A stretch of 64,000 nt of DNA from Ramlibacter pallidus. Its GTDB lineage: Bacteria > Pseudomonadota > Gammaproteobacteria > Burkholderiales > Burkholderiaceae_C. The translations under genes were made by a program, and so were the position numbers. The notes under the pieces are model-generated. The model was not told the origin of the DNA. It ran no database searches and saw only the letters and a program-made list of their open reading frames with translations. Of the stretch, positions 1 to 64,000 are shown piece after piece (position 1 is the stretch's first letter; every line of letters starts with the position of its first letter). The DNA is taken from contig NZ_JADDIV010000004.1 in the NCBI RefSeq assembly GCF_015070875.1, positions 620,001-684,000 on the forward strand, given 5' to 3'.

Positions 1-1
1 G

Positions 2-388
2 CAGCAGCTGCTGGCGGTGCATGGCGACAACGGCACGCACTGGTTCAACTACGGCTTCCTGCTGGAGGAGGCGGGCGATTTCGATCGCGCCGAAGCCGCC
101 TTCCGCCGCGCCACCGAACTGTCTCCCCAGCTCGACCGGGCCTGGTATGGCCTCGGGCTGGTCCTCATCCGCCAGCAGCGGCTCGACGAGGCCGTCGCCG
201 CGCTGAAGAAGAACACGCAATTGCAGCCCATGAGCCCGTACGGCTGGTACCAGCTGGCGCGGGTGCATGTGGACCGGCACGAGCCGGAAGAGGCGCGGAA
301 GATCATCCGCCACCTCTCCCGGTTCGAGCCGAAGGTCGCCGCCCAGCTGGAACGCGAGACGGGCCTGACCGTCTCTCCCGCCAGCTGA
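2..388 (+). CDS. TPR-repeat protein, C-terminal part (5' end outside window)
   Basis: The reading frame is open from the first bases of the window, so the start lies to the left. The visible 128 residues are helical with tetratricopeptide character: pairs such as NYGFLLEEAGDFDRAEAAFRR, AWYGLGLVLIRQQRLDEAVA and GWYQLARVHVDRHEPEEARK follow the W/L/G/Y-A-P pattern of about three TPR units. TPRs mediate protein-protein contacts. No signal peptide or enzymatic domain is visible in the part seen. It ends 104 bp before the symporter small subunit, and whether they are co-transcribed is unclear. The specific role cannot be given. Confidence 0.75.
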   Translation, partial: QQLLAVHGDNGTHWFNYGFLLEEAGDFDRAEAAFRRATELSPQLDRAWYGLGLVLIRQQRLDEAVAALKKNTQLQPMSPYGWYQLARVHVDRHEPEEARKIIRHLSRFEPKVAAQLERETGLTVSPAS

Positions 389-492
389 GAGGCGACCTGA
401 CCGGGGCGGCCCGGTTGCAGGCCGCGGCGCGAGCCGCGGCGGGCCGCATGGCAACTGTGGAGAAGAAGGACTTCGGTCCAAAAGGAGACGAC

Positions 493-750
493 ATGGAGAT
501 GACCGCAAGGCATCGGGAGTACTGGCAGAGGAACCTGCGCATCACCGGCATCCTGCTGGCGATCTGGTTCGTCGTGACCTTCGTCGTGGGCTACTTCGCC
601 CGCGACCTGAGCTTCAACTTCTTCGGCTGGCCCTTCAGCTTCTGGATGGGGGCCCAGGGTGCGCTGGTCGTGTACGTCGCGATCATCTGGTTCTACGCGC
701 GCTACATGAACAAGCTGGACCAGGAATACGGCGTCGCCGAGGAGGACTGA
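493..750 (+). CDS. DUF4212 small subunit of a sodium/solute symporter
   Basis: This is an 85-residue membrane protein with two hydrophobic segments (about residues 17-38 and 48-72), including WPFSFWMGAQGALVVYVAI. The length and pattern match the DUF4212 family, whose genes almost always precede a large SSS-family symporter, as here with a 4-bp gap. The pair probably forms one transporter for acetate or another short organic acid; the substrate is inferred. The ATG at 493 was chosen because AAAGGAGA lies 5 bases upstream. An in-frame TTG at 415 has no such site. Confidence 0.88.
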   Translation: MEMTARHREYWQRNLRITGILLAIWFVVTFVVGYFARDLSFNFFGWPFSFWMGAQGALVVYVAIIWFYARYMNKLDQEYGVAEED

Positions 751-754
751 CACC

Positions 755-2890
755 ATGGCCACCCTCAATCCCGAAAAAGCCCAGCCGAACGTCTCCACGG
801 CGTCCAACACCGCCTTCAAGAAGCAGCTGAACAAGGTCTACGGCTTCTACACCGGGGGTTTCGTCGCCTTCGTGGTCGTGCTGGCGGTCCTGGAGCAGAT
901 GGGCCTGAACCGCGACTGGATCGGTTTCATCTTCCTGCTCGCCACCATCGGCCTGTATGCCGGCATCGGCATCATGAGCCGCACGACCGACGCCGCGGAA
1001 TACTACGTGGCGGGGCGCCGCGTGCCCGCCGTCTACAACGGCATGGCGACCGGCGCCGACTGGATGTCGGCGGCTTCGTTCATCGGCATGGCCGGCACGC
1101 TGTACCTCACGGGCTACAGCGGCCTCGCGTTCATCATGGGATGGACCGGCGGCTACGTGCTGGTGGCGCTGTTCCTCGCGCCCTACCTGCGCAAGTTCGG
1201 CCAGTTCACCATCCCCGACTTCCTGGGCGAGCGCTACGGCGGCAACCTGCCGCGCTTCATCGGCATCGTGGCCGCGATCCTCTGCTCCTTCACCTACGTG
1301 GTGGCGCAGATCTACGGCGTCGGCATCATCACCACCCGCCTGACCGGCGTGGCCTTCGAGATCGGCATCTTCCTGGGCCTCGCGGGCATCCTGGTGTGCT
1401 CGTTCCTGGGCGGCATGCGCGCGGTCACCTGGACCCAGGTGGCGCAGTACATCATCCTGATCATCGCGTACCTGATCCCGGTGGTCTGGCTGTCGGTCAA
1501 GCAGACCAGCGTGCCGGTCCCGCAGCTGGTGTACGGCTACCAGATGGAGAAGGTGACGGCCAAGGAAGCGCAGCTGATCGCCGACCCCGGCGAGCAGGCG
1601 GTGCGCAAGGTCTACGCCGACCGCGCGGCGGCCCTGGCGGAGAAGCTGAAGAACCCCGGCCCGGCGCTCGCCGCGGACCGCGCGGCAGCGGAGAAGAAGG
1701 TCGCCGACCTGCGCGCCGGCACGGCGCCCGTGGCCGAACTGCAGGCGGCCGAGAAGGCGCTGGCCGCGATGCCGAAGGACGAAGCCGCAGCGGTCAAGGC
1801 CTGGACGGCCGCCAAGACCGCCGCCGAGGCGAAGGACAAGCCGCTCGGCGGCATGCCGCGGCACGGGCAGATCTTCGCGGGGGACCCGAACGGGGACCAG
1901 AAGGCGAAGGACACCTATGACACGTCGCGGCGCAACTTCCTGGCGCTGATCTTCTGCCTGATGGTGGGCACGGCCGCACTGCCGCACATCCTGATGCGCT
2001 ACTACACGACGCCCAGCGTCAAGGAGGCGCGCGACTCGGTGACGTGGTCGCTGTTCTTCATCTTCCTGCTGTACTTCACGGCGCCGGCGCTGGCGGTGCT
2101 GGTGAAGTACGAGATGTTCAACAACGTCGTGGGCAGCTCGTTCCAGAACCTGCCGTTCTGGATCTCCGCCTGGAACAAGGTCGACCCGACGCTGCTGTCC
2201 GTGGCCGACCTGAACAAGGACGGCATCCTGCAGTTCGGCGAGATCACCATCGGCGGCGACATCGTGGTGCTGGCGACCCCGGCCATCGGCGGATTGCCGT
2301 ACGTGGTGTCCGGCCTGGTGGCGGCGGGCGGCCTCGCGGCTGCGCTCTCCACGGCGGACGGCCTGCTGCTGACGATCGCCAACGCGCTGTCGCACGACCT
2401 TTACTACAAGATGATCGACCCGAACGCGCCCACGGCCCGCCGTGTGATGCTGTCGAAGATCCTGCTGCTGATCGTGGCCCTGGCCGCGGCGGCGGTGGCC
2501 TCGCAGAAACCGGCCGACATCCTGTTCCTGGTTTCCGCGGCGTTCTCGTTCGCGGCCGCGGCCTTCTTCCCGGCGCTGGTGCTGGGGATCTTCTGGAAGC
2601 GCGCCACGGGCATCGCCGCCTCGCTGGGCATGGTCGCCGGCCTCGGCGTGACCCTGTACTACATGGTCACCACCCAGCCCTGGATGCGCGGCGTGTTCGG
2701 CGTCACCTCGCCGATCGAGCTGTGGTGGGGCATCCAGCCGATTTCCGCCGGCCTGTTCGGCGTGCCGATCGGCTTCGCGGTGATCATCCTGGTGAGCCTG
2801 TTCACCCCTGCGCCGGACAAGAAGACGCAGGAGCTGGTCGAACACGTGCGCTATCCGGAGCTGCGCGGCACGGCGGCCCGCACCGCCTGA
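755..2890 (+). CDS. Sodium:solute symporter, ActP-like large subunit (VC_2705 type)
   Basis: A 711-residue SSS-family permease expected to co-transport Na+ and a small organic acid across the inner membrane. Family signatures include the AAEYYVAGRRVPAVYNGMA motif near the N-terminus and the conserved GADWMSAASFIGMAG helix. It is about 150 residues longer than E. coli ActP. The extra length is an Ala/Lys/Glu-rich soluble insert at about residues 266-388, between two membrane segments. A second hydrophilic loop contains DLNKDGILQFGE (residues 485-496), a perfect canonical EF-hand calcium loop. It follows the DUF4212 gene by 4 bp, and a strong terminator follows at 2912-2942. The cyclic-nucleotide/CBS protein at 3410 may regulate it. 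The substrate is unproven. Confidence 0.88.
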   Translation: MATLNPEKAQPNVSTASNTAFKKQLNKVYGFYTGGFVAFVVVLAVLEQMGLNRDWIGFIFLLATIGLYAGIGIMSRTTDAAEYYVAGRRVPAVYNGMATGADWMSAASFIGMAGTLYLTGYSGLAFIMGWTGGYVLVALFLAPYLRKFGQFTIPDFLGERYGGNLPRFIGIVAAILCSFTYVVAQIYGVGIITTRLTGVAFEIGIFLGLAGILVCSFLGGMRAVTWTQVAQYIILIIAYLIPVVWLSVKQTSVPVPQLVYGYQMEKVTAKEAQLIADPGEQAVRKVYADRAAALAEKLKNPGPALAADRAAAEKKVADLRAGTAPVAELQAAEKALAAMPKDEAAAVKAWTAAKTAAEAKDKPLGGMPRHGQIFAGDPNGDQKAKDTYDTSRRNFLALIFCLMVGTAALPHILMRYYTTPSVKEARDSVTWSLFFIFLLYFTAPALAVLVKYEMFNNVVGSSFQNLPFWISAWNKVDPTLLSVADLNKDGILQFGEITIGGDIVVLATPAIGGLPYVVSGLVAAGGLAAALSTADGLLLTIANALSHDLYYKMIDPNAPTARRVMLSKILLLIVALAAAAVASQKPADILFLVSAAFSFAAAAFFPALVLGIFWKRATGIAASLGMVAGLGVTLYYMVTTQPWMRGVFGVTSPIELWWGIQPISAGLFGVPIGFAVIILVSLFTPAPDKKTQELVEHVRYPELRGTAARTA

Positions 2891-2911
2891 CCGCACGCTT
2901 CGCGCGAGACG

Positions 2912-2942
2912 AGCCCCGGGGGTGCGCCCCCGGGGCTTTTTT
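2912..2942 (+). terminator. Intrinsic terminator after the symporter operon
   Basis: AGCCCCGGGGG and CCCCCGGGGCT form an 11-bp perfect stem around a TGCG loop, followed by a run of T. It lies 22 bp after the symporter stop and abuts the stop codon of the convergent gene at 2942. Confidence 0.9.
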
Positions 2943-3328
2943 CATTGCGCCGAGATCGTCCAGTCGCGCGAGCACTTGCGGCAGCAGACGTCGATCGCCT
3001 GCAGCCGCGGGCGCTGGCCCACGACCCGGAAGCGGCCGTAATCGCCGCAGTCGGGGCAGCTCGCCTGGTTGGCTGCCATCTCCGCGCGCATCAGCAGGAA
3101 CAGGTAGCGGCGGATCGCCCAGAGGCCGATCGCGGCGCAGACGACGACGAACAGCACGTTCGCAAGCTGCGTATCCCCCCGGGAGGTGCGGTACGCCTCC
3201 ATGCTGGCGACCAGCGCGATCGCGCTGAGGAAGGCCAGCACCATGTGGGCATGGCTGGACAGCAGCTGCCGCTCGTACCACTTGCGGAAGCCGATGCGCT
3301 TGAAATGTTCGAACAGGCGACTTTCCAT
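2942..3328 (-). CDS. Small membrane protein with a C-terminal cysteine cluster
   Basis: A 128-residue protein of unknown function. Two membrane segments are visible (about residues 28-45 and 56-74). The cytoplasmic tail carries CPDC and, about 25 residues later, CCRKC. Paired CxxC/CxxC spacing of this kind suggests a zinc ribbon. The ATG at 3328 is preceded by GAGG at a good distance, and no other start fits as well. It converges on the symporter and is divergent from the CBS-domain gene at 3410. It may be an accessory membrane protein of that locus, but nothing in the sequence proves it. Confidence 0.7.
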   Translation of the reverse strand: MESRLFEHFKRIGFRKWYERQLLSSHAHMVLAFLSAIALVASMEAYRTSRGDTQLANVLFVVVCAAIGLWAIRRYLFLLMRAEMAANQASCPDCGDYGRFRVVGQRPRLQAIDVCCRKCSRDWTISAQ

Positions 3329-3409
3329 GGAGACCTCGCTGTGAGCTAGCAGGATTCTGCGGCGCGGCGGGTCGCCAGCGTGTGAGCATTCATCGATAAT
3401 TCTTCCACC

Positions 3410-5299
3410 ATGCTCGACAGCAGCAGCCGCTCCCCGCCGCCGGCCAGCCTGCTGGCGGCGCTGCGCCCGGACCTGGTGCGGCATCCGCCGTTCTCGGAGA
3501 TGGCGCAGGAGGCGGTGGACTTCTTCCTCGCGCATGCGGAGCAGCGCTACTACGCACCGGAGGAACTGCTCGTCGACCCCGCCTCCGGGCCGGTGCGCGA
3601 GATCTTCGTGATCCGCCAGGGGGCCGTGAGCGGCGTCAAGGGCCTGGCCGAACTCTCCGGCGGTGCGTTCTCGTACGAGGCCGGCGACCTGTTCCCGCTC
3701 AGCGCCGCGGTCGCGCGCCGGCCGGTGACGGCCACCTACCGCTCCACCTCCGACACGTTCGTGCTGGTGCTGCCGGTGGAGGCGATGGATGCGCTCGCCG
3801 GCCGCAGCCCGGAGTTCGCCGACTTCCTGAACCGCCGCATCGCGCAGTTCCTCGACCTTTCCCGCCGCGCGCTGCAGGTGGCGTACGCCTCCCAGACCCT
3901 GGCGGAACAATCGCTGGAGACGGCGCTCGGCGACCTGGTGCAGCGCCAGCCCGTCACCTGCGGCCCGGAGACTCCGCTGCGCGCGGCGCTGGCCCTGATG
4001 CACGGCCGCCGCATCGGCTCCGTGATCGTGACGGGCACCGGCGGCGAGGCGCTGGGCATCCTCACGCGCTACGACGTGCTGGGCCGCGTGACGCTGGCGG
4101 AAGTGCCGCTGGACCGGCCGGTGGCCGAGGTGATGGCGCAGCCCGTGCACACGCTCACCGCGGCCCACACCGGCCAGGACGCCGCGCTGCTGATGTCGCA
4201 GCACGGCATCCGTCACGTCCCGGTCACCCGCGACGGCGCCGTGGTCGGGCTCGTTTCGGAGCGGGACCTGTTCGCGCTGCAGCGCCTGTCGCTCAAGCAG
4301 GTGAGCACCGCGATCCGCGCCGCCGCGGACGTCGCGACGCTGAAGCTGGTGGCGCAGGACATCCGACGCTTCGCCCGCAACCTGCTGAGCCAGGGCGTGC
4401 AGGCGCGCCAGCTGACGGCCCTCATCAGCCACCTGAACGACGTGCTGACGCAGCGCCTGCTGGAACTCCTGGCACCCGCGCATGGCGTGTCCCTCGACCG
4501 CATGTGCTGGCTGGCGCTCGGCTCGGAAGGCCGCGGCGAGCAGACCATCGCCACGGACCAGGACAACGCGCTGATCCTCGCGGACGACAGCACCGACGAG
4601 GAGCAGCGCGGCGCCCGGGCGTTCGGCGCCGCGGCCAACGCCGCGCTGGACGACTGCGGCTTTCCGCTGTGCCGCGGCGGCATCATGGCGGGCGCGCCCG
4701 GCGGCTGCCTGCCGCTGCGCGCCTGGCGCGAGCGCTTCTCGCACTGGGTCGAGCACGGGGCGCCGCAGGACCTGCTGGGCGCCAGCGTCTACTTCGACCT
4801 GCGGCCGCTGGCGGGAAACCGCGGCCTGGCCGAAAGCCTGCGGGCCGAAGTGGTGGAGGGCGCGCGCCGCAATGCCCGCTTCCTCAAGCAGCTCGCGCTC
4901 AACGGGCTGTCCCGCGTGCCGCCGCTGAACTGGCTGGGCGGTGTCGAGACGGACGCGGGTGGATCGGTCGACCTGAAGCTGCAGGGCACGGCGATCTTCG
5001 TCGACGCCGCGCGCGTCTACAGCCTGGCGCATGGCATCACGGCCACCAACACGCGCGAGCGGCTGGAAAGCGTGGGCATGCGGCTCGGCTTGCAGCCGGC
5101 GGAGTACGGTGCCTGGGTCGGAGGCTTCGAGTTCCTGCAGATGCTGCGGCTGCGCATCCAGCTCGAAGGCGCGTCTGGCGAACACGCCAACCGCGTGGCG
5201 GTCGCCTCGCTCAACGAGATCGACCGCCGCATCCTGCGCGAGGCGTTCCGCTTTGCCCGGCTGCTGCAGCAGCGGCTGCGGCTGGACTACGAGCGCTGA
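3410..5299 (+). CDS. cNMP-binding/CBS/DUF294 nucleotidyltransferase-like regulator
   Basis: A 629-residue predicted signalling protein. Domains in order: a cyclic-nucleotide-binding-like beta-roll (about 30-150), a CBS pair (about 168-290, adenosine-ligand sensors), a GlnD-like nucleotidyltransferase core with GSEGRGEQ near residue 370 followed by DQDN, and a DUF294 C-terminal helical domain (about 480-625). The Gly-Ser and Asp-x-Asp residues expected for nucleotidyl transfer are present, so it may be active. The exonuclease gene follows 2 bp after its stop, so the two are co-transcribed. This pair commonly sits beside ActP/DUF4212 symporters, which suggests control of organic-acid uptake. 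The target and nucleotide ligand are unknown. Confidence 0.85.
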   Translation: MLDSSSRSPPPASLLAALRPDLVRHPPFSEMAQEAVDFFLAHAEQRYYAPEELLVDPASGPVREIFVIRQGAVSGVKGLAELSGGAFSYEAGDLFPLSAAVARRPVTATYRSTSDTFVLVLPVEAMDALAGRSPEFADFLNRRIAQFLDLSRRALQVAYASQTLAEQSLETALGDLVQRQPVTCGPETPLRAALALMHGRRIGSVIVTGTGGEALGILTRYDVLGRVTLAEVPLDRPVAEVMAQPVHTLTAAHTGQDAALLMSQHGIRHVPVTRDGAVVGLVSERDLFALQRLSLKQVSTAIRAAADVATLKLVAQDIRRFARNLLSQGVQARQLTALISHLNDVLTQRLLELLAPAHGVSLDRMCWLALGSEGRGEQTIATDQDNALILADDSTDEEQRGARAFGAAANAALDDCGFPLCRGGIMAGAPGGCLPLRAWRERFSHWVEHGAPQDLLGASVYFDLRPLAGNRGLAESLRAEVVEGARRNARFLKQLALNGLSRVPPLNWLGGVETDAGGSVDLKLQGTAIFVDAARVYSLAHGITATNTRERLESVGMRLGLQPAEYGAWVGGFEFLQMLRLRIQLEGASGEHANRVAVASLNEIDRRILREAFRFARLLQQRLRLDYER

Positions 5300-5301
5300 G
5301 C

Positions 5302-5934
5302 ATGGCGTGGTGGCGCCGCAGGGCCCAGGAGGTCGACGCCGGTCGCTGGCTCGTCGTCGACGTGGAGACCAGCGGCCTCGATGCGGCGCGCGATCGCCTG
5401 CTGGCGGTCGCCGCGATCGCCCTGAGGGTCGACTGGCAGACCGGGCGCATCGCCATCGACCTGGGCGACAGCTTCGAGGTCGTGCTGCGCCAGGCGGTGC
5501 CGAGCACGCACGACAACATCCTGCTGCACGGCATCGGTGTGCGGCGCCAGCTGGAAGGACGGCCCGCAGCGGACGGACTGCAGGGCTTCGTGGACTTCGC
5601 GGGGCGAGCGCCGCTGCTGGCTTTCCATGCCGCGTTCGACCAGGCGCTGATCGGACGGCACGCACGCGCCTGGCTGGGGGCGGCGCCGGCCAACCCCTGG
5701 CTCGACATCGCGCACCTCTGTGCCGTGACTTACCCCGGGGTGCGCGCGCGCTCCCTCGACGAATGGCTGGCGCATTTCGGCATCCGCTGCGCCGCGCGCC
5801 ACCAGGCGAGCGCCGATACGCTGGCCGAATGCGAACTGCTGCTGCGCATCTGGCCGCGCGTGGCCGCGGAGTGCGCCGGCTGGGACGAGGTCCGGCGGCT
5901 GGCGGCGCGTCACCGCTGGATCGCGCACGGCTGA
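5302..5934 (+). CDS. DnaQ/PolC-type 3'-5' exonuclease
   Basis: A 210-residue DEDDh-family exonuclease. Exo I is VVDVETSG (Asp20, Glu22), Exo II lies in LAFHAAFDQAL, and Exo III is RHQASADTL with the His and Asp of the DEDDh subclass, so all metal ligands are present. It resembles the proofreading subunit epsilon but is a stand-alone, short protein, unlikely to be the replicative DnaQ itself. It starts 2 bp after the CBS/DUF294 gene and is translationally coupled to it. The same gene order accompanies symporters in many proteobacteria, but the reason for pairing a nuclease with a transporter regulator is not known. Confidence 0.87.
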   Translation: MAWWRRRAQEVDAGRWLVVDVETSGLDAARDRLLAVAAIALRVDWQTGRIAIDLGDSFEVVLRQAVPSTHDNILLHGIGVRRQLEGRPAADGLQGFVDFAGRAPLLAFHAAFDQALIGRHARAWLGAAPANPWLDIAHLCAVTYPGVRARSLDEWLAHFGIRCAARHQASADTLAECELLLRIWPRVAAECAGWDEVRRLAARHRWIAHG

Positions 5935-6005
5935 GGCAACGCCCGATCGGCATAGCCCGATGCGGCGGTTTCCGACGCCGTAACGGTGGGTAATCTGGGA
6001 AACTG

Positions 6006-6473
6006 ATGCCTCACAGCCCCACGACCGCCATGTCCTTCATGAAGACCGCCGCCGGGCACCAGGTGCTCAAGGACCGCTCGGCGGGCCTGCCGCAGCGCCT
6101 GCGGATGGCGCTGATCCTGATCGACGGCCACCGCAGCCTCGAGGAGGTGCTGGCGGCGACGGCGAACAGCGGCGTGACCCGCGCCGACATCGAGCGGCTC
6201 ATGGCAATGGGGCTGGTGGCCGACGAGCCGGGAGACTCCTATCCGGTGCCGCTCCTGACGGAGACCCGCACCACCGCCACCGAACGCGAACGCTACATGC
6301 GGGCCTACGAGATCGCCACGCGCCTCACGGCCGACGTCGGGGCGCGCGACCTGAACCTCGCGGTCGAAGGGGCCGCCTCCCTCGCGGAGCTGGAAGCGCT
6401 GGCGCCGCGCATCCGCGCCGCCGTTGGCCCGGTGCGCTTCGCGCCGCTCGACGCGGCCCTGCGGCCCGCCTGA
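6006..6473 (+). CDS. Hypothetical protein, conserved-looking, no recognised domain
   Basis: A 155-residue soluble protein that I cannot assign to a family. The N-terminal half (RMALILIDGHRSLEEVLAAT, then SGVTRADIERLMAMGLV) reads like a small winged-helix or DUF2 -style helical module, and the C-terminal part is amphipathic helical. There are no membrane segments or cysteines. The ATG at 6006 has a weak GGGAAA site just upstream, and an ATG at 6030 is possible. It stands alone between the exonuclease gene and the rpsF promoter. Confidence 0.6.
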   Translation: MPHSPTTAMSFMKTAAGHQVLKDRSAGLPQRLRMALILIDGHRSLEEVLAATANSGVTRADIERLMAMGLVADEPGDSYPVPLLTETRTTATERERYMRAYEIATRLTADVGARDLNLAVEGAASLAELEALAPRIRAAVGPVRFAPLDAALRPA

Positions 6474-6506
6474 GCCAGCTGCTCGGCAGCGTCCGCGGCA
6501 GCGGGC

Positions 6507-6512
6507 TATAAT
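6507..6512 (+). promoter_or_regulatory. Candidate -10 box for the rpsF operon
   Basis: A perfect TATAAT lies 93 bp upstream of the rpsF start codon. The expected -35 region is GC-rich and poor, which is common for ribosomal-protein promoters in this group. It implies an 85-90 nt leader containing the hairpin at 6566-6587. Confidence 0.55.
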
Positions 6513-6565
6513 CGCGGGCTCACCTTGCTGCACCCCGTCCAGACGCCGGGGGCAGCTTCAACCGA

Positions 6566-6587
6566 GCGCCGCGCGACCGCGCGGCGC
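6566..6587 (+). promoter_or_regulatory. rpsF leader hairpin (possible S6:S18 autoregulatory site)
   Basis: GCGCCGCGCG pairs with CGCGCGGCGC around a tiny loop, ending 8 bases before the AAGGAG ribosome-binding site of rpsF; CCGAG precedes it. rpsF operons in many bacteria carry an RNA stem-loop bound by the S6:S18 dimer. Position and operon fit that, but the diagnostic CCG bulge was not modelled. Confidence 0.4.
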
Positions 6588-6604
6588 GATCCACAAGGAG
6601 TCGT

Positions 6605-6970
6605 ATGCGTCACTATGAAATCGTCTTGCTGATCCACCCGGATCAGAGCGAGCAGGTTCCGGCCATGCTGGAGCGCTACAAGGGCATGATCACCACCGGC
6701 AACGGCAAGGTGCACCGTGTCGAGGACTGGGGCCGCCGCCAGCTGGCGTACCAGATCAACAAGCTCGCCAAGGCTCACTTCCTGTGCATCAACATCGAGG
6801 CCGACCAGGCCGTGATGAGCGAGCTGGAACACGCGTTCCGCTTCAACGATGCCGTGCTGCGCCACCTGACCGTGGTGAAGAAGAAGGCCGAAACGGGCCC
6901 GTCCTCCATGATGAAGACCGTGGAGCGCGAGGAAGCCCGCAAGGCGCAGCAGGCGGAGTTCCAGTCGTAA
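6605..6970 (+). CDS. rpsF: 30S ribosomal protein S6
   Basis: S6, 121 residues, binds the central domain of 16S rRNA as a dimer with S18. The N-terminus [19 protein letters not shown] and the motif [12 protein letters not shown] are classic S6. The C-terminal tail is basic and acidic mixed, as in other betaproteobacteria. A strong AAGGAG lies 5 bases before the ATG. It is the first gene of rpsF-priB-rpsR-rplI, the standard order in this class. Confidence 0.98.
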
Positions 6971-6989
6971 GCGGCAGCTGCCGCCGGGC

Positions 6990-7280
6990 GTGAACCAGAC
7001 GATCCTGAGCGCGCGTATCGCGGAGGCCAAGCCCCTGCGCTACACCCCCGCCGGACTGCCCGCCGTCGACCTGAGGCTCGAGCACGAGTCGGAAGCCCTC
7101 GAAGCGGGGCATCCGAGGCAGGTCAAGGTGGAGGTCAGGGCGGTCGCCTTCGGGACCGACGCCGAGACGCTTGCGCGGCAGGCGGTCGGCAGCGGATTCA
7201 GGTTCACGGGCTTCCTGGCGGCACCGCGGCACGGCAGGCACCCTGTCCTCCACATCCAGTCATTCCAGCAAGACACTTAA
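6990..7280 (+). CDS. priB: Primosomal replication protein N
   Basis: PriB, 96 residues, is a single-stranded-DNA-binding OB-fold protein of the replication restart primosome. It starts MNQTILSARIAEAKPLRYTP and ends in the conserved HIQSFQQD segment. A GTG start at 6990 was chosen because it gives the known family N-terminus; CCGCCGGG upstream is a poor ribosome-binding site, so translation is probably coupled to rpsF 19 bp upstream. Placement between rpsF and rpsR is characteristic of beta- and gammaproteobacteria. Confidence 0.96.
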   Translation: MNQTILSARIAEAKPLRYTPAGLPAVDLRLEHESEALEAGHPRQVKVEVRAVAFGTDAETLARQAVGSGFRFTGFLAAPRHGRHPVLHIQSFQQDT

Positions 7281-7298
7281 CTTTCGTAGAGGTCCACC

Positions 7299-7580
7299 AT
7301 GGCCACGTTCAAGAAATTCAACAAGGACAAGCGTCCGAAGCGCAACACCCAGTCGCTGCTGTTCAAGCGCAAGCGCTTCTGCCGCTTCACCGTCGCCGGC
7401 GTCGAAGAGATCGACTACAAGGACGTCGACACCCTGCGCGACTTCATCTCCGAGAACGGCAAGATCATCCCCGCGCGCCTGACCGGCACCCGCGCGATCT
7501 ACCAGCGGCAGCTGAACACCGCCATCAAGCGCGCGCGCTTCCTGGCGATGATCCCGTACTCCGACCAGCACCGCATCTGA
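7299..7580 (+). CDS. rpsR: 30S ribosomal protein S18
   Basis: S18, 93 residues, partner of S6 in the platform of the small subunit. The core [20 protein letters not shown] and [14 protein letters not shown] are diagnostic. The N-terminal basic extension [13 protein letters not shown] is usual for betaproteobacteria. An AGAGGTCC site precedes the ATG. rplI begins 10 bp after the stop. Confidence 0.98.
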
Positions 7581-7590
7581 GGACGCCGCC

Positions 7591-8043
7591 ATGCAAGTCA
7601 TCCTGCTCGAAAAAGTCATCAACCTGGGCAACCTGGGCGAGATCGTCAAGGTGAAGGACGGCTACGCCCGTAACTTCCTGATCCCCCAAGGCCATGCCCG
7701 CCGCGCCACCGACGCGAACAAGGCCGAATTCGAAGCCAAGCGCGCCGAGCTCGAAAAGCAGGCCGCCGCCAAGCTGGCCGAGGCGCAAGCCACGGGCGAG
7801 AAGCTGGCCGGCAAGACCGTCAAGCTGACCCAGAAGGCCGGCGTCGACGGCCGCCTGTTCGGCTCGGTCACCAACTTCGACATCGCCGAGGAACTCACCA
7901 AGATGGGCTTCCCGGTCGCGAAGGCCCAGGTGCGCATGCCCAACGGCCCGATCAAGACCGTGGGCGACAGCGCCGTGTCCGTGGCCCTGCACACCGACGT
8001 GGTGGTGGAAGTCAACGTGACCGTGTACGGCGAAACGGCCTGA
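7591..8043 (+). CDS. rplI: 50S ribosomal protein L9
   Basis: L9, 150 residues. It has the two-domain L9 layout: the N-terminal rRNA-binding domain ([30 protein letters not shown]), a long charged helix of alternating Ala/Lys/Glu (about 40-75), and the C-terminal domain ([16 protein letters not shown]). It is the last gene of the operon; a terminator follows at 8064-8088. Confidence 0.98.
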
Positions 8044-8063
8044 GCCTTTTCCGCGCACGGCAA

Positions 8064-8088
8064 GGCCGCCTTCGGGCGGCTTTTTTTT
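8064..8088 (+). terminator. Intrinsic terminator of the rpsF-rplI operon
   Basis: GCCGCC-TTCG-GGCGGC with an eight-T tract, 21 bp downstream of the rplI stop. The UUCG tetraloop makes it a very stable hairpin. Confidence 0.95.
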
Positions 8089-8125
8089 GGCCTTAGGCAA
8101 GCGGCTGAGGCCGGGCAGGTGGAAT

Positions 8126-8145
8126 CACTGTTGTTTCATACAGTG
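8126..8145 (+). promoter_or_regulatory. LexA-type SOS box overlapping a promoter
   Basis: CACTGT-N8-ACAGTG is a perfect 6-bp inverted repeat containing the core CTGT-N8-ACAG, the LexA operator form known for beta- and gammaproteobacteria. A possible -35 (TTGTTT, 8131-8136) lies inside it, with a -10-like ATGATA 17 bp downstream, so LexA would block the promoter. The nearest downstream gene is the small membrane protein at 8245. Confidence 0.6.
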
Positions 8146-8244
8146 TTTGGTTCATGATAGCTCTGTCGTGGGCGCGCCCATGGCCGGGTTCGGTGGGAAC
8201 AGCGGCAAGTCGCGAGCGCCCGAAGTCCGAACGGGAAGAGCGAG

Positions 8245-8568
8245 ATGAGCAGCCGTCGAAGCCGCCAGATGCGGAAACAAGCCCGGGCCAGGCAGGAGCT
8301 CCCGGTCGCAACAGGTTGGCGGGATCCGCCAGCTGCGCGGCCCAGCCTGCCCGCGCCGCCCGCCGAGGGGTGGAAGCTGATGTCCACGAGCGTGCCGCAC
8401 CTGCGCGACGCGCCCTGGTGGGTGCGGCTCGCGATGGCGGCGTTCGAGAAGACGGGGATGCTGTTCGGTGCCGGACTGCTCGCCGCGGCGATCCTGCTTG
8501 GGGGCATGGCCGCGGTCCTTCCCTCGCTGCGGAGTGCCCTGCTGCGCTGGCTCCTCGGGTTCCTGTAG
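8245..8568 (+). CDS. Small single-span membrane protein, possibly SOS-controlled
   Basis: A 107-residue protein of unknown function. The first 45 residues are basic and Pro-rich. It has one clear hydrophobic helix (about residues 74-93, KTGMLFGAGLLAAAILLGGM) and a basic/hydrophobic C-terminus. GGAAGAG lies 4 bases before the ATG at 8245; an internal ATG at 8381 would give a 62-residue form containing the whole membrane helix. It sits 100 bp downstream of a LexA-type box. Small single-span SOS proteins elsewhere inhibit cell division (SidA) or depolarise the membrane (TisB). That link is inference from size and context only, and coding status is not certain. Confidence 0.55.
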   Translation: MSSRRSRQMRKQARARQELPVATGWRDPPAARPSLPAPPAEGWKLMSTSVPHLRDAPWWVRLAMAAFEKTGMLFGAGLLAAAILLGGMAAVLPSLRSALLRWLLGFL

Positions 8569-8730
8569 CGGAACTTGTCCCGTCCTGCCCACTGCCCATC
8601 CCCGGCCCGCGCACAGGACGTGCACAGGGTTGGCCGGTGCCGTCCACAGGATGCCCAGAGAAGCTCCCCATGGTTGTTGCTGGACATCCTTACAGCGACA
8701 GCGACAATCCTCCTTTGAGGAGAGAACGAG

Positions 8731-10146
8731 ATGTCCGCCGTCCTGAGCGCCGTTGATGACGACTTCCCGCGTGACCGCCAGGTGGCGCAGCTGCGCATCC
8801 CGCCGCATTCCATCGAGGCGGAGTCCAGCGTGCTGGGCGGCCTGCTGCTGGACAACCAGGCGTGGGACCGCGTCGGCGACCTGCTCACCGACGGCGATTT
8901 CTACCGCTACGAGCACAAGCTGATCTACGCGGCGATCGGCGGCCTGATCAACGCCACCCGGCCGGCCGACGTCATCACCGTCTACGAGCAGCTGCAGGGC
9001 CTCGGCAAGGCCGACGAGGTCGGCGGGCTGCCCTACCTGAACTCGCTGGCGCAGTACGTTCCGAGCGCCGCCAACATCCGGCGCTACGCGGAGATCGTGC
9101 GCGAGCGCTCGATCCTGCGCAAGCTGGTGTCGGCCAGCGACGAGATCGCCACCGCCGCCTTCAACCCGCAGGGCAAGCCGGTCGAGAAGATCCTCGACGA
9201 GGCCGAACAGAAGATCTTCCACATCGGGGAAGAGGGCTCGCGCATGAAGCAGGGCTTCCAGGGCATGGACTCCCTGGTGGTGCAGCTGCTGGACCGCGTG
9301 CAGGAGATGGCGGACAACCCGAACGACATCACGGGCGTGCCCACCGGCTTCTACGACCTGGACCGCATGACCTCGGGCATGCAGGCCGGCGACCTGATCA
9401 TCCTGGCCGCGCGCCCCTCGATGGGCAAGACCTCGCTGGCCATCAACATCGCCGAACACGTGGCGCTGCACGAGCAACTGCCGGTGGCGGTGTTCTCCAT
9501 GGAAATGGGCGCCGCCCAGCTCGCCGTACGTATCGTCGGCTCCATCGGCCGCATCGACCAGACCCACCTGCGCACCGGGCGCCTCACCGACGACGAGTGG
9601 CCGCGCCTGACGGAGGCCATCGAGAAGCTGCGCAACATCTCGCTGCACATCGACGAGACGCCCGGCCTCACGGTCAGCGAACTCCGGGCCAACGCGCGAC
9701 GCCTGGCGCGCCAGTGCGGCGGCAAGCTCGGCCTGATCGTGGTCGACTACCTCCAGCTGATGAGCGTCTCGGGCGGCATGGCCGAAGAGAACCGCGCCAC
9801 CGCGGTGGGCGAGATCTCGCGCGGCCTGAAGATGCTCGCCAAGGAGCTCGGCTGCCCCCTGATCGCCCTGTCGCAGCTGTCGCGGGGCGTCGAGGCGCGC
9901 ACCGACAAGCGCCCCATGATGAGCGACCTGCGCGAATCCGGCGCCATCGAGCAGGACGCGGACGTGATCATGTTCATCTACCGCGACGACTACTACAACA
10001 AGGACTCCAAGGAGCCCGGCGTCTCGGAGGTGATCATCAGCAAGCAGCGGAACGGCCCCACCGGCACGGTGAAGATGGCCTTCGTCAAGCAGCTCACCAA
10101 GTTCGAGAACCTGGCGATGGGCGGGGGCGGCAGCGACGATTTCTGA
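8731..10146 (+). CDS. dnaB: Replicative DNA helicase DnaB
   Basis: DnaB, 471 residues, is the hexameric 5'-3' helicase that drives the replication fork. The N-terminal primase-interacting domain (about 20-125, LRIPPHSIEAESSVLGGLLL) is followed by a linker and the RecA-type ATPase with Walker A RPSMGKTS (about 228-235), Walker B LIVVDYLQLM, and the arginine-finger region near the C-terminus. Length is normal and no intein is present. The ATG is preceded by GAGGAG. Its place right after rpsR-rplI is the usual one in proteobacteria. Confidence 0.98.
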   Translation: MSAVLSAVDDDFPRDRQVAQLRIPPHSIEAESSVLGGLLLDNQAWDRVGDLLTDGDFYRYEHKLIYAAIGGLINATRPADVITVYEQLQGLGKADEVGGLPYLNSLAQYVPSAANIRRYAEIVRERSILRKLVSASDEIATAAFNPQGKPVEKILDEAEQKIFHIGEEGSRMKQGFQGMDSLVVQLLDRVQEMADNPNDITGVPTGFYDLDRMTSGMQAGDLIILAARPSMGKTSLAINIAEHVALHEQLPVAVFSMEMGAAQLAVRIVGSIGRIDQTHLRTGRLTDDEWPRLTEAIEKLRNISLHIDETPGLTVSELRANARRLARQCGGKLGLIVVDYLQLMSVSGGMAEENRATAVGEISRGLKMLAKELGCPLIALSQLSRGVEARTDKRPMMSDLRESGAIEQDADVIMFIYRDDYYNKDSKEPGVSEVIISKQRNGPTGTVKMAFVKQLTKFENLAMGGGGSDDF

Positions 10147-10227
10147 CGCATCGGTTTGCCGCTCCTTTCCTACGCGGCGCGCGTGCGCCGCGGGCGATGC
10201 TGGTCCCAGGACACCCTGGAGACGACC

Positions 10228-10593
10228 ATGCAAGAGATGAACCTGATGCCGACGCTGGCCGAGGCCAACCTGCCGATGCCGGTGGAACAGGTGCCGCCCG
10301 AACTCGACGAACCCTCCACGCTGGAGAAGATCAAGGCCGTCGACGAGGCGCGCGACAGCTTTCCCGGCGAGCACTGGCTGGTGCTGGCGCTGGGCATCGC
10401 GGTGTGGCAGTTCACGCGCAAGGACCGCCATTGGGCCGTGCGCACGGCCGGTGCCTTCGCGGCCAGCGCCCTGGTGGCACGCGCCGCGAGTGGGCGCGAC
10501 GGGCTGTCGAAGGTGCTGCGCTACACGCCGTTCGGGCGCGGCATCTCCAACTGCCCGCCGTCGGAACACAACCCGCCGCACAAGAAGGCCTGA
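10228..10593 (+). CDS. Hypothetical small protein with a short hydrophobic stretch
   Basis: A 121-residue protein that I do not recognise. The first 50 residues are acidic and Met/Pro-rich, followed by a hydrophobic segment (EHWLVLALGIAVWQF) and a second weakly hydrophobic Ala-rich segment (TAGAFAASALVARAA), so it may sit at the membrane. The ATG at 10228 is chosen because CTGGAGAC lies just upstream; starts further up lack a ribosome-binding site. It lies 81 bp after dnaB and converges on phoH across the inverted-repeat element at 10598-10696. Confidence 0.6.
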   Translation: MQEMNLMPTLAEANLPMPVEQVPPELDEPSTLEKIKAVDEARDSFPGEHWLVLALGIAVWQFTRKDRHWAVRTAGAFAASALVARAASGRDGLSKVLRYTPFGRGISNCPPSEHNPPHKKA

Positions 10594-10597
10594 AGGC

Positions 10598-10696
10598 CGT
10601 CATCCCCGCGGAGGCGGGCAGCGCCCGAATGGAAGAAGGGCGCCGCGGCGCCCTTCCTTGAATGCCCTGGATTCCCGCCTGCGCGGGAATGACGGG
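10598..10696. repeat. Composite dRS3/REP-like inverted repeat between convergent genes
   Basis: Two copies of an element of the form GTCAT(T/C)CCCGC-N4-GCGGGAAT face each other: 10598-10619 (CGTCATCCCCGCGGAGGCGG) and 10669-10696 (GGATTCCCGCCTGCGCGGGA). Between them lies a separate hairpin, AAGGGCGCC...GGCGCCCTT (about 10635-10656). The whole can fold as a long cruciform and would end transcription from both sides. Related single copies lie at 48653, 55487 and 57690. Confidence 0.8.
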
Positions 10697-10698
10697 GT

Positions 10699-12384
10699 TT
10701 ACAGCACGTCGCTGGCGAAATCCGCCAGCCTGGAACGCTCCCCGCGCGCCAGCGTGATGTGCCCGCTGTGCGGCCAACCCTTGAACTTGTCCACGGCGAA
10801 CGTCAGGCCCGAGGAACCTTCCGTGAGGTAGGGCGTGTCGATCTGCGCGAGGTTGCCCATGCAGATGATCTTGGTGCCCGGGCCCGCGCGCGTGATCAGC
10901 GTCTTCATCTGCTTGGGCGTCAGGTTCTGCGCCTCGTCGATGATCACGTACTTGTTCAGGAAGGTGCGGCCGCGCATGAAGTTCATGCTCTTGATCTTGA
11001 TGCGGCTGCGGATCAGTTCGTTGGTCGCGGCGCGGCCCCATTCGCCGGCGCCGTTGTCGGTCTTGCCGAGCACTTCGAGGTTGTCGTCGAGCGCGCCCAT
11101 CCAGGGGCCCATCTTCTCCTCCTCGGTGCCGGGCAGGAAGCCGATGTCCTCGCCCACGCTCACCGTGGCGCGCGTCATGATGATCTCGGTGTAGCGGCGC
11201 TCGTCCAGCACCTGCGTCAGGCCCGCGGCCAGCGCCATCAGGGTCTTGCCGGTGCCCGCCGTGCCGGAGAGCGTCACGAAGTCGACCTCCGGGTCCATCA
11301 GCAGGTTCATCGCGAAGTTCTGCTCGCGGTTGCGCGTGGTCACGCCCCAGACGGCGTTCTTCAGGTGGCCAAAGTCCTTCAGCGTCTTGAGCACCGCCGT
11401 CTTGCCGCGGATCTCGGTCACGCGCGCATAGAGGCTGGGCTCGCCCGGCGCCTCGAAGTAGACGAACTGGTTGATGAAGAGGCCGGGCACGACCGGCCCG
11501 CTCACGCGGTAGAAGGTGTGGCTGCCGCTCTGCCAGCTCTCCACGTTGCCGTGGGTCGACCAGAAATCGTGGGGCAGGGCGAGCGAACCCGAATACATCA
11601 GGTCCAGGTCGTCCAGCGTCTTGTCGTTGCGGTAGTCCTCGGTGTTCAGGCCCAGCGCGCGCGCCTTGACGCGCATGTTGATGTCCTTGGACACCAGCAC
11701 CACCTGGCGCGGCGCGTGCTTTTCCTGCAAGGCCTGCACCACGCTCAGGATCTGGTTGTCCGCCTTGCCCGGCGGCAGGCCCATCGGCAGGCCGGAAGGC
11801 GACAAGGGCATCGTCTGGAAGAACAGGCAGCCGCCGGCTTCCTTGTGCCCGGTGCTGTCCAGCTTCAGGCCGCTGGCGATGTCCGCCGTCGGCGGGCTGG
11901 CCATGGCGTCGAGCGACCGGCTGGCCTGCCGTGCGTTGCGCGCGACCTCGGTCGTGCCCTTCTTGTGGCCGTCCAGTTCCTCCAGCACCACCATCGGCAG
12001 GAAGATGTCGTGCTCGTCGAAGCGGAACAGGCTCATCGGGTCGTGCATCAGCACGTTCGTGTCCAGCACGAACATCTTGGCCGTGCCCGACGATTTCTTC
12101 TTCTTCGGCTGCGCGGCCGGCACGGTGACGTCCTTGCGCATCCGGCGGGCGGGCTGCGGTTCGTCCAGGTAGGTCTCCACCTCGGCGTCGTAGCTGCCGG
12201 CGGGTACGTCGCCGCCACCGGCGCGGGGATCGAAGTCGTCCTGCGCCTGCGGGCGCTCCAGCAGCGTTTCAGCCGCCGGAGCCTCCGTTTTTCGCGCCGC
12301 CTTGTGCGAGGAACGGGCCGGGGCGTCGAGGGCTTCCGGCGGGAGCATGGCGGCGCGCTTGGTCGGTGCGGGAGGCAGGGGCAT
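10699..12384 (-). CDS. PIN-PhoH family ATPase/ribonuclease (YlaK-like)
   Basis: A 561-residue protein combining an N-terminal PIN nuclease domain (about 100-240, KMFVLDTNVLMHDPMSLF and VVLEELDGHKKG, with the acidic metal ligands) and a C-terminal PhoH ATPase domain (Walker A GTAGTGKT near residue 375; IIDEAQNLTPKQMKTLITRA). PhoH2-type proteins of this kind unwind and cleave RNA. The first 90 residues are a Pro/Ala/Lys-rich, probably disordered region. The ATG at 12384 follows a leader with its own terminator-like hairpin (12421-12450) and a promoter near 12503-12530. It is transcribed against the sigma-factor gene. Confidence 0.93.
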   Translation of the reverse strand: MPLPPAPTKRAAMLPPEALDAPARSSHKAARKTEAPAAETLLERPQAQDDFDPRAGGGDVPAGSYDAEVETYLDEPQPARRMRKDVTVPAAQPKKKKSSGTAKMFVLDTNVLMHDPMSLFRFDEHDIFLPMVVLEELDGHKKGTTEVARNARQASRSLDAMASPPTADIASGLKLDSTGHKEAGGCLFFQTMPLSPSGLPMGLPPGKADNQILSVVQALQEKHAPRQVVLVSKDINMRVKARALGLNTEDYRNDKTLDDLDLMYSGSLALPHDFWSTHGNVESWQSGSHTFYRVSGPVVPGLFINQFVYFEAPGEPSLYARVTEIRGKTAVLKTLKDFGHLKNAVWGVTTRNREQNFAMNLLMDPEVDFVTLSGTAGTGKTLMALAAGLTQVLDERRYTEIIMTRATVSVGEDIGFLPGTEEEKMGPWMGALDDNLEVLGKTDNGAGEWGRAATNELIRSRIKIKSMNFMRGRTFLNKYVIIDEAQNLTPKQMKTLITRAGPGTKIICMGNLAQIDTPYLTEGSSGLTFAVDKFKGWPHSGHITLARGERSRLADFASDVL

Positions 12385-12420
12385 GTGGGGTACGGCTTCC
12401 TGATGAGATGAGCGGGGAAC

Positions 12421-12450
12421 AAAAAAGCCGCCAGGCGGGCCAGGCGGCTT
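12421..12450 (-). promoter_or_regulatory. Terminator-like hairpin in the phoH-family leader (possible attenuator)
   Basis: Read on the minus strand, AAGCCGCC pairs with GGCGGCTT around a 10-nt loop and is followed by six T. It lies 37 bp upstream of the phoH-family start and about 50 nt after a predicted transcription start, with no complete gene ahead of it. It therefore looks like a conditional terminator of the phoH transcript. Confidence 0.55.
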
Positions 12451-12502
12451 CTTCGGGTCTGACGGTGATGACGCTGTGCGTCGGGATCAACGGCATGAAT
12501 TC

Positions 12503-12530
12503 ATTATGCACACCAAGCCGGGCAGGACAA
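12503..12530 (-). promoter_or_regulatory. Candidate sigma-70 promoter for the phoH-family gene
   Basis: On the minus strand TTGTCC (12530-12525) is separated by 16 bp from CATAAT (12508-12503). The predicted start near 12496 gives a leader of about 110 nt containing the hairpin at 12421-12450. An ATG at 12496 opens a frame (MPLIPTHSVITVRPEEA...) that could be a leader peptide. Confidence 0.45.
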
Positions 12531-12592
12531 TGTCGGACGGTTTCCTGTTGTGCTGAAGCGTCATGCGGCTGAGCCAACCTATACTGCGCCGC

Positions 12593-13198
12593 ATGACACC
12601 GGACGGCGGTCGCACGCTGCAGGAGCTCCTCGCCGACACCGCGCGTGGCGACCACGCGGCGTTCGCCACCGTCTACCAGCGCACGCACGCGCATCTGTTC
12701 GGCGTCGCCCTTCGTATGTTGGGGCGTGAGCAGGCCGCAGAAGACGCGTTGCAGGAAGCCTTCGTCAGCGTGTGGAAGAGCGCCACCCAGTACCGCAGCC
12801 AGGTGGGCGGGGTGGAGGTGCAGCCCATGACCTGGCTGATCGCGATCGTCCGCAACAAGGCGCTGGATGCGCTGCGCTCGCGCGCCCGCCGCAAGGAGAC
12901 CGAGCTGCCCGACGCCGATGCCCTGGACCAAGGCGATCCCGCGACCCCCGGCCAAGCCGGCGGCGCCAGCGCGCTGGAGCTCCTGGTGCAGGCGACCCAG
13001 GCCCTGCAGATCGAGGATTGCATGGGTGCCCTGCAGGGCAGCCACCGCCAGAGCCTCGCGCTCGCCTACTACCAGGGGCTGTCGCACGCGGAGATCGCGG
13101 CGCAGATGGGCGCGCCGCTGGGGTCGGTCAAGGCGTGGATCCGCCGCGGGCTGGAGCGGCTCAAGGCGTGCCTGCAGTCACGGGGCGTGGCGGCATGA
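12593..13198 (+). CDS. ECF sigma factor (SigK-like)
   Basis: A 201-residue extracytoplasmic-function sigma factor. Region 2 runs from about residue 25 (AFATVYQRTHAHLFGVALRML to DALQEAFVSVWK) and region 4 lies at about 145-195 (QSLALAYYQGLSHAEIAAQM and SVKAWIRRGLERLK). The product recruits RNA polymerase to stress promoters when its anti-sigma partner, encoded immediately downstream with an ATGA overlap, releases it. The ATG at 12593 was preferred to one at 12563 because TATACT, a good -10 box, lies at about 12580, which makes the upstream start unlikely. The resulting leader would be nearly absent. Confidence 0.9.
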   Translation: MTPDGGRTLQELLADTARGDHAAFATVYQRTHAHLFGVALRMLGREQAAEDALQEAFVSVWKSATQYRSQVGGVEVQPMTWLIAIVRNKALDALRSRARRKETELPDADALDQGDPATPGQAGGASALELLVQATQALQIEDCMGALQGSHRQSLALAYYQGLSHAEIAAQMGAPLGSVKAWIRRGLERLKACLQSRGVAA

Positions 13199-13935
13199 GG
13201 TACGCCGACCCGCGACTGGTGGAGCACCTGGCTTCGGCCTATGCGCTCGGCACGCTCACGCTGCGTGCGCGCCGGCGCTTCGAACGCCTGCGGCGCGAGC
13301 GCCCGGACGTCGACCTCGCGGCCACGCAGTGGGAAGTGCGGCTGGCGCAGCTGGCGCCCTCCGTGCCCGCGGTGCGTCCTTCGCCGCGCGTGTGGCTGGC
13401 CATCGAGGCGCGGACACTCCCGCCGGCGACCGCGCGGCCGCCTGGCCGCTGGTGGGGATGGTTCACCCCCGCCGCCCTGGGCATGGGCCTCGGCGGGTTG
13501 GCGACGGGCCTGGCCATCGCGTTCGCGACGGTGCTGGTCGCGCCCGCGCTGTTCCTGTCCGCGGACAAGGCCGCGATGCGCAGCGGCGAGAAGCTGCCCA
13601 TGAGCTACGTGGGCCTGCTGACCGATGCGCAGGGCGACGGCAAGCTGCTGGTCAGCTCGCTGCGCCACGGCCGCACCATGACGATCAAGGTGATCGGACC
13701 CATCAGCGCGCCGGCCGCCGGGCGGTTGATGCTGTGGGCGGTGCCGGCGCAGGGTGCGCCCTTCCTGCTGGGGCCCGTGCCGGGCACGGGGTCGGCAGTC
13801 TCGACCTTGCCGGACACGTCGGAGAAGCTGCTGTCCAACGTGCGCAAGCTGGTGGTCACCGTGGAAACCGCCGAAAGGCCTGCCGCTCCCAGTGGCACCC
13901 CGGTGTTCGCCGGCAACTGCGCCAAGCTCTGGTAA
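13195..13935 (+). CDS. Anti-sigma factor, RskA/anti-sigma-K type
   Basis: A 246-residue inner-membrane anti-sigma protein. The N-terminal 85 residues (YADPRLVEHLASAYALGTLTLRARRRFE) match the sigma-binding anti-sigma domain. One membrane helix lies at about 88-120, and the periplasmic C-terminal half (about 125-246) is the RskA/anti-sigma-K domain with VSSLRHGRTMTIKV and ERPAAPSGTPVFAG. It overlaps the sigma gene by 4 bp (ATGA), so the two are made together. The signal it senses is unknown. The secreted TPR gene at 14060 may belong to the same unit. Confidence 0.9.
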   Translation: MRYADPRLVEHLASAYALGTLTLRARRRFERLRRERPDVDLAATQWEVRLAQLAPSVPAVRPSPRVWLAIEARTLPPATARPPGRWWGWFTPAALGMGLGGLATGLAIAFATVLVAPALFLSADKAAMRSGEKLPMSYVGLLTDAQGDGKLLVSSLRHGRTMTIKVIGPISAPAAGRLMLWAVPAQGAPFLLGPVPGTGSAVSTLPDTSEKLLSNVRKLVVTVETAERPAAPSGTPVFAGNCAKLW

Positions 13936-14059
13936 CACCTCGCAGCGAATTTTCCTGCCTGGCGATCGCGGGCGCTGCATCCAAATCCCGGAAGCCTCCG
14001 TTTGTGGGAGGTGCCGCGAAGAACGCAGCACTCCCATCCACCGATCCAGGAGCTTCGCG

Positions 14060-14539
14060 ATGAATCCTTCTTCCACCCTCCGTCGCCTGTTCGCCGTTCC
14101 CGTCCTCGGCCTGGCACTGGCCCTGGCGCAGGGCGTGCACGCCGCCGACACTTCCCCCGTCGCGGTGCCGAGCGCGCAGCCCGACGACTTCGCGGCCGGC
14201 AAGAAGGCCGTCGAGGCGAAGAACTGGAAGGCCGCATCCGACAGCTTCGCCCGGGCCGCCGCCAGGGATCCGCGCAACGCGGACGCCTTCAACATGCTCG
14301 GCTACTCCCTGCGCTGGCAGAACCGCTACGACGAAGCCTTCGCCGCCTACGACAAGGCGCTGGCGCTGGACCCCAACCACAAGGGCGCGCTCAGCTACTC
14401 GGGCATCGGCTACGTGAAGGCGGGCCGTCGCGCCGAGGCGGAAGCCCGCCTCGCGCGCCTGCAGGCCCTGTGTGCGAACTGCGCCGAGACCGCGGAATTG
14501 CAGAAGGCGCTGGCCGGTGCGCCGGTCGCCGGCAAGTAA
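14060..14539 (+). CDS. Secreted TPR-repeat protein
   Basis: A 159-residue protein with a Sec signal peptide (residues 1-29, cleavage probably after QGVHA-A) and two to three TPR units (AAGKKAVEAKNWKAASDSFA, DAFNMLGYSLRWQNRYDEAFA, KGALSYSGIGYVKAGRRAEA). A CANCAE cysteine pair near the C-terminus may form a disulfide in the periplasm. AGGAG lies 7 bases before the ATG. It follows the anti-sigma gene by 124 bp and may be co-regulated with, or a target of, that sigma factor; this is inferred from position only. Confidence 0.85.
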   Translation: MNPSSTLRRLFAVPVLGLALALAQGVHAADTSPVAVPSAQPDDFAAGKKAVEAKNWKAASDSFARAAARDPRNADAFNMLGYSLRWQNRYDEAFAAYDKALALDPNHKGALSYSGIGYVKAGRRAEAEARLARLQALCANCAETAELQKALAGAPVAGK

Positions 14540-14545
14540 GGCAAA

Positions 14546-14580
14546 GAAGAAGAGCCGCGGGCCCTGGGGCCGGCGGCTCT
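14546..14580 (-). terminator. Terminator for the peroxiredoxin gene
   Basis: AGAGCCGC and GCGGCTCT form an 8-bp stem around a GC-rich loop. On the minus strand the stem is followed by TTCTTCTTTG, fitting termination of the gene ending at 14609. Confidence 0.6.
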
Positions 14581-14608
14581 GCTGTTGGGCTGGCGGAAGC
14601 CAGGCGCG

Positions 14609-15085
14609 TCAGGCGGCCTTCTTCAGCAGCTTGACGGCCTTGAGGACCTCGTCGACGTGGCCGGGGACCTTCAGGCCGCGCCATTCCTGCTTGAGGATGC
14701 CGTCGGCGCCGACCAGGAAGGTGCTGCGCTCGATGCCCTTGACCTTCTTGCCGTACATGATCTTGTTCTTGACCACGCCGAACATGTGGCACATCTTCTC
14801 TTCGGTGTCGGCGATCAGCTCGAAGGGCAGCTCGAGCTTGGTCTTGAACTCGTCGTGCGACTTCATGTTGTCGCGCGAGACGCCGAACACGACGGCGCCG
14901 GCCTTCACGAAGTCCTTGTACTTGTCGCGGAACTGCATGGCTTCGGTGGTGCAGCCGGGGGTGTTGTCCTTCGGGTAGAAGTACAGCACCACGATCTGGC
15001 CCACGTGGGAGGTGTTGGTGACCTTGACGCCGCCCGTGGCGTTCGCTTCGAATTCGGGGAGGGGTTTGTTGACAACGATCGCCAT
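14609..15085 (-). CDS. bcp: Thioredoxin-dependent peroxiredoxin (PrxQ/Bcp)
   Basis: A 158-residue PrxQ-type peroxidase that reduces hydrogen peroxide and organic peroxides with thioredoxin. The active-site loop is FYPKDNTPGCTTEAM with peroxidatic Cys45. The second cysteine usually found five residues later is Met50 here, and the only other cysteine is Cys99 (EEKMCHMFG). Resolution must therefore use Cys99, another protein or a small thiol. A good AGGACC site lies before the ATG. It is a single gene, convergent with the TPR gene. Confidence 0.94.
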   Translation of the reverse strand: MAIVVNKPLPEFEANATGGVKVTNTSHVGQIVVLYFYPKDNTPGCTTEAMQFRDKYKDFVKAGAVVFGVSRDNMKSHDEFKTKLELPFELIADTEEKMCHMFGVVKNKIMYGKKVKGIERSTFLVGADGILKQEWRGLKVPGHVDEVLKAVKLLKKAA

Positions 15086-15202
15086 AGGTCCTGGTGCGTG
15101 TTTGGTTCTGTGTGACAGTCTTGCTCGTTGGCGGGGGCTTCGCGCAGGCCCGGCCGCAATGCGCGATTTTACCGCGAAACGGGCTGCGGCCGCCCTTTGG
15201 CC

Positions 15203-15577
15203 TCAGGGCGCCGTCTCGAGCAGCAGGGCCACGGCGACTTCGCGCCCCTCCTGCGCCAGGATGTTGTAGGTGCGGCAGGCGGCCGCGGTGTCCATGGTTT
15301 CGATGCCGATGCGCCGCATCGCCAGGGGCGCGACCCACGCCGGATGCGGAAAGCGGATGCGCGGGCCGCTGCCGAAGATCACGACCTCCACCTGCAGCTG
15401 CGCCAGCGCCTCGAAGTCGGCGACGCCCAGCGCGTCGAAGCCGGCGGCCCAGGCGAAGCGCTCCCCGCGCGAGCCGATCACCACGTTGTGCGTGATCTTC
15501 TCGCCGCCCACGCCCACCCAGCCGGGGCCATAGCCCGTGATGGTCTGGACGTCGGATTGATCGGGCTGGAGCTTCAA
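15203..15577 (-). CDS. Mth938-like (NDUFAF3/DUF498) domain protein
   Basis: A 124-residue single-domain protein of the Mth938-like fold. Characteristic segments are ITGYGPGWVGVGGEKI, VVIFGSGPRIRFP and MDTAAACRTYNILAQEGR. Relatives include the mitochondrial complex I assembly factor NDUFAF3, but the bacterial role is unknown. The start is TTG at 15577 because it gives the family N-terminus (MKLQPDQSDVQTITGYG); no ATG is available and no clear ribosome-binding site is seen. It is divergent from alaA, 93 bp away. Confidence 0.85.
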   Translation of the reverse strand: MKLQPDQSDVQTITGYGPGWVGVGGEKITHNVVIGSRGERFAWAAGFDALGVADFEALAQLQVEVVIFGSGPRIRFPHPAWVAPLAMRRIGIETMDTAAACRTYNILAQEGREVAVALLLETAP

Positions 15578-15670
15578 GGGCGGTGTGCGGCGGACAGGCG
15601 CGGGGGGCCGCGCGGGACTGTGGTCAAATTATAGGTTTCACCTCGCATCCGCGCCCGTCAGGAGGGCTTT

Positions 15671-16893
15671 TTGAAGACCGTCCAGAAATCCACCAAGCTC
15701 GCCAATGTCCTGTACGACATCCGGGGACCGATCATGGACGCCGCCCGCCAGATGGAGGAGGAAGGCCACAAGATCATCAAGCTGAACATCGGCAACCTCG
15801 CCCCGTTCGGCTTCGACGCGCCCGAGGAGATCCAGCAGGACATGATCCGCAACCTGCCGAATTCGGCGGGCTACACGGACAGCAAGGGCATCTTCGCCGC
15901 GCGCAAGGCCGTGATGCACTACACCCAGCAGCAGGGCATCAAGGGCGTGACGCTCGACGACATCTGGCTGGGCAACGGCGCCAGCGAGCTGATCGCGATG
16001 TCCACCAACGCGCTGCTCAACGAAGGCGACGAGCTGCTGCTGCCCGCGCCCGACTACCCCCTGTGGACCGCATCGACCGCGCTCTCCGGCGGCACGCCCG
16101 TGCACTACATGTGCGACGAGGCCAACGGCTGGATGCCCGACCTCGACGACATCCGCCGCAAGATCACGCCGGCCACCAAGGGCATCGTCGTCATCAACCC
16201 GAACAACCCGACCGGCGCGCTGTACTCCGACGCGCTGCTGAAGGAGCTGGTGGCGATCGCGCGCCAGCACGGCCTGGTGGTCTTCGCCGACGAGGTCTAC
16301 GACAAGGTGCTGTACGACGGCGTGAAGCACACCGCCATCGCCAGCCTGTCGGAGGACGTGCTCACGCTCACCTTCAACTCGCTGTCCAAGAGCTACCGTT
16401 CCTGCGGCTATCGCGCCGGCTGGATGGTGGTCTCCGGCGACAAGCGCGCGGCCGGCGACTACATGGAGGGCCTCAACATGCTCTCCAACATGCGCCTGTG
16501 CTCCAACGTGCCGGGCCAGTACGCCATCCAGACGGCGCTGGGCGGCTACCAGAGCATCGGCGAACTGGTGGGCGAGGGCGGACGCCTGCGCCGCCAGCGC
16601 GACCTGGCGTACGAGCTGATCACCGCGATCCCGGGCGTCACCTGCAACAAGCCGCAGGCGGCGCTGTACATGTTCCCGCGCCTGGACCCCAAGGTCTACC
16701 CGATCCAGGACGACCGCCAGTTCTTCCTGGAACTGCTGCAGCAGACGCGCGTGATGCTGGTGCAGGGCTCCGGCTTCAACTACCCCGACCAGCAGCACTT
16801 CCGCATCGTGTTCCTGCCGCACGAGGACGACCTGCGCGAAGCGGTCAACCGCATCGCGCGCTTCCTCGAAAACTACCGCAAGCGACACAGTTC

Positions 16894-16897
<4 letters not shown>
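15671..16897 (+). CDS. alaA: Alanine-type pyridoxal-phosphate aminotransferase
   Basis: A 408-residue class I aminotransferase of the AlaA type, making alanine from pyruvate and glutamate. The PLP lysine lies in NSLSKSYRSCGYRAGW; NPNNPTGALY and FADEVYDKVLYDG are standard cofactor-binding segments. The start is TTG at 15671, preceded by a strong AGGAGGGC, and the gene overlaps hom by 4 bp (ATGA). It heads an operon with threonine and molybdenum-cofactor genes. A tyrosine or aspartate aminotransferase is the main alternative, but length and sequence favour AlaA. Confidence 0.9.
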
Positions 16898-18216
<1,319 letters not shown>

Positions 18217-18229
18217 GGGCCGAGGGACC

Positions 18230-19639
18230 ATGCTGTACCTGTCCACCCGCGGCCACCCGGACCGCAAGCGCTTCTGCGAGATCCTGCTGGAGGGCCTGGC
18301 GCCCGACGGCGGCCTCTACCTGCCCGAAAGCTATCCGCGCGTCGACGCGGCGATGCTGGCGAAATGGCGGGGCCTGCCGTACGCGGACCTGGCCTTCGAG
18401 ATCCTCTCGCTCTACATCGACGATATTCCCGCGGAGGACCTGCGGGCGATCTGTCGCAAGACCTACACGGCGGAGGTGTTCGGCACGCGCGAGATCGCCC
18501 CGCTGAGGAAACTGGAAGAGGGCGTGTTCCTGGAGGCGCTGTCCAACGGACCCACGCTCGCCTTCAAGGACATGGCGATGCAGCTGCTCGGCAACCTGTT
18601 CGAGTACGAGCTCGGCCGCCGCGGCGAGGAACTGAACATCCTGGGGGCCACCTCGGGCGACACCGGCAGCGCCGCCGAGTACGCCATGCGCGGCAAGAAG
18701 GGCGTGCGGGTCTTCATGACCTCGCCGCACGGCCGCATGAGCCCCTTCCAGCAGGCGCAGATGTTCAGCCTGCAGGACGCCAACATCCACAACCTCGCGA
18801 TCGAGGGCGTGTTCGACGACTGCCAGGACATCGTGAAGGCGGTCTCGAACGACCTGGCCTTCAAGCGCAAGCACCGCATCGGCACCGTCAACTCGATCAA
18901 CTGGGCGCGGCTCGTCGCCCAGGTGGTGTACTACTTCGCCGGCTACTTCCAGGCGACTTCCGCCAACGACCGGCAGGTCTCCTTCGCCGTGCCCTCGGGG
19001 AACTTCGGCAACATCTGCGCCGGCCACGTGGCCCGCATGATGGGCCTGCCGGTCGCCCGGCTGGTGCTGGCCACCAACGAGAACGACGTCCTCGACGAGT
19101 TCTTCCGCACCGGTATCTACCGCGTGCGCGGCAGCAAGGACACCTACGAGACTTCCAGCCCCTCGATGGACATCTCGAAGGCCAGCAACTTCGAGCGCTT
19201 CGTCTTCGACCTGGTCGGCCGCGACGGCGCGAAGCTGCGCTACCTGTTCGCCGAGGAACTGGTGGCCAAGGGCCGCTTCGACCTGTCCGGCGACATCGCC
19301 CGCGCCCGCGAGCAGTACGGCTTCGTGTCCGGCAAGAGCACGCACGCCGACCGGCTCGCCACGATCCGCGACACGCATGCGCGCTTCGGCACCGTGATCG
19401 ACACGCACACCGCCGACGGCCTGAAGGTCGCGCGCGCGCACGTCCAGGCCGGCATCCCGATGATCGTGCTGGAGACGGCGCTGCCCATCAAGTTCGCCGC
19501 CACCATCGTCGAGGCGCTGGGACACGAACCGGAGCGGCCCGCGAAGTTCGCCGGCATCGAAGGCCTTCCCAAGCGCGTGACCGTGCTGCCCGCCGATGCC
19601 GCGCAGGTGAAGCAGTTCATCGCCGCGCACGTGTCATGA
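18230..19639 (+). CDS. thrC: Threonine synthase
   Basis: A 469-residue PLP enzyme converting O-phosphohomoserine to threonine, the final step of the pathway begun by hom. The PLP lysine lies in NGPTLAFKDMAMQ; ATSGDTGSAAEYAMRG and VPSGNFGNICAGH bind the phosphate and substrate. The length is that of the longer (yeast/E. coli-like) class. GAGGGACC precedes the ATG. It overlaps mobB by 4 bp, so the threonine and molybdopterin genes share a transcript. Confidence 0.97.
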   Translation: MLYLSTRGHPDRKRFCEILLEGLAPDGGLYLPESYPRVDAAMLAKWRGLPYADLAFEILSLYIDDIPAEDLRAICRKTYTAEVFGTREIAPLRKLEEGVFLEALSNGPTLAFKDMAMQLLGNLFEYELGRRGEELNILGATSGDTGSAAEYAMRGKKGVRVFMTSPHGRMSPFQQAQMFSLQDANIHNLAIEGVFDDCQDIVKAVSNDLAFKRKHRIGTVNSINWARLVAQVVYYFAGYFQATSANDRQVSFAVPSGNFGNICAGHVARMMGLPVARLVLATNENDVLDEFFRTGIYRVRGSKDTYETSSPSMDISKASNFERFVFDLVGRDGAKLRYLFAEELVAKGRFDLSGDIARAREQYGFVSGKSTHADRLATIRDTHARFGTVIDTHTADGLKVARAHVQAGIPMIVLETALPIKFAATIVEALGHEPERPAKFAGIEGLPKRVTVLPADAAQVKQFIAAHVS

Positions 19640-20169
19640 AGGTCGTCGGCTTCGCTGGATATTCCGGCGCGGGCAAGACGCACCTGGTCGAGCGCCTGAT
19701 CCCGGCGCTCCGGATGCGCGGGCTGCGCGTGTCGGTGGTCAAGCACGCGCACCACGACTTCGACATCGACCATCCCGGCAAGGACACCCACCGCCATCGC
19801 GAGGCCGGTGCCTTCGAGGTGGTGGTCGCGTCGGACCGGCGGCTGGCGCTGATGCGCGAGTTCGAGCAGCCGGCGCAGCTCTCGGTGCACCACCTGATTT
19901 CCGAGCTCTACGACGGCGTCGACTGGGTGCTGGTGGAAGGCTTCAAGCAGAGCAACCTGCTGAAGGTGGAGGTCTGGCGGGCGCAGGCCGGCAAGCCGGC
20001 GCGCTATCCCGACGACGCGTTCATCGTCGCGATCGCCACCGACTCGCCCGGCATGCTGCCGGAGCCCACCCTGCGGCCGGTGCTGGATCTCAACGACCCG
20101 GATGCGGTGGCGCAGTGGCTGGTCGACAATGGCGACCGGTTCGACTACCACCCGGAGAACTACGCGTGA
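19636..20169 (+). CDS. mobB: Molybdopterin-guanine dinucleotide synthesis adaptor MobB
   Basis: A 177-residue P-loop GTPase-like protein that assists MobA in attaching GMP to molybdopterin. The Walker A motif is GYSGAGKTHLVERL (residues 7-20); VVKHAHHDFDIDHPGKDTHR and WVLVEGFKQSNLLKVEV are strong MobB signatures. It starts inside the thrC stop (ATGA) and ends inside the moeA start (GTGA), a tightly coupled chain. MobA itself is not in the window. Confidence 0.95.
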   Translation: MKVVGFAGYSGAGKTHLVERLIPALRMRGLRVSVVKHAHHDFDIDHPGKDTHRHREAGAFEVVVASDRRLALMREFEQPAQLSVHHLISELYDGVDWVLVEGFKQSNLLKVEVWRAQAGKPARYPDDAFIVAIATDSPGMLPEPTLRPVLDLNDPDAVAQWLVDNGDRFDYHPENYA

Positions 20170-21395
20170 ACGCTGCCCGGCCGCCGCTGCGCCCGCTGGA
20201 CGATGCCCTCGCGGCCCTGCTGGCGCTCGCGCAACCCCTGGGCGGCACGGAACGCGTCGCCACCTTCGACGCGGACGGCCGGGTCCTGGCGGAAGACCTC
20301 GTTTCCACGCTGCAGGTGCCGCCGCAGGACAACAGCTCCATGGACGGCTATGCGGTGCGGCGCGGCGAGATCGCCGACGAAGGCGTTCCGCTGCCGGTGA
20401 GCCAGCGCATCCCCGCCGGCGCCGCCGCGCTACCGCTGCAGCCGGGCACGATCGCGCGCATCTTCACGGGCGCGTCCGTCCCCGAAGGCGCGGACGCGAT
20501 CGTGATGCAGGAGGACACCGAGGCGCTGGAGGATGGGCGCGTCCGCATCCTGCGCGTCCCCTCCGAAGGCCAGTGGATCCGCCGCAGCGGCGAGGACATC
20601 ACCCGCGGCAGCACGGTGCTGGCGCGCGGCACGCGGCTGGGCCCGGCGGCGCAAGGCCTGGCCGCCAGCATCGGCCGCGACCAGCTGCAGGTGGCGCGCC
20701 GGCCGCGCGTGGCGCTGTTCTCCACCGGCGACGAACTCGTCATGCCCGGCCAGGTGGCCCCGGAAGCGATGCAGCCGGGCGCCATCTACAACTCCAACCG
20801 CTTCTTCCTGCGCAGCCTGCTGCGGCGCCTGGGCTGCGAGGTGCAGGACTTCGGCATCGTGCCGGACCGGCGCGAAGCCACGGTGCAGGCGCTGCGCGAG
20901 GCCGCCTCGGGCAACGACTTGATCCTCACCAGCGGCGGCGTCTCGGTCGGCGAGGAAGACCACGTGAAGCCCGCCGTGCAGCAGCTCGGGTCGCTGGACC
21001 TGTGGCAGATCGCGATGAAGCCGGGCAAGCCGTTCGCGCACGGGCGCATCGGCGAAGCGCATTTCATCGGCCTGCCCGGCAACCCGGTGTCCAGCTTCGT
21101 CACCTTCCTGCTGCTGGTGCGCCCCTTCCTGCTCCAGCTGCAGGGTGCGGTCGAACTGGCGCCCGCGGCCGTGCCGCTGCCGGCGCATTTCGACTGGCCG
21201 CGCGCCGACAGGCGCCGCGAGTTCCTGCGGGCGCGCCGGAACGCGCAAGGCGGACTGGAGCTCTTCCCGAACCAGAGTTCGGGCGTGCTGACCTCCACGG
21301 TCTGGGCGGACGGACTCATCGACCTGCCCGCCGGGCAGACGGTGAAGCACGGCGACGTGCTGCGTTTCCTGCCGCTGGCGGAGCTGCTGGCATGA
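20166..21395 (+). CDS. moeA: Molybdopterin molybdenumtransferase MoeA
   Basis: A 409-residue enzyme that inserts molybdate into adenylated molybdopterin. The DNSSMDGYAVR active-site motif, VPEGADAIVMQEDTE, STGDELV, and TSGGVSVGEEDHVKP with FIGLPGNPVSS cover all MoeA domains. The start is GTG at 20166, overlapping mobB; the next gene overlaps its stop by 4 bp. It acts after MoaD/MoaE, which are encoded directly downstream. Confidence 0.97.
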   Translation: MNAARPPLRPLDDALAALLALAQPLGGTERVATFDADGRVLAEDLVSTLQVPPQDNSSMDGYAVRRGEIADEGVPLPVSQRIPAGAAALPLQPGTIARIFTGASVPEGADAIVMQEDTEALEDGRVRILRVPSEGQWIRRSGEDITRGSTVLARGTRLGPAAQGLAASIGRDQLQVARRPRVALFSTGDELVMPGQVAPEAMQPGAIYNSNRFFLRSLLRRLGCEVQDFGIVPDRREATVQALREAASGNDLILTSGGVSVGEEDHVKPAVQQLGSLDLWQIAMKPGKPFAHGRIGEAHFIGLPGNPVSSFVTFLLLVRPFLLQLQGAVELAPAAVPLPAHFDWPRADRRREFLRARRNAQGGLELFPNQSSGVLTSTVWADGLIDLPAGQTVKHGDVLRFLPLAELLA

Positions 21396-21643
21396 ACGTG
21401 CGCATCCGCTACTTCGCGTCGATCCGCGAGGCGATCGGCCACGGCAGCGAGACGCTCTCGACCCGCAGCGGGACGCTGGGCGCGCTGCGTGACGAGCTGA
21501 TCGCCCGCGGCGAGCCCCATGCCTCCGCGCTGGCCCGCGGCAAGTCGGTGCGCCTCGCGCTCGACCAGGAGATGAGCGACGAGGGCGCGGCGCTGCGGGA
21601 AGGCTGCGAAGTCGCGTTCTTCCCGCCCGTCACCGGAGGCTGA
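21392..21643 (+). CDS. moaD: Molybdopterin synthase sulfur carrier subunit MoaD
   Basis: An 83-residue ubiquitin-fold sulfur carrier. The C-terminal FPPVTGG ends in the Gly-Gly tail that is thiocarboxylated to deliver sulfur to the dithiolene. The core IRYFASIREAIGHGSE is typical. It overlaps moeA by 4 bp and sits 4 bp before moaE, its partner in the synthase. Confidence 0.96.
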   Translation: MNVRIRYFASIREAIGHGSETLSTRSGTLGALRDELIARGEPHASALARGKSVRLALDQEMSDEGAALREGCEVAFFPPVTGG

Positions 21644-21647
21644 GGCC

Positions 21648-22121
21648 GTGGTCGCGCGCGTTTCCATCCAGGCGGCGGATTTCGACGTGGCTGCCGAGAT
21701 CGCGGCGCTGCGCGCCGGCGACGGCGGTGTGGGTGCGGTCTGCAGCTTCATCGGCACGGTGCGAGACCGCAGCGAAGGCAGCGCCGTGAGCGCGATGGAG
21801 CTGGAGCACTACCCGGGCATGACCGAGAAGGCGATCGAGCAGATGATCGACGAGGCCTTCCGCCGCTTCGACATCCGCGCGGCGCGGGTCATCCACCGCG
21901 TGGGGCCGCTGCAGGTGCACGACCAGATCGTGCTGGTGGCCGTCACCTCCGCGCACCGCGGCCAGAGCTTCCAGGCCTGCGAATTCCTGATGGACTACCT
22001 GAAGACCCAGGCGCCGTTCTGGAAGAAGGAAAGCACGCCGGATGGCGAGCGCTGGGTGGACGCGCGCGTCGCCGACGATGCGGCGCTGGCGCGCTGGGGC
22101 ATCACGAGCAGCAACTCCTGA
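21648..22121 (+). CDS. moaE: Molybdopterin synthase catalytic subunit MoaE
   Basis: A 157-residue catalytic subunit converting cyclic pyranopterin monophosphate to molybdopterin. AVCSFIGTVRD, ELEHYPGMTEK, RVIHRVGPLQVHDQIVLVAV and APFWKKE (catalytic lysines) are all present. The start is GTG at 21648, chosen because it gives the expected length and is preceded by GGAGGCTGAGG. It is the last gene of the alaA-to-moaE operon; a perfect inverted repeat follows at 22125-22145. Confidence 0.96.
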   Translation: MVARVSIQAADFDVAAEIAALRAGDGGVGAVCSFIGTVRDRSEGSAVSAMELEHYPGMTEKAIEQMIDEAFRRFDIRAARVIHRVGPLQVHDQIVLVAVTSAHRGQSFQACEFLMDYLKTQAPFWKKESTPDGERWVDARVADDAALARWGITSSNS

Positions 22122-22124
22122 AGC

Positions 22125-22145
22125 CCCGCCGGCTGCGCCGGCGGG
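22125..22145. terminator. Hairpin between convergent moaE and a Bug receptor gene
   Basis: CCCGCCGGC-TGC-GCCGGCGGG is a perfect 9-bp stem in the 32-bp gap between the two stops. It has no T-tract on either strand, so efficiency as an intrinsic terminator is uncertain. Confidence 0.5.
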
Positions 22146-22153
22146 ACGACGAC

Positions 22154-23137
22154 CTACTTCGGCGTGAAGCCGCTCGCCTTGATGATCCGGTCCCAGCTCT
22201 GGGTGTAGCCCTTCACGCGCGCGGCGAAAGCCGCCTGCGGCTGGTAGGCGACGGTGAGTCCCATCGCCGTGAGCTGCTCGCGCACTTCGGGCATCGCGAC
22301 CACCTTGGCCAGCGCGGCGTTGAAACGCTCCACCACCGCCGCGGGCGTGCCGGCCGGTGCGAACAGGCCGTAGTAGGGCAGCTCCTCCAGGCCGTTGATG
22401 CCGAGTTCCCTGAAGGTCGGCACGTCCGGCAGGATCGCCTGGCGCTTGTCGCCGATCACCGCCACGATGCGCACCTTGCCGGCCTTGTGGTTCTCGATGA
22501 AGTCCGGGATCGACGCGACGCCGGCCTTGATCTGGTTGCCCAGCATGTCCGCCATCATGGGCGCGCTGCCGCGGTACGGCGCGGCCTGCAGGTCCAGCTG
22601 GTAGCGGGTGCCGATCATGCCGACCATGAATTCCGGGATCGAAGCAGGGGCGGGGATGCCGATCGTGTCCTTGCCGCCGTTGCCCTGGACGAAGCGCACG
22701 TACTCGGCCACCGACTTCGCCGGGGTGCCGCCCGAGACGGCGAGTGCATTGGCGAAGGTGGCGAAGCCCGCCACCGGCACGAAGTCCACCGCCGGGTCGA
22801 AGCCGGCGTTCTTCGTCACCAGCGGAAGGATGGAGATCGAGTGGTCGTGGCTCAGGAAGAACGTGTGCCCGTCCGGCGCCGCCGCCTTGAGCGTCTGCGC
22901 GGCGATCTGGCCGCCGGCACCCGCCTTGTTCTCCACCACCACCGGCGCGCCGAGCTGGTCCTTCAGCTTGTCGGCCAGCGCACGCGCGATCGCGTCCGTC
23001 CCGCCGCCCGGCGGGAAGCCGACCAGGATGCGCACGGGTGTGCCGGACTGCGCCTGCGCGAAGCCGGCGGCCAGGGTGAGGAAGGAGGCCAGCAGGAGCC
23101 GGCGCACGGGGCGGAAGGGGGTTTGCGGATGGGCCAT
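22154..23137 (-). CDS. Bug-family (TctC) periplasmic solute-binding protein
   Basis: A 327-residue tripartite tricarboxylate transporter receptor. It has a signal peptide at about 1-29 (LLLASFLTLAAGFAQAQ), then the family hallmarks PVRILVGFPPGGGTDAIARAL, VVVENKAGAGGQIAAQ and PLVTKNAGFDPAVDFVPV. Such proteins capture carboxylates or similar ligands in the periplasm and pass them to TctA/TctB, which are not encoded here. Burkholderiales often carry dozens of these orphan receptors. It is co-oriented with, and 25 bp downstream of, the MarR gene. The ligand is unknown. Confidence 0.92.
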   Translation of the reverse strand: MAHPQTPFRPVRRLLLASFLTLAAGFAQAQSGTPVRILVGFPPGGGTDAIARALADKLKDQLGAPVVVENKAGAGGQIAAQTLKAAAPDGHTFFLSHDHSISILPLVTKNAGFDPAVDFVPVAGFATFANALAVSGGTPAKSVAEYVRFVQGNGGKDTIGIPAPASIPEFMVGMIGTRYQLDLQAAPYRGSAPMMADMLGNQIKAGVASIPDFIENHKAGKVRIVAVIGDKRQAILPDVPTFRELGINGLEELPYYGLFAPAGTPAAVVERFNAALAKVVAMPEVREQLTAMGLTVAYQPQAAFAARVKGYTQSWDRIIKASGFTPK

Positions 23138-23162
23138 CCGCCAAGCATAGCCGGGCCGCGGC

Positions 23163-23672
23163 TCAGGCCGCCTGACGCGGGGCTGGCGCGGAGGGCGGGA
23201 CGAAGGCGGCGCGGGCTTCGTCCTCGAGCTCGCCGGTCAGCAGCTGCAGCAGGTGCAGCAGCTGGTCCTGCTGCTCCTTGTCGAGCGGCGCCATGAGGCG
23301 CTTGTAGGCGCGTTCCGCCGGCTTCTGCGCCTGCTGCAGCAGCCGCTCGCCCTCGGCGGTGAGCGTCACGCACACATTGCGGCGGTTGTCCTCGGAGGGC
23401 CCGCGGTCCACCAGGCCGCGCGACTGCAGGCCGCGCAGCACGCGCAGGACCGTCACCTTGTCGAAGCCGAGCGCGCGTGCCAGGGTCGACTGCCCCAGGC
23501 CGGGGTGGGCCTGCAGCACGGTCAGGACACCGAACTGGGCCGGCGTCAGCGCCACGTCCTTGCAGGCGTCCTCGAACACGGCCGCCGAGATCTGGTGCGC
23601 GCGGCGCAGCAGGAAGCCCGGCCGCGCGTACAGGCGCGCGAGCGTGCTGGGGGATTTCGGGGATGCGGGCAC
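23163..23672 (-). CDS. MarR-family transcriptional regulator
   Basis: A 169-residue winged-helix regulator. The DNA-binding core runs LTPAQFGVLTVLQAHPGLGQ, STLARALGFDKVTVLRVLR and the wing EDNRRNVCVTLTAEG. The start chosen is GTG at 23672, with AGAAGAAG upstream. An ATG at 23741 would lie inside a near-perfect palindrome (23733-23748) that looks like the operator. It is divergent from a Bug receptor and a flavin monooxygenase, which it probably controls in response to an aromatic or carboxylic effector; MarR proteins usually repress catabolic genes until ligand binds. Confidence 0.88.
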   Translation of the reverse strand: MPASPKSPSTLARLYARPGFLLRRAHQISAAVFEDACKDVALTPAQFGVLTVLQAHPGLGQSTLARALGFDKVTVLRVLRGLQSRGLVDRGPSEDNRRNVCVTLTAEGERLLQQAQKPAERAYKRLMAPLDKEQQDQLLHLLQLLTGELEDEARAAFVPPSAPAPRQAA

Positions 23673-23732
23673 GGCGTCTGCTTCTTCTGCGGGTATGCGC
23701 GGATTGTGCCCTGCCGCCGGACTCCGAATACT

Positions 23733-23748
23733 CGTTAGCATGCCAACG
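23733..23748. promoter_or_regulatory. Candidate MarR operator
   Basis: CGTTAGCATGCCAACG is a 16-bp dyad with a single mismatched pair, placed 18 bp before the Bug receptor start and 60 bp before the MarR start. Position between divergent genes fits an autoregulated operator. Confidence 0.55.
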
Positions 23749-23765
23749 CATCGGAGGCCGTCCCC

Positions 23766-24740
23766 ATGATCCCTTTCGTGCGCGCGGCCATGGCCGTGCT
23801 GGCGGCCTGCAGCCTGCAGGCCGGGGCCCAGGTGGCGCAGCCCGCCGGCACGGGTGCGCCGCTCAGGCTGGTCGTTCCCTTCACGCCGGGCACCGGCATC
23901 GACATCGTCGCGCGGACGGTCGGGCCCCGGCTGGGCCAGCGCCTCGGGCGGCCGGTGGTGGTGGAGAACCGCGCGGGCGCCTCCGGCAACATCGGCACCG
24001 AAGCCGTGGTGCGCGCCCCGGCCGACGGCAACACGCTGCTCGTGAGCGTCAACACGCTGGTCATGAACCGCAGCCTCTACCCGCAGCTGCCGTTCGACCC
24101 GGTGAAGGACCTCGTGCCGGTGTCGCTCACCAGCTGGGGCCAGCTGCTGCTGGTCACGCACCCGGACACGGGGATCCGCACCGCCGCCGAGCTGGTGGCC
24201 GCGGCGAAGGCGAAGCCCGGCCGCCTGAACTACGCCAGCCCCGGCGTCGGCACGCCGCACCACATGTCGATGGAGCTGTTCAAGCAGACCGCCGGCGTGT
24301 TCCTTACGCATATCCCGTACCGTGGCACGGCGCAGGCCGTCACCGACCTGCTGGGCGGGCAGGTGGACGCGATGTTCCTGCCCATCCACGTCGCGCTGCC
24401 GCACATCCGCACGGGCAAGCTGGTGCCGCTGGGGATCGGCAGCGACAAGCGCCACGCCCTGCTGCCGGAGGTGCCGACCCTCGCGGAAGCCAGGGCCGGC
24501 AACGTCAACGTCGCCATGTGGTTCGGCATCTTCGCGCCGCCGGGCACGCCGCCGGACCAGGTCCAGCGCCTGAACCGCGAGCTCCAGGACATCCTCGCCG
24601 CCCCGGAGGTGCGCACCGCGTTCCAGTCGCAGGGCATGGACCCGGAAGGCAGCACGCCCGAGGCGTTCCGCCGCCTGGTCGAACGCGACGCCGAGCGCTG
24701 GGCGCAGCTGGTGAAGCGCCAGAACATCAGGGCCGAATAG
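23766..24740 (+). CDS. Bug-family (TctC) periplasmic solute-binding protein
   Basis: A 324-residue periplasmic receptor with a signal peptide (about 1-22, ending LQAGAQ), then LRLVVPFTPGTGIDIVARTV, VVENRAGASGNIGTEAV and HIPYRGTAQAVTDLLGGQVDA. GGAGG lies 8 bases before the ATG. It begins 18 bp after the MarR palindrome and is followed at 2 bp by the flavin monooxygenase gene, so uptake and first oxidation of one compound are probably encoded together. No TctA/TctB genes accompany it. Confidence 0.93.
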   Translation: MIPFVRAAMAVLAACSLQAGAQVAQPAGTGAPLRLVVPFTPGTGIDIVARTVGPRLGQRLGRPVVVENRAGASGNIGTEAVVRAPADGNTLLVSVNTLVMNRSLYPQLPFDPVKDLVPVSLTSWGQLLLVTHPDTGIRTAAELVAAAKAKPGRLNYASPGVGTPHHMSMELFKQTAGVFLTHIPYRGTAQAVTDLLGGQVDAMFLPIHVALPHIRTGKLVPLGIGSDKRHALLPEVPTLAEARAGNVNVAMWFGIFAPPGTPPDQVQRLNRELQDILAAPEVRTAFQSQGMDPEGSTPEAFRRLVERDAERWAQLVKRQNIRAE

Positions 24741-24742
24741 AC

Positions 24743-25972
24743 ATGCGCATCGCGATCGTCGGCGGCGGCATCGGCGGTCTGGCGCTCGCGCTGGGGCTGC
24801 ACCAGCGGGGCATCCCCTGCGACGTCTACGAAGGCGTACCCGAGGTGAAGGAGCTCGGTGTCGGCATCACGCTGCTGCCGCACGCGGTGCGCGAGCTGGC
24901 CGCGCTGGGCGTGCAGCCGCAGCTGGAGGCGCTGGGCATCGAGAACCTGGAGAGCGTGTTCTTCAACCGCTGGGGCCAGTTCATCTACCGCGAGCCGCGC
25001 GGGCGCCACGCCGGCTACGGCGTGCCCGAGATCGGGATGCACCGCGGCAAGCTGCACGGCGTGCTGTACCAGGCCGCCGTGGAACGCCTGGGCGCCCAGC
25101 ACGTCCACCTCGGGCACCGCTGCACCGGCGTGCAGCAGGAGGGCGGGCAGGTCACGCTCGGTTTCAGCGACCCGCAGGGCCGTGCACGCGAGCCGGTCCG
25201 GGCCGACCTGGTGGTCGCCTGCGACGGCGTGAACTCCACGGTGCGCCGCCAGTTCTATCCCGGCGAGCAGCCTGCCTTCGCCGGCATCAACACCTGGCGC
25301 GGCGTCACCGTGCACCCGCCGATCCTCACCGGCAAGACCTACATGCGCATCGGGTCCATCGACACGGGGAAGATGGTCGTATACCCCATCGTGGACGACG
25401 TGGACGGCCGGGGCAACCAGCTGGTGAACTGGACGGCGGAGATCCGCCGTGCCGAGAGCGGCATGAACGACTGGAACAAGCCGGGGCGGCTGGAGGACTT
25501 CCTCCCGGTCTACCGGGAATGGAAGTTCGACTGGCTCGACGTGCCGCGCCTCATCGCCACGGCGAGCGAGATCCTCGAGTACCCGATGGTCGACAAGGAC
25601 CCGGTGCCGCAATGGACCTTCGGCCGCGTCACGCTCCTGGGCGACGCCGCGCACCCGATGTACCCGCGGGGCTCCAACGGCAGCGCACAGGCCCTGATCG
25701 ACGCCTCGACGCTGGCGGGCCTGCTGGCCGAGGGTGGCGATCCTGCGGCCGCCCTGCGGCGCTACGAAGCCGTGCGCCTGCCGGCGACGGCCAAGGTGGT
25801 CGAGACCAACCGCACCGTCCCGCCCGACTTCATCATCATGAAGGCCGATGCGCTCAGCGGCGGCCGGCCCTTCCCCGGCAGCATCGACGACCTCGTGAGC
25901 CAGGAGGAGTTGCAGCGCATCTCCGACGACTACAAGCGGGTCGCGGGCTTCGCGCTGGAGAAGGCGAAGTAG
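24743..25972 (+). CDS. FAD-dependent monooxygenase (PHBH-fold)
   Basis: A 409-residue flavoprotein hydroxylase of the p-hydroxybenzoate/salicylate hydroxylase superfamily. FAD contacts are IAIVGGGIGGLALALGLH (residues 3-20), the DG motif VVACDGVNSTVRRQF, and the GD motif LLGDAAHPMYPRGSNGS. Such enzymes use NAD(P)H and oxygen to hydroxylate aromatic or heterocyclic acids. It follows the Bug gene by 2 bp. The cluster MarR-Bug-monooxygenase suggests catabolism of an aromatic acid, but no ring-cleavage genes are nearby and the substrate cannot be read from the sequence. Confidence 0.9.
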   Translation: MRIAIVGGGIGGLALALGLHQRGIPCDVYEGVPEVKELGVGITLLPHAVRELAALGVQPQLEALGIENLESVFFNRWGQFIYREPRGRHAGYGVPEIGMHRGKLHGVLYQAAVERLGAQHVHLGHRCTGVQQEGGQVTLGFSDPQGRAREPVRADLVVACDGVNSTVRRQFYPGEQPAFAGINTWRGVTVHPPILTGKTYMRIGSIDTGKMVVYPIVDDVDGRGNQLVNWTAEIRRAESGMNDWNKPGRLEDFLPVYREWKFDWLDVPRLIATASEILEYPMVDKDPVPQWTFGRVTLLGDAAHPMYPRGSNGSAQALIDASTLAGLLAEGGDPAAALRRYEAVRLPATAKVVETNRTVPPDFIIMKADALSGGRPFPGSIDDLVSQEELQRISDDYKRVAGFALEKAK

Positions 25973-25991
25973 GCCCCCGGGAGGGCCGTGG

Positions 25992-26567
25992 TCAGTTCAG
26001 GTACCGCGGCTTGGCGGCGTCGCCTTCTTCCAGCGCAGGCTCGACGGCGGCGGCCTGCACGAAGGCGTCGCGCCACCCGGACTGCAGCAGGGCCTGGTCC
26101 AGCAGGTGCATCAGGCCCTGCATCAGCTTCGGCTGCATCTCCATCTGGAAGCTGCGCGGCTTGGCATCGCCGGTGGACGGCGGCCGTTCGTTGAAGTTCA
26201 GTCGCAGCGGCCCGCTCGCGAGCGGGGTGGCGTCGACGTCGGTGACCAGCAGCGGTTCCTCGCCCAGGGGCAGGCGGCCCTGGCCTTCCTGGTAGGGCGT
26301 GTCGAAGTCGGCGTGCTGCAGGAACTCTTCCTTCCGGAAGTCCGCCAGCATCTTCTTGAGTTCGGGGTTGGCGCCCGCAAGTGAAGCTCCGGCGGACTCC
26401 AGCTTCAGCAGGTGCTCGGTCAGCAGCTTCGACAGCAGCGGCCACAGCCCCACCATGAGGCGCCGGGTGAGCCACATGCGCATCTCCTCGCCCTCGGTGG
26501 TGTTCACGCGCATGAGGATGCGATCCTGTTCGGGCAGGTAGGTGACCGACATCTGGTGGATCTGCAT
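25992..26567 (-). CDS. Hypothetical protein, unknown family
   Basis: A 191-residue soluble protein that I do not recognise by function. The start MQIHQMSVTYLPEQDRILMRV reads as a beta-strand-rich N-terminus, followed by a helical Leu-rich region (LMVGLWPLLSKLLTEHLLK) and an acidic C-terminal half with QPKLMQGLMHLLDQALLQ. There is no signal peptide or cysteine. It converges with the monooxygenase gene (19 bp between stops) and is divergent from clpB, 101 bp away. Confidence 0.75.
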   Translation of the reverse strand: MQIHQMSVTYLPEQDRILMRVNTTEGEEMRMWLTRRLMVGLWPLLSKLLTEHLLKLESAGASLAGANPELKKMLADFRKEEFLQHADFDTPYQEGQGRLPLGEEPLLVTDVDATPLASGPLRLNFNERPPSTGDAKPRSFQMEMQPKLMQGLMHLLDQALLQSGWRDAFVQAAAVEPALEEGDAAKPRYLN

Positions 26568-26617
26568 GGCGCTTGATTCTAGTCAGCACGGGCCCGCTCC
26601 GCGGGCGCACACTGCCC

Positions 26618-26645
26618 TTGAAAAGGTCCGCCCCACGCCTATCTG
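26618..26645 (+). promoter_or_regulatory. Candidate clpB promoter
   Basis: TTGAAA (26618-26623) and TATCTG (26640-26645) are 16 bp apart, ending 23 bp before the clpB ATG. The preceding CTTGAAA matches a heat-shock sigma-32 -35 element, but a CCCCAT-type -10 at the right distance is not clear, so the sigma factor is undecided. Confidence 0.5.
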
Positions 26646-26668
26646 GGCCGTAACGGAGTATTTCCACC

Positions 26669-29281
<2,613 letters not shown>

Positions 29282-29304
29282 CCGTCGCGGCTGCCGGGAG
29301 GGCT

Positions 29305-29327
29305 GCCGGAGCCCCCGGGGCTCCGGC
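29305..29327 (+). terminator. Possible terminator after clpB
   Basis: GCCGGAGCCCC and GGGGCTCCGGC are a perfect 11-bp inverted repeat with almost no loop, 24 bp after the clpB stop and followed by GGTCCTTTCC. The weak T-run makes termination probable rather than certain. Confidence 0.5.
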
Positions 29328-29359
29328 GGTCCTTTCCGGCTGCCGCACAATGGAGCCAC

Positions 29360-29659
29360 ATGCCCACCTTGTTCAGCTTCCTGCTTCGTGCGCTGCTGCT
29401 GGCGGCCGGCCTCGTCATGGCGGCGGCGGTCGCCTGCGTGTTCGTGCTGCTGATGGCACTGTGGTTCGTGCGCGCCGCCTGGTGCCGCCTGACCGGCCGG
29501 CCCGTCTCGCCCTTCGTGATGGGCGCCGGCCCGCGCGCCGCGTTCGACGAGATGATGCGGCGAGCGCAGGCGCAGCCCGCCAGCCGCACGCCGCGCGCCG
29601 ACGCCGCGGCCGGCGTGCGCCGCCCGCTGGTCGACGTGACCGACGTCGAGCCGAAGTAG
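29360..29659 (+). CDS. Small membrane protein, unknown function
   Basis: A 99-residue protein with one or two tightly packed hydrophobic helices (about residues 4-37, LLRALLLAAGLVMAAAVACV and beyond) and a soluble Arg/Ala-rich C-terminal tail ending VDVTDVEPK. It starts 78 bp after clpB and may be read through from it. I do not recognise the family. Codon use is normal for the region, and the two-part layout (membrane anchor plus cytoplasmic tail) supports a real gene. Confidence 0.7.
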   Translation: MPTLFSFLLRALLLAAGLVMAAAVACVFVLLMALWFVRAAWCRLTGRPVSPFVMGAGPRAAFDEMMRRAQAQPASRTPRADAAAGVRRPLVDVTDVEPK

Positions 29660-29662
29660 TCC

Positions 29663-30433
29663 CTACATCCCGGCGGCCAGGAAGCCTCCGTCCACCGCGA
29701 TGGTTGCGCCCGTCACGTACTTCGCGGCGGGCGAGGCCAGGTACACCGCCGCGCCCGCGAGTTCGTCGAGGTCGCCGAAGCGGCCCATCGGGATGCGCGC
29801 CATCGCCCGCTGCTTGCGGTCTTCCGTCATGGAGTCCTTGTTCAGGTCGGTCATGAAGAAGCCGGGGGCAATCGCGTTCACGCGCACGCCGCGGGACGCC
29901 CATTCGGAGGCGAGCGTCTCCGTCATCGCCCGCACCGCGTGCTTGCTCATGCAGTAGATGCCGTTGCGCGCGAACCCGCGGAAGGAGGCGAGCGAGGCGA
30001 TGCTGACCACGCAGCCGCTGCCGCGCGCCAGCATGCCGCGGCCGAACCAGGTGCTGGCGAACCACACGCTCTTCGCGTTGGTGTCCATGATGCGTTCGTA
30101 GTCCTCGGGCTCGTAGTCCTCGGACGCCTGCAGCTTCATCACGCCCTGGGCGTTCACCAGGATGTCCGGCACGCCGGTGTCCAGCGTCACGGTGCCCACG
30201 AATTCACGCAGGGCATCCATGTCCGTCGCGTCGACCGGGTAGGCGCGCGACCGCCGCCCCAGCGCGCGCAACTGGCCGCAGGCCCCTTCCAGCACGTCGG
30301 CGCGCCGGCCCGCCAGGTGCACGTCGGCCCCGGCTTCCGCCAGCCCCACGGCGATCGCCCGGCCGATGCCGGTGCCGCCGCCGATCACCAGGGCCTGCCT
30401 GCCCGCCAGCCCGAAGCGGTGTTCCAGTTGCAT
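29663..30433 (-). CDS. Short-chain dehydrogenase/reductase (SDR)
   Basis: A 256-residue classical SDR using NAD(P)H. The cofactor motif GGGTGIGRAIA is at about 17-27, NAQG replaces the usual NNAG, and the catalytic Ser and Tyr-x3-Lys lie in SIASLASFRG and YCMSKHAVRA. The closest general type is gluconate 5-dehydrogenase or 3-oxoacyl reductase-like; the substrate is unknown. GGGAGGC precedes the ATG. It lies 14 bp downstream of the IclR gene, in the same operon and divergent from the TRAP genes, and may oxidise the imported compound. Confidence 0.9.
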   Translation of the reverse strand: MQLEHRFGLAGRQALVIGGGTGIGRAIAVGLAEAGADVHLAGRRADVLEGACGQLRALGRRSRAYPVDATDMDALREFVGTVTLDTGVPDILVNAQGVMKLQASEDYEPEDYERIMDTNAKSVWFASTWFGRGMLARGSGCVVSIASLASFRGFARNGIYCMSKHAVRAMTETLASEWASRGVRVNAIAPGFFMTDLNKDSMTEDRKQRAMARIPMGRFGDLDELAGAAVYLASPAAKYVTGATIAVDGGFLAAGM

Positions 30434-30447
30434 CGCTTGCCTCCCTT

Positions 30448-31269
30448 TCAGTCCCGTCCCGCATCCATGAACCCGAGCCGCTCCGAGAGCTCGCGCGCGA
30501 TCGCGCCCAGCGGCGCGCGCACGGCGGCGAGCTTCTGGTGCGTCAGCCGGTGCTTGGGTCCGACCACGCACATCGAGCCGACCACTTCGCCCGTGTGGCA
30601 GAACACCGGCATGGCGACGCAGCGCAGGCCCTCGAACTGTTCCTCGTCGTCGATGGCGTAGCCCGCGGTGCGGATGCGCCGCAGCTCGGTCTCGAACGCG
30701 GCCACCGTGGTGATGGTCTTCGGCGTCAGCGCCACCATCGGCTGGCGCGCGAGCGCCGCCAGCACCTCGGCGCGCGGCAGCCAGCCCGCGATGGCCTTGC
30801 CCACGGCGGTGCAGTACACGGGGCGTTCGCCGCCGACGTCCTGCACCACGCGCACCGGCCCGTCGTGCTCGCGCTTGGCGGCGATGGTGACGATGCCGTC
30901 CACCCACGCCGCCACGCTGCTGCCTTCGCCGGTCTCGCGCGTGAGGCGCTCCAGCAGCGGCTGCGCGAGCTCGCCGATTTGCGCGACGCTCCATTTGCGC
31001 CCGGTCAGCTGGTAGGGGCGCGCGGAGAGGGAATACCCGCGGGACTCTTCCTCCTGCCGCAGCCATCCGAGGGTGACGAGCGTCTGCAGCAGGTGGTGCG
31101 CGGTGCTGCGGTGCAGCCCGAGCCGGCGCGCGACCTCCGACAGCGGCAGCGGTGCGCCGGCGCCCGCCAGCAGCTCGATGGCGGCCAGGCCGCGTTCGAG
31201 TGAACGGTGCGTGGTGCTGGCGCCCCGGTGCGGCGCAACGGGCAGGCGCGTGGCCGTTGCGTGTTTCAT
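30448..31269 (-). CDS. IclR-family transcriptional regulator
   Basis: A 273-residue regulator. The N-terminal winged helix (about 28-85) contains ERGLAAIELLAGAGAPLPLS and RRLGLHRSTAHHLLQTL. The C-terminal GAF-like effector domain (about 100-270) contains PVYCTAVGKAIAGWLP and MPVFCHTGEVVGSMCVVGP. IclR proteins typically sense small carboxylates. It is divergent from dctP with a palindrome between them (31303-31315) and upstream of the SDR gene, so it most likely controls both directions. Confidence 0.92.
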   Translation of the reverse strand: MKHATATRLPVAPHRGASTTHRSLERGLAAIELLAGAGAPLPLSEVARRLGLHRSTAHHLLQTLVTLGWLRQEEESRGYSLSARPYQLTGRKWSVAQIGELAQPLLERLTRETGEGSSVAAWVDGIVTIAAKREHDGPVRVVQDVGGERPVYCTAVGKAIAGWLPRAEVLAALARQPMVALTPKTITTVAAFETELRRIRTAGYAIDDEEQFEGLRCVAMPVFCHTGEVVGSMCVVGPKHRLTHQKLAAVRAPLGAIARELSERLGFMDAGRD

Positions 31270-31302
31270 AGTATTCAACGTGTCTCCGCGTCGCGTTTCA
31301 TT

Positions 31303-31315
31303 TGCTAGATTAGCA
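31303..31315. promoter_or_regulatory. Candidate IclR operator
   Basis: TGCTA-GAT-TAGCA is a perfect 5-bp dyad in the AT-richer part of the 90-bp iclR-dctP gap, 44 bp before the dctP ATG. No second copy was seen. Confidence 0.45.
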
Positions 31316-31359
31316 GCAGCGGCCACGATCCAGCAAGGCCCGCACCAAGGAGACAAAGC

Positions 31360-32352
31360 ATGAGAGCCGTCCACGCTGCGCGCGCGCTGTGCGCCGCCAT
31401 CGCCGTCCTCGCCGCCGCCGGTGCGTCCGCGCAGGCCCCCAAGACCTACACGCTGAAGTTCAACCACGTGCTCGGGCCCAAGGAGCCGTACCACGCCGGT
31501 TTCCAGCGGTGGGCCGAACGCGTGGCGGCGCGCACCAAGGGCGGCCTCAAGATCGACGTCTTCCACAGCGCGCAGCTGGGCAAGGAAGAGGACATCATCG
31601 AGCAGATGCGGCAGGGCGCGAACCTCGGGCAGAACACCGACTCGGCGCGCCTGGGCAACTACGTGCCGGCGCTCGCGGTGATGAACGGCCCGTACTTCGT
31701 CGAGACGCTGGAAGAAGTCGGCAAGCTGCGCACGGCGCCCAGCGTCCTGAAGTGGCAGGAGGAGCTCGCCAGCAAGCACGGCCTGAAGGTGGTGTGCTTC
31801 AACTGGGTGCAGGGCTACCGCCACTTCTTCACCAACAAGCCGGTGAAGAAGCCGGAGGACCTCAAGGGCCTGCGCGTGCGCACGCCGCCCGCGCCGATCT
31901 GGCAGGAGTCGGTGCGCGCGCTCGGCGCCTCGCCGGTCGCCATGGCGTTCGGCGAGATGTACCCGGCGCTGCAGCAGAAGGCCATCGACGGCGTCGAGCT
32001 GGTCTACAACAACATCCCCGCGGGACGGTTCTACGAGGTGCTGAAGCACGCGGCCGAGACGAAGCACATCATGCTGATCAACTTCGAGGTGGTGGGCAGC
32101 AAGTGGTTCGACACGCTGCCCAAGGAGTACCAGGCGGCGCTGACCGAGGAATGCGACAAGGCGGGCGAGGAGACCAGCCGCGAGATCCTCAAGCTCGAGG
32201 GCGAGGTCAAGCAGCAGCTCAAGGCGCGCGGCATGACGGTGACGGAGGACGTCGACCTGGCGGCCTTCCGCCGCGCCGGCGAGAAGGCCTACGAGCAGCT
32301 GAAGCTGGTGGACGTGAGGAACGCGGTGCACCGCGAGATCGGCAAGAAGTAG
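31360..32352 (+). CDS. dctP: TRAP transporter substrate-binding protein DctP
   Basis: A 330-residue periplasmic binding protein of the DctP family. A signal peptide covers about 1-26 (IAVLAAAGASA-QA). Family features include LKFNHVLGPKEPYHAGFQRW, the conserved Arg in LKGLRVRTPPAP that contacts ligand carboxylate, and ALQQKAIDGVELVYNNI. It delivers a carboxylate-containing ligand to the DctQM permease encoded next (4-bp gap). GGAGA lies 8 bases before the ATG. The ligand is unknown. Confidence 0.95.
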   Translation: MRAVHAARALCAAIAVLAAAGASAQAPKTYTLKFNHVLGPKEPYHAGFQRWAERVAARTKGGLKIDVFHSAQLGKEEDIIEQMRQGANLGQNTDSARLGNYVPALAVMNGPYFVETLEEVGKLRTAPSVLKWQEELASKHGLKVVCFNWVQGYRHFFTNKPVKKPEDLKGLRVRTPPAPIWQESVRALGASPVAMAFGEMYPALQQKAIDGVELVYNNIPAGRFYEVLKHAAETKHIMLINFEVVGSKWFDTLPKEYQAALTEECDKAGEETSREILKLEGEVKQQLKARGMTVTEDVDLAAFRRAGEKAYEQLKLVDVRNAVHREIGKK

Positions 32353-32356
32353 GCGG

Positions 32357-32851
32357 ATGCGGGCGCTGTACCGCCGCTTCTGCGCTGGGCAGGCCGCCAT
32401 CGCGGCGGCCTTCCTGCTGGCCATGGTGGCGTTCATCTTCCTGGGCGGCGTGGCGCGCATGGCCGGCCATCCGCTGAACTGGACGGGCGACGCCGCCACC
32501 GCGCTGTTCGCCTGGGCCTGCTTCCTCTGCGCCGACATCGCCTGGCGGCGCAACAGCCTGGTGGCGATCGAACTGGTGACCAGCCGGCTGCCGCCCCTGG
32601 CGCAGCGCGTGCTGCGGCTGGCCAACCACGCGATCATCTGCGTCTTCCTGCTGTACGTTGCCGGCTACGGGACCTGGCTGGCGTGGGTGAGCCGCGCGCG
32701 CAGCTTCCAGGGCATCCCGGAGATCAGCTACGCCTGGGTGACCATGAGCTTCCCGGTCGGTGCCTTGATGCTGCTGGTGACGACGGCGCTGAAGATGCGC
32801 GACGAGCTGCAGGGCAGGGTGCAGCAGAACGTCGCGATGGACGTGCTCTGA
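32357..32851 (+). CDS. dctQ: TRAP transporter small permease DctQ
   Basis: A 164-residue membrane protein with four predicted helices (about 15-37, 47-63, 86-108 and 126-146), including the characteristic WAVF-like WACFLCADIAWRRNS region. It bridges DctP and DctM in sodium-driven TRAP uptake. Its stop codon overlaps the dctM start by one base (TGATG), which implies translational coupling. Confidence 0.93.
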   Translation: MRALYRRFCAGQAAIAAAFLLAMVAFIFLGGVARMAGHPLNWTGDAATALFAWACFLCADIAWRRNSLVAIELVTSRLPPLAQRVLRLANHAIICVFLLYVAGYGTWLAWVSRARSFQGIPEISYAWVTMSFPVGALMLLVTTALKMRDELQGRVQQNVAMDVL

Positions 32852-34137
32852 TGCTGTGGGTGTGCGTCGCCTTCGCGGTGCTGCTGCTCGGGGGCATGCC
32901 GGTGGCCTTCGCCGTCGGCATCTCGGGCTGCATCTTCTTCCTGCAGCATCCGGAACTGCCCGCCACCATCCCGGTGCAGGTCACGGTCACCGAGACGCAG
33001 AACTTCGCGCTGCTGGCGGTGCCGCTGTTCATCCTGGCCGGCAACGTGATGAACCATTCGGGCATCACGGAGCACCTGCTCAAGCTCGCCTCGGTGCTGA
33101 CGGGACGGCTGCGCGGCGGGCTGGCGCAGGTATCCATCGCGCTGTCCACCCTGATGAGCGGCGTCACCGGCTCCTGCGTGGCCGACGCCGCGATGAATTC
33201 GCGGCTCCTCGGCGGCGAGATGCTCAAGCGCGGGTTCTCCCGCGGCTACGCGGCCGGCGTGCTGTCGTACGGCTCGCTGATGGCGCCGATCATCCCGCCG
33301 GGCATCGGCTTCATCCTGTACGGCACGGTCGGCCAGGTGTCCATCGGCCGACTGTTCGCGGCCGGCGTGATCCCCGGCTTCCTGCTGTGGGCGGCGCTCG
33401 CCCTCACGATCTCGGTCACCGCGCGCAAGCGCGGCTACCTGCCGGAACGCACGGTGCGCCCCACGGTCCGCGAGTTCGCGGTGACGGCGCGCGCGGCGGT
33501 TTGGGCGATCCTGTTCCCCGTCATCCTCCTTTTCGGCCTGCGCATGGGCGTGTTCACCCCATCCGAGATCGGCGCTTTCGCGGTTGTCTACGCGGCGGCG
33601 GTGGGCGTGTTCGCCTACCGGAAGCTCAAGGCCGCCGGCGCGCGCGAAGCGCTGGAAGGCAGCCTGGTGGACATCGGCGCCGTCATGTTCCTGCTGGCGC
33701 TGTCCGCCATCTTCGGCTACGGCATCGTCATGGAGCAGATCCCGGAAGTGATCTCGCGCTGGATGCTCGGCCTGACGGACGACCCGCGGCTGGTGCTGGT
33801 GCTGATCCTGCTGTTCATCCTGGCCGCCGGCACCTTCATGGAAGGTTCAGTGCTGATCATCATGCTCACGCCGATCTTCCTGCCGCTGGTCACGCAGCTC
33901 GGCATCGATCCGGTGCACTTCGGGCTGGTGTTCATCATCGCCGCCACCATCGGCAACTTCACTCCGCCGGTGGGCGGGGCGATGTTCGTCGTCTGCCAGA
34001 TCCTGCGCTGTCCGATCGGGGAGTACACGCGGGAGTCAATGCCCTTCCTGCTCGCCGTCAGCGCGGTGGCGATCCTGCTGGTGTTCGCGCCGTCCATCGT
34101 CCTCTTCCTGCCGAACCTGCTGTTCGGGCCGCCCTGA
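32851..34137 (+). CDS. dctM: TRAP transporter large permease DctM
   Basis: A 428-residue permease with about twelve membrane helices, the Na+-driven transport subunit. Signatures are LLLGGMPVAFAVGISG, LLAVPLFILAGNVM, GSLMAPIIPPGIGFILYG and ATIGNFTPPVGGAMFVV. It completes dctP-dctQ-dctM. No obvious catabolic gene follows on this strand; the SDR gene on the other side of the regulator is the likely metabolic partner. Confidence 0.96.
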   Translation: MLWVCVAFAVLLLGGMPVAFAVGISGCIFFLQHPELPATIPVQVTVTETQNFALLAVPLFILAGNVMNHSGITEHLLKLASVLTGRLRGGLAQVSIALSTLMSGVTGSCVADAAMNSRLLGGEMLKRGFSRGYAAGVLSYGSLMAPIIPPGIGFILYGTVGQVSIGRLFAAGVIPGFLLWAALALTISVTARKRGYLPERTVRPTVREFAVTARAAVWAILFPVILLFGLRMGVFTPSEIGAFAVVYAAAVGVFAYRKLKAAGAREALEGSLVDIGAVMFLLALSAIFGYGIVMEQIPEVISRWMLGLTDDPRLVLVLILLFILAAGTFMEGSVLIIMLTPIFLPLVTQLGIDPVHFGLVFIIAATIGNFTPPVGGAMFVVCQILRCPIGEYTRESMPFLLAVSAVAILLVFAPSIVLFLPNLLFGPP

Positions 34138-34179
34138 AGCCGCGTACTTCCGCATGACGCGGATATCGCTGACCCACGT

Positions 34180-34195
34180 GTAGGCACAAACCTAC
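34180..34195. promoter_or_regulatory. Dyad ahead of the orphan response regulator
   Basis: GTAGG-CACAAA-CCTAC is a perfect 5-bp inverted repeat with 6-nt spacer, 58 bp before the response-regulator start. NarL/FixJ-type regulators bind such spaced TAC-containing dyads, so autoregulation is plausible. Confidence 0.35.
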
Positions 34196-34253
34196 GGAAG
34201 GGCTCCCGCGCCGGTTTCCTAATGGAACCGTCGAGGCCGAGCCCGGAGGCACA

Positions 34254-34955
34254 GTGAAGATGCACCGCGCGGGAGACCGTGAGCTGGCGAGCGTCCCTCC
34301 CCAGGGGACGTTCATCGCGCCTGCGGTCCGCGTCGGCATCGCTGACGACCATCCCATCACGCGCGCCGCCCTGCGCTGCTACCTCGACGAGCAGGCCGGC
34401 ATCCGGGTCGTCGCCGAAGCGGCGTCGGGGCGGGAAGCGATCGACCTGGTCCGCACCCACGCCATCGACGTGCTGCTGCTCGACCTGGACATGCCGGGGC
34501 AGAGCGGCATCGACGCACTCACCATGATCAAGGCCAAGGCGGAACACGTCGGCATCCTGATCCTCTCCGGGTACCCGGAACACCAGTACGCCGTGCCCCT
34601 GATCCGCAATGGCGCCAGCGGTTACCTCAACAAGGCCTGCGAACCCGGCGAGATCGTCGCCGCCATCCACCGGGTCGCGCAGGGCGCGCGCTACATCACC
34701 GCGGTCGTGGCCGAACTCCTGGCGTCGCAGGTGATCACGCCCACGCCCGGCGGCGCGCACGAGCAGCTGTCCGCGCGCGAGCTGCAGGTGTTCCTCAAGC
34801 TCGCGCAGGGCTGCAGCGCCGGCGAGGTCGCGGCGGAACTGTCGCTCAGCGCCAAGACCGTCAGCACCTACCGTGCGCGCCTGATGCGCAAGCTCGACGC
34901 CCGCTCCAACAGCGACCTCACGTACTACGCGCTCAAGCATCGCCTGCTGGACTGA
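34254..34955 (+). CDS. NarL/FixJ-type response regulator (no adjacent kinase)
   Basis: A 233-residue two-domain regulator. The receiver (about 25-145) has the acidic pocket Asp31-Asp32, phospho-acceptor Asp77 in LLLDLDMPG, and the conserved Lys in GYLNKACEP. The LuxR-type HTH is at about 165-230 (LSARELQVFLKLAQGCSAGE, LSAKTVSTYRARLMRKL). The GTG at 34254 is 5 bases after GGAGG; an ATG at 34260 is the alternative. No histidine kinase gene is nearby, so its partner is encoded elsewhere and its targets are unknown. Confidence 0.92.
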   Translation: MKMHRAGDRELASVPPQGTFIAPAVRVGIADDHPITRAALRCYLDEQAGIRVVAEAASGREAIDLVRTHAIDVLLLDLDMPGQSGIDALTMIKAKAEHVGILILSGYPEHQYAVPLIRNGASGYLNKACEPGEIVAAIHRVAQGARYITAVVAELLASQVITPTPGGAHEQLSARELQVFLKLAQGCSAGEVAAELSLSAKTVSTYRARLMRKLDARSNSDLTYYALKHRLLD

Positions 34956-34996
34956 GCTTCTGCGGCAGTGCAGCAATCCCGGCTACGATCCGGGCC

Positions 34997-36328
34997 ATGC
35001 CCGACCCAGCCCAGCACCTGCCCCGCGTCATCATCATCGGCTGCGGCTTCGGCGGCCTGGAAGCCGCGCGGGCCTTGGCCGGCGCGCCGGTGGCCGTCAC
35101 GCTGGTGGACAAGACCAACCACCACCTGTTCCAGCCGCTGCTGTACCAGGTTGCCACCGCGGGCCTGTCGGCGCCGGCGATCGCCGCGCCCGCGCGCCAC
35201 TTGTTCCGCCACCAGGCGAACGTGACCACCTTGCTCGGCGACGTGGTGGCCATCGATGCGCAGGCGCGGCAGGTGCGCCTGGCCGACGGCCAGACGCTGC
35301 CGTACGACCACCTGGTGGTCGCGGCGGGTGCGACCCACAGCTACTTCGGCCGGGACGACTGGGCCCGCTTCGCGCCCGGCCTGAAGACTTTGTCGGATGC
35401 GTTCGAGATCCGCCGCCGCGTGCTGCTCGCCTTCGAAGCCGCCGAAAAGGAAGCGGACGCGCAGCGGCGCGCCGCGTGGCTCACCTTCGTCGTGATCGGC
35501 GGCGGCCCGACCGGCGTGGAGATGGCGGGGACGCTGGCGGAGATCGCGCGGCGCACGCTGCCCGGCGAGTTCCGCCACATCGATCCCGCCGGTGCGCGCA
35601 TCCTGCTGCTGGAAGGCGGCCCGCGCGTGCTGCAGGCGATGCCGGAGGACCTGAGCGCCAGCGCGCAGCGCCAGCTGGAGAAGCTCGGGGTGGAGGTGCG
35701 CGTCGCCTCGCGGGTAACCGCCATCGACGAACACGGCCTGCAGGTGCAGCCGCCCGCGGACGCGCCGGCCTACCGGATCGAGGCGCGTTGCGTCGTCTGG
35801 GCGGCGGGCGTGGCCGCATCGCCGCTGGGACGCCAACTGGCCGACGCCACGGGGGCCACCACGGACCGCGCCGGCCGCGTGGTCGTGGAGCCCGACCTGT
35901 CGTTGCCGGGCCATCCGGACATCAGCGTCGTCGGCGACCTGGCCTCGGCGCAGAGCCACCTCGAAGGCCATGAACCGCGGCCCGTGCCCGGCGTCTCACC
36001 GGCGGCCAAGCAGATGGGAAGGACCGCGGCGGCGAACATCCTGCACCGCCTGCGCGGCGAGCCGGCCCAGGCTTTCCGCTACCGCGACTGGGGCAACCTG
36101 GCCACCATCGGCCGCAATTCCGCCGTGGTGGACCTGTGGACGCCCTGGCGGCGCATCAAGTTCAGCGGCTGGCTGGCGTGGGTGTTCTGGCTGTTCGCCC
36201 ACATCTACTTCCTGATCGGCTTCCGCAACCGCATCGTGGTGCTGATCGACTGGGCCTCCGCCTACTGGAGCGAGCAGCGCTACGCACGTGTCGTCACAGG
36301 AATCGACCCCGGGACGCGCGACGGCTAG
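34997..36328 (+). CDS. ndh: Type II NADH dehydrogenase (NDH-2)
   Basis: A 443-residue membrane-bound flavoprotein that passes electrons from NADH to quinone without pumping protons. FAD motif IIGCGFGGLEAARALAG is at about 11-27, NADH motif VVIGGGPTGVEMAGTLAE near 168, and a C-terminal membrane-binding segment (about 395-425, FSGWLAWVFWLFAHIYFLIG). The typical C-terminal residues for quinone contact are retained. It is probably expressed on its own; a small DUF3096 gene follows at 32 bp. Confidence 0.93.
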   Translation: MPDPAQHLPRVIIIGCGFGGLEAARALAGAPVAVTLVDKTNHHLFQPLLYQVATAGLSAPAIAAPARHLFRHQANVTTLLGDVVAIDAQARQVRLADGQTLPYDHLVVAAGATHSYFGRDDWARFAPGLKTLSDAFEIRRRVLLAFEAAEKEADAQRRAAWLTFVVIGGGPTGVEMAGTLAEIARRTLPGEFRHIDPAGARILLLEGGPRVLQAMPEDLSASAQRQLEKLGVEVRVASRVTAIDEHGLQVQPPADAPAYRIEARCVVWAAGVAASPLGRQLADATGATTDRAGRVVVEPDLSLPGHPDISVVGDLASAQSHLEGHEPRPVPGVSPAAKQMGRTAAANILHRLRGEPAQAFRYRDWGNLATIGRNSAVVDLWTPWRRIKFSGWLAWVFWLFAHIYFLIGFRNRIVVLIDWASAYWSEQRYARVVTGIDPGTRDG

Positions 36329-36360
36329 GCATACTCGTCCACCTTTCACGTGGAGCGAGC

Positions 36361-36501
36361 ATGCAATACATCAACCAGCTGGGCCCGGTCGCGGCCCTCG
36401 TCGCCGGCATCCTCATCCTCGTGATGCCCAAGCTGCTCAACTACATCATCGCGCTGTACCTGATCATCATCGGTCTCGCCGGGCTGTTCGGCGGACGCTG
36501 A
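36361..36501 (+). CDS. DUF3096 small membrane protein
   Basis: A 46-residue hydrophobic protein with two short membrane helices linked by a MPKLLNY turn and ending GLAGLFGGR. It matches the DUF3096 family of tiny membrane proteins of unknown role. The ATG at 36361 follows GTGGAGCGAGC. An imperfect dyad (CTCGTCCAC...GTGGAGCGAG, about 36333-36358) covers this ribosome-binding site and may limit translation. It lies 32 bp after ndh. Confidence 0.8.
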   Translation: MQYINQLGPVAALVAGILILVMPKLLNYIIALYLIIIGLAGLFGGR

Positions 36502-36504
36502 GTT

Positions 36505-37290
36505 TCAACCTTTGGCCGGCGGCTCCATGTGCTGCGCGTACAGCTTCTGCATGCCGCCCAGCCAGCGGTCGTAGTCCTGCCCCTTGGCCTGGAAGTACTT
36601 CGCCACCTCCGGGTGGGGCAGGGCGAGGAAGCGCTCGTCGCGCATGGTCTGCACGACCACTTCGGCCACCTGTTCGGCCGTCAGGACGCCGTTGATGCCC
36701 GCCGAGCCGGTGCCGTCGCGCGTCATGTCCGTCTGCACGGACTGCGGGCACAGGCAGGACACGCGCACGCCCTTACGGCCGTAGGCGATGCGCAGCCATT
36801 CCGCGATCGCCACCGCCGCGTGCTTGGTCACGCCGTAGGGCGCGGTCTCCACGATGTTCAGGAGGCCGGCGGCCGAGGCAGTCACGAGGAAGTAACCCTC
36901 GCCGCGCGCCACCATCTCCGGCATGAGGGCCCGGGCCGCCCAGACGTGGGCCATGCCGTGCACCTGCCACATCTTTTCCCAGAGCGCGTCCTCCAGCTCG
37001 ATCCCGCCCAGGCGGCCCAGGATGCCGGCGTTCGAGAAGTAGATGTCGACGCGGCCGAAGCGCTCGCGCGTGCGCTGCACCAGCTGCTGGATGTCCGCCT
37101 CGCGGCTGACGTCGCAGGCAACGGCCATCGCGCCTTCGCCGATCCCGCGGGCCACCTCTTCGGCCCGCTGCAGGTTGACGTCCGCGACCACGACGCCCGC
37201 GGCGCCCTCCTGCGCGAAACGGCGCGCCATGCCGGCGCCGATGCCGCTGGCGCCGCCGGTGACGACGCAGACCTTGTCCCTGATTTCCAT
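36505..37290 (-). CDS. Short-chain dehydrogenase/reductase (SDR)
   Basis: A 261-residue classical SDR. NAD(P) motif TGGASGIGAGMARRF is at about 11-25, NAG is present in YFSNAGILGRLGG, and the catalytic Ser and Tyr-x3-Lys are in VTASAAGLLN and YGVTKHAAVAI. The length and C-terminus suggest a broad alcohol or ketone reductase; no substrate can be assigned. GGAGACAGGC precedes the ATG at 37290. It is a single gene, convergent with the DUF3096 gene with only 3 bp between stops. The 225 bp on its far side show no gene. Confidence 0.9.
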   Translation of the reverse strand: MEIRDKVCVVTGGASGIGAGMARRFAQEGAAGVVVADVNLQRAEEVARGIGEGAMAVACDVSREADIQQLVQRTRERFGRVDIYFSNAGILGRLGGIELEDALWEKMWQVHGMAHVWAARALMPEMVARGEGYFLVTASAAGLLNIVETAPYGVTKHAAVAIAEWLRIAYGRKGVRVSCLCPQSVQTDMTRDGTGSAGINGVLTAEQVAEVVVQTMRDERFLALPHPEVAKYFQAKGQDYDRWLGGMQKLYAQHMEPPAKG

Positions 37291-37515
37291 GCCTGTCTCC
37301 GAAATGCGCCGAGCATAGGGCGGCGGCGCGCCGACGCAAGCCGCACAGGCGACATGGTGCCTCGGCCGATGGCCTCTTTCGTTCCATCCGGCGGCAGCGG
37401 CGCCTGCACCGGGCGGGTACGGCTTCCGACACCAGCGCGGCCATGGCGTCCTACGCGGCCGGGCTGGCGGCGTGGCGATCATCCGTTCCAGCAACAAACA
37501 CACGGAGAGACGGTC

Positions 37516-37935
37516 ATGACCGCCATCGCACAGGATTTCTGGGAAGAACAGGCCGACGAACCCGAGGTTCGCATCGACGGCCGCATCCAGCCGGACGCCG
37601 AGGACACGTACTGGCAGAGCGCCTACTGGGCCCAGCCCTACTTCCGGGCGGAGCTGAGCTACGACGACTACGCGCCGGCCTACTGCGTGGGCTACATCGG
37701 CTTCGCACAGTACGGCGGCCGGTTCGAGGATGCCGAGAAGTCCCTGTGCGCCAACTGGATCCGCATCAAGGGCGACTCGCGCCTGGAGCTCGACGAAGCC
37801 ATGCAGGCCATCCGCGCCGCCTGGGACCACGCCGAGAGCGCGCAATTCGAGGCCGACGAGGAAGTCGGCGAGCTCGTGGAAGCCGGCCTTCTGGCCGCCC
37901 ACGCGCGCGAGCAGCGCCAACCCGCCTACGCCTGA
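37516..37935 (+). CDS. Hypothetical acidic protein
   Basis: A 139-residue, strongly acidic soluble protein rich in Tyr and Trp in its middle (EDTYWQSAYWAQPYFRAEL, SYDDYAPAYCVGYIGFAQYG) with a helical C-terminal half (LELDEAMQAIRAAWDHAES). I do not recognise a characterised family; the pattern resembles conserved betaproteobacterial proteins of unknown function. GGAGAGACG lies 6 bases before the ATG. It is monocistronic, 84 bp before the peptidase gene. Confidence 0.75.
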   Translation: MTAIAQDFWEEQADEPEVRIDGRIQPDAEDTYWQSAYWAQPYFRAELSYDDYAPAYCVGYIGFAQYGGRFEDAEKSLCANWIRIKGDSRLELDEAMQAIRAAWDHAESAQFEADEEVGELVEAGLLAAHAREQRQPAYA

Positions 37936-38019
37936 CCGGCAGCGGCGTGCGGCCGTCGCCCGCACGCCATCGGCCGGCGTCCTACAAGGTCGTTCCGGAC
38001 GCTGGCGCACCATTGGTGC

Positions 38020-40023
38020 ATGACCCAGCCCTTCACCGTCGAAGACCTCCATCTCCACCAGAAGGTCACGGAGCTGGCCGCCGCCCCTGACGGCCAGTCC
38101 GTCGCTTGCACGCTGCGTTCCGTCAACCGCGAGGAAGACGGCTACGTCTCCTGCCTCTGGGCCGTCGGTGTCGACGGCGAGGTGCGCCAGCTCACGCGCG
38201 GACCCGGCCTCGACAAGGCGCCGCGCTGGTCGCCCGAAGGCGCGCGCCTGGCCTTCCTCTCGGACCGCGGCGGAACGTCGCGGGTGCACCTCCTCCCGCG
38301 CGACGGCGGGGAGGCCGCGGCGCTGGGCGCCTTGCCCGGTGCGGTATCGGACGTGCGCTGGATGCCGGATGGAAAGGCGCTGCTGGTCGCGGCCGCCGTC
38401 CCGGTCGACCCCGACTGGCGCGGCGAACGGCCCGGGGGCCGCAAGCCGAAGGAGCGCAAGGTCCAGCCCGAGGTGGCGTGGAAACTGCCGTACAAGAGCG
38501 ACGGCATGGGCTACATGCTCGCCCGCGAGATCCACCTGTTCCGGCTCGATGCCGCCTCGGGCGAGCACCGCCAGCTCACCGACGGACCCTTCGACGTGCT
38601 CGCGTTCGCGGCCTCGCCGAACGGCAGGCACGTCGCGCACACCCGCACGCGCGAAGGCCGGTTCTCGCATCGCAGCGACCTCTGGGTCTGCGACGCGGAC
38701 GGCGGCCACGCCCGCCAGCTCACGCGCGAGTTCGCCACCGTCATGAGCCCGCTGTGGTCGCCGGACGGCCGCTGGATCGCCTTCAGCGCGACCGGCAAGG
38801 AAGGCGATGCCCAGACCAACCTCTTCGTCCTCGAGTTCGGCAGCGGCCGCATCCGGCCTCTGGGCGACGCCGACGTGCAGGTCGCCGACCCCGAGTCGGT
38901 GCACTGGGCGCCGGACTCGCAGAGCCTGCTGTTCTCCCAGCAGCATCGCGGACGCCATCGCATCGTCCGCATCGTCGTGCCGTCCGGGCAGATCGACGTG
39001 CTGGCCGCCGGCAACCGCCAGTTCGGCGCGTTCGTGCCGGTGGGCGACGCGCTCGCCTACGTCGTCGAGCATCCCTCGCAGCCGAGCGAAGTGCACCTCT
39101 GCCCGGCCGGCTCGGGCGAGCGCCAGCTGAGCGACTTCAATCCCTGGTGGAAGGAACGTCCGCCCGTGCTGGCGGAAACCTGGGAATTCGAGGTGCCGGA
39201 CGGACGCGGCGGCAGCGAGAAGATCGAAGGGTGGCTGTTGCGTGCCGAGGGCGCGAGTGGGCCGCTGCCCATGCTGAACGACGTGCACGGCGGGCCGGCC
39301 AGCTACGCGCTGCTGGACTTCGACAGCAACGTGTACTGGCATGTCCTGTGCTCGCAGGGCTGGGCCGTGCTCGCGCTCAATGCCGTCGGTTCCGCCAGCT
39401 ACGGCCGGGAGTTCTGCGACCGCCTGGCGGGGCACTGGGGCGAGTACGACCTGCCGCAGCACCTGGCCGCGATCCGGCAGCTGCGGGAAGAGGGCGTCTG
39501 CGACGAGCGCCTGGCGATCGCGGGCAAGTCGTACGGCGGCTATCTGAGCGGCTGGGCGATCGGGCACTGCAACCTGTTCCGCGCCGCTGTCGTGATGGCG
39601 CCCGTGGGCAACATCGAGACCCACTACGGGACCTCGGACGGCGGCTACTACGCCGACCCCTACTACATGGGAACGGAGGAACGCTTCGACCGCAAGCTGG
39701 CCAAGCAGCTGTCGCCGATGGCGCACGTGGAGAAGGCGACGACCCCCACCCTCTTCATGCAGGGCGCGGACGACGAGCGTTGCCCCAAGTGCCAGAGCGA
39801 GGAACTGTTCGTGAGCCTGATGCGGGCCGGCGAGACGCGGGCCGAACTGGTGCTGTACCCGGGCGGGGACCACCACTTCCTCGGCGAAGGTGCCCCTTCG
39901 GTGCGGGAGGATGCGGCGCGGCGGATCATCGACTGGATCTCGGCGCACGTGCGGCACGCCGCGGCGCCGCTGCCCGGCACGGGCGAGCAGGCGACGGCAG
40001 GCCAGGACGAGAGCCGGGCCTAG
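38020..40023 (+). CDS. S9-family peptidase (prolyl oligopeptidase fold)
   Basis: A 667-residue serine peptidase, cytoplasmic by lack of a signal peptide. An N-terminal beta-propeller (about 20-390) with WD-like PDGRWIAFSATGKEGD and WAPDSQSLLFSQQHRG repeats is followed by an alpha/beta-hydrolase domain (about 400-650). The nucleophile is Ser504 in GKSYGGYLSG, the acid probably Asp584 or Asp585 in GADDERCP, and the base His618 or His619 in GGDHHFLGEG. It probably cleaves short peptides, of the acylaminoacyl- or dipeptidyl-peptidase type. Its stop overlaps the convergent Nudix stop by 4 bp. Confidence 0.92.
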   Translation: MTQPFTVEDLHLHQKVTELAAAPDGQSVACTLRSVNREEDGYVSCLWAVGVDGEVRQLTRGPGLDKAPRWSPEGARLAFLSDRGGTSRVHLLPRDGGEAAALGALPGAVSDVRWMPDGKALLVAAAVPVDPDWRGERPGGRKPKERKVQPEVAWKLPYKSDGMGYMLAREIHLFRLDAASGEHRQLTDGPFDVLAFAASPNGRHVAHTRTREGRFSHRSDLWVCDADGGHARQLTREFATVMSPLWSPDGRWIAFSATGKEGDAQTNLFVLEFGSGRIRPLGDADVQVADPESVHWAPDSQSLLFSQQHRGRHRIVRIVVPSGQIDVLAAGNRQFGAFVPVGDALAYVVEHPSQPSEVHLCPAGSGERQLSDFNPWWKERPPVLAETWEFEVPDGRGGSEKIEGWLLRAEGASGPLPMLNDVHGGPASYALLDFDSNVYWHVLCSQGWAVLALNAVGSASYGREFCDRLAGHWGEYDLPQHLAAIRQLREEGVCDERLAIAGKSYGGYLSGWAIGHCNLFRAAVVMAPVGNIETHYGTSDGGYYADPYYMGTEERFDRKLAKQLSPMAHVEKATTPTLFMQGADDERCPKCQSEELFVSLMRAGETRAELVLYPGGDHHFLGEGAPSVREDAARRIIDWISAHVRHAAAPLPGTGEQATAGQDESRA

Positions 40024-40496
40024 GCGGGGCGATCGCCGCCGAGCAGGCGCTCGAGGGCGTCGATGAAGGGCGCCTGCCCCGCGATCAGCTTGCGGCGGGC
40101 CGCCTCCAGCCCGAACCACTGCACGCGGTCGACCTCGGGGAAGGATTGCATGCGGCCGGAGCGCGGCGGCCATTCCATCTCGAAGGGGATGCTCACGAGC
40201 ATGGCGGGGTCGGCGTCGCCTTCGAACGCCCAGGCCGTGATGCGCTTGCCGCTCTTCTGGCGCAGCTCGCCCAGGGGATGGAACGGAGGCGTGCTCTCGA
40301 AGCCCGTCTCTTCCAGGAATTCACGCCGCGCGGCCGCCAGCGGTTCCTCGCCGGGATCGATCTCGCCCTTGGGCAGTGTCCACGCGGCTTCGTCGCGGCG
40401 CGACCAGAACGGCCCGCCGGGATGCGCCAGCAGCACCTCCACCGCGCCGTCCCGGCGCCGGAACAGGAGGAGGCCGGCGCTGCGGATGGTGGACAC
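40020..40496 (-). CDS. Nudix hydrolase
   Basis: A 158-residue Nudix pyrophosphohydrolase. The Nudix box is complete: PKGEIDPGEEPLAAARRE and FLEETGFE, with the metal-binding REFLEE glutamates. The N-terminal SAGLLLFRRRDGAVEVLLAHPGGPFWSRRD resembles a family of small phosphate/dinucleotide hydrolases. The start is GTG at 40496, the only one giving a full first strand. The substrate (nucleotide, ADP-ribose or dinucleotide) is undetermined. It converges on the S9 peptidase, the two stop codons sharing CTAG. Confidence 0.9.
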   Translation of the reverse strand: MSTIRSAGLLLFRRRDGAVEVLLAHPGGPFWSRRDEAAWTLPKGEIDPGEEPLAAARREFLEETGFESTPPFHPLGELRQKSGKRITAWAFEGDADPAMLVSIPFEMEWPPRSGRMQSFPEVDRVQWFGLEAARRKLIAGQAPFIDALERLLGGDRPA

Positions 40497-40522
40497 GGCG
40501 TGCAGTGTAGGGCCGGGCGGTG

Positions 40523-41347
40523 TCAGGCGCCGCGGCCCTGGAAGCGGCTGGGCGGCTGGCCCATCGCCGACTTGAACATCGCGGTGAAGGCACTTTCGCT
40601 GGCGTAGCCGCTCTCGGCCGCCACGGCGCTGACCGGCACGCCGCGGGCCAGCAGCGGCAGCGCGTGGGCGAGCACGGCTTGCTGCCGCCATTGCTGGTAG
40701 CTGGTGCCGAGCTGGTCGCGGAACAGGCGGGCCATCGTGCGCTCGCTGGCGCCGACGTCCGCCGCCCATTGCGCAAGGGTGGCGCGTTCGGCCGGTGCGC
40801 GCAGCACCGCTTCGCACAAGGCGCGCAGGCGTTTGTCGCCCGTCTCCGCGGGCGGCAGCGGAACCCCCAGTTCCTGCGTCGCGGCGTTGCGCAGTTCGTC
40901 GAGCACCAGCGCCGTCAGCAGGGCTTCGCGCCCGCGGGGCAGGCCGGGCGCGTCCAGGGCCGGAACCAGTTCGCGCAGCAGCGCCGAGACCACCAGCACG
41001 CGGCAGCCGTCCCAGTCCCGCGGCGCCACCGAGGCGTCGATGTAGAGCGTGCGGAACTGCGCGTCCTCCAGCACGTGCACCGAATGCAGCGCGCGCGGGG
41101 CGATCCAGACCGCGCGCGAGGGCGGCACGATGTAGGTCGCTTCACCGCTGGCGCTGTCGGTCTCGGCGGCGCTGACCTGCACGATGCCGCTCGCGCAGTA
41201 CGCGAGCTGCGCCCAGGCGTGCCGGTGCGGCTCGAAGTGCGCGTCGGCGGCCAGGTGGCGCGATCGCACGCGCACGGGCCGCTGGCGCGAGGGCTGGAAC
41301 AGGTCGGTGTCGTGGTGCGGCACGACGGACCGGCGGGCGGGGGACAT
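40523..41347 (-). CDS. AraC-family transcriptional regulator
   Basis: A 274-residue regulator. A cupin sensor domain (about 35-110, FEPHRHAWAQLAYCASGIVQ) precedes an AraC DNA-binding domain (about 170-270) with two helix-turn-helix units (ATLAQWAADVGASERTMARL and PVSAVAAESGYASESAFTAMF). It most resembles the NimR/RipA type that controls an adjacent exporter. The ATG at 41347 lies 71 bp from the divergent MFS gene, which is its likely target. Confidence 0.9.
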   Translation of the reverse strand: MSPARRSVVPHHDTDLFQPSRQRPVRVRSRHLAADAHFEPHRHAWAQLAYCASGIVQVSAAETDSASGEATYIVPPSRAVWIAPRALHSVHVLEDAQFRTLYIDASVAPRDWDGCRVLVVSALLRELVPALDAPGLPRGREALLTALVLDELRNAATQELGVPLPPAETGDKRLRALCEAVLRAPAERATLAQWAADVGASERTMARLFRDQLGTSYQQWRQQAVLAHALPLLARGVPVSAVAAESGYASESAFTAMFKSAMGQPPSRFQGRGA

Positions 41348-41418
41348 TGGCCGATTTTCGCTGAAATGTGTCGTTCCGTCGCATTCCGGAAAGCGGCCGT
41401 GCCGCCTACGATCGCCGC

Positions 41419-42657
41419 ATGACGACCGCCACCCAGCCCATGCCCGCCTCCGTCCCGCTGCGCCGCGATGCCGGCGTCATCGGGCTGGTCGGCATCGCCC
41501 ACCTCGTGAGCCACTTCAGCCAGCTGCTGCTGCCGCCGCTGTTCCCGTGGCTCAAGGACGCGCTGGACGCCAGCTACACGCAGCTCGGCTTCCTCATGAC
41601 GATCTTCTTCGTCGTGTCGTGCGCGGTGCAGACGGCGTCCGGCTTCCTGGTGGACCGCTTCGGGCCGCGGCCCATCCTGTTCGGCGGGCTGATGCTGGTG
41701 GCGGCGGCGGCCTTCGGCTTCGCCACCAGCCCGGGCTACTGGACGATGGCCTTCTTCGCCGTGATCGCGGGCATCGGCAACGGCGTGTTCCACCCGGTCG
41801 ACTACACGCTGTTGAACCGCAAGGTGAGCCAGCCGCGCCTGGGCCATGCGTACAGCGTGCACGGCATCACCGGCAGCCTCGGCTGGGCGGCCGCGCCGGC
41901 GCTGGTGGTGCCGGTGGCGATCGCCTTCGGCTGGCGCACCGCCCTGGCGGTGGCCGGCTGCTTCGTGCTGCTCGTGATCGTCGTGCTTTGGTTCCACCGC
42001 GCCAGCCTGGACCTGCCGCCGGCGCCGCGGCCAGCGGTGACGCCGCAGGGCCACGCCGCCGAGGGAAATTTCGCCTTCCTGCGGATTCCGGCGCTGTGGA
42101 TGTGCTTCGCGTTCTTCTTCTTCTACGCGGTCATCCTGAGCGTCATCCAGGCCTTCGCACCGGAAGCCGCGCGCCAGCTGCACCAGGTGCCGGTGGCGCT
42201 GGCCGCGGCCTGCCTGACGGTCTACATGGTGTGCAGCGCGGGCGGCATGGTGGTGGGCGGCTTCCTCGCGGCGGACCCGGAGCGCTGCGAGCGCGTGGTC
42301 GGTGCGGGCTTCGGCATGGCCGCCGTCGTCGCGCTGGTGATCGGCTTCGGGCCCGTGCCGGCGCTGGCCGTCCCGGTGCTGTTCGGCGCCATGGGCTTCG
42401 CCACCGGGCTGGCGGGGCCGTCGCGCGACCTGCTGGTCAAGCGGTCGACGCCCGAGAACGCCACGGGGCGCGTCTATGGCGTCGTCTACTCCGGGCTGGA
42501 CATCGGCCAGGCGCTCGCACCGCTGTTCTTCGGCGCGCTGATGGACCGCCAGAACTGGCGGGGCGTCTGGCTCGGGCTGGTCATCATGCAGGCGGTGCTG
42601 ATCGCCAGTGCCTTCAACGTGCGCCGGGTGCGGCGCACGGCGCCCGCGCCGGCCTGA
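41419..42657 (+). CDS. MFS transporter, Fsr (fosmidomycin resistance)-like
   Basis: A 412-residue, 12-helix major-facilitator transporter. The N-terminal HLVSHFSQLLLPPLFPWLKD and the motif A-like SGFLVDRFGPRPILFGG resemble the Fsr/YnfM-type efflux group. The ATG at 41419 is preferred to one at 41368. TACGAT, a -10-like box, lies just 6 bp upstream, so the message may be nearly leaderless. Divergent from the AraC gene, which probably induces it. The exported compound is unknown. Confidence 0.88.
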   Translation: MTTATQPMPASVPLRRDAGVIGLVGIAHLVSHFSQLLLPPLFPWLKDALDASYTQLGFLMTIFFVVSCAVQTASGFLVDRFGPRPILFGGLMLVAAAAFGFATSPGYWTMAFFAVIAGIGNGVFHPVDYTLLNRKVSQPRLGHAYSVHGITGSLGWAAAPALVVPVAIAFGWRTALAVAGCFVLLVIVVLWFHRASLDLPPAPRPAVTPQGHAAEGNFAFLRIPALWMCFAFFFFYAVILSVIQAFAPEAARQLHQVPVALAAACLTVYMVCSAGGMVVGGFLAADPERCERVVGAGFGMAAVVALVIGFGPVPALAVPVLFGAMGFATGLAGPSRDLLVKRSTPENATGRVYGVVYSGLDIGQALAPLFFGALMDRQNWRGVWLGLVIMQAVLIASAFNVRRVRRTAPAPA

Positions 42658-42711
42658 ACCCCGGGCGCACCACTAGGCGCGCCGTTACATCCGCGCTGTA
42701 TCCTTGCCCGC

Positions 42712-44352
42712 ATGTATGCCGCGTATTTCGGGCTGAAGCAGGAGCCGTTCTCCATCGCGCCGGACCCGCGCCTGCTGTTCATGAGCCCACAGCACCGCGA
42801 GGCCCTGGCGCACCTGCTCTATGGCGTGCAGGGCGGCGGCGGCTTCGTGCTGCTGACCGGCGAGATCGGCACGGGCAAGACGACGGTGTGCCGCTCGTTC
42901 CTGGAGCAGGTGCCCCCGCACTGCAACCTGGCCTACATCTTCAATCCGAAGCTCACGGTGCTGGAGCTGCTGGAGACGGTGTGCCACGAGTTCGGCGTGG
43001 CCGTCACGCCGCCGCACCAGCGCACCGCCACGGTCAAGGACCACCTCGACCCGCTCAATGCCTTCCTGCTGCGCGCGCACGCGGAAGGGCGCAACAACGT
43101 CCTGGTGATCGACGAGGCGCAGAACCTCTCGGCCGAGGTCCTCGAGCAGCTGCGGCTGCTGACGAACCTGGAGACCAGCGAGCGCAAGCTGCTGCAGATC
43201 ATCCTGATCGGCCAGCCCGAGCTGCGCGACATGCTGGCGCGGCCGGAGCTCGAACAGCTGGCGCAGCGGGTGATCGCGCGCTACCACCTCGGCGCGTTGA
43301 GCGAGGCCGAAAGCGCGGACTACGTGCGGCACCGGCTCGAGGTTTCCGGCCTGCAGCGGCCGCTGCCTTTCGACCGGGCCGCGCTGCGCAACGTGCACCG
43401 CGCCACCGGCGGCGTGCCGCGCCGGATCAACCTGCTGTGCGACCGTGCGCTGCTGGGCGCCTACGCGAGTGGCGACGGACAGGTGACGCGCCGCGTCGTG
43501 CGGCAGGCGGCGGCGGAAGTGTTCCCCAAGGTGCCCGCGGCCAGTCGCGCCTGGCCGCGCACGGCGCTGGCCGCCGGGCTCGGGCTGGTGGCCGGGGCCG
43601 GCATCCTGGCCGCGGCGCATCGGGCGGGTGATGCCGATGGCGCGCGCGTGTCGCTGGCCGTTGCGCCGCGCCTGGCGGAAACGGTGCCGGTCGCGGCCGC
43701 GCAGCCGCCGGCGCCTTCGCTTGCCGCGGCATCCGCCGCCGCGGCGCCCGCACCGGTGCCCGCGACCGCAGCGCCCGCGGCACCGCCCACGCTGCTGCGC
43801 AGCGAGGACGAGGCGTGGCGCGAACTCGCCGCGGCCTGGAAGCTGTCGCCGGCCGCGGGCGAGCCTTGCGCGGCACTGGCGCGCGAGCAGGTCCACTGCT
43901 TCAGCCGCAACCTCAGCCTGCCCCTGATCCGCCAGCTCGGACGTCCCGGCATCGTCACGCTGGACGCCGACACCGGCCGGCCTTCGTACGCGATCCTGGC
44001 GGCATTGACCGAGGACTCCGCCACCCTGCGCGCCGCGGGCACGGAGCAGACGGTCACCCTGGCCGCCCTGGCGCAACGCTGGAAAGGCGAGTTCGCCACC
44101 TTGTGGCGGGCGCCCGAGGGTTACCGCGACGGCGCCACGCCGGTCCAGTGGATGGCGCAGACGCTTGCCACGGCCAAGGGCGCGCCCGTGCCCGCGGGGA
44201 CCGTCCCCTTCGATGCGAAGCTGCGCGCCGACCTGCGCGCCTTCCAGCTGGCCCAGGGCCTGCCCGCCGACGGGCGCCCGGGGCCGCTGACCTACATGCA
44301 ACTCAATCGCGCCGGCGGGCTGGACGAGCCGCGCCTGCGCACCGAACCCTGA
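42712..44352 (+). CDS. gspA: Type II secretion ATPase/peptidoglycan-binding protein GspA (ExeA)
   Basis: A 546-residue inner-membrane AAA+ ATPase that, with GspB, helps insert the secretin through the cell wall. Walker A GEIGTGKTTV is near residue 50, Walker B NVLVIDEAQNLS near 130, and IGQPELRDMLARPELEQLAQR is a family signature. One membrane helix (about 284-304) is followed by a Pro/Ala-rich linker and a C-terminal peptidoglycan-binding domain (FQLAQGLPADGRPGPLTYM). gspB begins 8 bp after its stop. The structural T2SS genes are not in the window. Confidence 0.93.
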   Translation: MYAAYFGLKQEPFSIAPDPRLLFMSPQHREALAHLLYGVQGGGGFVLLTGEIGTGKTTVCRSFLEQVPPHCNLAYIFNPKLTVLELLETVCHEFGVAVTPPHQRTATVKDHLDPLNAFLLRAHAEGRNNVLVIDEAQNLSAEVLEQLRLLTNLETSERKLLQIILIGQPELRDMLARPELEQLAQRVIARYHLGALSEAESADYVRHRLEVSGLQRPLPFDRAALRNVHRATGGVPRRINLLCDRALLGAYASGDGQVTRRVVRQAAAEVFPKVPAASRAWPRTALAAGLGLVAGAGILAAAHRAGDADGARVSLAVAPRLAETVPVAAAQPPAPSLAAASAAAAPAPVPATAAPAAPPTLLRSEDEAWRELAAAWKLSPAAGEPCAALAREQVHCFSRNLSLPLIRQLGRPGIVTLDADTGRPSYAILAALTEDSATLRAAGTEQTVTLAALAQRWKGEFATLWRAPEGYRDGATPVQWMAQTLATAKGAPVPAGTVPFDAKLRADLRAFQLAQGLPADGRPGPLTYMQLNRAGGLDEPRLRTEP

Positions 44353-44360
44353 AGCAGCGC

Positions 44361-45083
44361 ATGTCGTACATTCTCGATGCCTTGCGCAAGGCCGACGCCG
44401 AGCGCGAACGCGATCCCTCCCGTGGCATCCATGCGCAGCCCGCGCCCGGTGCCGCCCACGCAGCGCCGCGCGGGGCCCGCTGGGGCTGGATGGCGGCCGG
44501 TGGCGCCGGCGTCCTGCTGGCAGCCGGCGCGTATGTCGCCTGGTTTCCGGCGCCCGCGCCGGTTCCTGCCCCCCGCGCCATGCCGTCGGCGCCCGCCGCC
44601 GGCTTCGTGCTGGAAGCGCCGCGCAAGCCGCCGGTGGTGACGATCGCCGACGCCGTCGTGCCGCCCGCCCCGCCGCCCTTGCCGGAACCGGCGGCCGAGC
44701 GCGCGCCGGCGAAGACTGCCGCGGCCACCGCGCCGAAGGCTGCGCCGGCGACAACACCAGCCGCACCGGCACCGGCGGCTGCCGCGGCGCCGTCCGAACC
44801 ACCGCCCGTGGCGGCTGCGCCCGCAACCGCGCCCGGGGGCGCCGCGACGCCCGAGCGCATCGTGGCCGTGGGCGACTTGCCGGCGGACGTGCAGCGGGAA
44901 CTGCCCAAGCTGGCGATCTCCGGCGGCGTGCACTCGGAGAATGCCGCCCAGCGCATGCTGGTGGTCGGCGGACAGGTGAAGGGCGAGGGCGCCGAGCTCG
45001 CGCCAGGCGTGGTGCTGGAGCAGATCCGCGCGCGGTCGGCGGTGCTGCGCTTCAAGGGCTTCCGCTACAGCGTCCCCTATTGA
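44361..45083 (+). CDS. gspB: Type II secretion protein GspB
   Basis: A 240-residue bitopic protein. It begins with the GspB signature MSYILDALRKADAERERD, then one membrane helix (about 48-68), a long Ala/Pro-rich periplasmic linker (about 70-165), and the conserved C-terminal GspB domain (LPKLAISGGVHSENAAQRML, GFRYSVPY). It partners GspA, whose gene ends 8 bp upstream. The low-complexity linker presumably spans the periplasm. Confidence 0.93.
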   Translation: MSYILDALRKADAERERDPSRGIHAQPAPGAAHAAPRGARWGWMAAGGAGVLLAAGAYVAWFPAPAPVPAPRAMPSAPAAGFVLEAPRKPPVVTIADAVVPPAPPPLPEPAAERAPAKTAAATAPKAAPATTPAAPAPAAAAAPSEPPPVAAAPATAPGGAATPERIVAVGDLPADVQRELPKLAISGGVHSENAAQRMLVVGGQVKGEGAELAPGVVLEQIRARSAVLRFKGFRYSVPY

Positions 45084-45087
45084 TCCA

Positions 45088-45681
45088 TCAGGCGAGCAAC
45101 CAGCGCGTGGCGGCGCCGAAGGCCAGCGCCAGCGCGGGCACCACCAGGAGTGCGGCGCGCACCCAGGTGCGCATTCCTGCCAGCGAGAGCAGGGCGCCGA
45201 GGGTCGCCAGCGCCGTCGGGTCCGGCAGCCAGCCGAACACCTCCGCCTCCGTCCAGGGATGGCCCGTCAGCGGCGCGAGCAGGGGATAGAGCAGGGCGGC
45301 CACCAGGCACGCGGCGCCCGCGAAGCGGACGCCGCCAGGCGCTGGCGTGCCGCCAGAGGGTCGCGCGGCCGCCGCGAGCAGCAGCGCGGCCTGCACGCCC
45401 CAGGCGGCGGCGAGCCAGCGTGCCGCCAGGAAGATCTCCGCATAGCGTTGCCAGTGGAAGCTCCACGCGACGCACGCCCACCCGACGGCCAGAAGGATCA
45501 AGGCGATGCGCGTCCCGGCCGCGCGCCCGCGCAGCACGAGCAGCACGAGGACGAAGGCCGCGAGCCGGCCGGCAACCCGGGCCGGCCCGCCGGCCGCGTT
45601 GTGCCGCGCCACGAGGCGCCAGTACGCCTCGGGCGAGAACATCAGGTAGTCCGACAGCCCGTAGGTCCACCACTCCGTCAT
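45088..45681 (-). CDS. DUF6064-like membrane protein
   Basis: A 197-residue membrane protein with about six helices. The start MTEWWTYGLSDYLMFSPEAYW is typical of the DUF6064 family, whose function is unknown. Its ATG overlaps the stop of the aldo/keto reductase gene by 4 bp on the minus strand, so the two are co-transcribed. It converges on gspB with 4 bp between stops. Confidence 0.83.
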   Translation of the reverse strand: MTEWWTYGLSDYLMFSPEAYWRLVARHNAAGGPARVAGRLAAFVLVLLVLRGRAAGTRIALILLAVGWACVAWSFHWQRYAEIFLAARWLAAAWGVQAALLLAAAARPSGGTPAPGGVRFAGAACLVAALLYPLLAPLTGHPWTEAEVFGWLPDPTALATLGALLSLAGMRTWVRAALLVVPALALAFGAATRWLLA

Positions 45682-46568
45682 AGCGCCGCGACGTGCGCCG
45701 CCATGCGCTTGCGCATCGCCTCGTCCGGCAGCCGCGTGCGCAGCACGCCGAGGTTCTCGCGCACGTGGTCGACCCGCCGGGTGGCCGGGATCGCGCAGGT
45801 GACCGCCGGGTGGCTGACGACGAACTTCAGCGCGAACTGCGCCCAGCTGGTGCATTCGATCTCCGCGGCCCAGGGCGGCAGCGGGTGGCGCTGCAGGCGG
45901 CGCAGCAACTGTCCCTCCGCGAACGGCCGGTTGGCGAGGACCGCGATGCCGCGATCGGCGGCCAGCGGCAGCAGGCGCGCTTCCGCTTCGCGCTCGACGA
46001 GGGAGTAGGTGAGCTGCACGAAGTCCAGCGGCTGGCCGCGCATCACCTGCTCGAACTCGCGGTGGCGCCGTCCCTCGGAGGTCGTGATGCCGACGTAGCG
46101 GAGCTGCTTGCGCTCCTTCATGGCCTGCAGCAGCGGCAGCTGCCTTTCCCAGGCCAGCAGGTTGTGCACCTGCAGCAGGTCGAAGCGAGGCACCTGCCAG
46201 AGCCCGCGGGACTGCTCCACCTGCGCCGCGCCGTCGGAGGAGGTCCAGACCTTGTCGGCGGAGAACACCCGTTGCTGCCCGCCCAGCGCGCGCAGCGCGT
46301 CGCCGACCACGCCCTGCGAGGACCCGTACATCGGCGACGAGTCGATGACGCGGCCGCCGCCGTCGAGGAAGGCGCGCACGACCTGGGTGCAGGCGGCGCG
46401 GGCCGGCGGATCGTTGCCGACGTTGAAGGTGATCCAGGTGCCGAGCCCGACCCGCGGGATCGCTTCACCCGTCGAGGGGATCGCACGGGTGAGGGCAGGG
46501 CCGGCCTGGCCCAGCGCCGGGCCGGCGGCGGCCGCCGTCGCCCACTGCAGGAGGCTGCGGCGCTTCAT
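45678..46568 (-). CDS. Aldo/keto reductase with a Tat-like signal
   Basis: A 296-residue aldo/keto reductase, apparently exported. The N-terminus MKRRSLLQWATAAAAGPALG has a twin-arginine followed by a hydrophobic stretch, as in Tat substrates. The catalytic tetrad is visible: Asp and Tyr in VIDSSPMYG, Lys in VFSADKVW and His in DLLQVHNLL. An export signal on an NADPH-dependent reductase is unusual. It is co-transcribed with the DUF6064 gene. The substrate is unknown. Confidence 0.88.
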   Translation of the reverse strand: MKRRSLLQWATAAAAGPALGQAGPALTRAIPSTGEAIPRVGLGTWITFNVGNDPPARAACTQVVRAFLDGGGRVIDSSPMYGSSQGVVGDALRALGGQQRVFSADKVWTSSDGAAQVEQSRGLWQVPRFDLLQVHNLLAWERQLPLLQAMKERKQLRYVGITTSEGRRHREFEQVMRGQPLDFVQLTYSLVEREAEARLLPLAADRGIAVLANRPFAEGQLLRRLQRHPLPPWAAEIECTSWAQFALKFVVSHPAVTCAIPATRRVDHVRENLGVLRTRLPDEAMRKRMAAHVAAL

Positions 46569-46629
46569 GCGTCCAGACTAGCACGCGGGCGCGCCGGCTG
46601 GCATAGGATCCGTGCATTGGAGGTGCCCG

Positions 46630-47193
46630 ATGGACCGCAGGACCTGCTGCCGGCTGCTCGCCGGCGTGATCGCCCTTCCGGCCGCGGTGCGCGCCGACGA
46701 CGACCTCTGGGCGCTGCTGCGGCGCGGCGGGCAGGTGGTGATGGTGCGGCACGCGCTGACCGATCCCGGCGTGGGCGACCCGGAGGGCTTCCGGCTCGGC
46801 GACTGCGGCACCCAGCGCAACCTGAGCGAGGCGGGGCGGCGCGAGGCGCAGCGCCTGGGCGAGACCCTCCGTGCGCGGCAGGTCCCGGTGTCCAAGGTCT
46901 ATGCCAGCCCCTGGTGCCGCTGCATCGACACTGCGCGGCTCGCTTTCGGCGAGGCGCCGGAGACGCTGCCGGCGCTCGGCAACATCTTCGGGCGGCGCGA
47001 ACGCGAAGCGCAGCAGGTGGCCGAGTTGAGGAAGCGCCTGCGGACGCCCGCCGCGGGCAACGTGTTCTGGATCTCGCACGGCTCGACCACGCTGGCCCTC
47101 ACCGGCGTGTCGCCCGCCACGGCGGAGATGGTGGTGCTGACGCCGCAGGCCGGCGGCGGCTTCCGCGTTGCCGGCCGGATCGCGCCCGGCTAG
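46630..47193 (+). CDS. Exported histidine-phosphatase family protein
   Basis: A 187-residue phosphoglycerate-mutase-like phosphatase. A short signal peptide (about 1-19, CCRLLAGVIALPAAVRA) is followed by the active-site VVMVRHALTDPG (phospho-accepting His), a second Arg in ASPWCRCIDTARLAF and the second His in WISHGSTTLALTG. GGAGG lies 6 bases before the ATG at 46630. The periplasmic location suggests a role in phosphate or envelope metabolism; the substrate is unknown. It converges on the next gene with overlapping stops. Confidence 0.87.
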   Translation: MDRRTCCRLLAGVIALPAAVRADDDLWALLRRGGQVVMVRHALTDPGVGDPEGFRLGDCGTQRNLSEAGRREAQRLGETLRARQVPVSKVYASPWCRCIDTARLAFGEAPETLPALGNIFGRREREAQQVAELRKRLRTPAAGNVFWISHGSTTLALTGVSPATAEMVVLTPQAGGGFRVAGRIAPG

Positions 47194-47894
47194 TCCACCG
47201 CCGGCTGCGGCGGCTGGAACACCGACCAGCGCCCGTCCTTGAAGAGGTACAGGCCGGAGGAGATGCGCGTCTGGTCGCTGCTGGCGAACAGGGCCGCCGC
47301 GCTGAAGCGCAGCGTGGCGACAGCCACCGCATCGTCCGCCCGCGCGAACACGAGGCCGCGGCGCTTGGGCACGGCGGCGACGATGCCCTCCGGGTAGCGG
47401 CGCAGCTGCTCGAGCCAGAAGTCGCGGTCCAGGAAGTAGCTGCTGTCCAGGTCGGGCGCGTTGCCGTGCACCTGCATCAGCCCGCCGGACCAGGGTTCGG
47501 CCACGGGGTGCCCGTAGCGGCTGCGCAGGTTGTGCACCGCGCGCTGCAACGCCTCTTCCGGCGTGAGCCGCAGGCGGTGCAGGTCCTCGGGCAATGCGCT
47601 CTGCACCTTCTGCTGCCCGTCGAACACCAGGCGCAGGTGCATGTCGCCGAGGTACTGGAACCAGCTCGCCTCGAACTCCACCTCGCGGCCGTCCGGCATG
47701 CGCGCGCTGATCTTGCCGAAGGGGTGCAGTGCCTCGTCCTGCTTGTTGGCGCCGGGGCTTTCGCGCAGCACCACGAGCAGGTTCGACTCCGTCGTCTCGA
47801 ACCGGTCGTGCTCGCGCGGCGTGTCCGCGGCGGGTGCATGCACCGAGACCAGCAGCGCACCGGCGCCGCAGAGGGATCGCAGCCATCGCTTCAT
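47190..47894 (-). CDS. Secreted protein with DUF1444/YtpQ-like C-terminal part
   Basis: A 234-residue exported protein. The signal peptide covers about 1-24 (SLCGAGALLVSVHA-PA). The C-terminal 120 residues (LTPEEALQRAVHNLRSRYG, DSSYFLDRDFWLEQLRRYP, VAAVPKRRGLVFARADD) resemble DUF1444/YtpQ in layout; I am only moderately sure of this. No catalytic residues can be named. It shares a 4-bp overlap with the convergent phosphatase gene. Confidence 0.75.
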   Translation of the reverse strand: MKRWLRSLCGAGALLVSVHAPAADTPREHDRFETTESNLLVVLRESPGANKQDEALHPFGKISARMPDGREVEFEASWFQYLGDMHLRLVFDGQQKVQSALPEDLHRLRLTPEEALQRAVHNLRSRYGHPVAEPWSGGLMQVHGNAPDLDSSYFLDRDFWLEQLRRYPEGIVAAVPKRRGLVFARADDAVAVATLRFSAAALFASSDQTRISSGLYLFKDGRWSVFQPPQPAVD

Positions 47895-48101
47895 GTTTTC
47901 CGTCCTCCGTCCTCGCTGCCATCCTGCGGGGATTGCGACGCGGGCGCAAGCGCGCCCTTCACGCCGCCGCGCGAATCCGCGCGCGGCGTCGGCGCGATGC
48001 AACGCCATTCGTTACCCTTCTTGCCACGCCCCGTGAACTTGTAAGGCCCTCGCTGCGTAGCATCGCAGCTCTTCGCTTCATTCACTCAGAGGACTCGCTT
48101 C

Positions 48102-48641
48102 ATGGCCCTGCAACCGTTTTTCAACAGCAACAGCAACAAGCGCGAGGACAGCTACCCGCGCCCGGGCGCGAGCCCGAATGCCGCCGCCGCCTCGGGCCAG
48201 GTGCCGGCCGCTGCTGCCGCCACGCCGCAACCCGCGGCACCCGTGGTGACCTCCAAGGAAGGCGAGAGCAAGCTGACCGTCGGCCCGAACATCAAGCTCA
48301 AGGGCGTGGAGATCACCGATTGCGATACGCTGGTGGTCGAAGGCTCGGTGGAAGCGACGATGGATTCGCGCGTGATCCAGATCTCCGAGCGCGGCGCCTT
48401 CAAGGGCTCCGCCGAGATCGATGTCGCCGAGATCCGCGGCCTGTTCGAAGGCAACCTCACGGTGCGCCAGAAGCTGGTGATCTACGCCACCGGCAAGGTC
48501 ACGGGCAAGGTGCGCTACGGCAAGGTGGTGATCGAGGAGGGCGGCCAGCTCTCCGGCGAGATCGAGGCCGGCATCTCCGGCGCGCCTTCCACCGCACGTC
48601 CGGCCGCGGCCGGCGCGCGTCCGCTGCAGCAGGTGCAGTGA
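48102..48641 (+). CDS. Bactofilin family cytoskeletal protein
   Basis: A 179-residue bactofilin that polymerises without nucleotide. The first 60 residues are a disordered Ala/Pro-rich tail. The core (about 62-155) is a run of short beta-helix turns: LTVGPNIKLKGVEITDCDTL, VVEGSVEATMDSRVIQISER, GAFKGSAEIDVAEIRGLFEG. AGAGGA lies 8 bases before the ATG. Bactofilins position cell-wall enzymes or polar structures. It is monocistronic. Confidence 0.93.
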   Translation: MALQPFFNSNSNKREDSYPRPGASPNAAAASGQVPAAAAATPQPAAPVVTSKEGESKLTVGPNIKLKGVEITDCDTLVVEGSVEATMDSRVIQISERGAFKGSAEIDVAEIRGLFEGNLTVRQKLVIYATGKVTGKVRYGKVVIEEGGQLSGEIEAGISGAPSTARPAAAGARPLQQVQ

Positions 48642-48652
48642 AGCCGCGTCCT

Positions 48653-48668
48653 CCCCGCGCGGGCGGGG
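48653..48668. repeat. Degenerate single copy of the dRS3/REP-like element
   Basis: CCCCGC-GCGG-GCGGGG followed by ATGG lies between the bactofilin stop and the convergent isomerase stop. It matches one arm of the composite repeat at 10598-10696. Confidence 0.6.
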
Positions 48669-48675
48669 ATGGCGT

Positions 48676-49554
48676 TCAGACGGCGGTCCGGTGCCGCGCG
48701 ATGCAGGTGTCCAGCACTTCCTCGTGCGGCCGCTGCCACCAGTTCCCGGTGGAGAAGATCTCCACCTCGCTGTAGCCGGCGAAGCCCTGGGCCTCGACCC
48801 AGCCGCGCATCTGCGGCAGGTCGATCACGCCGTCGCCCATCATCCCGCGGTCGTTCAGCAGGTCGGTCGTGGGCGTGAGCCAGTCGCAGACGTGGAAGGC
48901 CAGCAGCCGTTCCTTGCCCGCCCGGGCGATCTGCTCCTGCAGCTTCGGGTCCCACCACACGTGGTACGCGTCCACCGCGACGCCCAGTGCGCCGGTCTTC
49001 CCCGGGTCGAGGGCATCGCAGACGTCCAGCGCCTGCTCCAGCGTGTTGATGCAGGCGCGGTCGGCCGCGTACATCGGGTGCAGCGGTTCGATGGCGAGCG
49101 GCATGCGCGCCTGCTTCGCGTAGTCCAGCAATTCGGCGATGCCATCGCGCACCTGCGTGCGGGACAGCGCGATGTCCTTGTGCGCCGGCCGGCCCTGCAG
49201 CGCGCCCGGCAGGCCGCCGACCACCAGCACGAGGCAGGCGGCGTTCAGCTCGGACGCTTCATCGACCGCGCGGCGGTTGTCGTCGCGTGCCGCCTTCAGG
49301 CCCGCCGCGTCCGCCGCGGGGAACATGCCGCCGCGGCAGTAGCCGGAGAGTTCCAGGCCGTGGGTGCGCACCAGTTTCGACACGTTCGCCAGGCCCGCGG
49401 CGGCCACCTGGTCGCGCCAGGGCGAGATCGCGCGGATGCCCTTGCGGACACAGGCCTCGATGATGTCCGGCAACGGCAGGTCGACGCCTCCGCTCTTGCG
49501 CACCGTGGCCGTGTTGATCGACAGCCATCGGTGGTCCCGCGAGTAGTCCCGCAT
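48676..49554 (-). CDS. Sugar phosphate isomerase/epimerase family protein (TIM barrel)
   Basis: A 292-residue xylose-isomerase-like TIM-barrel protein. Metal-site segments include PLAIEPLHPMYAADRA (Glu), GVAVDAYHVWWDPKL (Asp, His), LLAFHVCDW (His) and GYSEVEIF (Glu), so a divalent metal centre is likely. It is the last gene of a four-gene minus-strand operon (Bug receptor, Gfo/Idh/MocA dehydrogenase, DUF993 aldolase, this gene), only 2 bp after the DUF993 stop. It probably interconverts a sugar or sugar-acid intermediate; the exact reaction is unknown. Confidence 0.9.
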   Translation of the reverse strand: MRDYSRDHRWLSINTATVRKSGGVDLPLPDIIEACVRKGIRAISPWRDQVAAAGLANVSKLVRTHGLELSGYCRGGMFPAADAAGLKAARDDNRRAVDEASELNAACLVLVVGGLPGALQGRPAHKDIALSRTQVRDGIAELLDYAKQARMPLAIEPLHPMYAADRACINTLEQALDVCDALDPGKTGALGVAVDAYHVWWDPKLQEQIARAGKERLLAFHVCDWLTPTTDLLNDRGMMGDGVIDLPQMRGWVEAQGFAGYSEVEIFSTGNWWQRPHEEVLDTCIARHRTAV

Positions 49555-49556
49555 GC

Positions 49557-50741
49557 TCACTCCACCCCGTGCAGCGCCAGCACCGTCTTCATGCGGCGCA
49601 CGGCGAGGTCCGGCTGCTCCAGCAGGTTGGCGGCGTCGGCCAGGCGGAACAGTTCGGCCAGGTGCGGCAGGCTGCGCGTGCTCTGCTGGCCGCCGACCAT
49701 GGTGAAGTGGGATTGGTGGCCGTTGAGCCAGGCCATGAACACCACGCCCGTCTTGTAGAAGCGCGTGGGCGCCGCGAAGATGTGGCGCGAGAGAGGCACG
49801 GTGGGGCCGAGGATCGCGTGGAACCTGTCGATGTTGCCCTGGGCCAGCTCGCCGAGCGCGGCGCTCGCCGCCGGTGCGATGGCATCGAAGATCCCGAGCA
49901 GCGCGTCGCTCTTGCCATGCGTGGGTGCGCGGCCGAATCCATCGCCGGCGATCAGCTCCGCGTAGTTGAAGTCGTCGCCCGTGTACATCCGCACGCCCGC
50001 GGGCAGGCGGCGGCGCATGGCGATCTCCTTGTCCTTGTCCAGCAGCGAGATCTTGATGCCGTCCACCTTGGACGCGTGGGCGGCGATGATGCCGACCGCC
50101 GTGTCCATCGCCGCGTCGACGTCCGGCGTGCCCCAGTAGCCCGCCAGCGCCGGGTCGAACATGTCGCCGAGCCAGTGCAGGATGACCGGCTGCTGCGCTT
50201 GGGACAGGATGCGCCCGTAGACCTTCTCGTAGTCCGCCGGCGAACGGGCCACGCGGGCCAGGGCACGGCTGGCCATGACGATCAGCTTGCCACCGAGCTT
50301 CTCGATGGCAGCCATCTGTTCCTCGTAGGCCCGGATCACGTCGTCCACCGAACGCGCGTTCTCGGGCGCCAGGTGGTCCGTGCCGCAGCCGGAGGCCACG
50401 AGCGCGCCGGGCACGTCGCGCGCCGCATCGAGCGAGCGGCGGACCAGTTCCAGCGAGGTCGGCCAGTCCAGGCCCATGCCGCGCTGCGCCGTGTCCATCG
50501 CTTCGGCGACGCCCAGGCCCAGCGACCACAGGCGCTGCCGGTAGGCGATGGTCGTGTCCCAGTCGATCGCGGCCTGCAGCCACGGATCGACCGGCGCCAG
50601 CGGGTCGGCGACGACGTGCGCCGCCGAATACGCGATGCGGTTGAACTTCACGCCCGCGGCGGGCTTCACGGGCGTGGTGCCGCGCAGCGTGTAGGTCTCC
50701 AGCGCGCCGCCGGCGCTGGGCAATTTCAGCGAGAGGGTCAT
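49557..50741 (-). CDS. DUF993 protein (dihydrodipicolinate synthase-like aldolase fold)
   Basis: A 394-residue protein of the DUF993 family, which has the DapA TIM-barrel fold. LIVMASRALARVARSPADYEKVY and VILHWLGDMFDPALAGYWG are typical, and the conserved GIKISLLDKDKEI segment includes the Lys expected for Schiff-base chemistry. A retro-aldol or hydratase step on a sugar acid is the likely reaction. It lies between the dehydrogenase and the isomerase genes; a mobile repeat (50757-50842) interrupts the gap to the upstream gene. Confidence 0.9.
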   Translation of the reverse strand: MTLSLKLPSAGGALETYTLRGTTPVKPAAGVKFNRIAYSAAHVVADPLAPVDPWLQAAIDWDTTIAYRQRLWSLGLGVAEAMDTAQRGMGLDWPTSLELVRRSLDAARDVPGALVASGCGTDHLAPENARSVDDVIRAYEEQMAAIEKLGGKLIVMASRALARVARSPADYEKVYGRILSQAQQPVILHWLGDMFDPALAGYWGTPDVDAAMDTAVGIIAAHASKVDGIKISLLDKDKEIAMRRRLPAGVRMYTGDDFNYAELIAGDGFGRAPTHGKSDALLGIFDAIAPAASAALGELAQGNIDRFHAILGPTVPLSRHIFAAPTRFYKTGVVFMAWLNGHQSHFTMVGGQQSTRSLPHLAELFRLADAANLLEQPDLAVRRMKTVLALHGVE

Positions 50742-50756
50742 CTTGGTCTCCAGTCC

Positions 50757-50842
50757 AGTGCCACCGCGGAACCGGCTTTGCCGGGCCGCTGGTGGCGCCC
50801 CCTTGAGGGGGAGGCGCCGTAGGCGCTTCGGGGGTGGGTCAG
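50757..50842. repeat. Comamonad-type intergenic repeat
   Basis: This unit, with core GGCGCCCCCTTGAGGGGGAG and a following GGCGCCGTAGGCGCTTCGGG, ends in GGGTGGGTCA. It has nested palindromes (CCCCCTTGAGGGGG; GGCGCCgtaGGCGC) and is of a kind found scattered between genes in Comamonadaceae. Its right edge forms the TGA stop of the Gfo/Idh/MocA gene (minus strand). Confidence 0.75.
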
Positions 50843-52002
50843 ATATTCAGGGGTGGGACGTCGACGAAGCGGCGTTCCTTCCAGCTTTGCAGCGCGGCTT
50901 CCACCAGCTGCACGCCCTTGGCGCCTTCCGGCAGCGTCCACTTGTACGGGGCATCCTCCACCACGTGGCGGATGAAGTGCTCCCACTGGATCTTGAAGCC
51001 GTTGTCGTAGAACTCCGTGTCCGGCACTTCCTGCCACTGCTCGGAGAAGTTCATCGTGTTCTTCACGTCCGGGTTCCAGACGGGACGCGGCGTGTTGACG
51101 CGGCTCTGCGCCTTGCAGCCGGTCAGCGTCGCAACCGCGGAGCCGTGCGTGCCGTCGACGTGGAAGGTGACCAGGTCTTCGCGGTTCACGCGCGTCGCCC
51201 ACGACATGTTCAGCTGGGCGACGACCGGCTCGCCGTTGTGGCCCACCAGTTCGGCGATGGCATAGGCCGCGTCGTCGGCGGTCGCCGTGTACGGCTTGCC
51301 CTGCTCGTCCCAGCGCTGCGGGATGTGCGTGGCGCCCAGGCAGGAGATCGACTTGACTTCGCCGAACAGGTTGTCCAGCACGTACCGCCAGTGGCACATC
51401 ATGTCCAGGATCATCCCGCCGCCGTCCTCGGCGCGGTAGTTCCAGCTGGGGCGCTGGATCGGCTGCAGGTCGCCCTCGAACACCCAGTAGCCAAACTCCA
51501 GGCGCAACGACAGCATGCGGCCGAAGAAGCCGGCGCGGCGCAGCATGTCGAGCTTGCGCAGCCCGGGCAGGAACAGCTTGTCCTGCACCGCGCCGTGCTT
51601 CAGGCCCGACTTGTTCGCGGTCTCGGCGATCTGCAGCGCTTCGGCCAGGGTGGTCGCGATGGGCTTCTCGCAGTACACGTGCTTGCCGGCGCGCAGCGCC
51701 TTGGCCAGCAGCGTCGGGCGCATCTGCGTCGTGCCGGCGTCGAAGAAGACGGTGTCGTCCTTGCTCTCCAGCGCGCGGTCGAGGTCGGTGCCCCAGCGCT
51801 CGATCTTGTGGGCGCGGGCCAGTGCCTCGATCTTCTCGGCGTTGCGGCCGATCAGGATCGGGTCCGGCATCACCTTGTCGCCGTTGGAGAGCGTGACGCC
51901 GCCCTGGTTGCGGATCGCCACGATGGAGCGGATCAGGTGCTGGTTCATGCCCATGCGTCCGGTGACGCCGTGCATGATGATCCCGAGACGTTGGGTTGCC
52001 AT
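50839..52002 (-). CDS. Gfo/Idh/MocA-family oxidoreductase
   Basis: A 387-residue NAD(P)-dependent sugar or polyol dehydrogenase. The N-terminal Rossmann part (about 1-135) includes IIMHGVTGRMGMNQHLIR and the signature CEKPIATTLAEALQIAE with the catalytic Lys. The C-terminal substrate domain has GGMILDMMCHWRYVLD. Many relatives oxidise inositols, glycosides or sugar acids. It is the second gene of the operon behind the Bug receptor (18-bp gap). The stop codon is supplied by a repeat element. Confidence 0.92.
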   Translation of the reverse strand: MATQRLGIIMHGVTGRMGMNQHLIRSIVAIRNQGGVTLSNGDKVMPDPILIGRNAEKIEALARAHKIERWGTDLDRALESKDDTVFFDAGTTQMRPTLLAKALRAGKHVYCEKPIATTLAEALQIAETANKSGLKHGAVQDKLFLPGLRKLDMLRRAGFFGRMLSLRLEFGYWVFEGDLQPIQRPSWNYRAEDGGGMILDMMCHWRYVLDNLFGEVKSISCLGATHIPQRWDEQGKPYTATADDAAYAIAELVGHNGEPVVAQLNMSWATRVNREDLVTFHVDGTHGSAVATLTGCKAQSRVNTPRPVWNPDVKNTMNFSEQWQEVPDTEFYDNGFKIQWEHFIRHVVEDAPYKWTLPEGAKGVQLVEAALQSWKERRFVDVPPLNI

Positions 52003-52020
52003 GGGTACTTCCTGTGGGGC

Positions 52021-52995
52021 TTAGTTCTGCACTTGGAGGCCGGCGGCCTTCACGAGGGCAGCGTTGCTCTTGATTTCGTCGCGGATGTAGGCGTCGAAGG
52101 CGGCCGGCTCGAGCGTCCAGGCGTCAGCGCCCAGGGTCACGAAGCGCTGCTTGACCTCGGGGTCCGCCAGCGCCTTGGCGACTTCGTCCTGCAGGCGGTT
52201 GACGATCGCGGCGGGCGTCTTGGCCGGCGCGAACATGCCGATCCAGAAATTGAACTCGGAGCCGGGCACGCCGGCTTCGGCGGTGGTCGGGACCTGGGGC
52301 AGGGCGGCGGCGCGGCGCGGCGAGCCCACGGCCAGCGGCAGCAGCTGGCCGTTGCGGATCTGGCCGATCACCGGCGCGATGGGCGAGAAGTAGTAGTCCA
52401 CGCGGCCGGCGATCACCTCGGTGACGGCTTCGGCGGAACCCTTGAAGGGAATGTTCTGCGCGTCGATCTTCGCGGCCAGCTTGAACTTCTCGGCGTTGAG
52501 GTGGGTGGCGCTGCCCTGGCCGGCCGAGGCGAAGTTCAGCTTGCCCGGGTTGGCCTTGCCGTAGGCCAGCAGCTCCTGCAGCGTCTTGATGTTCTTGGCG
52601 GGCGAGATCACCAGCACGTTCGGCGTGGAGGAGATCGGCGTGATCGGCGTGAAGTCGGCGACCGTGTCGAAGGGCAGCTTGGCGAAGGTGTGCGGGCTGA
52701 CCGTGTGCGACGACGAGTGGATCATGATCGTGTAGCCGTCCGGCGCGGCCTGCGCGACGGCGGCCTGCCCGATCGTGCCGCTGGCACCGCCGCGGTTTTC
52801 CACCACCAGCTGCTGGCCCATGCTCTGGCCCATCTTGTCGGAGATGGCGCGCGCGATGATGTCCGTGGTGCTGCCCGTCGGGAAGGGCACGATCACGCGG
52901 ATCGGCTTGTTCGGGTAGGCGGACTGCGCCGAGGCCGCGAAGGGCAGGGCGAGCGCGGCGGCGAGGCTGAGGGCGAGGGTGCGGCGAGTGAACAC
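52021..52995 (-). CDS. Bug-family (TctC) periplasmic solute-binding protein
   Basis: A 324-residue receptor with a signal peptide (about 1-23, LAAALALPFAASA-QS), then PIRVIVPFPTGSTTDIIARAI, VVENRGGASGTIGQAAV and FSPIAPVIGQIRNGQLLPL. It is the first gene of the catabolic operon and lies 26 bp downstream of a 22-bp palindrome (53021-53042) that is the likely TetR operator. The ligand is presumably the sugar-like compound processed by the downstream enzymes. No TctAB genes are present. Confidence 0.93.
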   Translation of the reverse strand: MFTRRTLALSLAAALALPFAASAQSAYPNKPIRVIVPFPTGSTTDIIARAISDKMGQSMGQQLVVENRGGASGTIGQAAVAQAAPDGYTIMIHSSSHTVSPHTFAKLPFDTVADFTPITPISSTPNVLVISPAKNIKTLQELLAYGKANPGKLNFASAGQGSATHLNAEKFKLAAKIDAQNIPFKGSAEAVTEVIAGRVDYYFSPIAPVIGQIRNGQLLPLAVGSPRRAAALPQVPTTAEAGVPGSEFNFWIGMFAPAKTPAAIVNRLQDEVAKALADPEVKQRFVTLGADAWTLEPAAFDAYIRDEIKSNAALVKAAGLQVQN

Positions 52996-53020
52996 GGGTT
53001 GTCTCCTGTGCGGGGTTGGT

Positions 53021-53042
53021 TAATTCACTATCTGGTGAATTA
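53021..53042. promoter_or_regulatory. TetR operator candidate, site 1 (catabolic operon)
   Basis: TAATTCAC-TATCTG-GTGAATTA is a perfect inverted repeat with 8-bp arms, 26 bp upstream of the Bug receptor start. A near-identical site (53746-53767) lies at the TetR gene. Confidence 0.75.
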
Positions 53043-53087
53043 TAGGGCGCTCGCCGGCGCTGGCAAGCCCATCCGGCCGGCGCGCGA

Positions 53088-53738
53088 TCAGGCGTGCAGC
53101 AGGTAGCCCAGGATCACGTCCGTCATGTGCGACAGGCGTTCGCTGCGGGCCTTGGGCGTGAGCAGGTCGCGGCCGAAGATGGCCGACAGCGTGTGGCTGT
53201 TGGAGAGGTAGAAATACGCGAGGCCCGCGATCGACACGTACAGCTGCACCGGGTCGACGCCGCCGCGGAAGGTGCCTTCGCGGCGGCCGCGCTCCAGCAC
53301 GGCCGCGAGCGTGTCCACCAGCGGCGAGTTGAGCTCCTGCGCCCGGCGCGACTCGACGAGGTGGCGGCCCTTGTGCAGGTTCGCGCTGTTCAGCAGCGTC
53401 ATGAACTCGGGGTGCGCGAGGTAGTAGTTCCAGGTGAACTCGATGAGGCGGCGCACCGCCGTCGCCGGCTCGAGCTCGGTCAGGTGCAGCTGCATCTCCT
53501 GCTCGCGGATGTCGCGGTAGGCCTGCTCCAGCACCGCCTGGAACAGCTTCTCCTTGTCCTCGAAGTAGTAGTAGATCAGCCGCTTGTTGAGGCCCGCCCG
53601 CTCCGCGATGCGGTCCATGCGCGCGCCGCCCAGCCCGAACTCGGCGAACTCGTCGCGGGCCGCGGCTAAGATGGTGCCCTGCGACCGGTCGGCATCGCGC
53701 AGGCGCTCCTCGCTGGCAGGGCTGGGGTCTCGGGCCAT
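53088..53738 (-). CDS. TetR-family transcriptional regulator
   Basis: A 216-residue repressor. The N-terminal HTH (about 15-65) has AARDEFAEFGLGGARMDRIA and AGLNKRLIYYYFEDKEKL. The C-terminal ligand-binding domain is all-helical. The ATG at 53738 is preferred because a GTG at 53753 lies inside the operator (53746-53767) and lacks a ribosome-binding site. It is transcribed in the same direction as the Bug-Gfo-DUF993-isomerase operon and divergent from the ThDP enzyme gene. Matching palindromes ahead of both units identify its probable targets. Confidence 0.92.
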   Translation of the reverse strand: MARDPSPASEERLRDADRSQGTILAAARDEFAEFGLGGARMDRIAERAGLNKRLIYYYFEDKEKLFQAVLEQAYRDIREQEMQLHLTELEPATAVRRLIEFTWNYYLAHPEFMTLLNSANLHKGRHLVESRRAQELNSPLVDTLAAVLERGRREGTFRGGVDPVQLYVSIAGLAYFYLSNSHTLSAIFGRDLLTPKARSERLSHMTDVILGYLLHA

Positions 53739-53745
53739 GTCCTGA

Positions 53746-53767
53746 TAATTCACGTTTCAGTTAATTA
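53746..53767. promoter_or_regulatory. TetR operator candidate, site 2 (tetR and ThDP enzyme gene)
   Basis: TAATTCAC-GTTTCA-GTTAATTA matches site 1 with one changed base in the arms. It fills the gap between the divergent tetR and ThDP enzyme genes, overlapping a minus-strand TTGACT/AATTAT promoter (17-bp spacing). Confidence 0.75.
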
Positions 53768-53778
53768 AGTCAAGCACC

Positions 53779-55482
53779 ATGAACCACGACCCGCAGCTGG
53801 CCGGCCACCTGATCGTCGAATGCCTGGTGGCGCAGGGGGTCACGCATGCCTTCGGCGTGCCGGGCGAGAGCTACCTCGCGGTGCTGGACGGCTTCCACAA
53901 GTATCGCGAAAAGATCCAGTTCGTCGTGAACCGCCAGGAGGGCGGCGCCGCCTTCATGGCGGATGCCGCGGGCAAGATGACGAACCGCCCCGGCATCTGC
54001 TTCGTCACGCGCGGCCCGGGCGCCACCAACGCCTCGATCGGCGTGCACACCGCGTTCCAGGATTCCACGCCCATGGTGCTGTTCGTCGGCGACGTCGCCA
54101 GCGACCAGCGCGACCGCGAGGCTTTCCAGGAGGTCGAGTACCACAGCTTCTTCGGCCCGAGCACCAAGGGCATGGCCAAGCGCGTCGAGCGCATCGACGA
54201 GCCCGACCGCATCCCCGAGTACGTCGCGCGTGCCTTCGCCACCGCCATGAACGGCCGTCCCGGGCCGGTGGTGCTGGTGCTCCCCGAGGACATGCTCACG
54301 AAGTCCACCGCGGCGCGGCCGCTGCCGCGCGTCGACGCCGTCGAATCGTGGAGCGACCCGGGTGCGCTCCGTACCCTGCGCGAGTTGTTGCTGGCCGCGA
54401 AGAAGCCCTTCGTGGTCGCTGGCGGCGGCGGCTGGACGCCGCAGGCCGCGCAGGCGCTGCAGCGCTTCGCCGAGAACTGGAAGCTGCCGGTGGGCAACGC
54501 CTTCCGCTTCCAGGACACCTTCGACAACCACCATCCGCTGTACGCCGGCGACGTGGGCATCGGCATCAACCCGAAGCTGGCGGCGCGCGTGCGCGAGAGC
54601 GACCTGGTGATCGCCATCGGGCCGCGCCTGGGCGAGATGACCACCGGCGGCTACACGCTGCTGAAGCCGCCCAGGCCGGCGCAGAAGCTGGTGCACATCC
54701 ACGCCAGTGCCGAGGAGCTGAACCGCGTCTACCAGGCCGACCTGGCGATCAACGCGACGATGAACGCGGCGGCGCGTTCGCTGGAGGTGCTGACGGCCCC
54801 GCCGGACGTGCCCTGGGGCGGGGACTGGGCGGCCTCGGCGAACGCCGATTACCTGGAGAACCTGAAGCCGCAGAAGCTGCCGGGTGACATCGACATGCCG
54901 GCCATCGTGGGCCTGCTGCAGAAGCACCTGCCGGCCGATGCGCTCGTCACCAACGGCGCCGGCAACTTCGCGTCGTGGACGCACCGCTTCTTCAAGCACC
55001 ACGGCCTGGCCAAGGGGCACAAGACCCAGCTCGCGCCGACCTCCGGTGCGATGGGCTACGGCGTGCCGGCGGGCATCGCGGCCAACATCGTGTCCGGGCG
55101 CGTGGCGCTCACGATGGCGGGCGACGGCGATTTCCTGATGACGGGGCAGGAGCTCGCGACGGCGACCCAGTGCGGCGCGAAGTCCATCATCGTCGTGCTG
55201 AACAACGGCATGTACGGCACGATCCGGATGCACCAGGAGCGCGAGTACCCGGGCCGGGTGGAGAGCGCGGGCACGACGCTGAAGAACCCGGACTTCGTCG
55301 GCCTGGCGAAGGCCTACGGCTACGAGGGCGTGCGCATCACGAAGACCGCCGAGTTCGAGGCGCAGCTGGTGGCGGCGCTGGAGCGCCCCCAGGGCACGCT
55401 CATCGAGGTGATGCTGGACCCGGAGGTCATCACCACGCGCGGCACGCTCAGCGGCATCCGGGAAGCGGCGCTGAAGAGATGA
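53779..55482 (+). CDS. Thiamine-diphosphate enzyme, acetolactate-synthase-like
   Basis: A 567-residue ThDP-dependent enzyme of the acetolactate synthase/benzoylformate decarboxylase/oxalyl-CoA decarboxylase superfamily. The activating Glu lies in VVNRQEGGAAFMADA; the ThDP motif runs GDGDFLMTGQELATATQCG to VLNNGMYG. There is no regulatory subunit gene nearby, and it is not part of a branched-chain amino acid operon, so it is probably a catabolic decarboxylase or carboligase. It is divergent from tetR across operator site 2, which ties it to the Bug-Gfo-DUF993-isomerase cluster. Confidence 0.9.
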   Translation: MNHDPQLAGHLIVECLVAQGVTHAFGVPGESYLAVLDGFHKYREKIQFVVNRQEGGAAFMADAAGKMTNRPGICFVTRGPGATNASIGVHTAFQDSTPMVLFVGDVASDQRDREAFQEVEYHSFFGPSTKGMAKRVERIDEPDRIPEYVARAFATAMNGRPGPVVLVLPEDMLTKSTAARPLPRVDAVESWSDPGALRTLRELLLAAKKPFVVAGGGGWTPQAAQALQRFAENWKLPVGNAFRFQDTFDNHHPLYAGDVGIGINPKLAARVRESDLVIAIGPRLGEMTTGGYTLLKPPRPAQKLVHIHASAEELNRVYQADLAINATMNAAARSLEVLTAPPDVPWGGDWAASANADYLENLKPQKLPGDIDMPAIVGLLQKHLPADALVTNGAGNFASWTHRFFKHHGLAKGHKTQLAPTSGAMGYGVPAGIAANIVSGRVALTMAGDGDFLMTGQELATATQCGAKSIIVVLNNGMYGTIRMHQEREYPGRVESAGTTLKNPDFVGLAKAYGYEGVRITKTAEFEAQLVAALERPQGTLIEVMLDPEVITTRGTLSGIREAALKR

Positions 55483-55486
55483 ACGT

Positions 55487-55510
55487 CTCCCCGCCTGCGC
55501 GGGAATGACG
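55487..55510. repeat. Single copy of the dRS3/REP-like element
   Basis: CTCCCCGCCTGCGCGGGAAT followed by GACG lies 5 bp after the ThDP enzyme stop. It matches the right-hand copy at 10669-10696. Confidence 0.7.
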
Positions 55511-55520
55511 GAACGCCCAT

Positions 55521-55546
55521 GAAAAAGGCCGGCTCGCGCCGGCCTT
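55521..55546 (-). terminator. Terminator of the histone-SWIB gene
   Basis: AAGGCCGGC-N4-GCCGGCCTT is a perfect 9-bp stem; on the minus strand it is followed by TTT and C. It lies 22 bp beyond the stop of the gene ending at 55568. Confidence 0.85.
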
Positions 55547-55567
55547 GTCAGTACAGGCGGGGCCTGC

Positions 55568-56029
55568 TTACTTGACGTGCTTGCCGATCAGGCCGGCCAT
55601 TTCGAACATGGACACCTGGCCCTTGCCGAACAGGGCACGCAGCTTGTCGTCGGCGTTGACCATGCGCTTGTTCTGCTGGTCCTGCAGCTTGTTCTTCTTG
55701 ATGTAGGCCCACAGCTTCGACACGATTTCGGTGCGCGGCAGGGGAGCCGGACCGACGACCGCGGCCAGGGACTGGTCCGGGGTCAGCGGCTTCATGAACG
55801 CCGCGTTCGGGGTGCGCTTCTTCGCGGGGGCCTTTTTCGCGGCGGCCTTCTTGGCGGGAGCGGCCTTCTTCGCCGCGGCCTTCTTCGCGGGAGCAGCCTT
55901 CTTCGCCGGGGCGGCCTTCTTCGCGGCGGCCTTCTTCGCCGGAGCCGCCTTCTTGGCAGCGGCCTTCTTCGCCGGAGCCGCCTTCTTCGCCGGCGCCTTC
56001 TTCGCCGCCGATTTCTTCGCAGTTGCCAT
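55568..56029 (-). CDS. Histone H1-like tail fused to a SWIB/MDM2 domain
   Basis: A 153-residue basic chromatin-type protein. Residues 1-75 are repeats of AAPAKKAAAKK, as in bacterial histone H1-like and AlgP proteins that bind DNA non-specifically. Residues 78-153 form a complete SWIB/MDM2 domain (FMKPLTPDQSLAAVVG, IVSKLWAYIKKNKLQDQQNK, DDKLRALFGKGQVSMFEMAG). SWIB domains are common in eukaryotic chromatin remodelers and chlamydiae. The ATG at 56029 has AAGGA 8 bases upstream. The repeats in the DNA are coding, not a separate element. The role, probably nucleoid or topoisomerase-related, is unproven. Confidence 0.92.
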   Translation of the reverse strand: MATAKKSAAKKAPAKKAAPAKKAAAKKAAPAKKAAAKKAAPAKKAAPAKKAAAKKAAPAKKAAAKKAPAKKRTPNAAFMKPLTPDQSLAAVVGPAPLPRTEIVSKLWAYIKKNKLQDQQNKRMVNADDKLRALFGKGQVSMFEMAGLIGKHVK

Positions 56030-56161
56030 GATTTGATTTCCTTCTAGAAGTTGATGAACCACCAGCGAAAACTGCAGTTCCTCTGGCAGTGCGGATGCTA
56101 ATGGAGAAAAACAGCGCTTCCAAGCGAAAACAGCGCTTTTTCGCTGGGAGATGTTGCTTTT

Positions 56162-57082
56162 TCATCCGCGCGCGGAGGCGGTTTTCCCTCTGAAGATCAG
56201 CAGCACGCCCGCGAGGATCACGCCGCACGCGAGCCATTCGCCGCCCGAGAGCGCCTCCCCGGCGACGAGCACCCCCAGCGCGAGGGCGATCACGGGGTTC
56301 ACGAAGGCGTAGCTCGTGGCCAGCGCGGGGCTCGCGTGCGCCAGCAGGTACAGGTACGCGCTGAACGCCACCAGCGAGCCGAACACCACGAGGTAGGCCC
56401 ACGCCGCGAGCGCGAGCGGCTGCGGCGGTGCGGCGAACTGCTCACCCAGTGCGAGAGAAAGCGCCATCAACACCGCGCCGCCACACAACATTTCGCTGGC
56501 GAATCCGGCGGCGCCGGGGGCGAGCGGCAGCCGGTTCGTGGAGAGCACGGAGCCCAGCGACCACGCCAGCGTGGCGCCCGCGATGGACGCGAGTCCCTGC
56601 GGCGACGCGTCGAACTGCGAGCCGCGCACCAGCATCAGCACGCCGGCGACGCCGACGGCCATCCCCGCCAGTTCCAGCTTGTGCGGGCGCTGGCCGAACA
56701 GCAGCCCCCAGCCGCAGACCAGCATCGGCACCACCGCGATGAACGCGGCCGCCAGCCCCGAACCCACGTGCTGCTCCGCGCTCGCGGTCAGGCCCATGCC
56801 GCCGCCCAGCATCAGGGCGCCGATCACCAGAGCATTGCGCCATTCCCACGGCGTCGGCAGCCGTGTGGCACCCCGCCGGGCCTGCCACAGCACCCATGCC
56901 ATCAGCAGGCCGCCGGCGGCGAGGAAGCGTGTGCCCATCTGGAAGAACGGCGGGAAGCTGACCAGGGCGAAGCGGATGGCCAGGTAGGTGGAGCCCCAGA
57001 CCACGTAGCAGGCGAGCAGGGCGGGGACGAGCAGGGCGGGACGGGCGGCGGCGGAGGCCAGGGGCGCGACGGCGGTGTTCAT
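56162..57082 (-). CDS. DMT-superfamily (EamA) transporter, YedA-like
   Basis: A 306-residue, ten-helix drug/metabolite transporter with two EamA halves. CYVVWGSTYLAIRFALVSFP at the start and LGVLVAGEALSGGEWLACGV near the end are typical. Members of this family export amino acids or small metabolites. The ATG at 57082 was chosen; ones further upstream run into the Lrp gene region. It is divergent from an Lrp/AsnC regulator 89 bp away, which likely controls it and suggests an amino acid as substrate. Confidence 0.9.
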   Translation of the reverse strand: MNTAVAPLASAAARPALLVPALLACYVVWGSTYLAIRFALVSFPPFFQMGTRFLAAGGLLMAWVLWQARRGATRLPTPWEWRNALVIGALMLGGGMGLTASAEQHVGSGLAAAFIAVVPMLVCGWGLLFGQRPHKLELAGMAVGVAGVLMLVRGSQFDASPQGLASIAGATLAWSLGSVLSTNRLPLAPGAAGFASEMLCGGAVLMALSLALGEQFAAPPQPLALAAWAYLVVFGSLVAFSAYLYLLAHASPALATSYAFVNPVIALALGVLVAGEALSGGEWLACGVILAGVLLIFRGKTASARG

Positions 57083-57171
57083 GGAGTGATCGTAAGTTGC
57101 GCCGGTCGGCGGTTCCATCGATGATTCAAGGTCATCTCCACTGCCGGCCTTGATTTCCAAGGTTATCCGCC

Positions 57172-57666
57172 ATGCCGACCGAAGTTCCGGAACTCGACGC
57201 CTACGACACCCGCATCCTCGCCGAGCTGCAGCGCGATGCCCGCACCAGCATGGCGGAGCTCGGCCGCCTGGTGCACCTGTCGCAGCCGGCCGTGACCGAA
57301 CGGGTGCGCAAGCTGGAGATGGCCGGCTTCATCAAGGGCTACCGCGCCGTGGTGGACTACCAGCGGCTCGGGTACGGCATCCGCGCCATCGTCCGGGTCG
57401 GCCGGGTGGAGTACGCCCGGGTGGTGAAGCTGATCGAGCAGACGCCGGAGGTGGTGAACGCCTTCAACGTCACCGGCGAGGACAGCTGGATCCTGGAGAT
57501 CGCCGTGATCGACGTCGAGCACCTGGACGCGGTGGTCACGAAGTTCTGCCTGGTCACCGAGACTTCGACGTCGATCGTCCTGAACGTTCCGCGCGAGCAC
57601 GCGACCGTGCTGCCGGCGCGGCGCGAGAACATCCGCCCGGCGATCCGGAAGGTGACCGGGCGCTAG
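57172..57666 (+). CDS. Lrp/AsnC-family transcriptional regulator
   Basis: A 164-residue feast/famine regulator. The HTH is at about 8-60 (LDAYDTRILAELQRDARTSM, HLSQPAVTERVRKLEMAGFI) and the RAM/AsnC effector domain at about 70-155. It lies between two DMT exporter genes: divergent from the one at 56162 and convergent with the one at 57691. Upstream, two similar boxes (TTCAAGGTCATC and TTCCAAGGTTATC, about 57124 and 57156) lie 32 bp apart and may be its binding sites. Confidence 0.92.
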   Translation: MPTEVPELDAYDTRILAELQRDARTSMAELGRLVHLSQPAVTERVRKLEMAGFIKGYRAVVDYQRLGYGIRAIVRVGRVEYARVVKLIEQTPEVVNAFNVTGEDSWILEIAVIDVEHLDAVVTKFCLVTETSTSIVLNVPREHATVLPARRENIRPAIRKVTGR

Positions 57667-57689
57667 CGCCGCTGCGCGGCGCGCGTCCG

Positions 57690-57716
57690 GTCATCCCCGC
57701 GCAGGCGGGGATCCAG
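57690..57716. repeat. Single copy of the dRS3/REP-like element, reaching into a gene
   Basis: GTCATCCCCGCGCAGGCGGG followed by GATCCAG is the best single copy of the element in the window. On the minus strand it encodes the last residues (GSPPARG) and stop codon of the EamA transporter. Confidence 0.8.
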
Positions 57717-58617
57717 CCCGGCTCTGCGAAGGCAGCGTCGCCAGCACGACGCCCGCCAGCGCCAGTGCGAACGCCAGCACCTGCAGGCCGGACAGCGTCT
57801 CGCCCAGCACCAGCACGCCCACCAGCCCGGCGGACACCGGCAGCATGGCGGTGAACACGCCCGCCTGCGCCGCCGGCACCACCTTCAGCCCGGTCATCCA
57901 CAGCCACACGCTCCAGATGCTCGCGGCCAGTGCGTAGAACACCAGCAGCACCCACGAGCCCGCGCCGACGCCGCCGAAGTCGAACCGCAGCGCGGCCCAG
58001 AGGCCGAACGGCGTGACCAGCGCGAAGCCCCAGAGGTTGATGACGGCCGTGATGCGCTTCGGCCCCATGACGCCGGTCAGCGCCTTGCCGATCACCGCAT
58101 AGGCCGCCTCGCAGACCACTGCGCCGAACACCAGCAGGTTGCCCAGCCAGGCCCACTCCGCGTTGCCGTGGCCCTGCGCCGGCTTCGCGCCCGCCAGCAG
58201 CGCGACCCCGAGCGCGGCACACGCGATGGCCACCCAGGTGCGGCCGGAGATCGCCTCGCGCAGGAACACGCGGCTCAGGAGCGCCACGGTCGCGGGGATC
58301 GTCGCCATGATCACGCCGGCGGACACGGCGCTGGTCAGGCTCACGCCGAACAGCATGCACAGCGAGAACAGGAAGTTGCCCAGGAAGGATTCCAGGAACA
58401 GCAGGCGGTGCGTGCGCGCCGTCAGCGGCGGCTCGCCGGCCGGCCTGCGCAGCCAGTGCAGCATGGCCAGCCCCCCGATGCCGAAGCGCAGCCAGGCCAG
58501 CAGGAACACCGGAATGGCGGCCACCAGCGGCTTGGACAAGGCCACGTAGCTGCCGACGAGGGCCATGCTGAGCGCAAGGCAGGCATAGGCCATCGGCCGG
58601 CTGGAAACGATGCTCAT
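57691..58617 (-). CDS. DMT-superfamily (EamA) transporter
   Basis: A 308-residue, ten-helix exporter-type transporter with two EamA domains. ACLALSMALVGSYVALSKPL is an N-terminal signature; the second half contains PAAQAGVFTAMLPVSAGLVG. The start at 58617 is tentative; ATGs at 58650 and 58653 would overlap the divergent gene. The last seven residues and the stop come from a repeat element (57690-57716). The substrate is unknown. It converges with the Lrp gene, leaving 24 bp. Confidence 0.88.
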   Translation of the reverse strand: MSIVSSRPMAYACLALSMALVGSYVALSKPLVAAIPVFLLAWLRFGIGGLAMLHWLRRPAGEPPLTARTHRLLFLESFLGNFLFSLCMLFGVSLTSAVSAGVIMATIPATVALLSRVFLREAISGRTWVAIACAALGVALLAGAKPAQGHGNAEWAWLGNLLVFGAVVCEAAYAVIGKALTGVMGPKRITAVINLWGFALVTPFGLWAALRFDFGGVGAGSWVLLVFYALAASIWSVWLWMTGLKVVPAAQAGVFTAMLPVSAGLVGVLVLGETLSGLQVLAFALALAGVVLATLPSQSRAGSPPARG

Positions 58618-58651
58618 CGACAATGGCGTCCGCGCAAAAAACCGCCGCATC

Positions 58652-59053
58652 ATGCCTGAAGCCCCTGATCGCCACGTCTTCGTCTACGGCACCCTGCGCC
58701 GCGGGGGGCGCAACGACATCAACCGGCTCGCGCCTGCGCCGGATTACGTCGGCATGGGTGAAGTGCGTGGGGTGCTTTACCACCTGGACTGGTATCCCGG
58801 CCTCACGCTGGGAGGCGAGGAGGCCGTGACCGTGGTGGGCGAGGTCTACCGGATCACGCCGGCGCTCGAGGAAATCCTCGACGGCATCGAGCAGATCGTG
58901 CCCGGCGCGGACAGCGAATACTTCAAGCGCGAGATCGACGTGCAGGTGGAGGGCCGGGCCGTGGCCTGCCTGGTGTACGAGGTGAACCCCGAGCGCGTGA
59001 AGGACAAGCAGGTGATCGGGCACGGCGACTGGATCGTTTTTCATACGAGCTGA
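58652..59053 (+). CDS. Gamma-glutamylcyclotransferase-like (GGCT/AIG2) protein
   Basis: A 133-residue protein with the GGCT fold. HVFVYGTLRRGGRND is the substrate-binding YGTLR loop, and GEVYRITPALEEILDGIEQ includes the usual catalytic Glu region. Relatives release 5-oxoproline from gamma-glutamyl amines, or act on other amides. It is divergent from the EamA gene (the start regions nearly touch) and 235 bp upstream of aceA. Confidence 0.9.
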   Translation: MPEAPDRHVFVYGTLRRGGRNDINRLAPAPDYVGMGEVRGVLYHLDWYPGLTLGGEEAVTVVGEVYRITPALEEILDGIEQIVPGADSEYFKREIDVQVEGRAVACLVYEVNPERVKDKQVIGHGDWIVFHTS

Positions 59054-59101
59054 TTTGCTTTTCGCATCGCGGAATCTGGCGGTTGTGCGCCGCCGCAAAA
59101 T

Positions 59102-59116
59102 TTCTCGATATAAGAA
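59102..59116. promoter_or_regulatory. Weak upstream dyad in the aceA control region
   Basis: TTCT-CGATATA-AGAA resembles an imperfect copy of the two stronger aceA dyads but is shifted in spacing. It is reported only as a possible third site. Confidence 0.25.
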
Positions 59117-59178
59117 AGAACTTGCCACATTGCAAAACTCAGACCGCAAGTTGTTGATTCGAAACGAAAATAAAAACA

Positions 59179-59224
59179 GTCTTGTATAAGACACAAGAGG
59201 TGCACGAAGTCTTCTACAAGACTT
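59179..59224. promoter_or_regulatory. Twin dyads upstream of aceA (operator candidates)
   Basis: Two related palindromes: GTCTTGTATAAGAC (59179-59192) and AAGTCTTCTACAAGACTT (59207-59224). Both contain TCTT-N-TA-N-AAGA. Their centres are 30 bp apart, close to three helical turns, and lie about 100 and 70 bp before the aceA ATG. This suggests a dimeric regulator of the glyoxylate shunt binding two sites. Confidence 0.65.
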
Positions 59225-59288
59225 AAAGTTCACTCCAACGCGGCGGACCGCCGCCGCCCCGGTTTCGACATCAACCCTTGGAGTGCAC

Positions 59289-60614
59289 ATGAGCAACTGG
59301 ACCCACCTCACGCGTGAACAGCAGATCGCCCAGCTGGAAAAGGACTGGGCCGAGAACCCGCGCTGGAAAGGCATCAAGCGCGGCTACAGCGCCGCCGACG
59401 TGGTCAAGCTGCGCGGTTCGCTGCAGATCGAGCACACGCTGGCCAAGCGCGGCGCCGAGAAGCTGTGGACCCTGATCAACACCGAGCCCTTCGTCGCGAC
59501 GCTGGGCGCGCTGACGGGCAACCAGGCCATGCAGCAGGTCAAGGCCGGCCTGAAGGCGATCTATCTCTCCGGCTGGCAGGTCGCCGGCGACGCCAACAGC
59601 AACGGCGAGATGTACCCCGACCAGTCGCTGTACTCGGTGGACTCCGTGCCGAAGGTCGTCAAGAAGATCAACAACACCTTCGCGCGTGCCGACCAGATCC
59701 AGTGGAGCGAGGGCAAGGGCCCGGGCGACGAGGGCTACGTCGACTACTTCGCCCCCATCGTGGCAGACGCCGAAGCCGGCTTCGGCGGCGTGCTGAACGC
59801 CTTCGAGCTGATGAAGGCCATGATCGAGGCAGGTGCCGCCGCGGTGCACTTCGAGGACCAGCTGGCTTCCGTCAAGAAGTGCGGCCACATGGGCGGCAAG
59901 GTGCTGGTGCCGACGCGCGAAGCCGTCGCCAAGCTGGTGGCCGCCCGCCTGGCCGCCGACGTGATGGGCACCCCCACCGTGCTGCTGGCCCGCACGGACG
60001 CGGAAGCCGCGGACCTGGTGACCACCGACGTCGACGAGACCGACAAGCCCTTCCTGACCGGTGAGCGCACGGTGGAAGGCTTCTACCGCACGAAGAAGGG
60101 CTTCGACCAGGCGGTGAGCCGCGGCCTGGCCTATGCCGAGTACGCCGACCTGATCTGGTGCGAGACCGGCACGCCGGACCTGAAGTTCGCCAAGGATTTC
60201 GCGGACGCGATCCACGCCAAGTTCCCGGGCAAGCTGCTGGCCTACAACTGCTCGCCGTCGTTCAACTGGAAGAAGAACCTCGACGACGCCACCATCGCCA
60301 AGTTCCAGAAGGAGCTGGGCGCCATGGGCTACAAGTACCAGTTCATCACGCTGGCCGGCTTCCACAGCCTGAACTACTCGATGTTCGAGCTGGCCCACGG
60401 CTACGCCCGCAACAACATGACGGCCTTCGTCGAACTGCAGCAGAAGGAGTTCGCCGCCGCCGACAAGGGCTTCACCGCCGTGAAGCACCAGCGCGAGGTC
60501 GGCACCGGCTACTTCGACGCCGTGACCACGACGATCGAGGCGCAGTCGTCCACCGCGGCCCTGAAGGGGTCGACGGAAGACGAGCAGTTCTTCGAGGAGA
60601 AGAAGGCCGCCTGA
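59289..60614 (+). CDS. aceA: Isocitrate lyase
   Basis: A 441-residue isocitrate lyase, first enzyme of the glyoxylate shunt, splitting isocitrate into succinate and glyoxylate. The catalytic KKCGHMGGK motif has Cys198. [17 protein letters not shown] and [13 protein letters not shown] are standard active-site segments. The ATG at 59289 is 6 bases after GGAG, and a GTG at 59283 is unlikely. A 235-bp AT-rich control region with paired dyads precedes it. Malate synthase is not in the window. It is monocistronic, with a terminator at 60642. Confidence 0.98.
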
Positions 60615-60641
60615 CCCGCGTTTCCCGGCAGAAGAAGCAGC

Positions 60642-60670
60642 AAGGCCCCGCCCCGGCGGGGCCTTCGCTT
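60642..60670 (+). terminator. Terminator after aceA
   Basis: AAGGCCCCGCC and GGCGGGGCCTT form a long GC stem around a short CC loop, followed by CGCTTTTGG, 28 bp after the aceA stop. Confidence 0.8.
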
Positions 60671-60741
60671 TTGGCGCGGCGGGCTGGACTTCTCCCCCGG
60701 ACGCCCGCTACAGTCGGGCCATCTCAGCAGTGGAGACCGTG

Positions 60742-60939
60742 ATGTCCGCTTCCACCGACGACCGCACCGGCGTGTTCAACCTGCGCGACCTGGGCGGCGC
60801 CCCTTGCCCGGACTGCCACGGCACGGGCGAATTGCGCATCGACAGCGAGAACATCAACGAGCACTTCGAGGTGGAGAAGCAGACCGTCATCACCCAGTGC
60901 GCGCGCTGCGCCGGCACCGGCCGCGTGGCCGCGGGGTAG
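60742..60939 (+). CDS. Small DnaJ-type zinc-finger protein
   Basis: A 65-residue protein with two CxxCxGxG-like motifs, CPDCHGTGEL and CARCAGTGRV, the pattern of one DnaJ zinc-binding unit. No J-domain or other domain is present. The ATG at 60742 is 7 bases after GGAGA. It may chaperone a partner or act in redox. It ends in a TAG that is part of a TAGAAT box, the likely promoter of the thrS leader. Confidence 0.75.
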   Translation: MSASTDDRTGVFNLRDLGGAPCPDCHGTGELRIDSENINEHFEVEKQTVITQCARCAGTGRVAAG

Positions 60940-60942
60940 AAT
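60937..60942 (+). promoter_or_regulatory. Candidate -10 box of the thrS leader
   Basis: TAGAAT, five of six matches to the sigma-70 consensus, begins with the TAG stop of the preceding gene. The -35 region is GC-rich and weak. Transcription would start near 60949, about 28 nt before the leader-peptide ATG. Confidence 0.45.
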
Positions 60943-60976
60943 CGGCGCATCCACGAGCAACAAGGGCGAGAAAGGC

Positions 60977-61027
60977 ATGCTGGTTATGACACCGCGAACT
61001 ACCTCGGAAGGTTCCACGACCCGCTAG
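60977..61027 (+). CDS. thrS leader peptide (16 residues, five threonines)
   Basis: ATG at 60977 opens MLVMTPRTTSEGSTTR, ending at TAG (61025-61027). Threonine codons are at positions 5, 8, 9, 14 and 15: ACA, ACT, ACC, ACG, ACC. GGGCGAG lies 6 bases upstream; an internal ATG at 60986 could also serve. It lies 91 bp before thrS with a terminator in between, the arrangement of ribosome-mediated attenuation, in which threonyl-tRNA shortage stalls the ribosome and lets RNA polymerase continue into thrS. Confidence 0.75.
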   Translation: MLVMTPRTTSEGSTTR

Positions 61028-61032
61028 GGTCG
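61017..61032 (+). promoter_or_regulatory. Hairpin over the end of the thrS leader peptide
   Basis: CGACCC-GCTA-GGGTCG is a perfect 6-bp stem that spans the last two threonine codons and the stop codon. It is the candidate 1:2 hairpin of the attenuator. Its 3' extension (GCGTCGTCGCGCG) can alternatively pair with the 5' arm of the terminator. Confidence 0.55.
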
Positions 61033-61071
61033 CGTCGTCGCGCGTCACCAGTTCTCCCCATCCCCAGACTG

Positions 61072-61098
61072 AAAGCGCGGCTCCCCCGCGCTTTTTTG
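61072..61098 (+). terminator. Attenuator terminator ahead of thrS
   Basis: AAGCGCGG-CTCCC-CCGCGCTT is an 8-bp stem followed by a T-run, 45 bp after the leader-peptide stop and 21 bp before the thrS ATG. There is no other gene it could terminate except the short zinc-finger gene. Confidence 0.8.
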
Positions 61099-61118
61099 TT
61101 GCCTGAACGCATCGCACC

Positions 61119-63026
61119 ATGATCCAGATCACGCTTCCCGACGGTTCCCGACGTGAGTTCCCCGGCCCCATGACGGTGGCCGACGTCGCCGCCTCCATCG
61201 GCCCCGGCCTGGCCAAGGCCGCCATCGCCGGCAAGGTCGACGGCAAGGTGGTCGACACCACGTACACGATCCGCGACAACGCCCAGGTGGCGATCGTCAC
61301 GCCCAAGGACCCGGAGGGGCTGGACGTGATCCGCCATTCGACGGCGCACCTGCTGGCCTATGCCGTCAAGGAGCTGTTCCCGGACGCGCAGGTCACCATT
61401 GGCCCGGTCATCGAGCACGGCTTCTACTACGACTTCGCGTACAAGCGCCCGTTCACGCCGGAGGACCTGGCCGCCATCGAGAAGCGGATGGCGGAACTCG
61501 CGGCGAAGGACGAGCCCGTCACGCGGCGCGTGCTGCCGCGCGACGAGGCGGTGCGGCACTTCCAGTCGATCGGCGAGGCCTACAAGGCCGAGATCATCGG
61601 CAGCATCCCGCAGGGCGAGGAAGTCTCGCTGTACGCCGAGGGCGGCTTCGAGGACCTCTGCCGCGGCCCGCACGTGCCCAGCACGGGCAAGCTGAAGCAT
61701 TTCAAGCTGATGAAGGTGGCCGGCGCCTACTGGCGCGGCGACCACCGCAACGAGATGCTGCAGCGCGTCTATGGCACGGCCTGGGCGACGAAGGAGGAAC
61801 TCCAGCAGTACCTGACGATGCTGGAGGAAGCCGAGAAGCGGGACCACCGCAAGCTGGGCCGCGAGCTCGACCTGTTCCACATCGACGACGTCGCGCCCGG
61901 CGTGGTGTTCTGGCACCCCAAGGGCTGGGCGATCTGGCAGGCGGTGGAGCAGTACATGCGCCAGGTCTACAAGGACACGGGCTACCAGGAGGTGAAGGGC
62001 CCGCAGATCCTGGACCGCAGCCTGTGGGAGAAGACGGGCCACTGGCAGAACTACCGCGAGAACATGTTCACGACGGAGTCGGAGAAGCGCGACTATGCGC
62101 TCAAGCCGATGAACTGCCCCGGCCACGTGCTGATCTTCAAGTCGCAGCTGCGCAGCTACCGCGACCTGCCGCTGCGCTACGGCGAGTTCGGCCAGTGCCA
62201 CCGCAACGAGCCCTCCGGCGCGCTGCACGGGATCATGCGGGTGCGCGGCTTCACGCAGGACGACGGCCATGCCTTCGTCACCGAGGACCAGATCCTGGAC
62301 GAATGCGTGGCGTACACGGCCAAGCTGCAGGAGGTCTACCGCGACTTCGGGTTCACGGACATCCTCTACAAGGTCGCCACGCGGCCGGAAAACCGGGTCG
62401 GTTCCGACGCGCTGTGGGACAACGCGGAACACGCCTGCATGGAGGCGCTGCGCCGTTCCGGGGTGGAGTTCGTCGTCTCGCCGGGCGACGGCGCCTTCTA
62501 CGGCCCGAAGATCGAATACACGCTCAGGGACGCGCTGGGCCGGCACTGGCAGTGCGGCACGATGCAGGTCGACTTCAACACGGCCGAGCGCCTGGGCGCG
62601 GAATATGTCACGGAGACGAGCGGCCGCGCCCACCCGGTGATGCTGCACCGGGCCATCGTCGGCAGCCTCGAGCGTTTTATCGGCATGCTCATCGAGCACC
62701 ACGCCGGCGCCCTGCCGGCCTGGATCGCGCCGGTGCACGCGGTGGTGCTGAACATCACCGGCGGACAGGCGGATTACGCCGAATCAGTGGCCAAAACGCT
62801 GAGGAATCAAGGGCTTAGGGTGGAGCTGGATCTGCGCAACGAGAAGATCACGTATAAAATACGCGAGCATTCGCTGCAGAAGCCGCCCTATCTCCTCGTC
62901 GTTGGCGACAAGGAGAAGGCGGCTGGTGCCGTCGCAGTGCGCGCCCGGGGCAACCAGGACCTGGGGGTGATGTCGCTGGAGGACTTCTCGAAGAGGGTCG
63001 CCGAAGACATCGCCGGCAAGCGCTGA
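61119..63026 (+). CDS. thrS: Threonyl-tRNA synthetase
   Basis: A 635-residue class II synthetase charging tRNA-Thr. Domains in order: TGS (about 1-62), the editing domain (about 63-225, with [17 protein letters not shown] and [12 protein letters not shown]), the catalytic core (about 245-535), with the zinc Cys in PMNCPGHVL and its His and Asp partners further on, and the anticodon-binding domain (about 540-635). It heads thrS-infC-rpmI (with rplT presumably beyond the window), and is preceded by a Thr-rich leader peptide and terminator. Confidence 0.98.
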
Positions 63027-63071
63027 ATCTTACAGGATCATGCCGCAAGCCGCGTGCATCAAGGCGGTCAT

Positions 63072-63088
63072 GCTACGAATATCGTAGC
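63072..63088. promoter_or_regulatory. Perfect dyad in the thrS-infC gap
   Basis: GCTACGA-ATA-TCGTAGC is a 7-bp perfect inverted repeat 26 bp before the infC start codon. It could be an RNA hairpin limiting infC translation or marking a processing site, or a DNA operator. The ribosome-binding site lies outside the stem. Confidence 0.5.
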
Positions 63089-63114
63089 CAACTTTGAATT
63101 GAAGGATTTGGACC

Positions 63115-63723
63115 ATCGCTACTGAATTTCGCGACCGCCGCCAGCGCGAGGAACGCAAGCACCGCCTGAACCGGGAGATCATGGCCCCGGAAGTCCGCCT
63201 GAGCGGACCCAACAACGAGCCCCTGGGCATTGTCAGCCTGGCCGAGGCCCTGCGGATGGCAGGCGAGCTGGACGTCGACCTGGTCGAAATTGCCGCCACT
63301 GCGAATCCGCCGGTCTGCCGGCTGATGGACTACGGCAAGTTCAAGTACCAGGAGCAGAAGAAGGCCGCGGAAGCGAAGGCGAAGCAGACGGTCATCGAGA
63401 TCAAGGAAATCAAGTTCCGCCCGGGCACCGACGACGGTGACTACAACATCAAGATGCGCAACATCCGGCGCTTCCTGGCGGAAGGCGACAAGTGCAAGAT
63501 CACGCTGCGGTTCCGCGGCCGCGAGATCACGCACCAGGAAATCGGCATGGCGCTGCTGCAGCGCATCCGCGACGACCTGGGCGACACGATCATCGTGGAG
63601 CAGTTCCCGAAGCTGGAAGGCCGGCAGATGATCATGATGATCGCGCCGGGCAAGAAGAAGCCGGCGCCCGCGAAGCCCGCGGAAGCCGCGGCGGCACCGG
63701 CGACGACCACGACGTCGTCGTAG
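63115..63723 (+). CDS. infC: Translation initiation factor IF-3 (ATC start)
   Basis: IF-3, 202 residues, keeps ribosomal subunits apart and proofreads start codons. The start is ATC at 63115. There is an in-frame stop at 63100, AAGGA lies 8 bases upstream, and this start gives the family N-terminus [20 protein letters not shown]. An ATG at 63181 would drop 22 conserved residues. The NTD covers about 15-85 ([18 protein letters not shown]), and the CTD (about 95-180) includes [16 protein letters not shown]. The tail ends in an Ala/Thr-rich extension. IF-3 genes often use rare starts so that IF-3 limits its own synthesis. Confidence 0.96.
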
Positions 63724-63887
63724 CAAGTTTCTAAGCCATCACGGTGGGTCGCCGCGGTGGCGGTGAAGGGGAGGCCCCTGGCCTTCCCGGAACCTTCGGG
63801 TTCCGAAACAAAAAGTGGCTCGGGGCCATCAAGGCGCGGGAGTTTCCCGCGACGCCTCACGAGCACAAACGAAGAAGGAGCATGTAC
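63724..63887 (+). promoter_or_regulatory. rpmI leader with hairpins (possible L20 control region)
   Basis: The 164-nt gap between infC and rpmI contains several stem-loops, including CGGAACC-TTC-GGGTTCCG (about 63790-63808) and GCGGGA-GT-TTCCCGC (about 63836-63850). In many bacteria the L20 protein represses rpmI-rplT by binding an RNA structure here. The position fits; the specific structure was not verified. Confidence 0.4.
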
Positions 63888-64000
63888 ATGCCCAAGATGA
63901 AGACCAAGAGCGGAGCCAAGAAGCGCTTCCGCGTCCGTCCCGGCGGGACGGTCAAGCGCGGCCAGGCCTTCAAGCGTCACATCCTGACCAAGAAGTCCAC
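63888..64000 (+). CDS. rpmI: 50S ribosomal protein L35, 5' part (runs off window)
   Basis: The first 37 codons of L35: [20 protein letters not shown], then [16 protein letters not shown], a small basic protein of the large subunit. The ATG at 63888 is 7 bases after AAGGAG, better than the in-frame ATG at 63882, which is 1 base away. The gene continues past 64000; rplT is expected next. Confidence 0.97.

Follow-up and report, generated by a model that had tools for sequence, protein, structure and literature searches.

In Escherichia coli, the synthetase operon pheST is under leader-peptide attenuation through the PheM leader, and the attenuator of the thr operon governs threonine biosynthesis, not the synthetase. 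In Firmicutes, thrS carries a T-box that senses the charging of tRNA-Thr. The accessible part of PMC1183508 places the E. coli thr operon, with eight ACC codons, among the attenuated operons. The E. coli thrS operator acts on the gene considered here and provides feedback on ThrRS supply, with a tRNA-like element to which ThrRS binds and through which translation is repressed (PMC9956033, in the portion of the source available). An earlier sequence-only reading of the present DNA had stated that E. coli thrS is controlled at translation by ThrRS itself. The same gene in Streptomyces lividans TK24 has a threonine leader, thrL, which was found in the 5′ UTR by RNA-seq and read as a threonine attenuator; as far as the accessible text of PMC8079986 goes, this leader (MKRVRPFLETTPGFVPAR) has two Thr, leaderless transcription, one hairpin and no U-run.

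Here we describe a Thr-rich leader upstream of thrS in Ramlibacter pallidus (contig NZ_JADDIV010000004.1) and in its relatives among the Burkholderiales. Positions refer to the window, which is the whole 64,000-nt stretch of DNA that was analysed, and all features lie on its plus strand. The sequence-only reading had proposed ribosome-mediated attenuation by a Thr leader, a proposal that gains comparative support from conserved codons, frame, terminator and mutually exclusive pairings. We consider it very likely that a ribosome-mediated transcription attenuator controls thrS and, as judged from sequence, the element is one that displays the main features of amino-acid leader attenuators. Our literature search found no published Thr leader for thrS in Burkholderiales; an earlier prediction is possible, most likely in surveys that fell outside our search. 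The word thrS does not occur in the main text of the Naville and Gautheret survey, and the accessible part of the Vibrio fischeri leader-peptide paper describes no such leader at thrS.

Leader frame, start codon and possible promoter

From an ATG at 60977, the window contains a 16-codon frame, MLVMTPRTTSEGSTTR, with the five Thr codons named by the sequence-only reading (ACA, ACT, ACC, ACG and ACC) and a TAG stop codon at 61025-61027. The existence of this frame was borne out, and its proposed start at 60977 was not, since the relatives keep the second, in-frame ATG at 60986, which follows GAGAAAGG at a distance of 10 nt. Just 8 of 105 motif-bearing leaders have a further in-frame ATG 9 nt before the conserved start, and in the window this earlier ATG sits only 1 nt past AAGG. 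The start shown by related genomes is therefore the second ATG, and the leader peptide would be MTPRTTSEGSTTR, followed by TAG (60986..61027; 13 codons, five of them Thr), with the 16-codon frame from 60977 as a longer version. The putative ribosome binding site of this peptide, GAGAAAGG (60968..60975), corresponds to a Shine-Dalgarno-like 4-mer that is found 5-18 nt upstream of the conserved ATG in 96 of the 105 motif leaders.

A frame of this kind is rarely produced by chance. When the leader zone of the window was shuffled 4000 times with dinucleotides preserved, three shuffles held an ATG frame with at least five Thr in 7-30 codons, and none held one with that many Thr in no more than 16 codons. 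Thr codon usage in the 105 leaders includes 130 ACA and 112 ACT among 396 codons; the thrS gene of the window uses ACG 27 times and ACC four times for Thr, and ACA and ACT are absent from it. Codon choice within attenuation leaders is discussed in the accessible part of PMC1183508. Thr stands at codon 5 in all 105 motif leaders, which is partly built in by the definition of the motif. The locus thus has a short, putatively translated frame with several cognate codons, as is characteristic of a ribosome-mediated attenuator.

A probable -10 element, TAGAAT (60937..60942), is located 49 nt before the leader ATG. Hexamers matching the -10 box at five or more of six positions occur at the corresponding place in 45 of 104 related leaders (shuffles, 9.6 with a maximum of 17) and in 12 of 100 zones further upstream. 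The distance from the start of the hexamer to the leader ATG is narrowly distributed in the related leaders, with a median of 50 nt and quartiles of 49-51. A consensus scan that needs a -35 element found neither a sigma-70 promoter nor a -35 consensus at the leader. Directly upstream of the leader, a small gene at 60742-60939 encodes CPDCHGTG and CARCAGTG motifs and shares bases of its stop codon with the -10 box.

Terminator and alternative RNA pairings

Between the frame and the gene lies an intrinsic terminator, AAAGCGCGG-CTCCC-CCGCGCTTTTTT (61072..61097), in which strand 3 (GCGCGGC, 61075-61081) and strand 4 (CCGCGC, 61086-61091) are followed by six T. The T-run is separated from the thrS ATG (61119) by 21 nt (61098-61118). 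The terminator was detected by a custom scan and also by folding, and a stock terminator scan did not list one at 61072-61097. Further upstream, strand 1 (CGCGAACTAC, 60993..61002) would pair with strand 2 (GTCGTCGCGC, 61034..61043) when no ribosome covers it, and the GTCGCGC portion of strand 2 (61037-61043) is able to form an antiterminator with strand 3, the structure predicted for the freed RNA. A hairpin, CGACC(C)..(G)GGTCG (61017..61032), spans the stop codon of the leader, and GCGTCGTCGCGCG is located at 61032-61044. The stop-codon hairpin, the terminator 21 nt before thrS and the possible antiterminator are accordingly all present in the window, as the sequence-only reading had said.

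In an alignment of 49 sequences from the genus, the strand 1:2 pairing is kept in 93.2% of cells (5 of 9 pairs invariant), the strand 3:4 terminator in 100% (4 of 8 invariant) and the strand 2:3 antiterminator in 96.9% (5 of 8 invariant); because about half of the pairs never vary, this constancy is weak proof of structure. Both structures are paired in 96% of cells, a value that falls to 29-54% once one side is shifted by 1-3 columns against the other. The stop hairpin covaries in the 49 genus sequences, with columns 38-52 holding G-C in 27, A-U in 10, G-U in 10 and other combinations in 2. Changes on both sides of a pair were seen in 14 cells, versus 5.7 and 6.2 in shuffles, and none of 500 shuffles reached as high. 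The number of pairs changed on both sides was not unusual (136 and 130 of 500 shuffles as high), nor was there a surplus of further pair types (498 and 176 of 500 as high). When no structure was supplied, RNAalifold recovered the terminator, the central part of the stop hairpin and some of the 1:2 pairing, and it also predicted a 3-bp hairpin, GGT with ACC, that encloses the start codon.

Thermodynamic comparisons across 95 motif loci gave a graded picture. The stretch from leader to terminator is barely more stable than shuffled RNA (mean z -0.4) and strand 1 with the linker hardly beats it (mean z -0.8), whereas the linker with strand 3 has a clearer advantage over it (mean z -1.4). A cross-species test of the strand 2:3 duplex was specific in 29 loci lacking the conserved block described below (z -4.8; reversed control -1.0). 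The same test in representatives of the motif loci gave -4.0 against a reversed control of -4.1, and is without force for that set because the control was as strong. The two sites on strand 2 overlap in 91 of the 95 motif loci, a count that has no null and was not taken as evidence.

Folding with a modelled ribosome was computed in the 95 motif loci, which have spacings of 35-150 nt, and in the 29 block-free loci, which were picked by eye for a Thr-rich frame and so cannot measure frequency. For the stalled state, the ribosome was placed on the first Thr codon beyond codon 3. The mean probability that strand 3 pairs upstream in the motif loci was 0.72 in the stalled state, 0.55 with the ribosome at the stop codon and 0.45 with no ribosome, compared with 0.56, 0.50 and 0.61 for shuffled upstream RNA. 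The corresponding values for the block-free loci were 0.72, 0.44 and 0.56 (shuffled: 0.55, 0.50 and 0.60). For the window alone they were 0.76, 0.69 and 0.34. A second calculation, made for the genus with other RNA ends, gave 0.99 for the stall, 0.98 to 0.72 for the stop depending on the assumed ribosome edge, and 0.88 with no ribosome; for the window it gave 1.0, 1.0 to 0.66, and 1.0. Taken together, the contrast between stall and stop is clear over the set, and it is small and dependent on assumptions for this particular leader. Folding and alignment alone thus predict, over the relatives, an exclusive antiterminator that a stall would free, with a small and model-dependent contrast in the window.

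The proposed switch would work as follows. RNA polymerase would start near 60949, as placed by the -10 box, and a ribosome would initiate the 13-codon leader. With plentiful Thr-tRNA, the ribosome would run to the stop codon, strand 2 would be covered or back on strand 1, and with strand 2 occupied strands 3 and 4 would form the terminator, so that transcription stops before thrS. With scarce Thr-tRNA, the ribosome would be expected to stall on ACT-ACC (codons 5-6) and cover strand 1; GTCGCGC could then pair with GCGCGGC, block the terminator and allow thrS to be made, which is the direction of response that we infer.

A leader of this type might instead act mainly on translation, by reinitiation or coupling into thrS and not by termination. 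The window's thrS ATG has, by eye, no clear Shine-Dalgarno sequence, and leader genes near structural genes have been proposed to aid reinitiation in the accessible part of PMC4833913. The distance from leader stop to thrS is 91 nt, however, with the terminator in between, as against a proteobacterial peak of 10-13 bp in that part of the same source, and the exclusive antiterminator pairing is kept. We regard an action mainly on translation as highly improbable.

A conserved block and the spread of Thr-rich leaders

An 18-nt block, GGTTATGACACCGCGAAC (60982..60999), surrounds the leader start codon and is strongly conserved among relatives, being found in many Burkholderiales genera among 80 thrS loci compared. 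In 300 genomes drawn evenly across the order, the block with at most one mismatch occurs in 35, one copy each, and the reversed pattern has no matches; thrS lies downstream of all 35 matches (window included), and the first base of the block is C in 12 of them. In a family sample searched with at most two mismatches, 122 of 150 genomes had a match, only part of which were confirmed upstream of thrS, and the reversed control gave 26 matches, so that some of the family matches are due to chance. The genus sample has the block in 53 of 59 genomes and in 43 of 44 good assemblies. One of the genus genomes, G605, has a second exact copy (L320:972) that is not before thrS and, by eye, adjoins a tRNA-like gene.

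An exact copy of the block is found in 78 of the 105 motif loci, and its 18 bases, four of them non-coding, are near-identical over a wide group. Changes seen in the family sample, where not all copies were confirmed before thrS, include ATG to GTG in two genomes and CGA to CGG in six; both fit coding, as expected for a translated frame. Codons 2-5 are identical in 93 of the 105 loci and GGTT is kept in 90, and this conservation of GGTTATGACACCGCGAAC at synonymous and non-coding positions bears on two further readings. The start region could have a second job, either as a binding site for ThrRS, tRNA or some other factor, or in trans as RNA or as the peptide MTPRT, which we consider rather unlikely; were it so, thrS would respond to Thr-tRNA via the ribosome and also to a second signal. 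The block is also kept in Burkholderia-like loci, in which it pairs with the linker no better than shuffled RNA does. The idea that GGTT serves as an anticodon mimic was dropped, as by eye it has neither a conserved closing stem nor a U33-like base.

The second reading is that the leader RNA is bound by a protein, in the simplest case ThrRS, which controls termination or translation, with the Thr-rich frame being secondary. Besides the block, it can draw on the small hairpin that GGT and ACC form around the start codon in the alignment fold, and on the precedent of E. coli ThrRS repressing its own mRNA via a tRNA-like element (PMC9956033, accessible part). That hairpin, however, has only 3 bp, is invariant in the genus and has one pair fewer in those matches (12 of 35) that carry C as the first base of the block. 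Thr-rich frames of other sequence are still found in 28 of 71 block-free loci. Control by a bound protein in place of a translating ribosome appears quite improbable to us.

These frames were counted in a leader comparison from which L036, L081, L082, L083, L129, L139 and L220 were removed and in which duplicates were merged (211 of 216 kept). A terminator-like hairpin is present in all 105 motif loci and in 73 of the 106 others, and after omission of short or ambiguous zones 95 motif loci and 71 terminator-bearing loci without the block were available. An ATG frame with at least three Thr precedes the terminator in 76 of the former (shuffles: mean 3.4, maximum 12) and in 28 of the latter (mean 2.1, maximum 7); the next residue reaching three is Arg, in 27 motif loci and 22 loci without the block. 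At a threshold of at least four, the counts are 56 for Thr versus seven for Arg in the block-bearing loci, and Thr does no better than Arg (13 versus 13) in the 71 loci without the block. The leaders of other sequence in block-free loci include MSPNYARTTTSSPR, MFKRTTTTRISR, MPRTRTTTGVFSRRG, MNTNTTRTTTTRHT, MFRTRTTTQSC and others.

An alignment across Burkholderiales had been put forward as the check on the attenuator, and in this comparison many Burkholderiales genomes retain the Thr codons, the reading frame, the terminator and the exclusive pairings while the remainder drifts. A case named as a refutation, a terminator kept where the Thr-rich frame has gone, does occur in a minority of the relatives, as the block-free family members show. 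The block is lacking from 28 family genomes, in 24 of which thrS was located, and the thrS start was readable in 23 of 26 block-free family loci. A terminator-like hairpin is kept in 15 of these 23, and 14 of the 15 lack an ATG frame with at least three Thr; no such frame is present in 21 of the 23. Genomes of at most 3.4 Mb make up 24 of the 28 without the block versus 23 of the 122 with a match (Fisher p 4e-11); small genomes thus often lack the frame but retain the hairpin. Several of the loci L263-L288, from family members with mostly small genomes, have a TAAAAT box shortly upstream of the terminator-like hairpin.

The 15 lingering hairpins, 14 of them without the frame, are also what one might expect if the terminator simply ended the upstream gene, the short frame were a product of chance or decay, and thrS were transcribed from another start. 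Against this stand a Thr enrichment far above that of shuffles and the conservation of the ribosome site, start and frame. Moreover, the -10 box lies at a fixed distance before the leader, and in the window within the end of the upstream gene, so that the terminator follows a probable promoter. A mere end to the upstream gene is thus a very unlikely role for the terminator, and attenuation through the Thr leader remains our preferred reading.

Outside the order, 40 thrS upstream stretches from the class yielded four ATG frames with at least three Thr, and two with adjacent Thr codons, as many as in shuffles (1.8). One of the class frames, MSTTTAQR before a terminator, looked real. In another family of the class (L340-L366; the partial locus L367 was omitted), 24 of 27 loci have the leader MSTTTAHR or a variant of it ahead of thrS, against 0.01 in shuffles; this leader has the start gtgcgac-ATG-AGC-ACT-ACC-ACC, a conserved gtgcgacATGAGCACTACC start and, in 18 of the 24, a T-run downstream.

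The thrS operon and comparison with known systems

The gene proposed to be regulated, thrS (61119..63026), encodes a threonyl-tRNA synthetase with 67-83% identity to thrS of the 80 loci. The genes downstream are infC, rpmI, rplT, pheS, pheT and one whose sequence points to IHF alpha. IF-3 genes often use rare start codons, and infC (63115..63723) here probably begins with a rare ATC at 63115, upstream of the listed ATG frame that begins at 63181.

A candidate internal promoter for infC-rpmI-rplT, consists of CTGCGC and TAAAAT separated by 17 nt (62832..62860), the TAAAAT lying within TATAAAAT. Codons 579-581 of thrS (TATAAAATA) fall within the five-codon stretch of highest synonymous AT conservation in the gene, with TAT in 91 and AAA in 92 of 96 sequences where the mean AT3 of thrS is 0.24. 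A TTGCG-like hexamer, represented by CTGCGC in the window, is conserved 17 nt before TAAAAT inside thrS. The consensus scan found no sigma-70 promoter at this internal site. An AACAAGG..TTAG block is also seen upstream of the site (window 62800-62861). The promoter-like site probably serves infC-rpmI-rplT; in E. coli, infC has two promoters inside thrS in addition to the thrS promoter, according to the accessible part of PMC6511841. The sequence-only reading had tied the supply of IF-3 and L35 to threonine status, and while infC and rpmI do lie downstream of thrS, this tie is weakened by a promoter-like site conserved within thrS.

Among described systems, the E. coli thrL leader likewise has a frame rich in Thr codons. 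The E. coli pheST operon uses Phe codons; in the present genome pheS is preceded by a terminator and no Phe-rich frame was noticed before it (L289, 1487-1566 region). This terminator, CAGGGCTAG...CTAGCCCTG-TTTTTTT, lies beyond the window at 1530-1566 of L289 (G000:C4), inside the operon and just upstream of the pheS ATG at 1572, and its 5′ arm could base-pair with CCCCTGTC at 1487. Relative to the Firmicutes T-box, the proposed sensor here is a ribosome on a frame. Rfam searches of window 60000-64000, run with E up to 5, and of 20 related thrS upstream stretches, run at the gathering cut-off, gave no T-box match; the window matches numbered five, all under gathering scores, and those in the related stretches 15, all of them tRNA. 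A tRNA gene is present in the thrS upstream stretch at 15 of 20 loci (L161, L165, L179, L180, L187, L188, L191, L196, L198, L203, L205, L209, L214, L215 and L216), and none was found in the window.

The leader that comes closest in kind, that of S. lividans, belongs to another phylum and has no evident sequence likeness to the Burkholderiales leader, which is richer in Thr codons and has both a ribosome site and a clear terminator. The E. coli thrS operator differs in that here a terminator and a Thr-rich frame precede the gene. A large group of related bacteria thus appears to sense Thr-tRNA by the ribosome at a gene that E. coli ThrRS represses translationally, and a second family carries another type of Thr leader there, with a weaker one in Streptomyces as described in the accessible part of its report. 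If this is so, one control circuit would have been replaced by another at a single gene, with natural variants that keep the terminator without the sensor.
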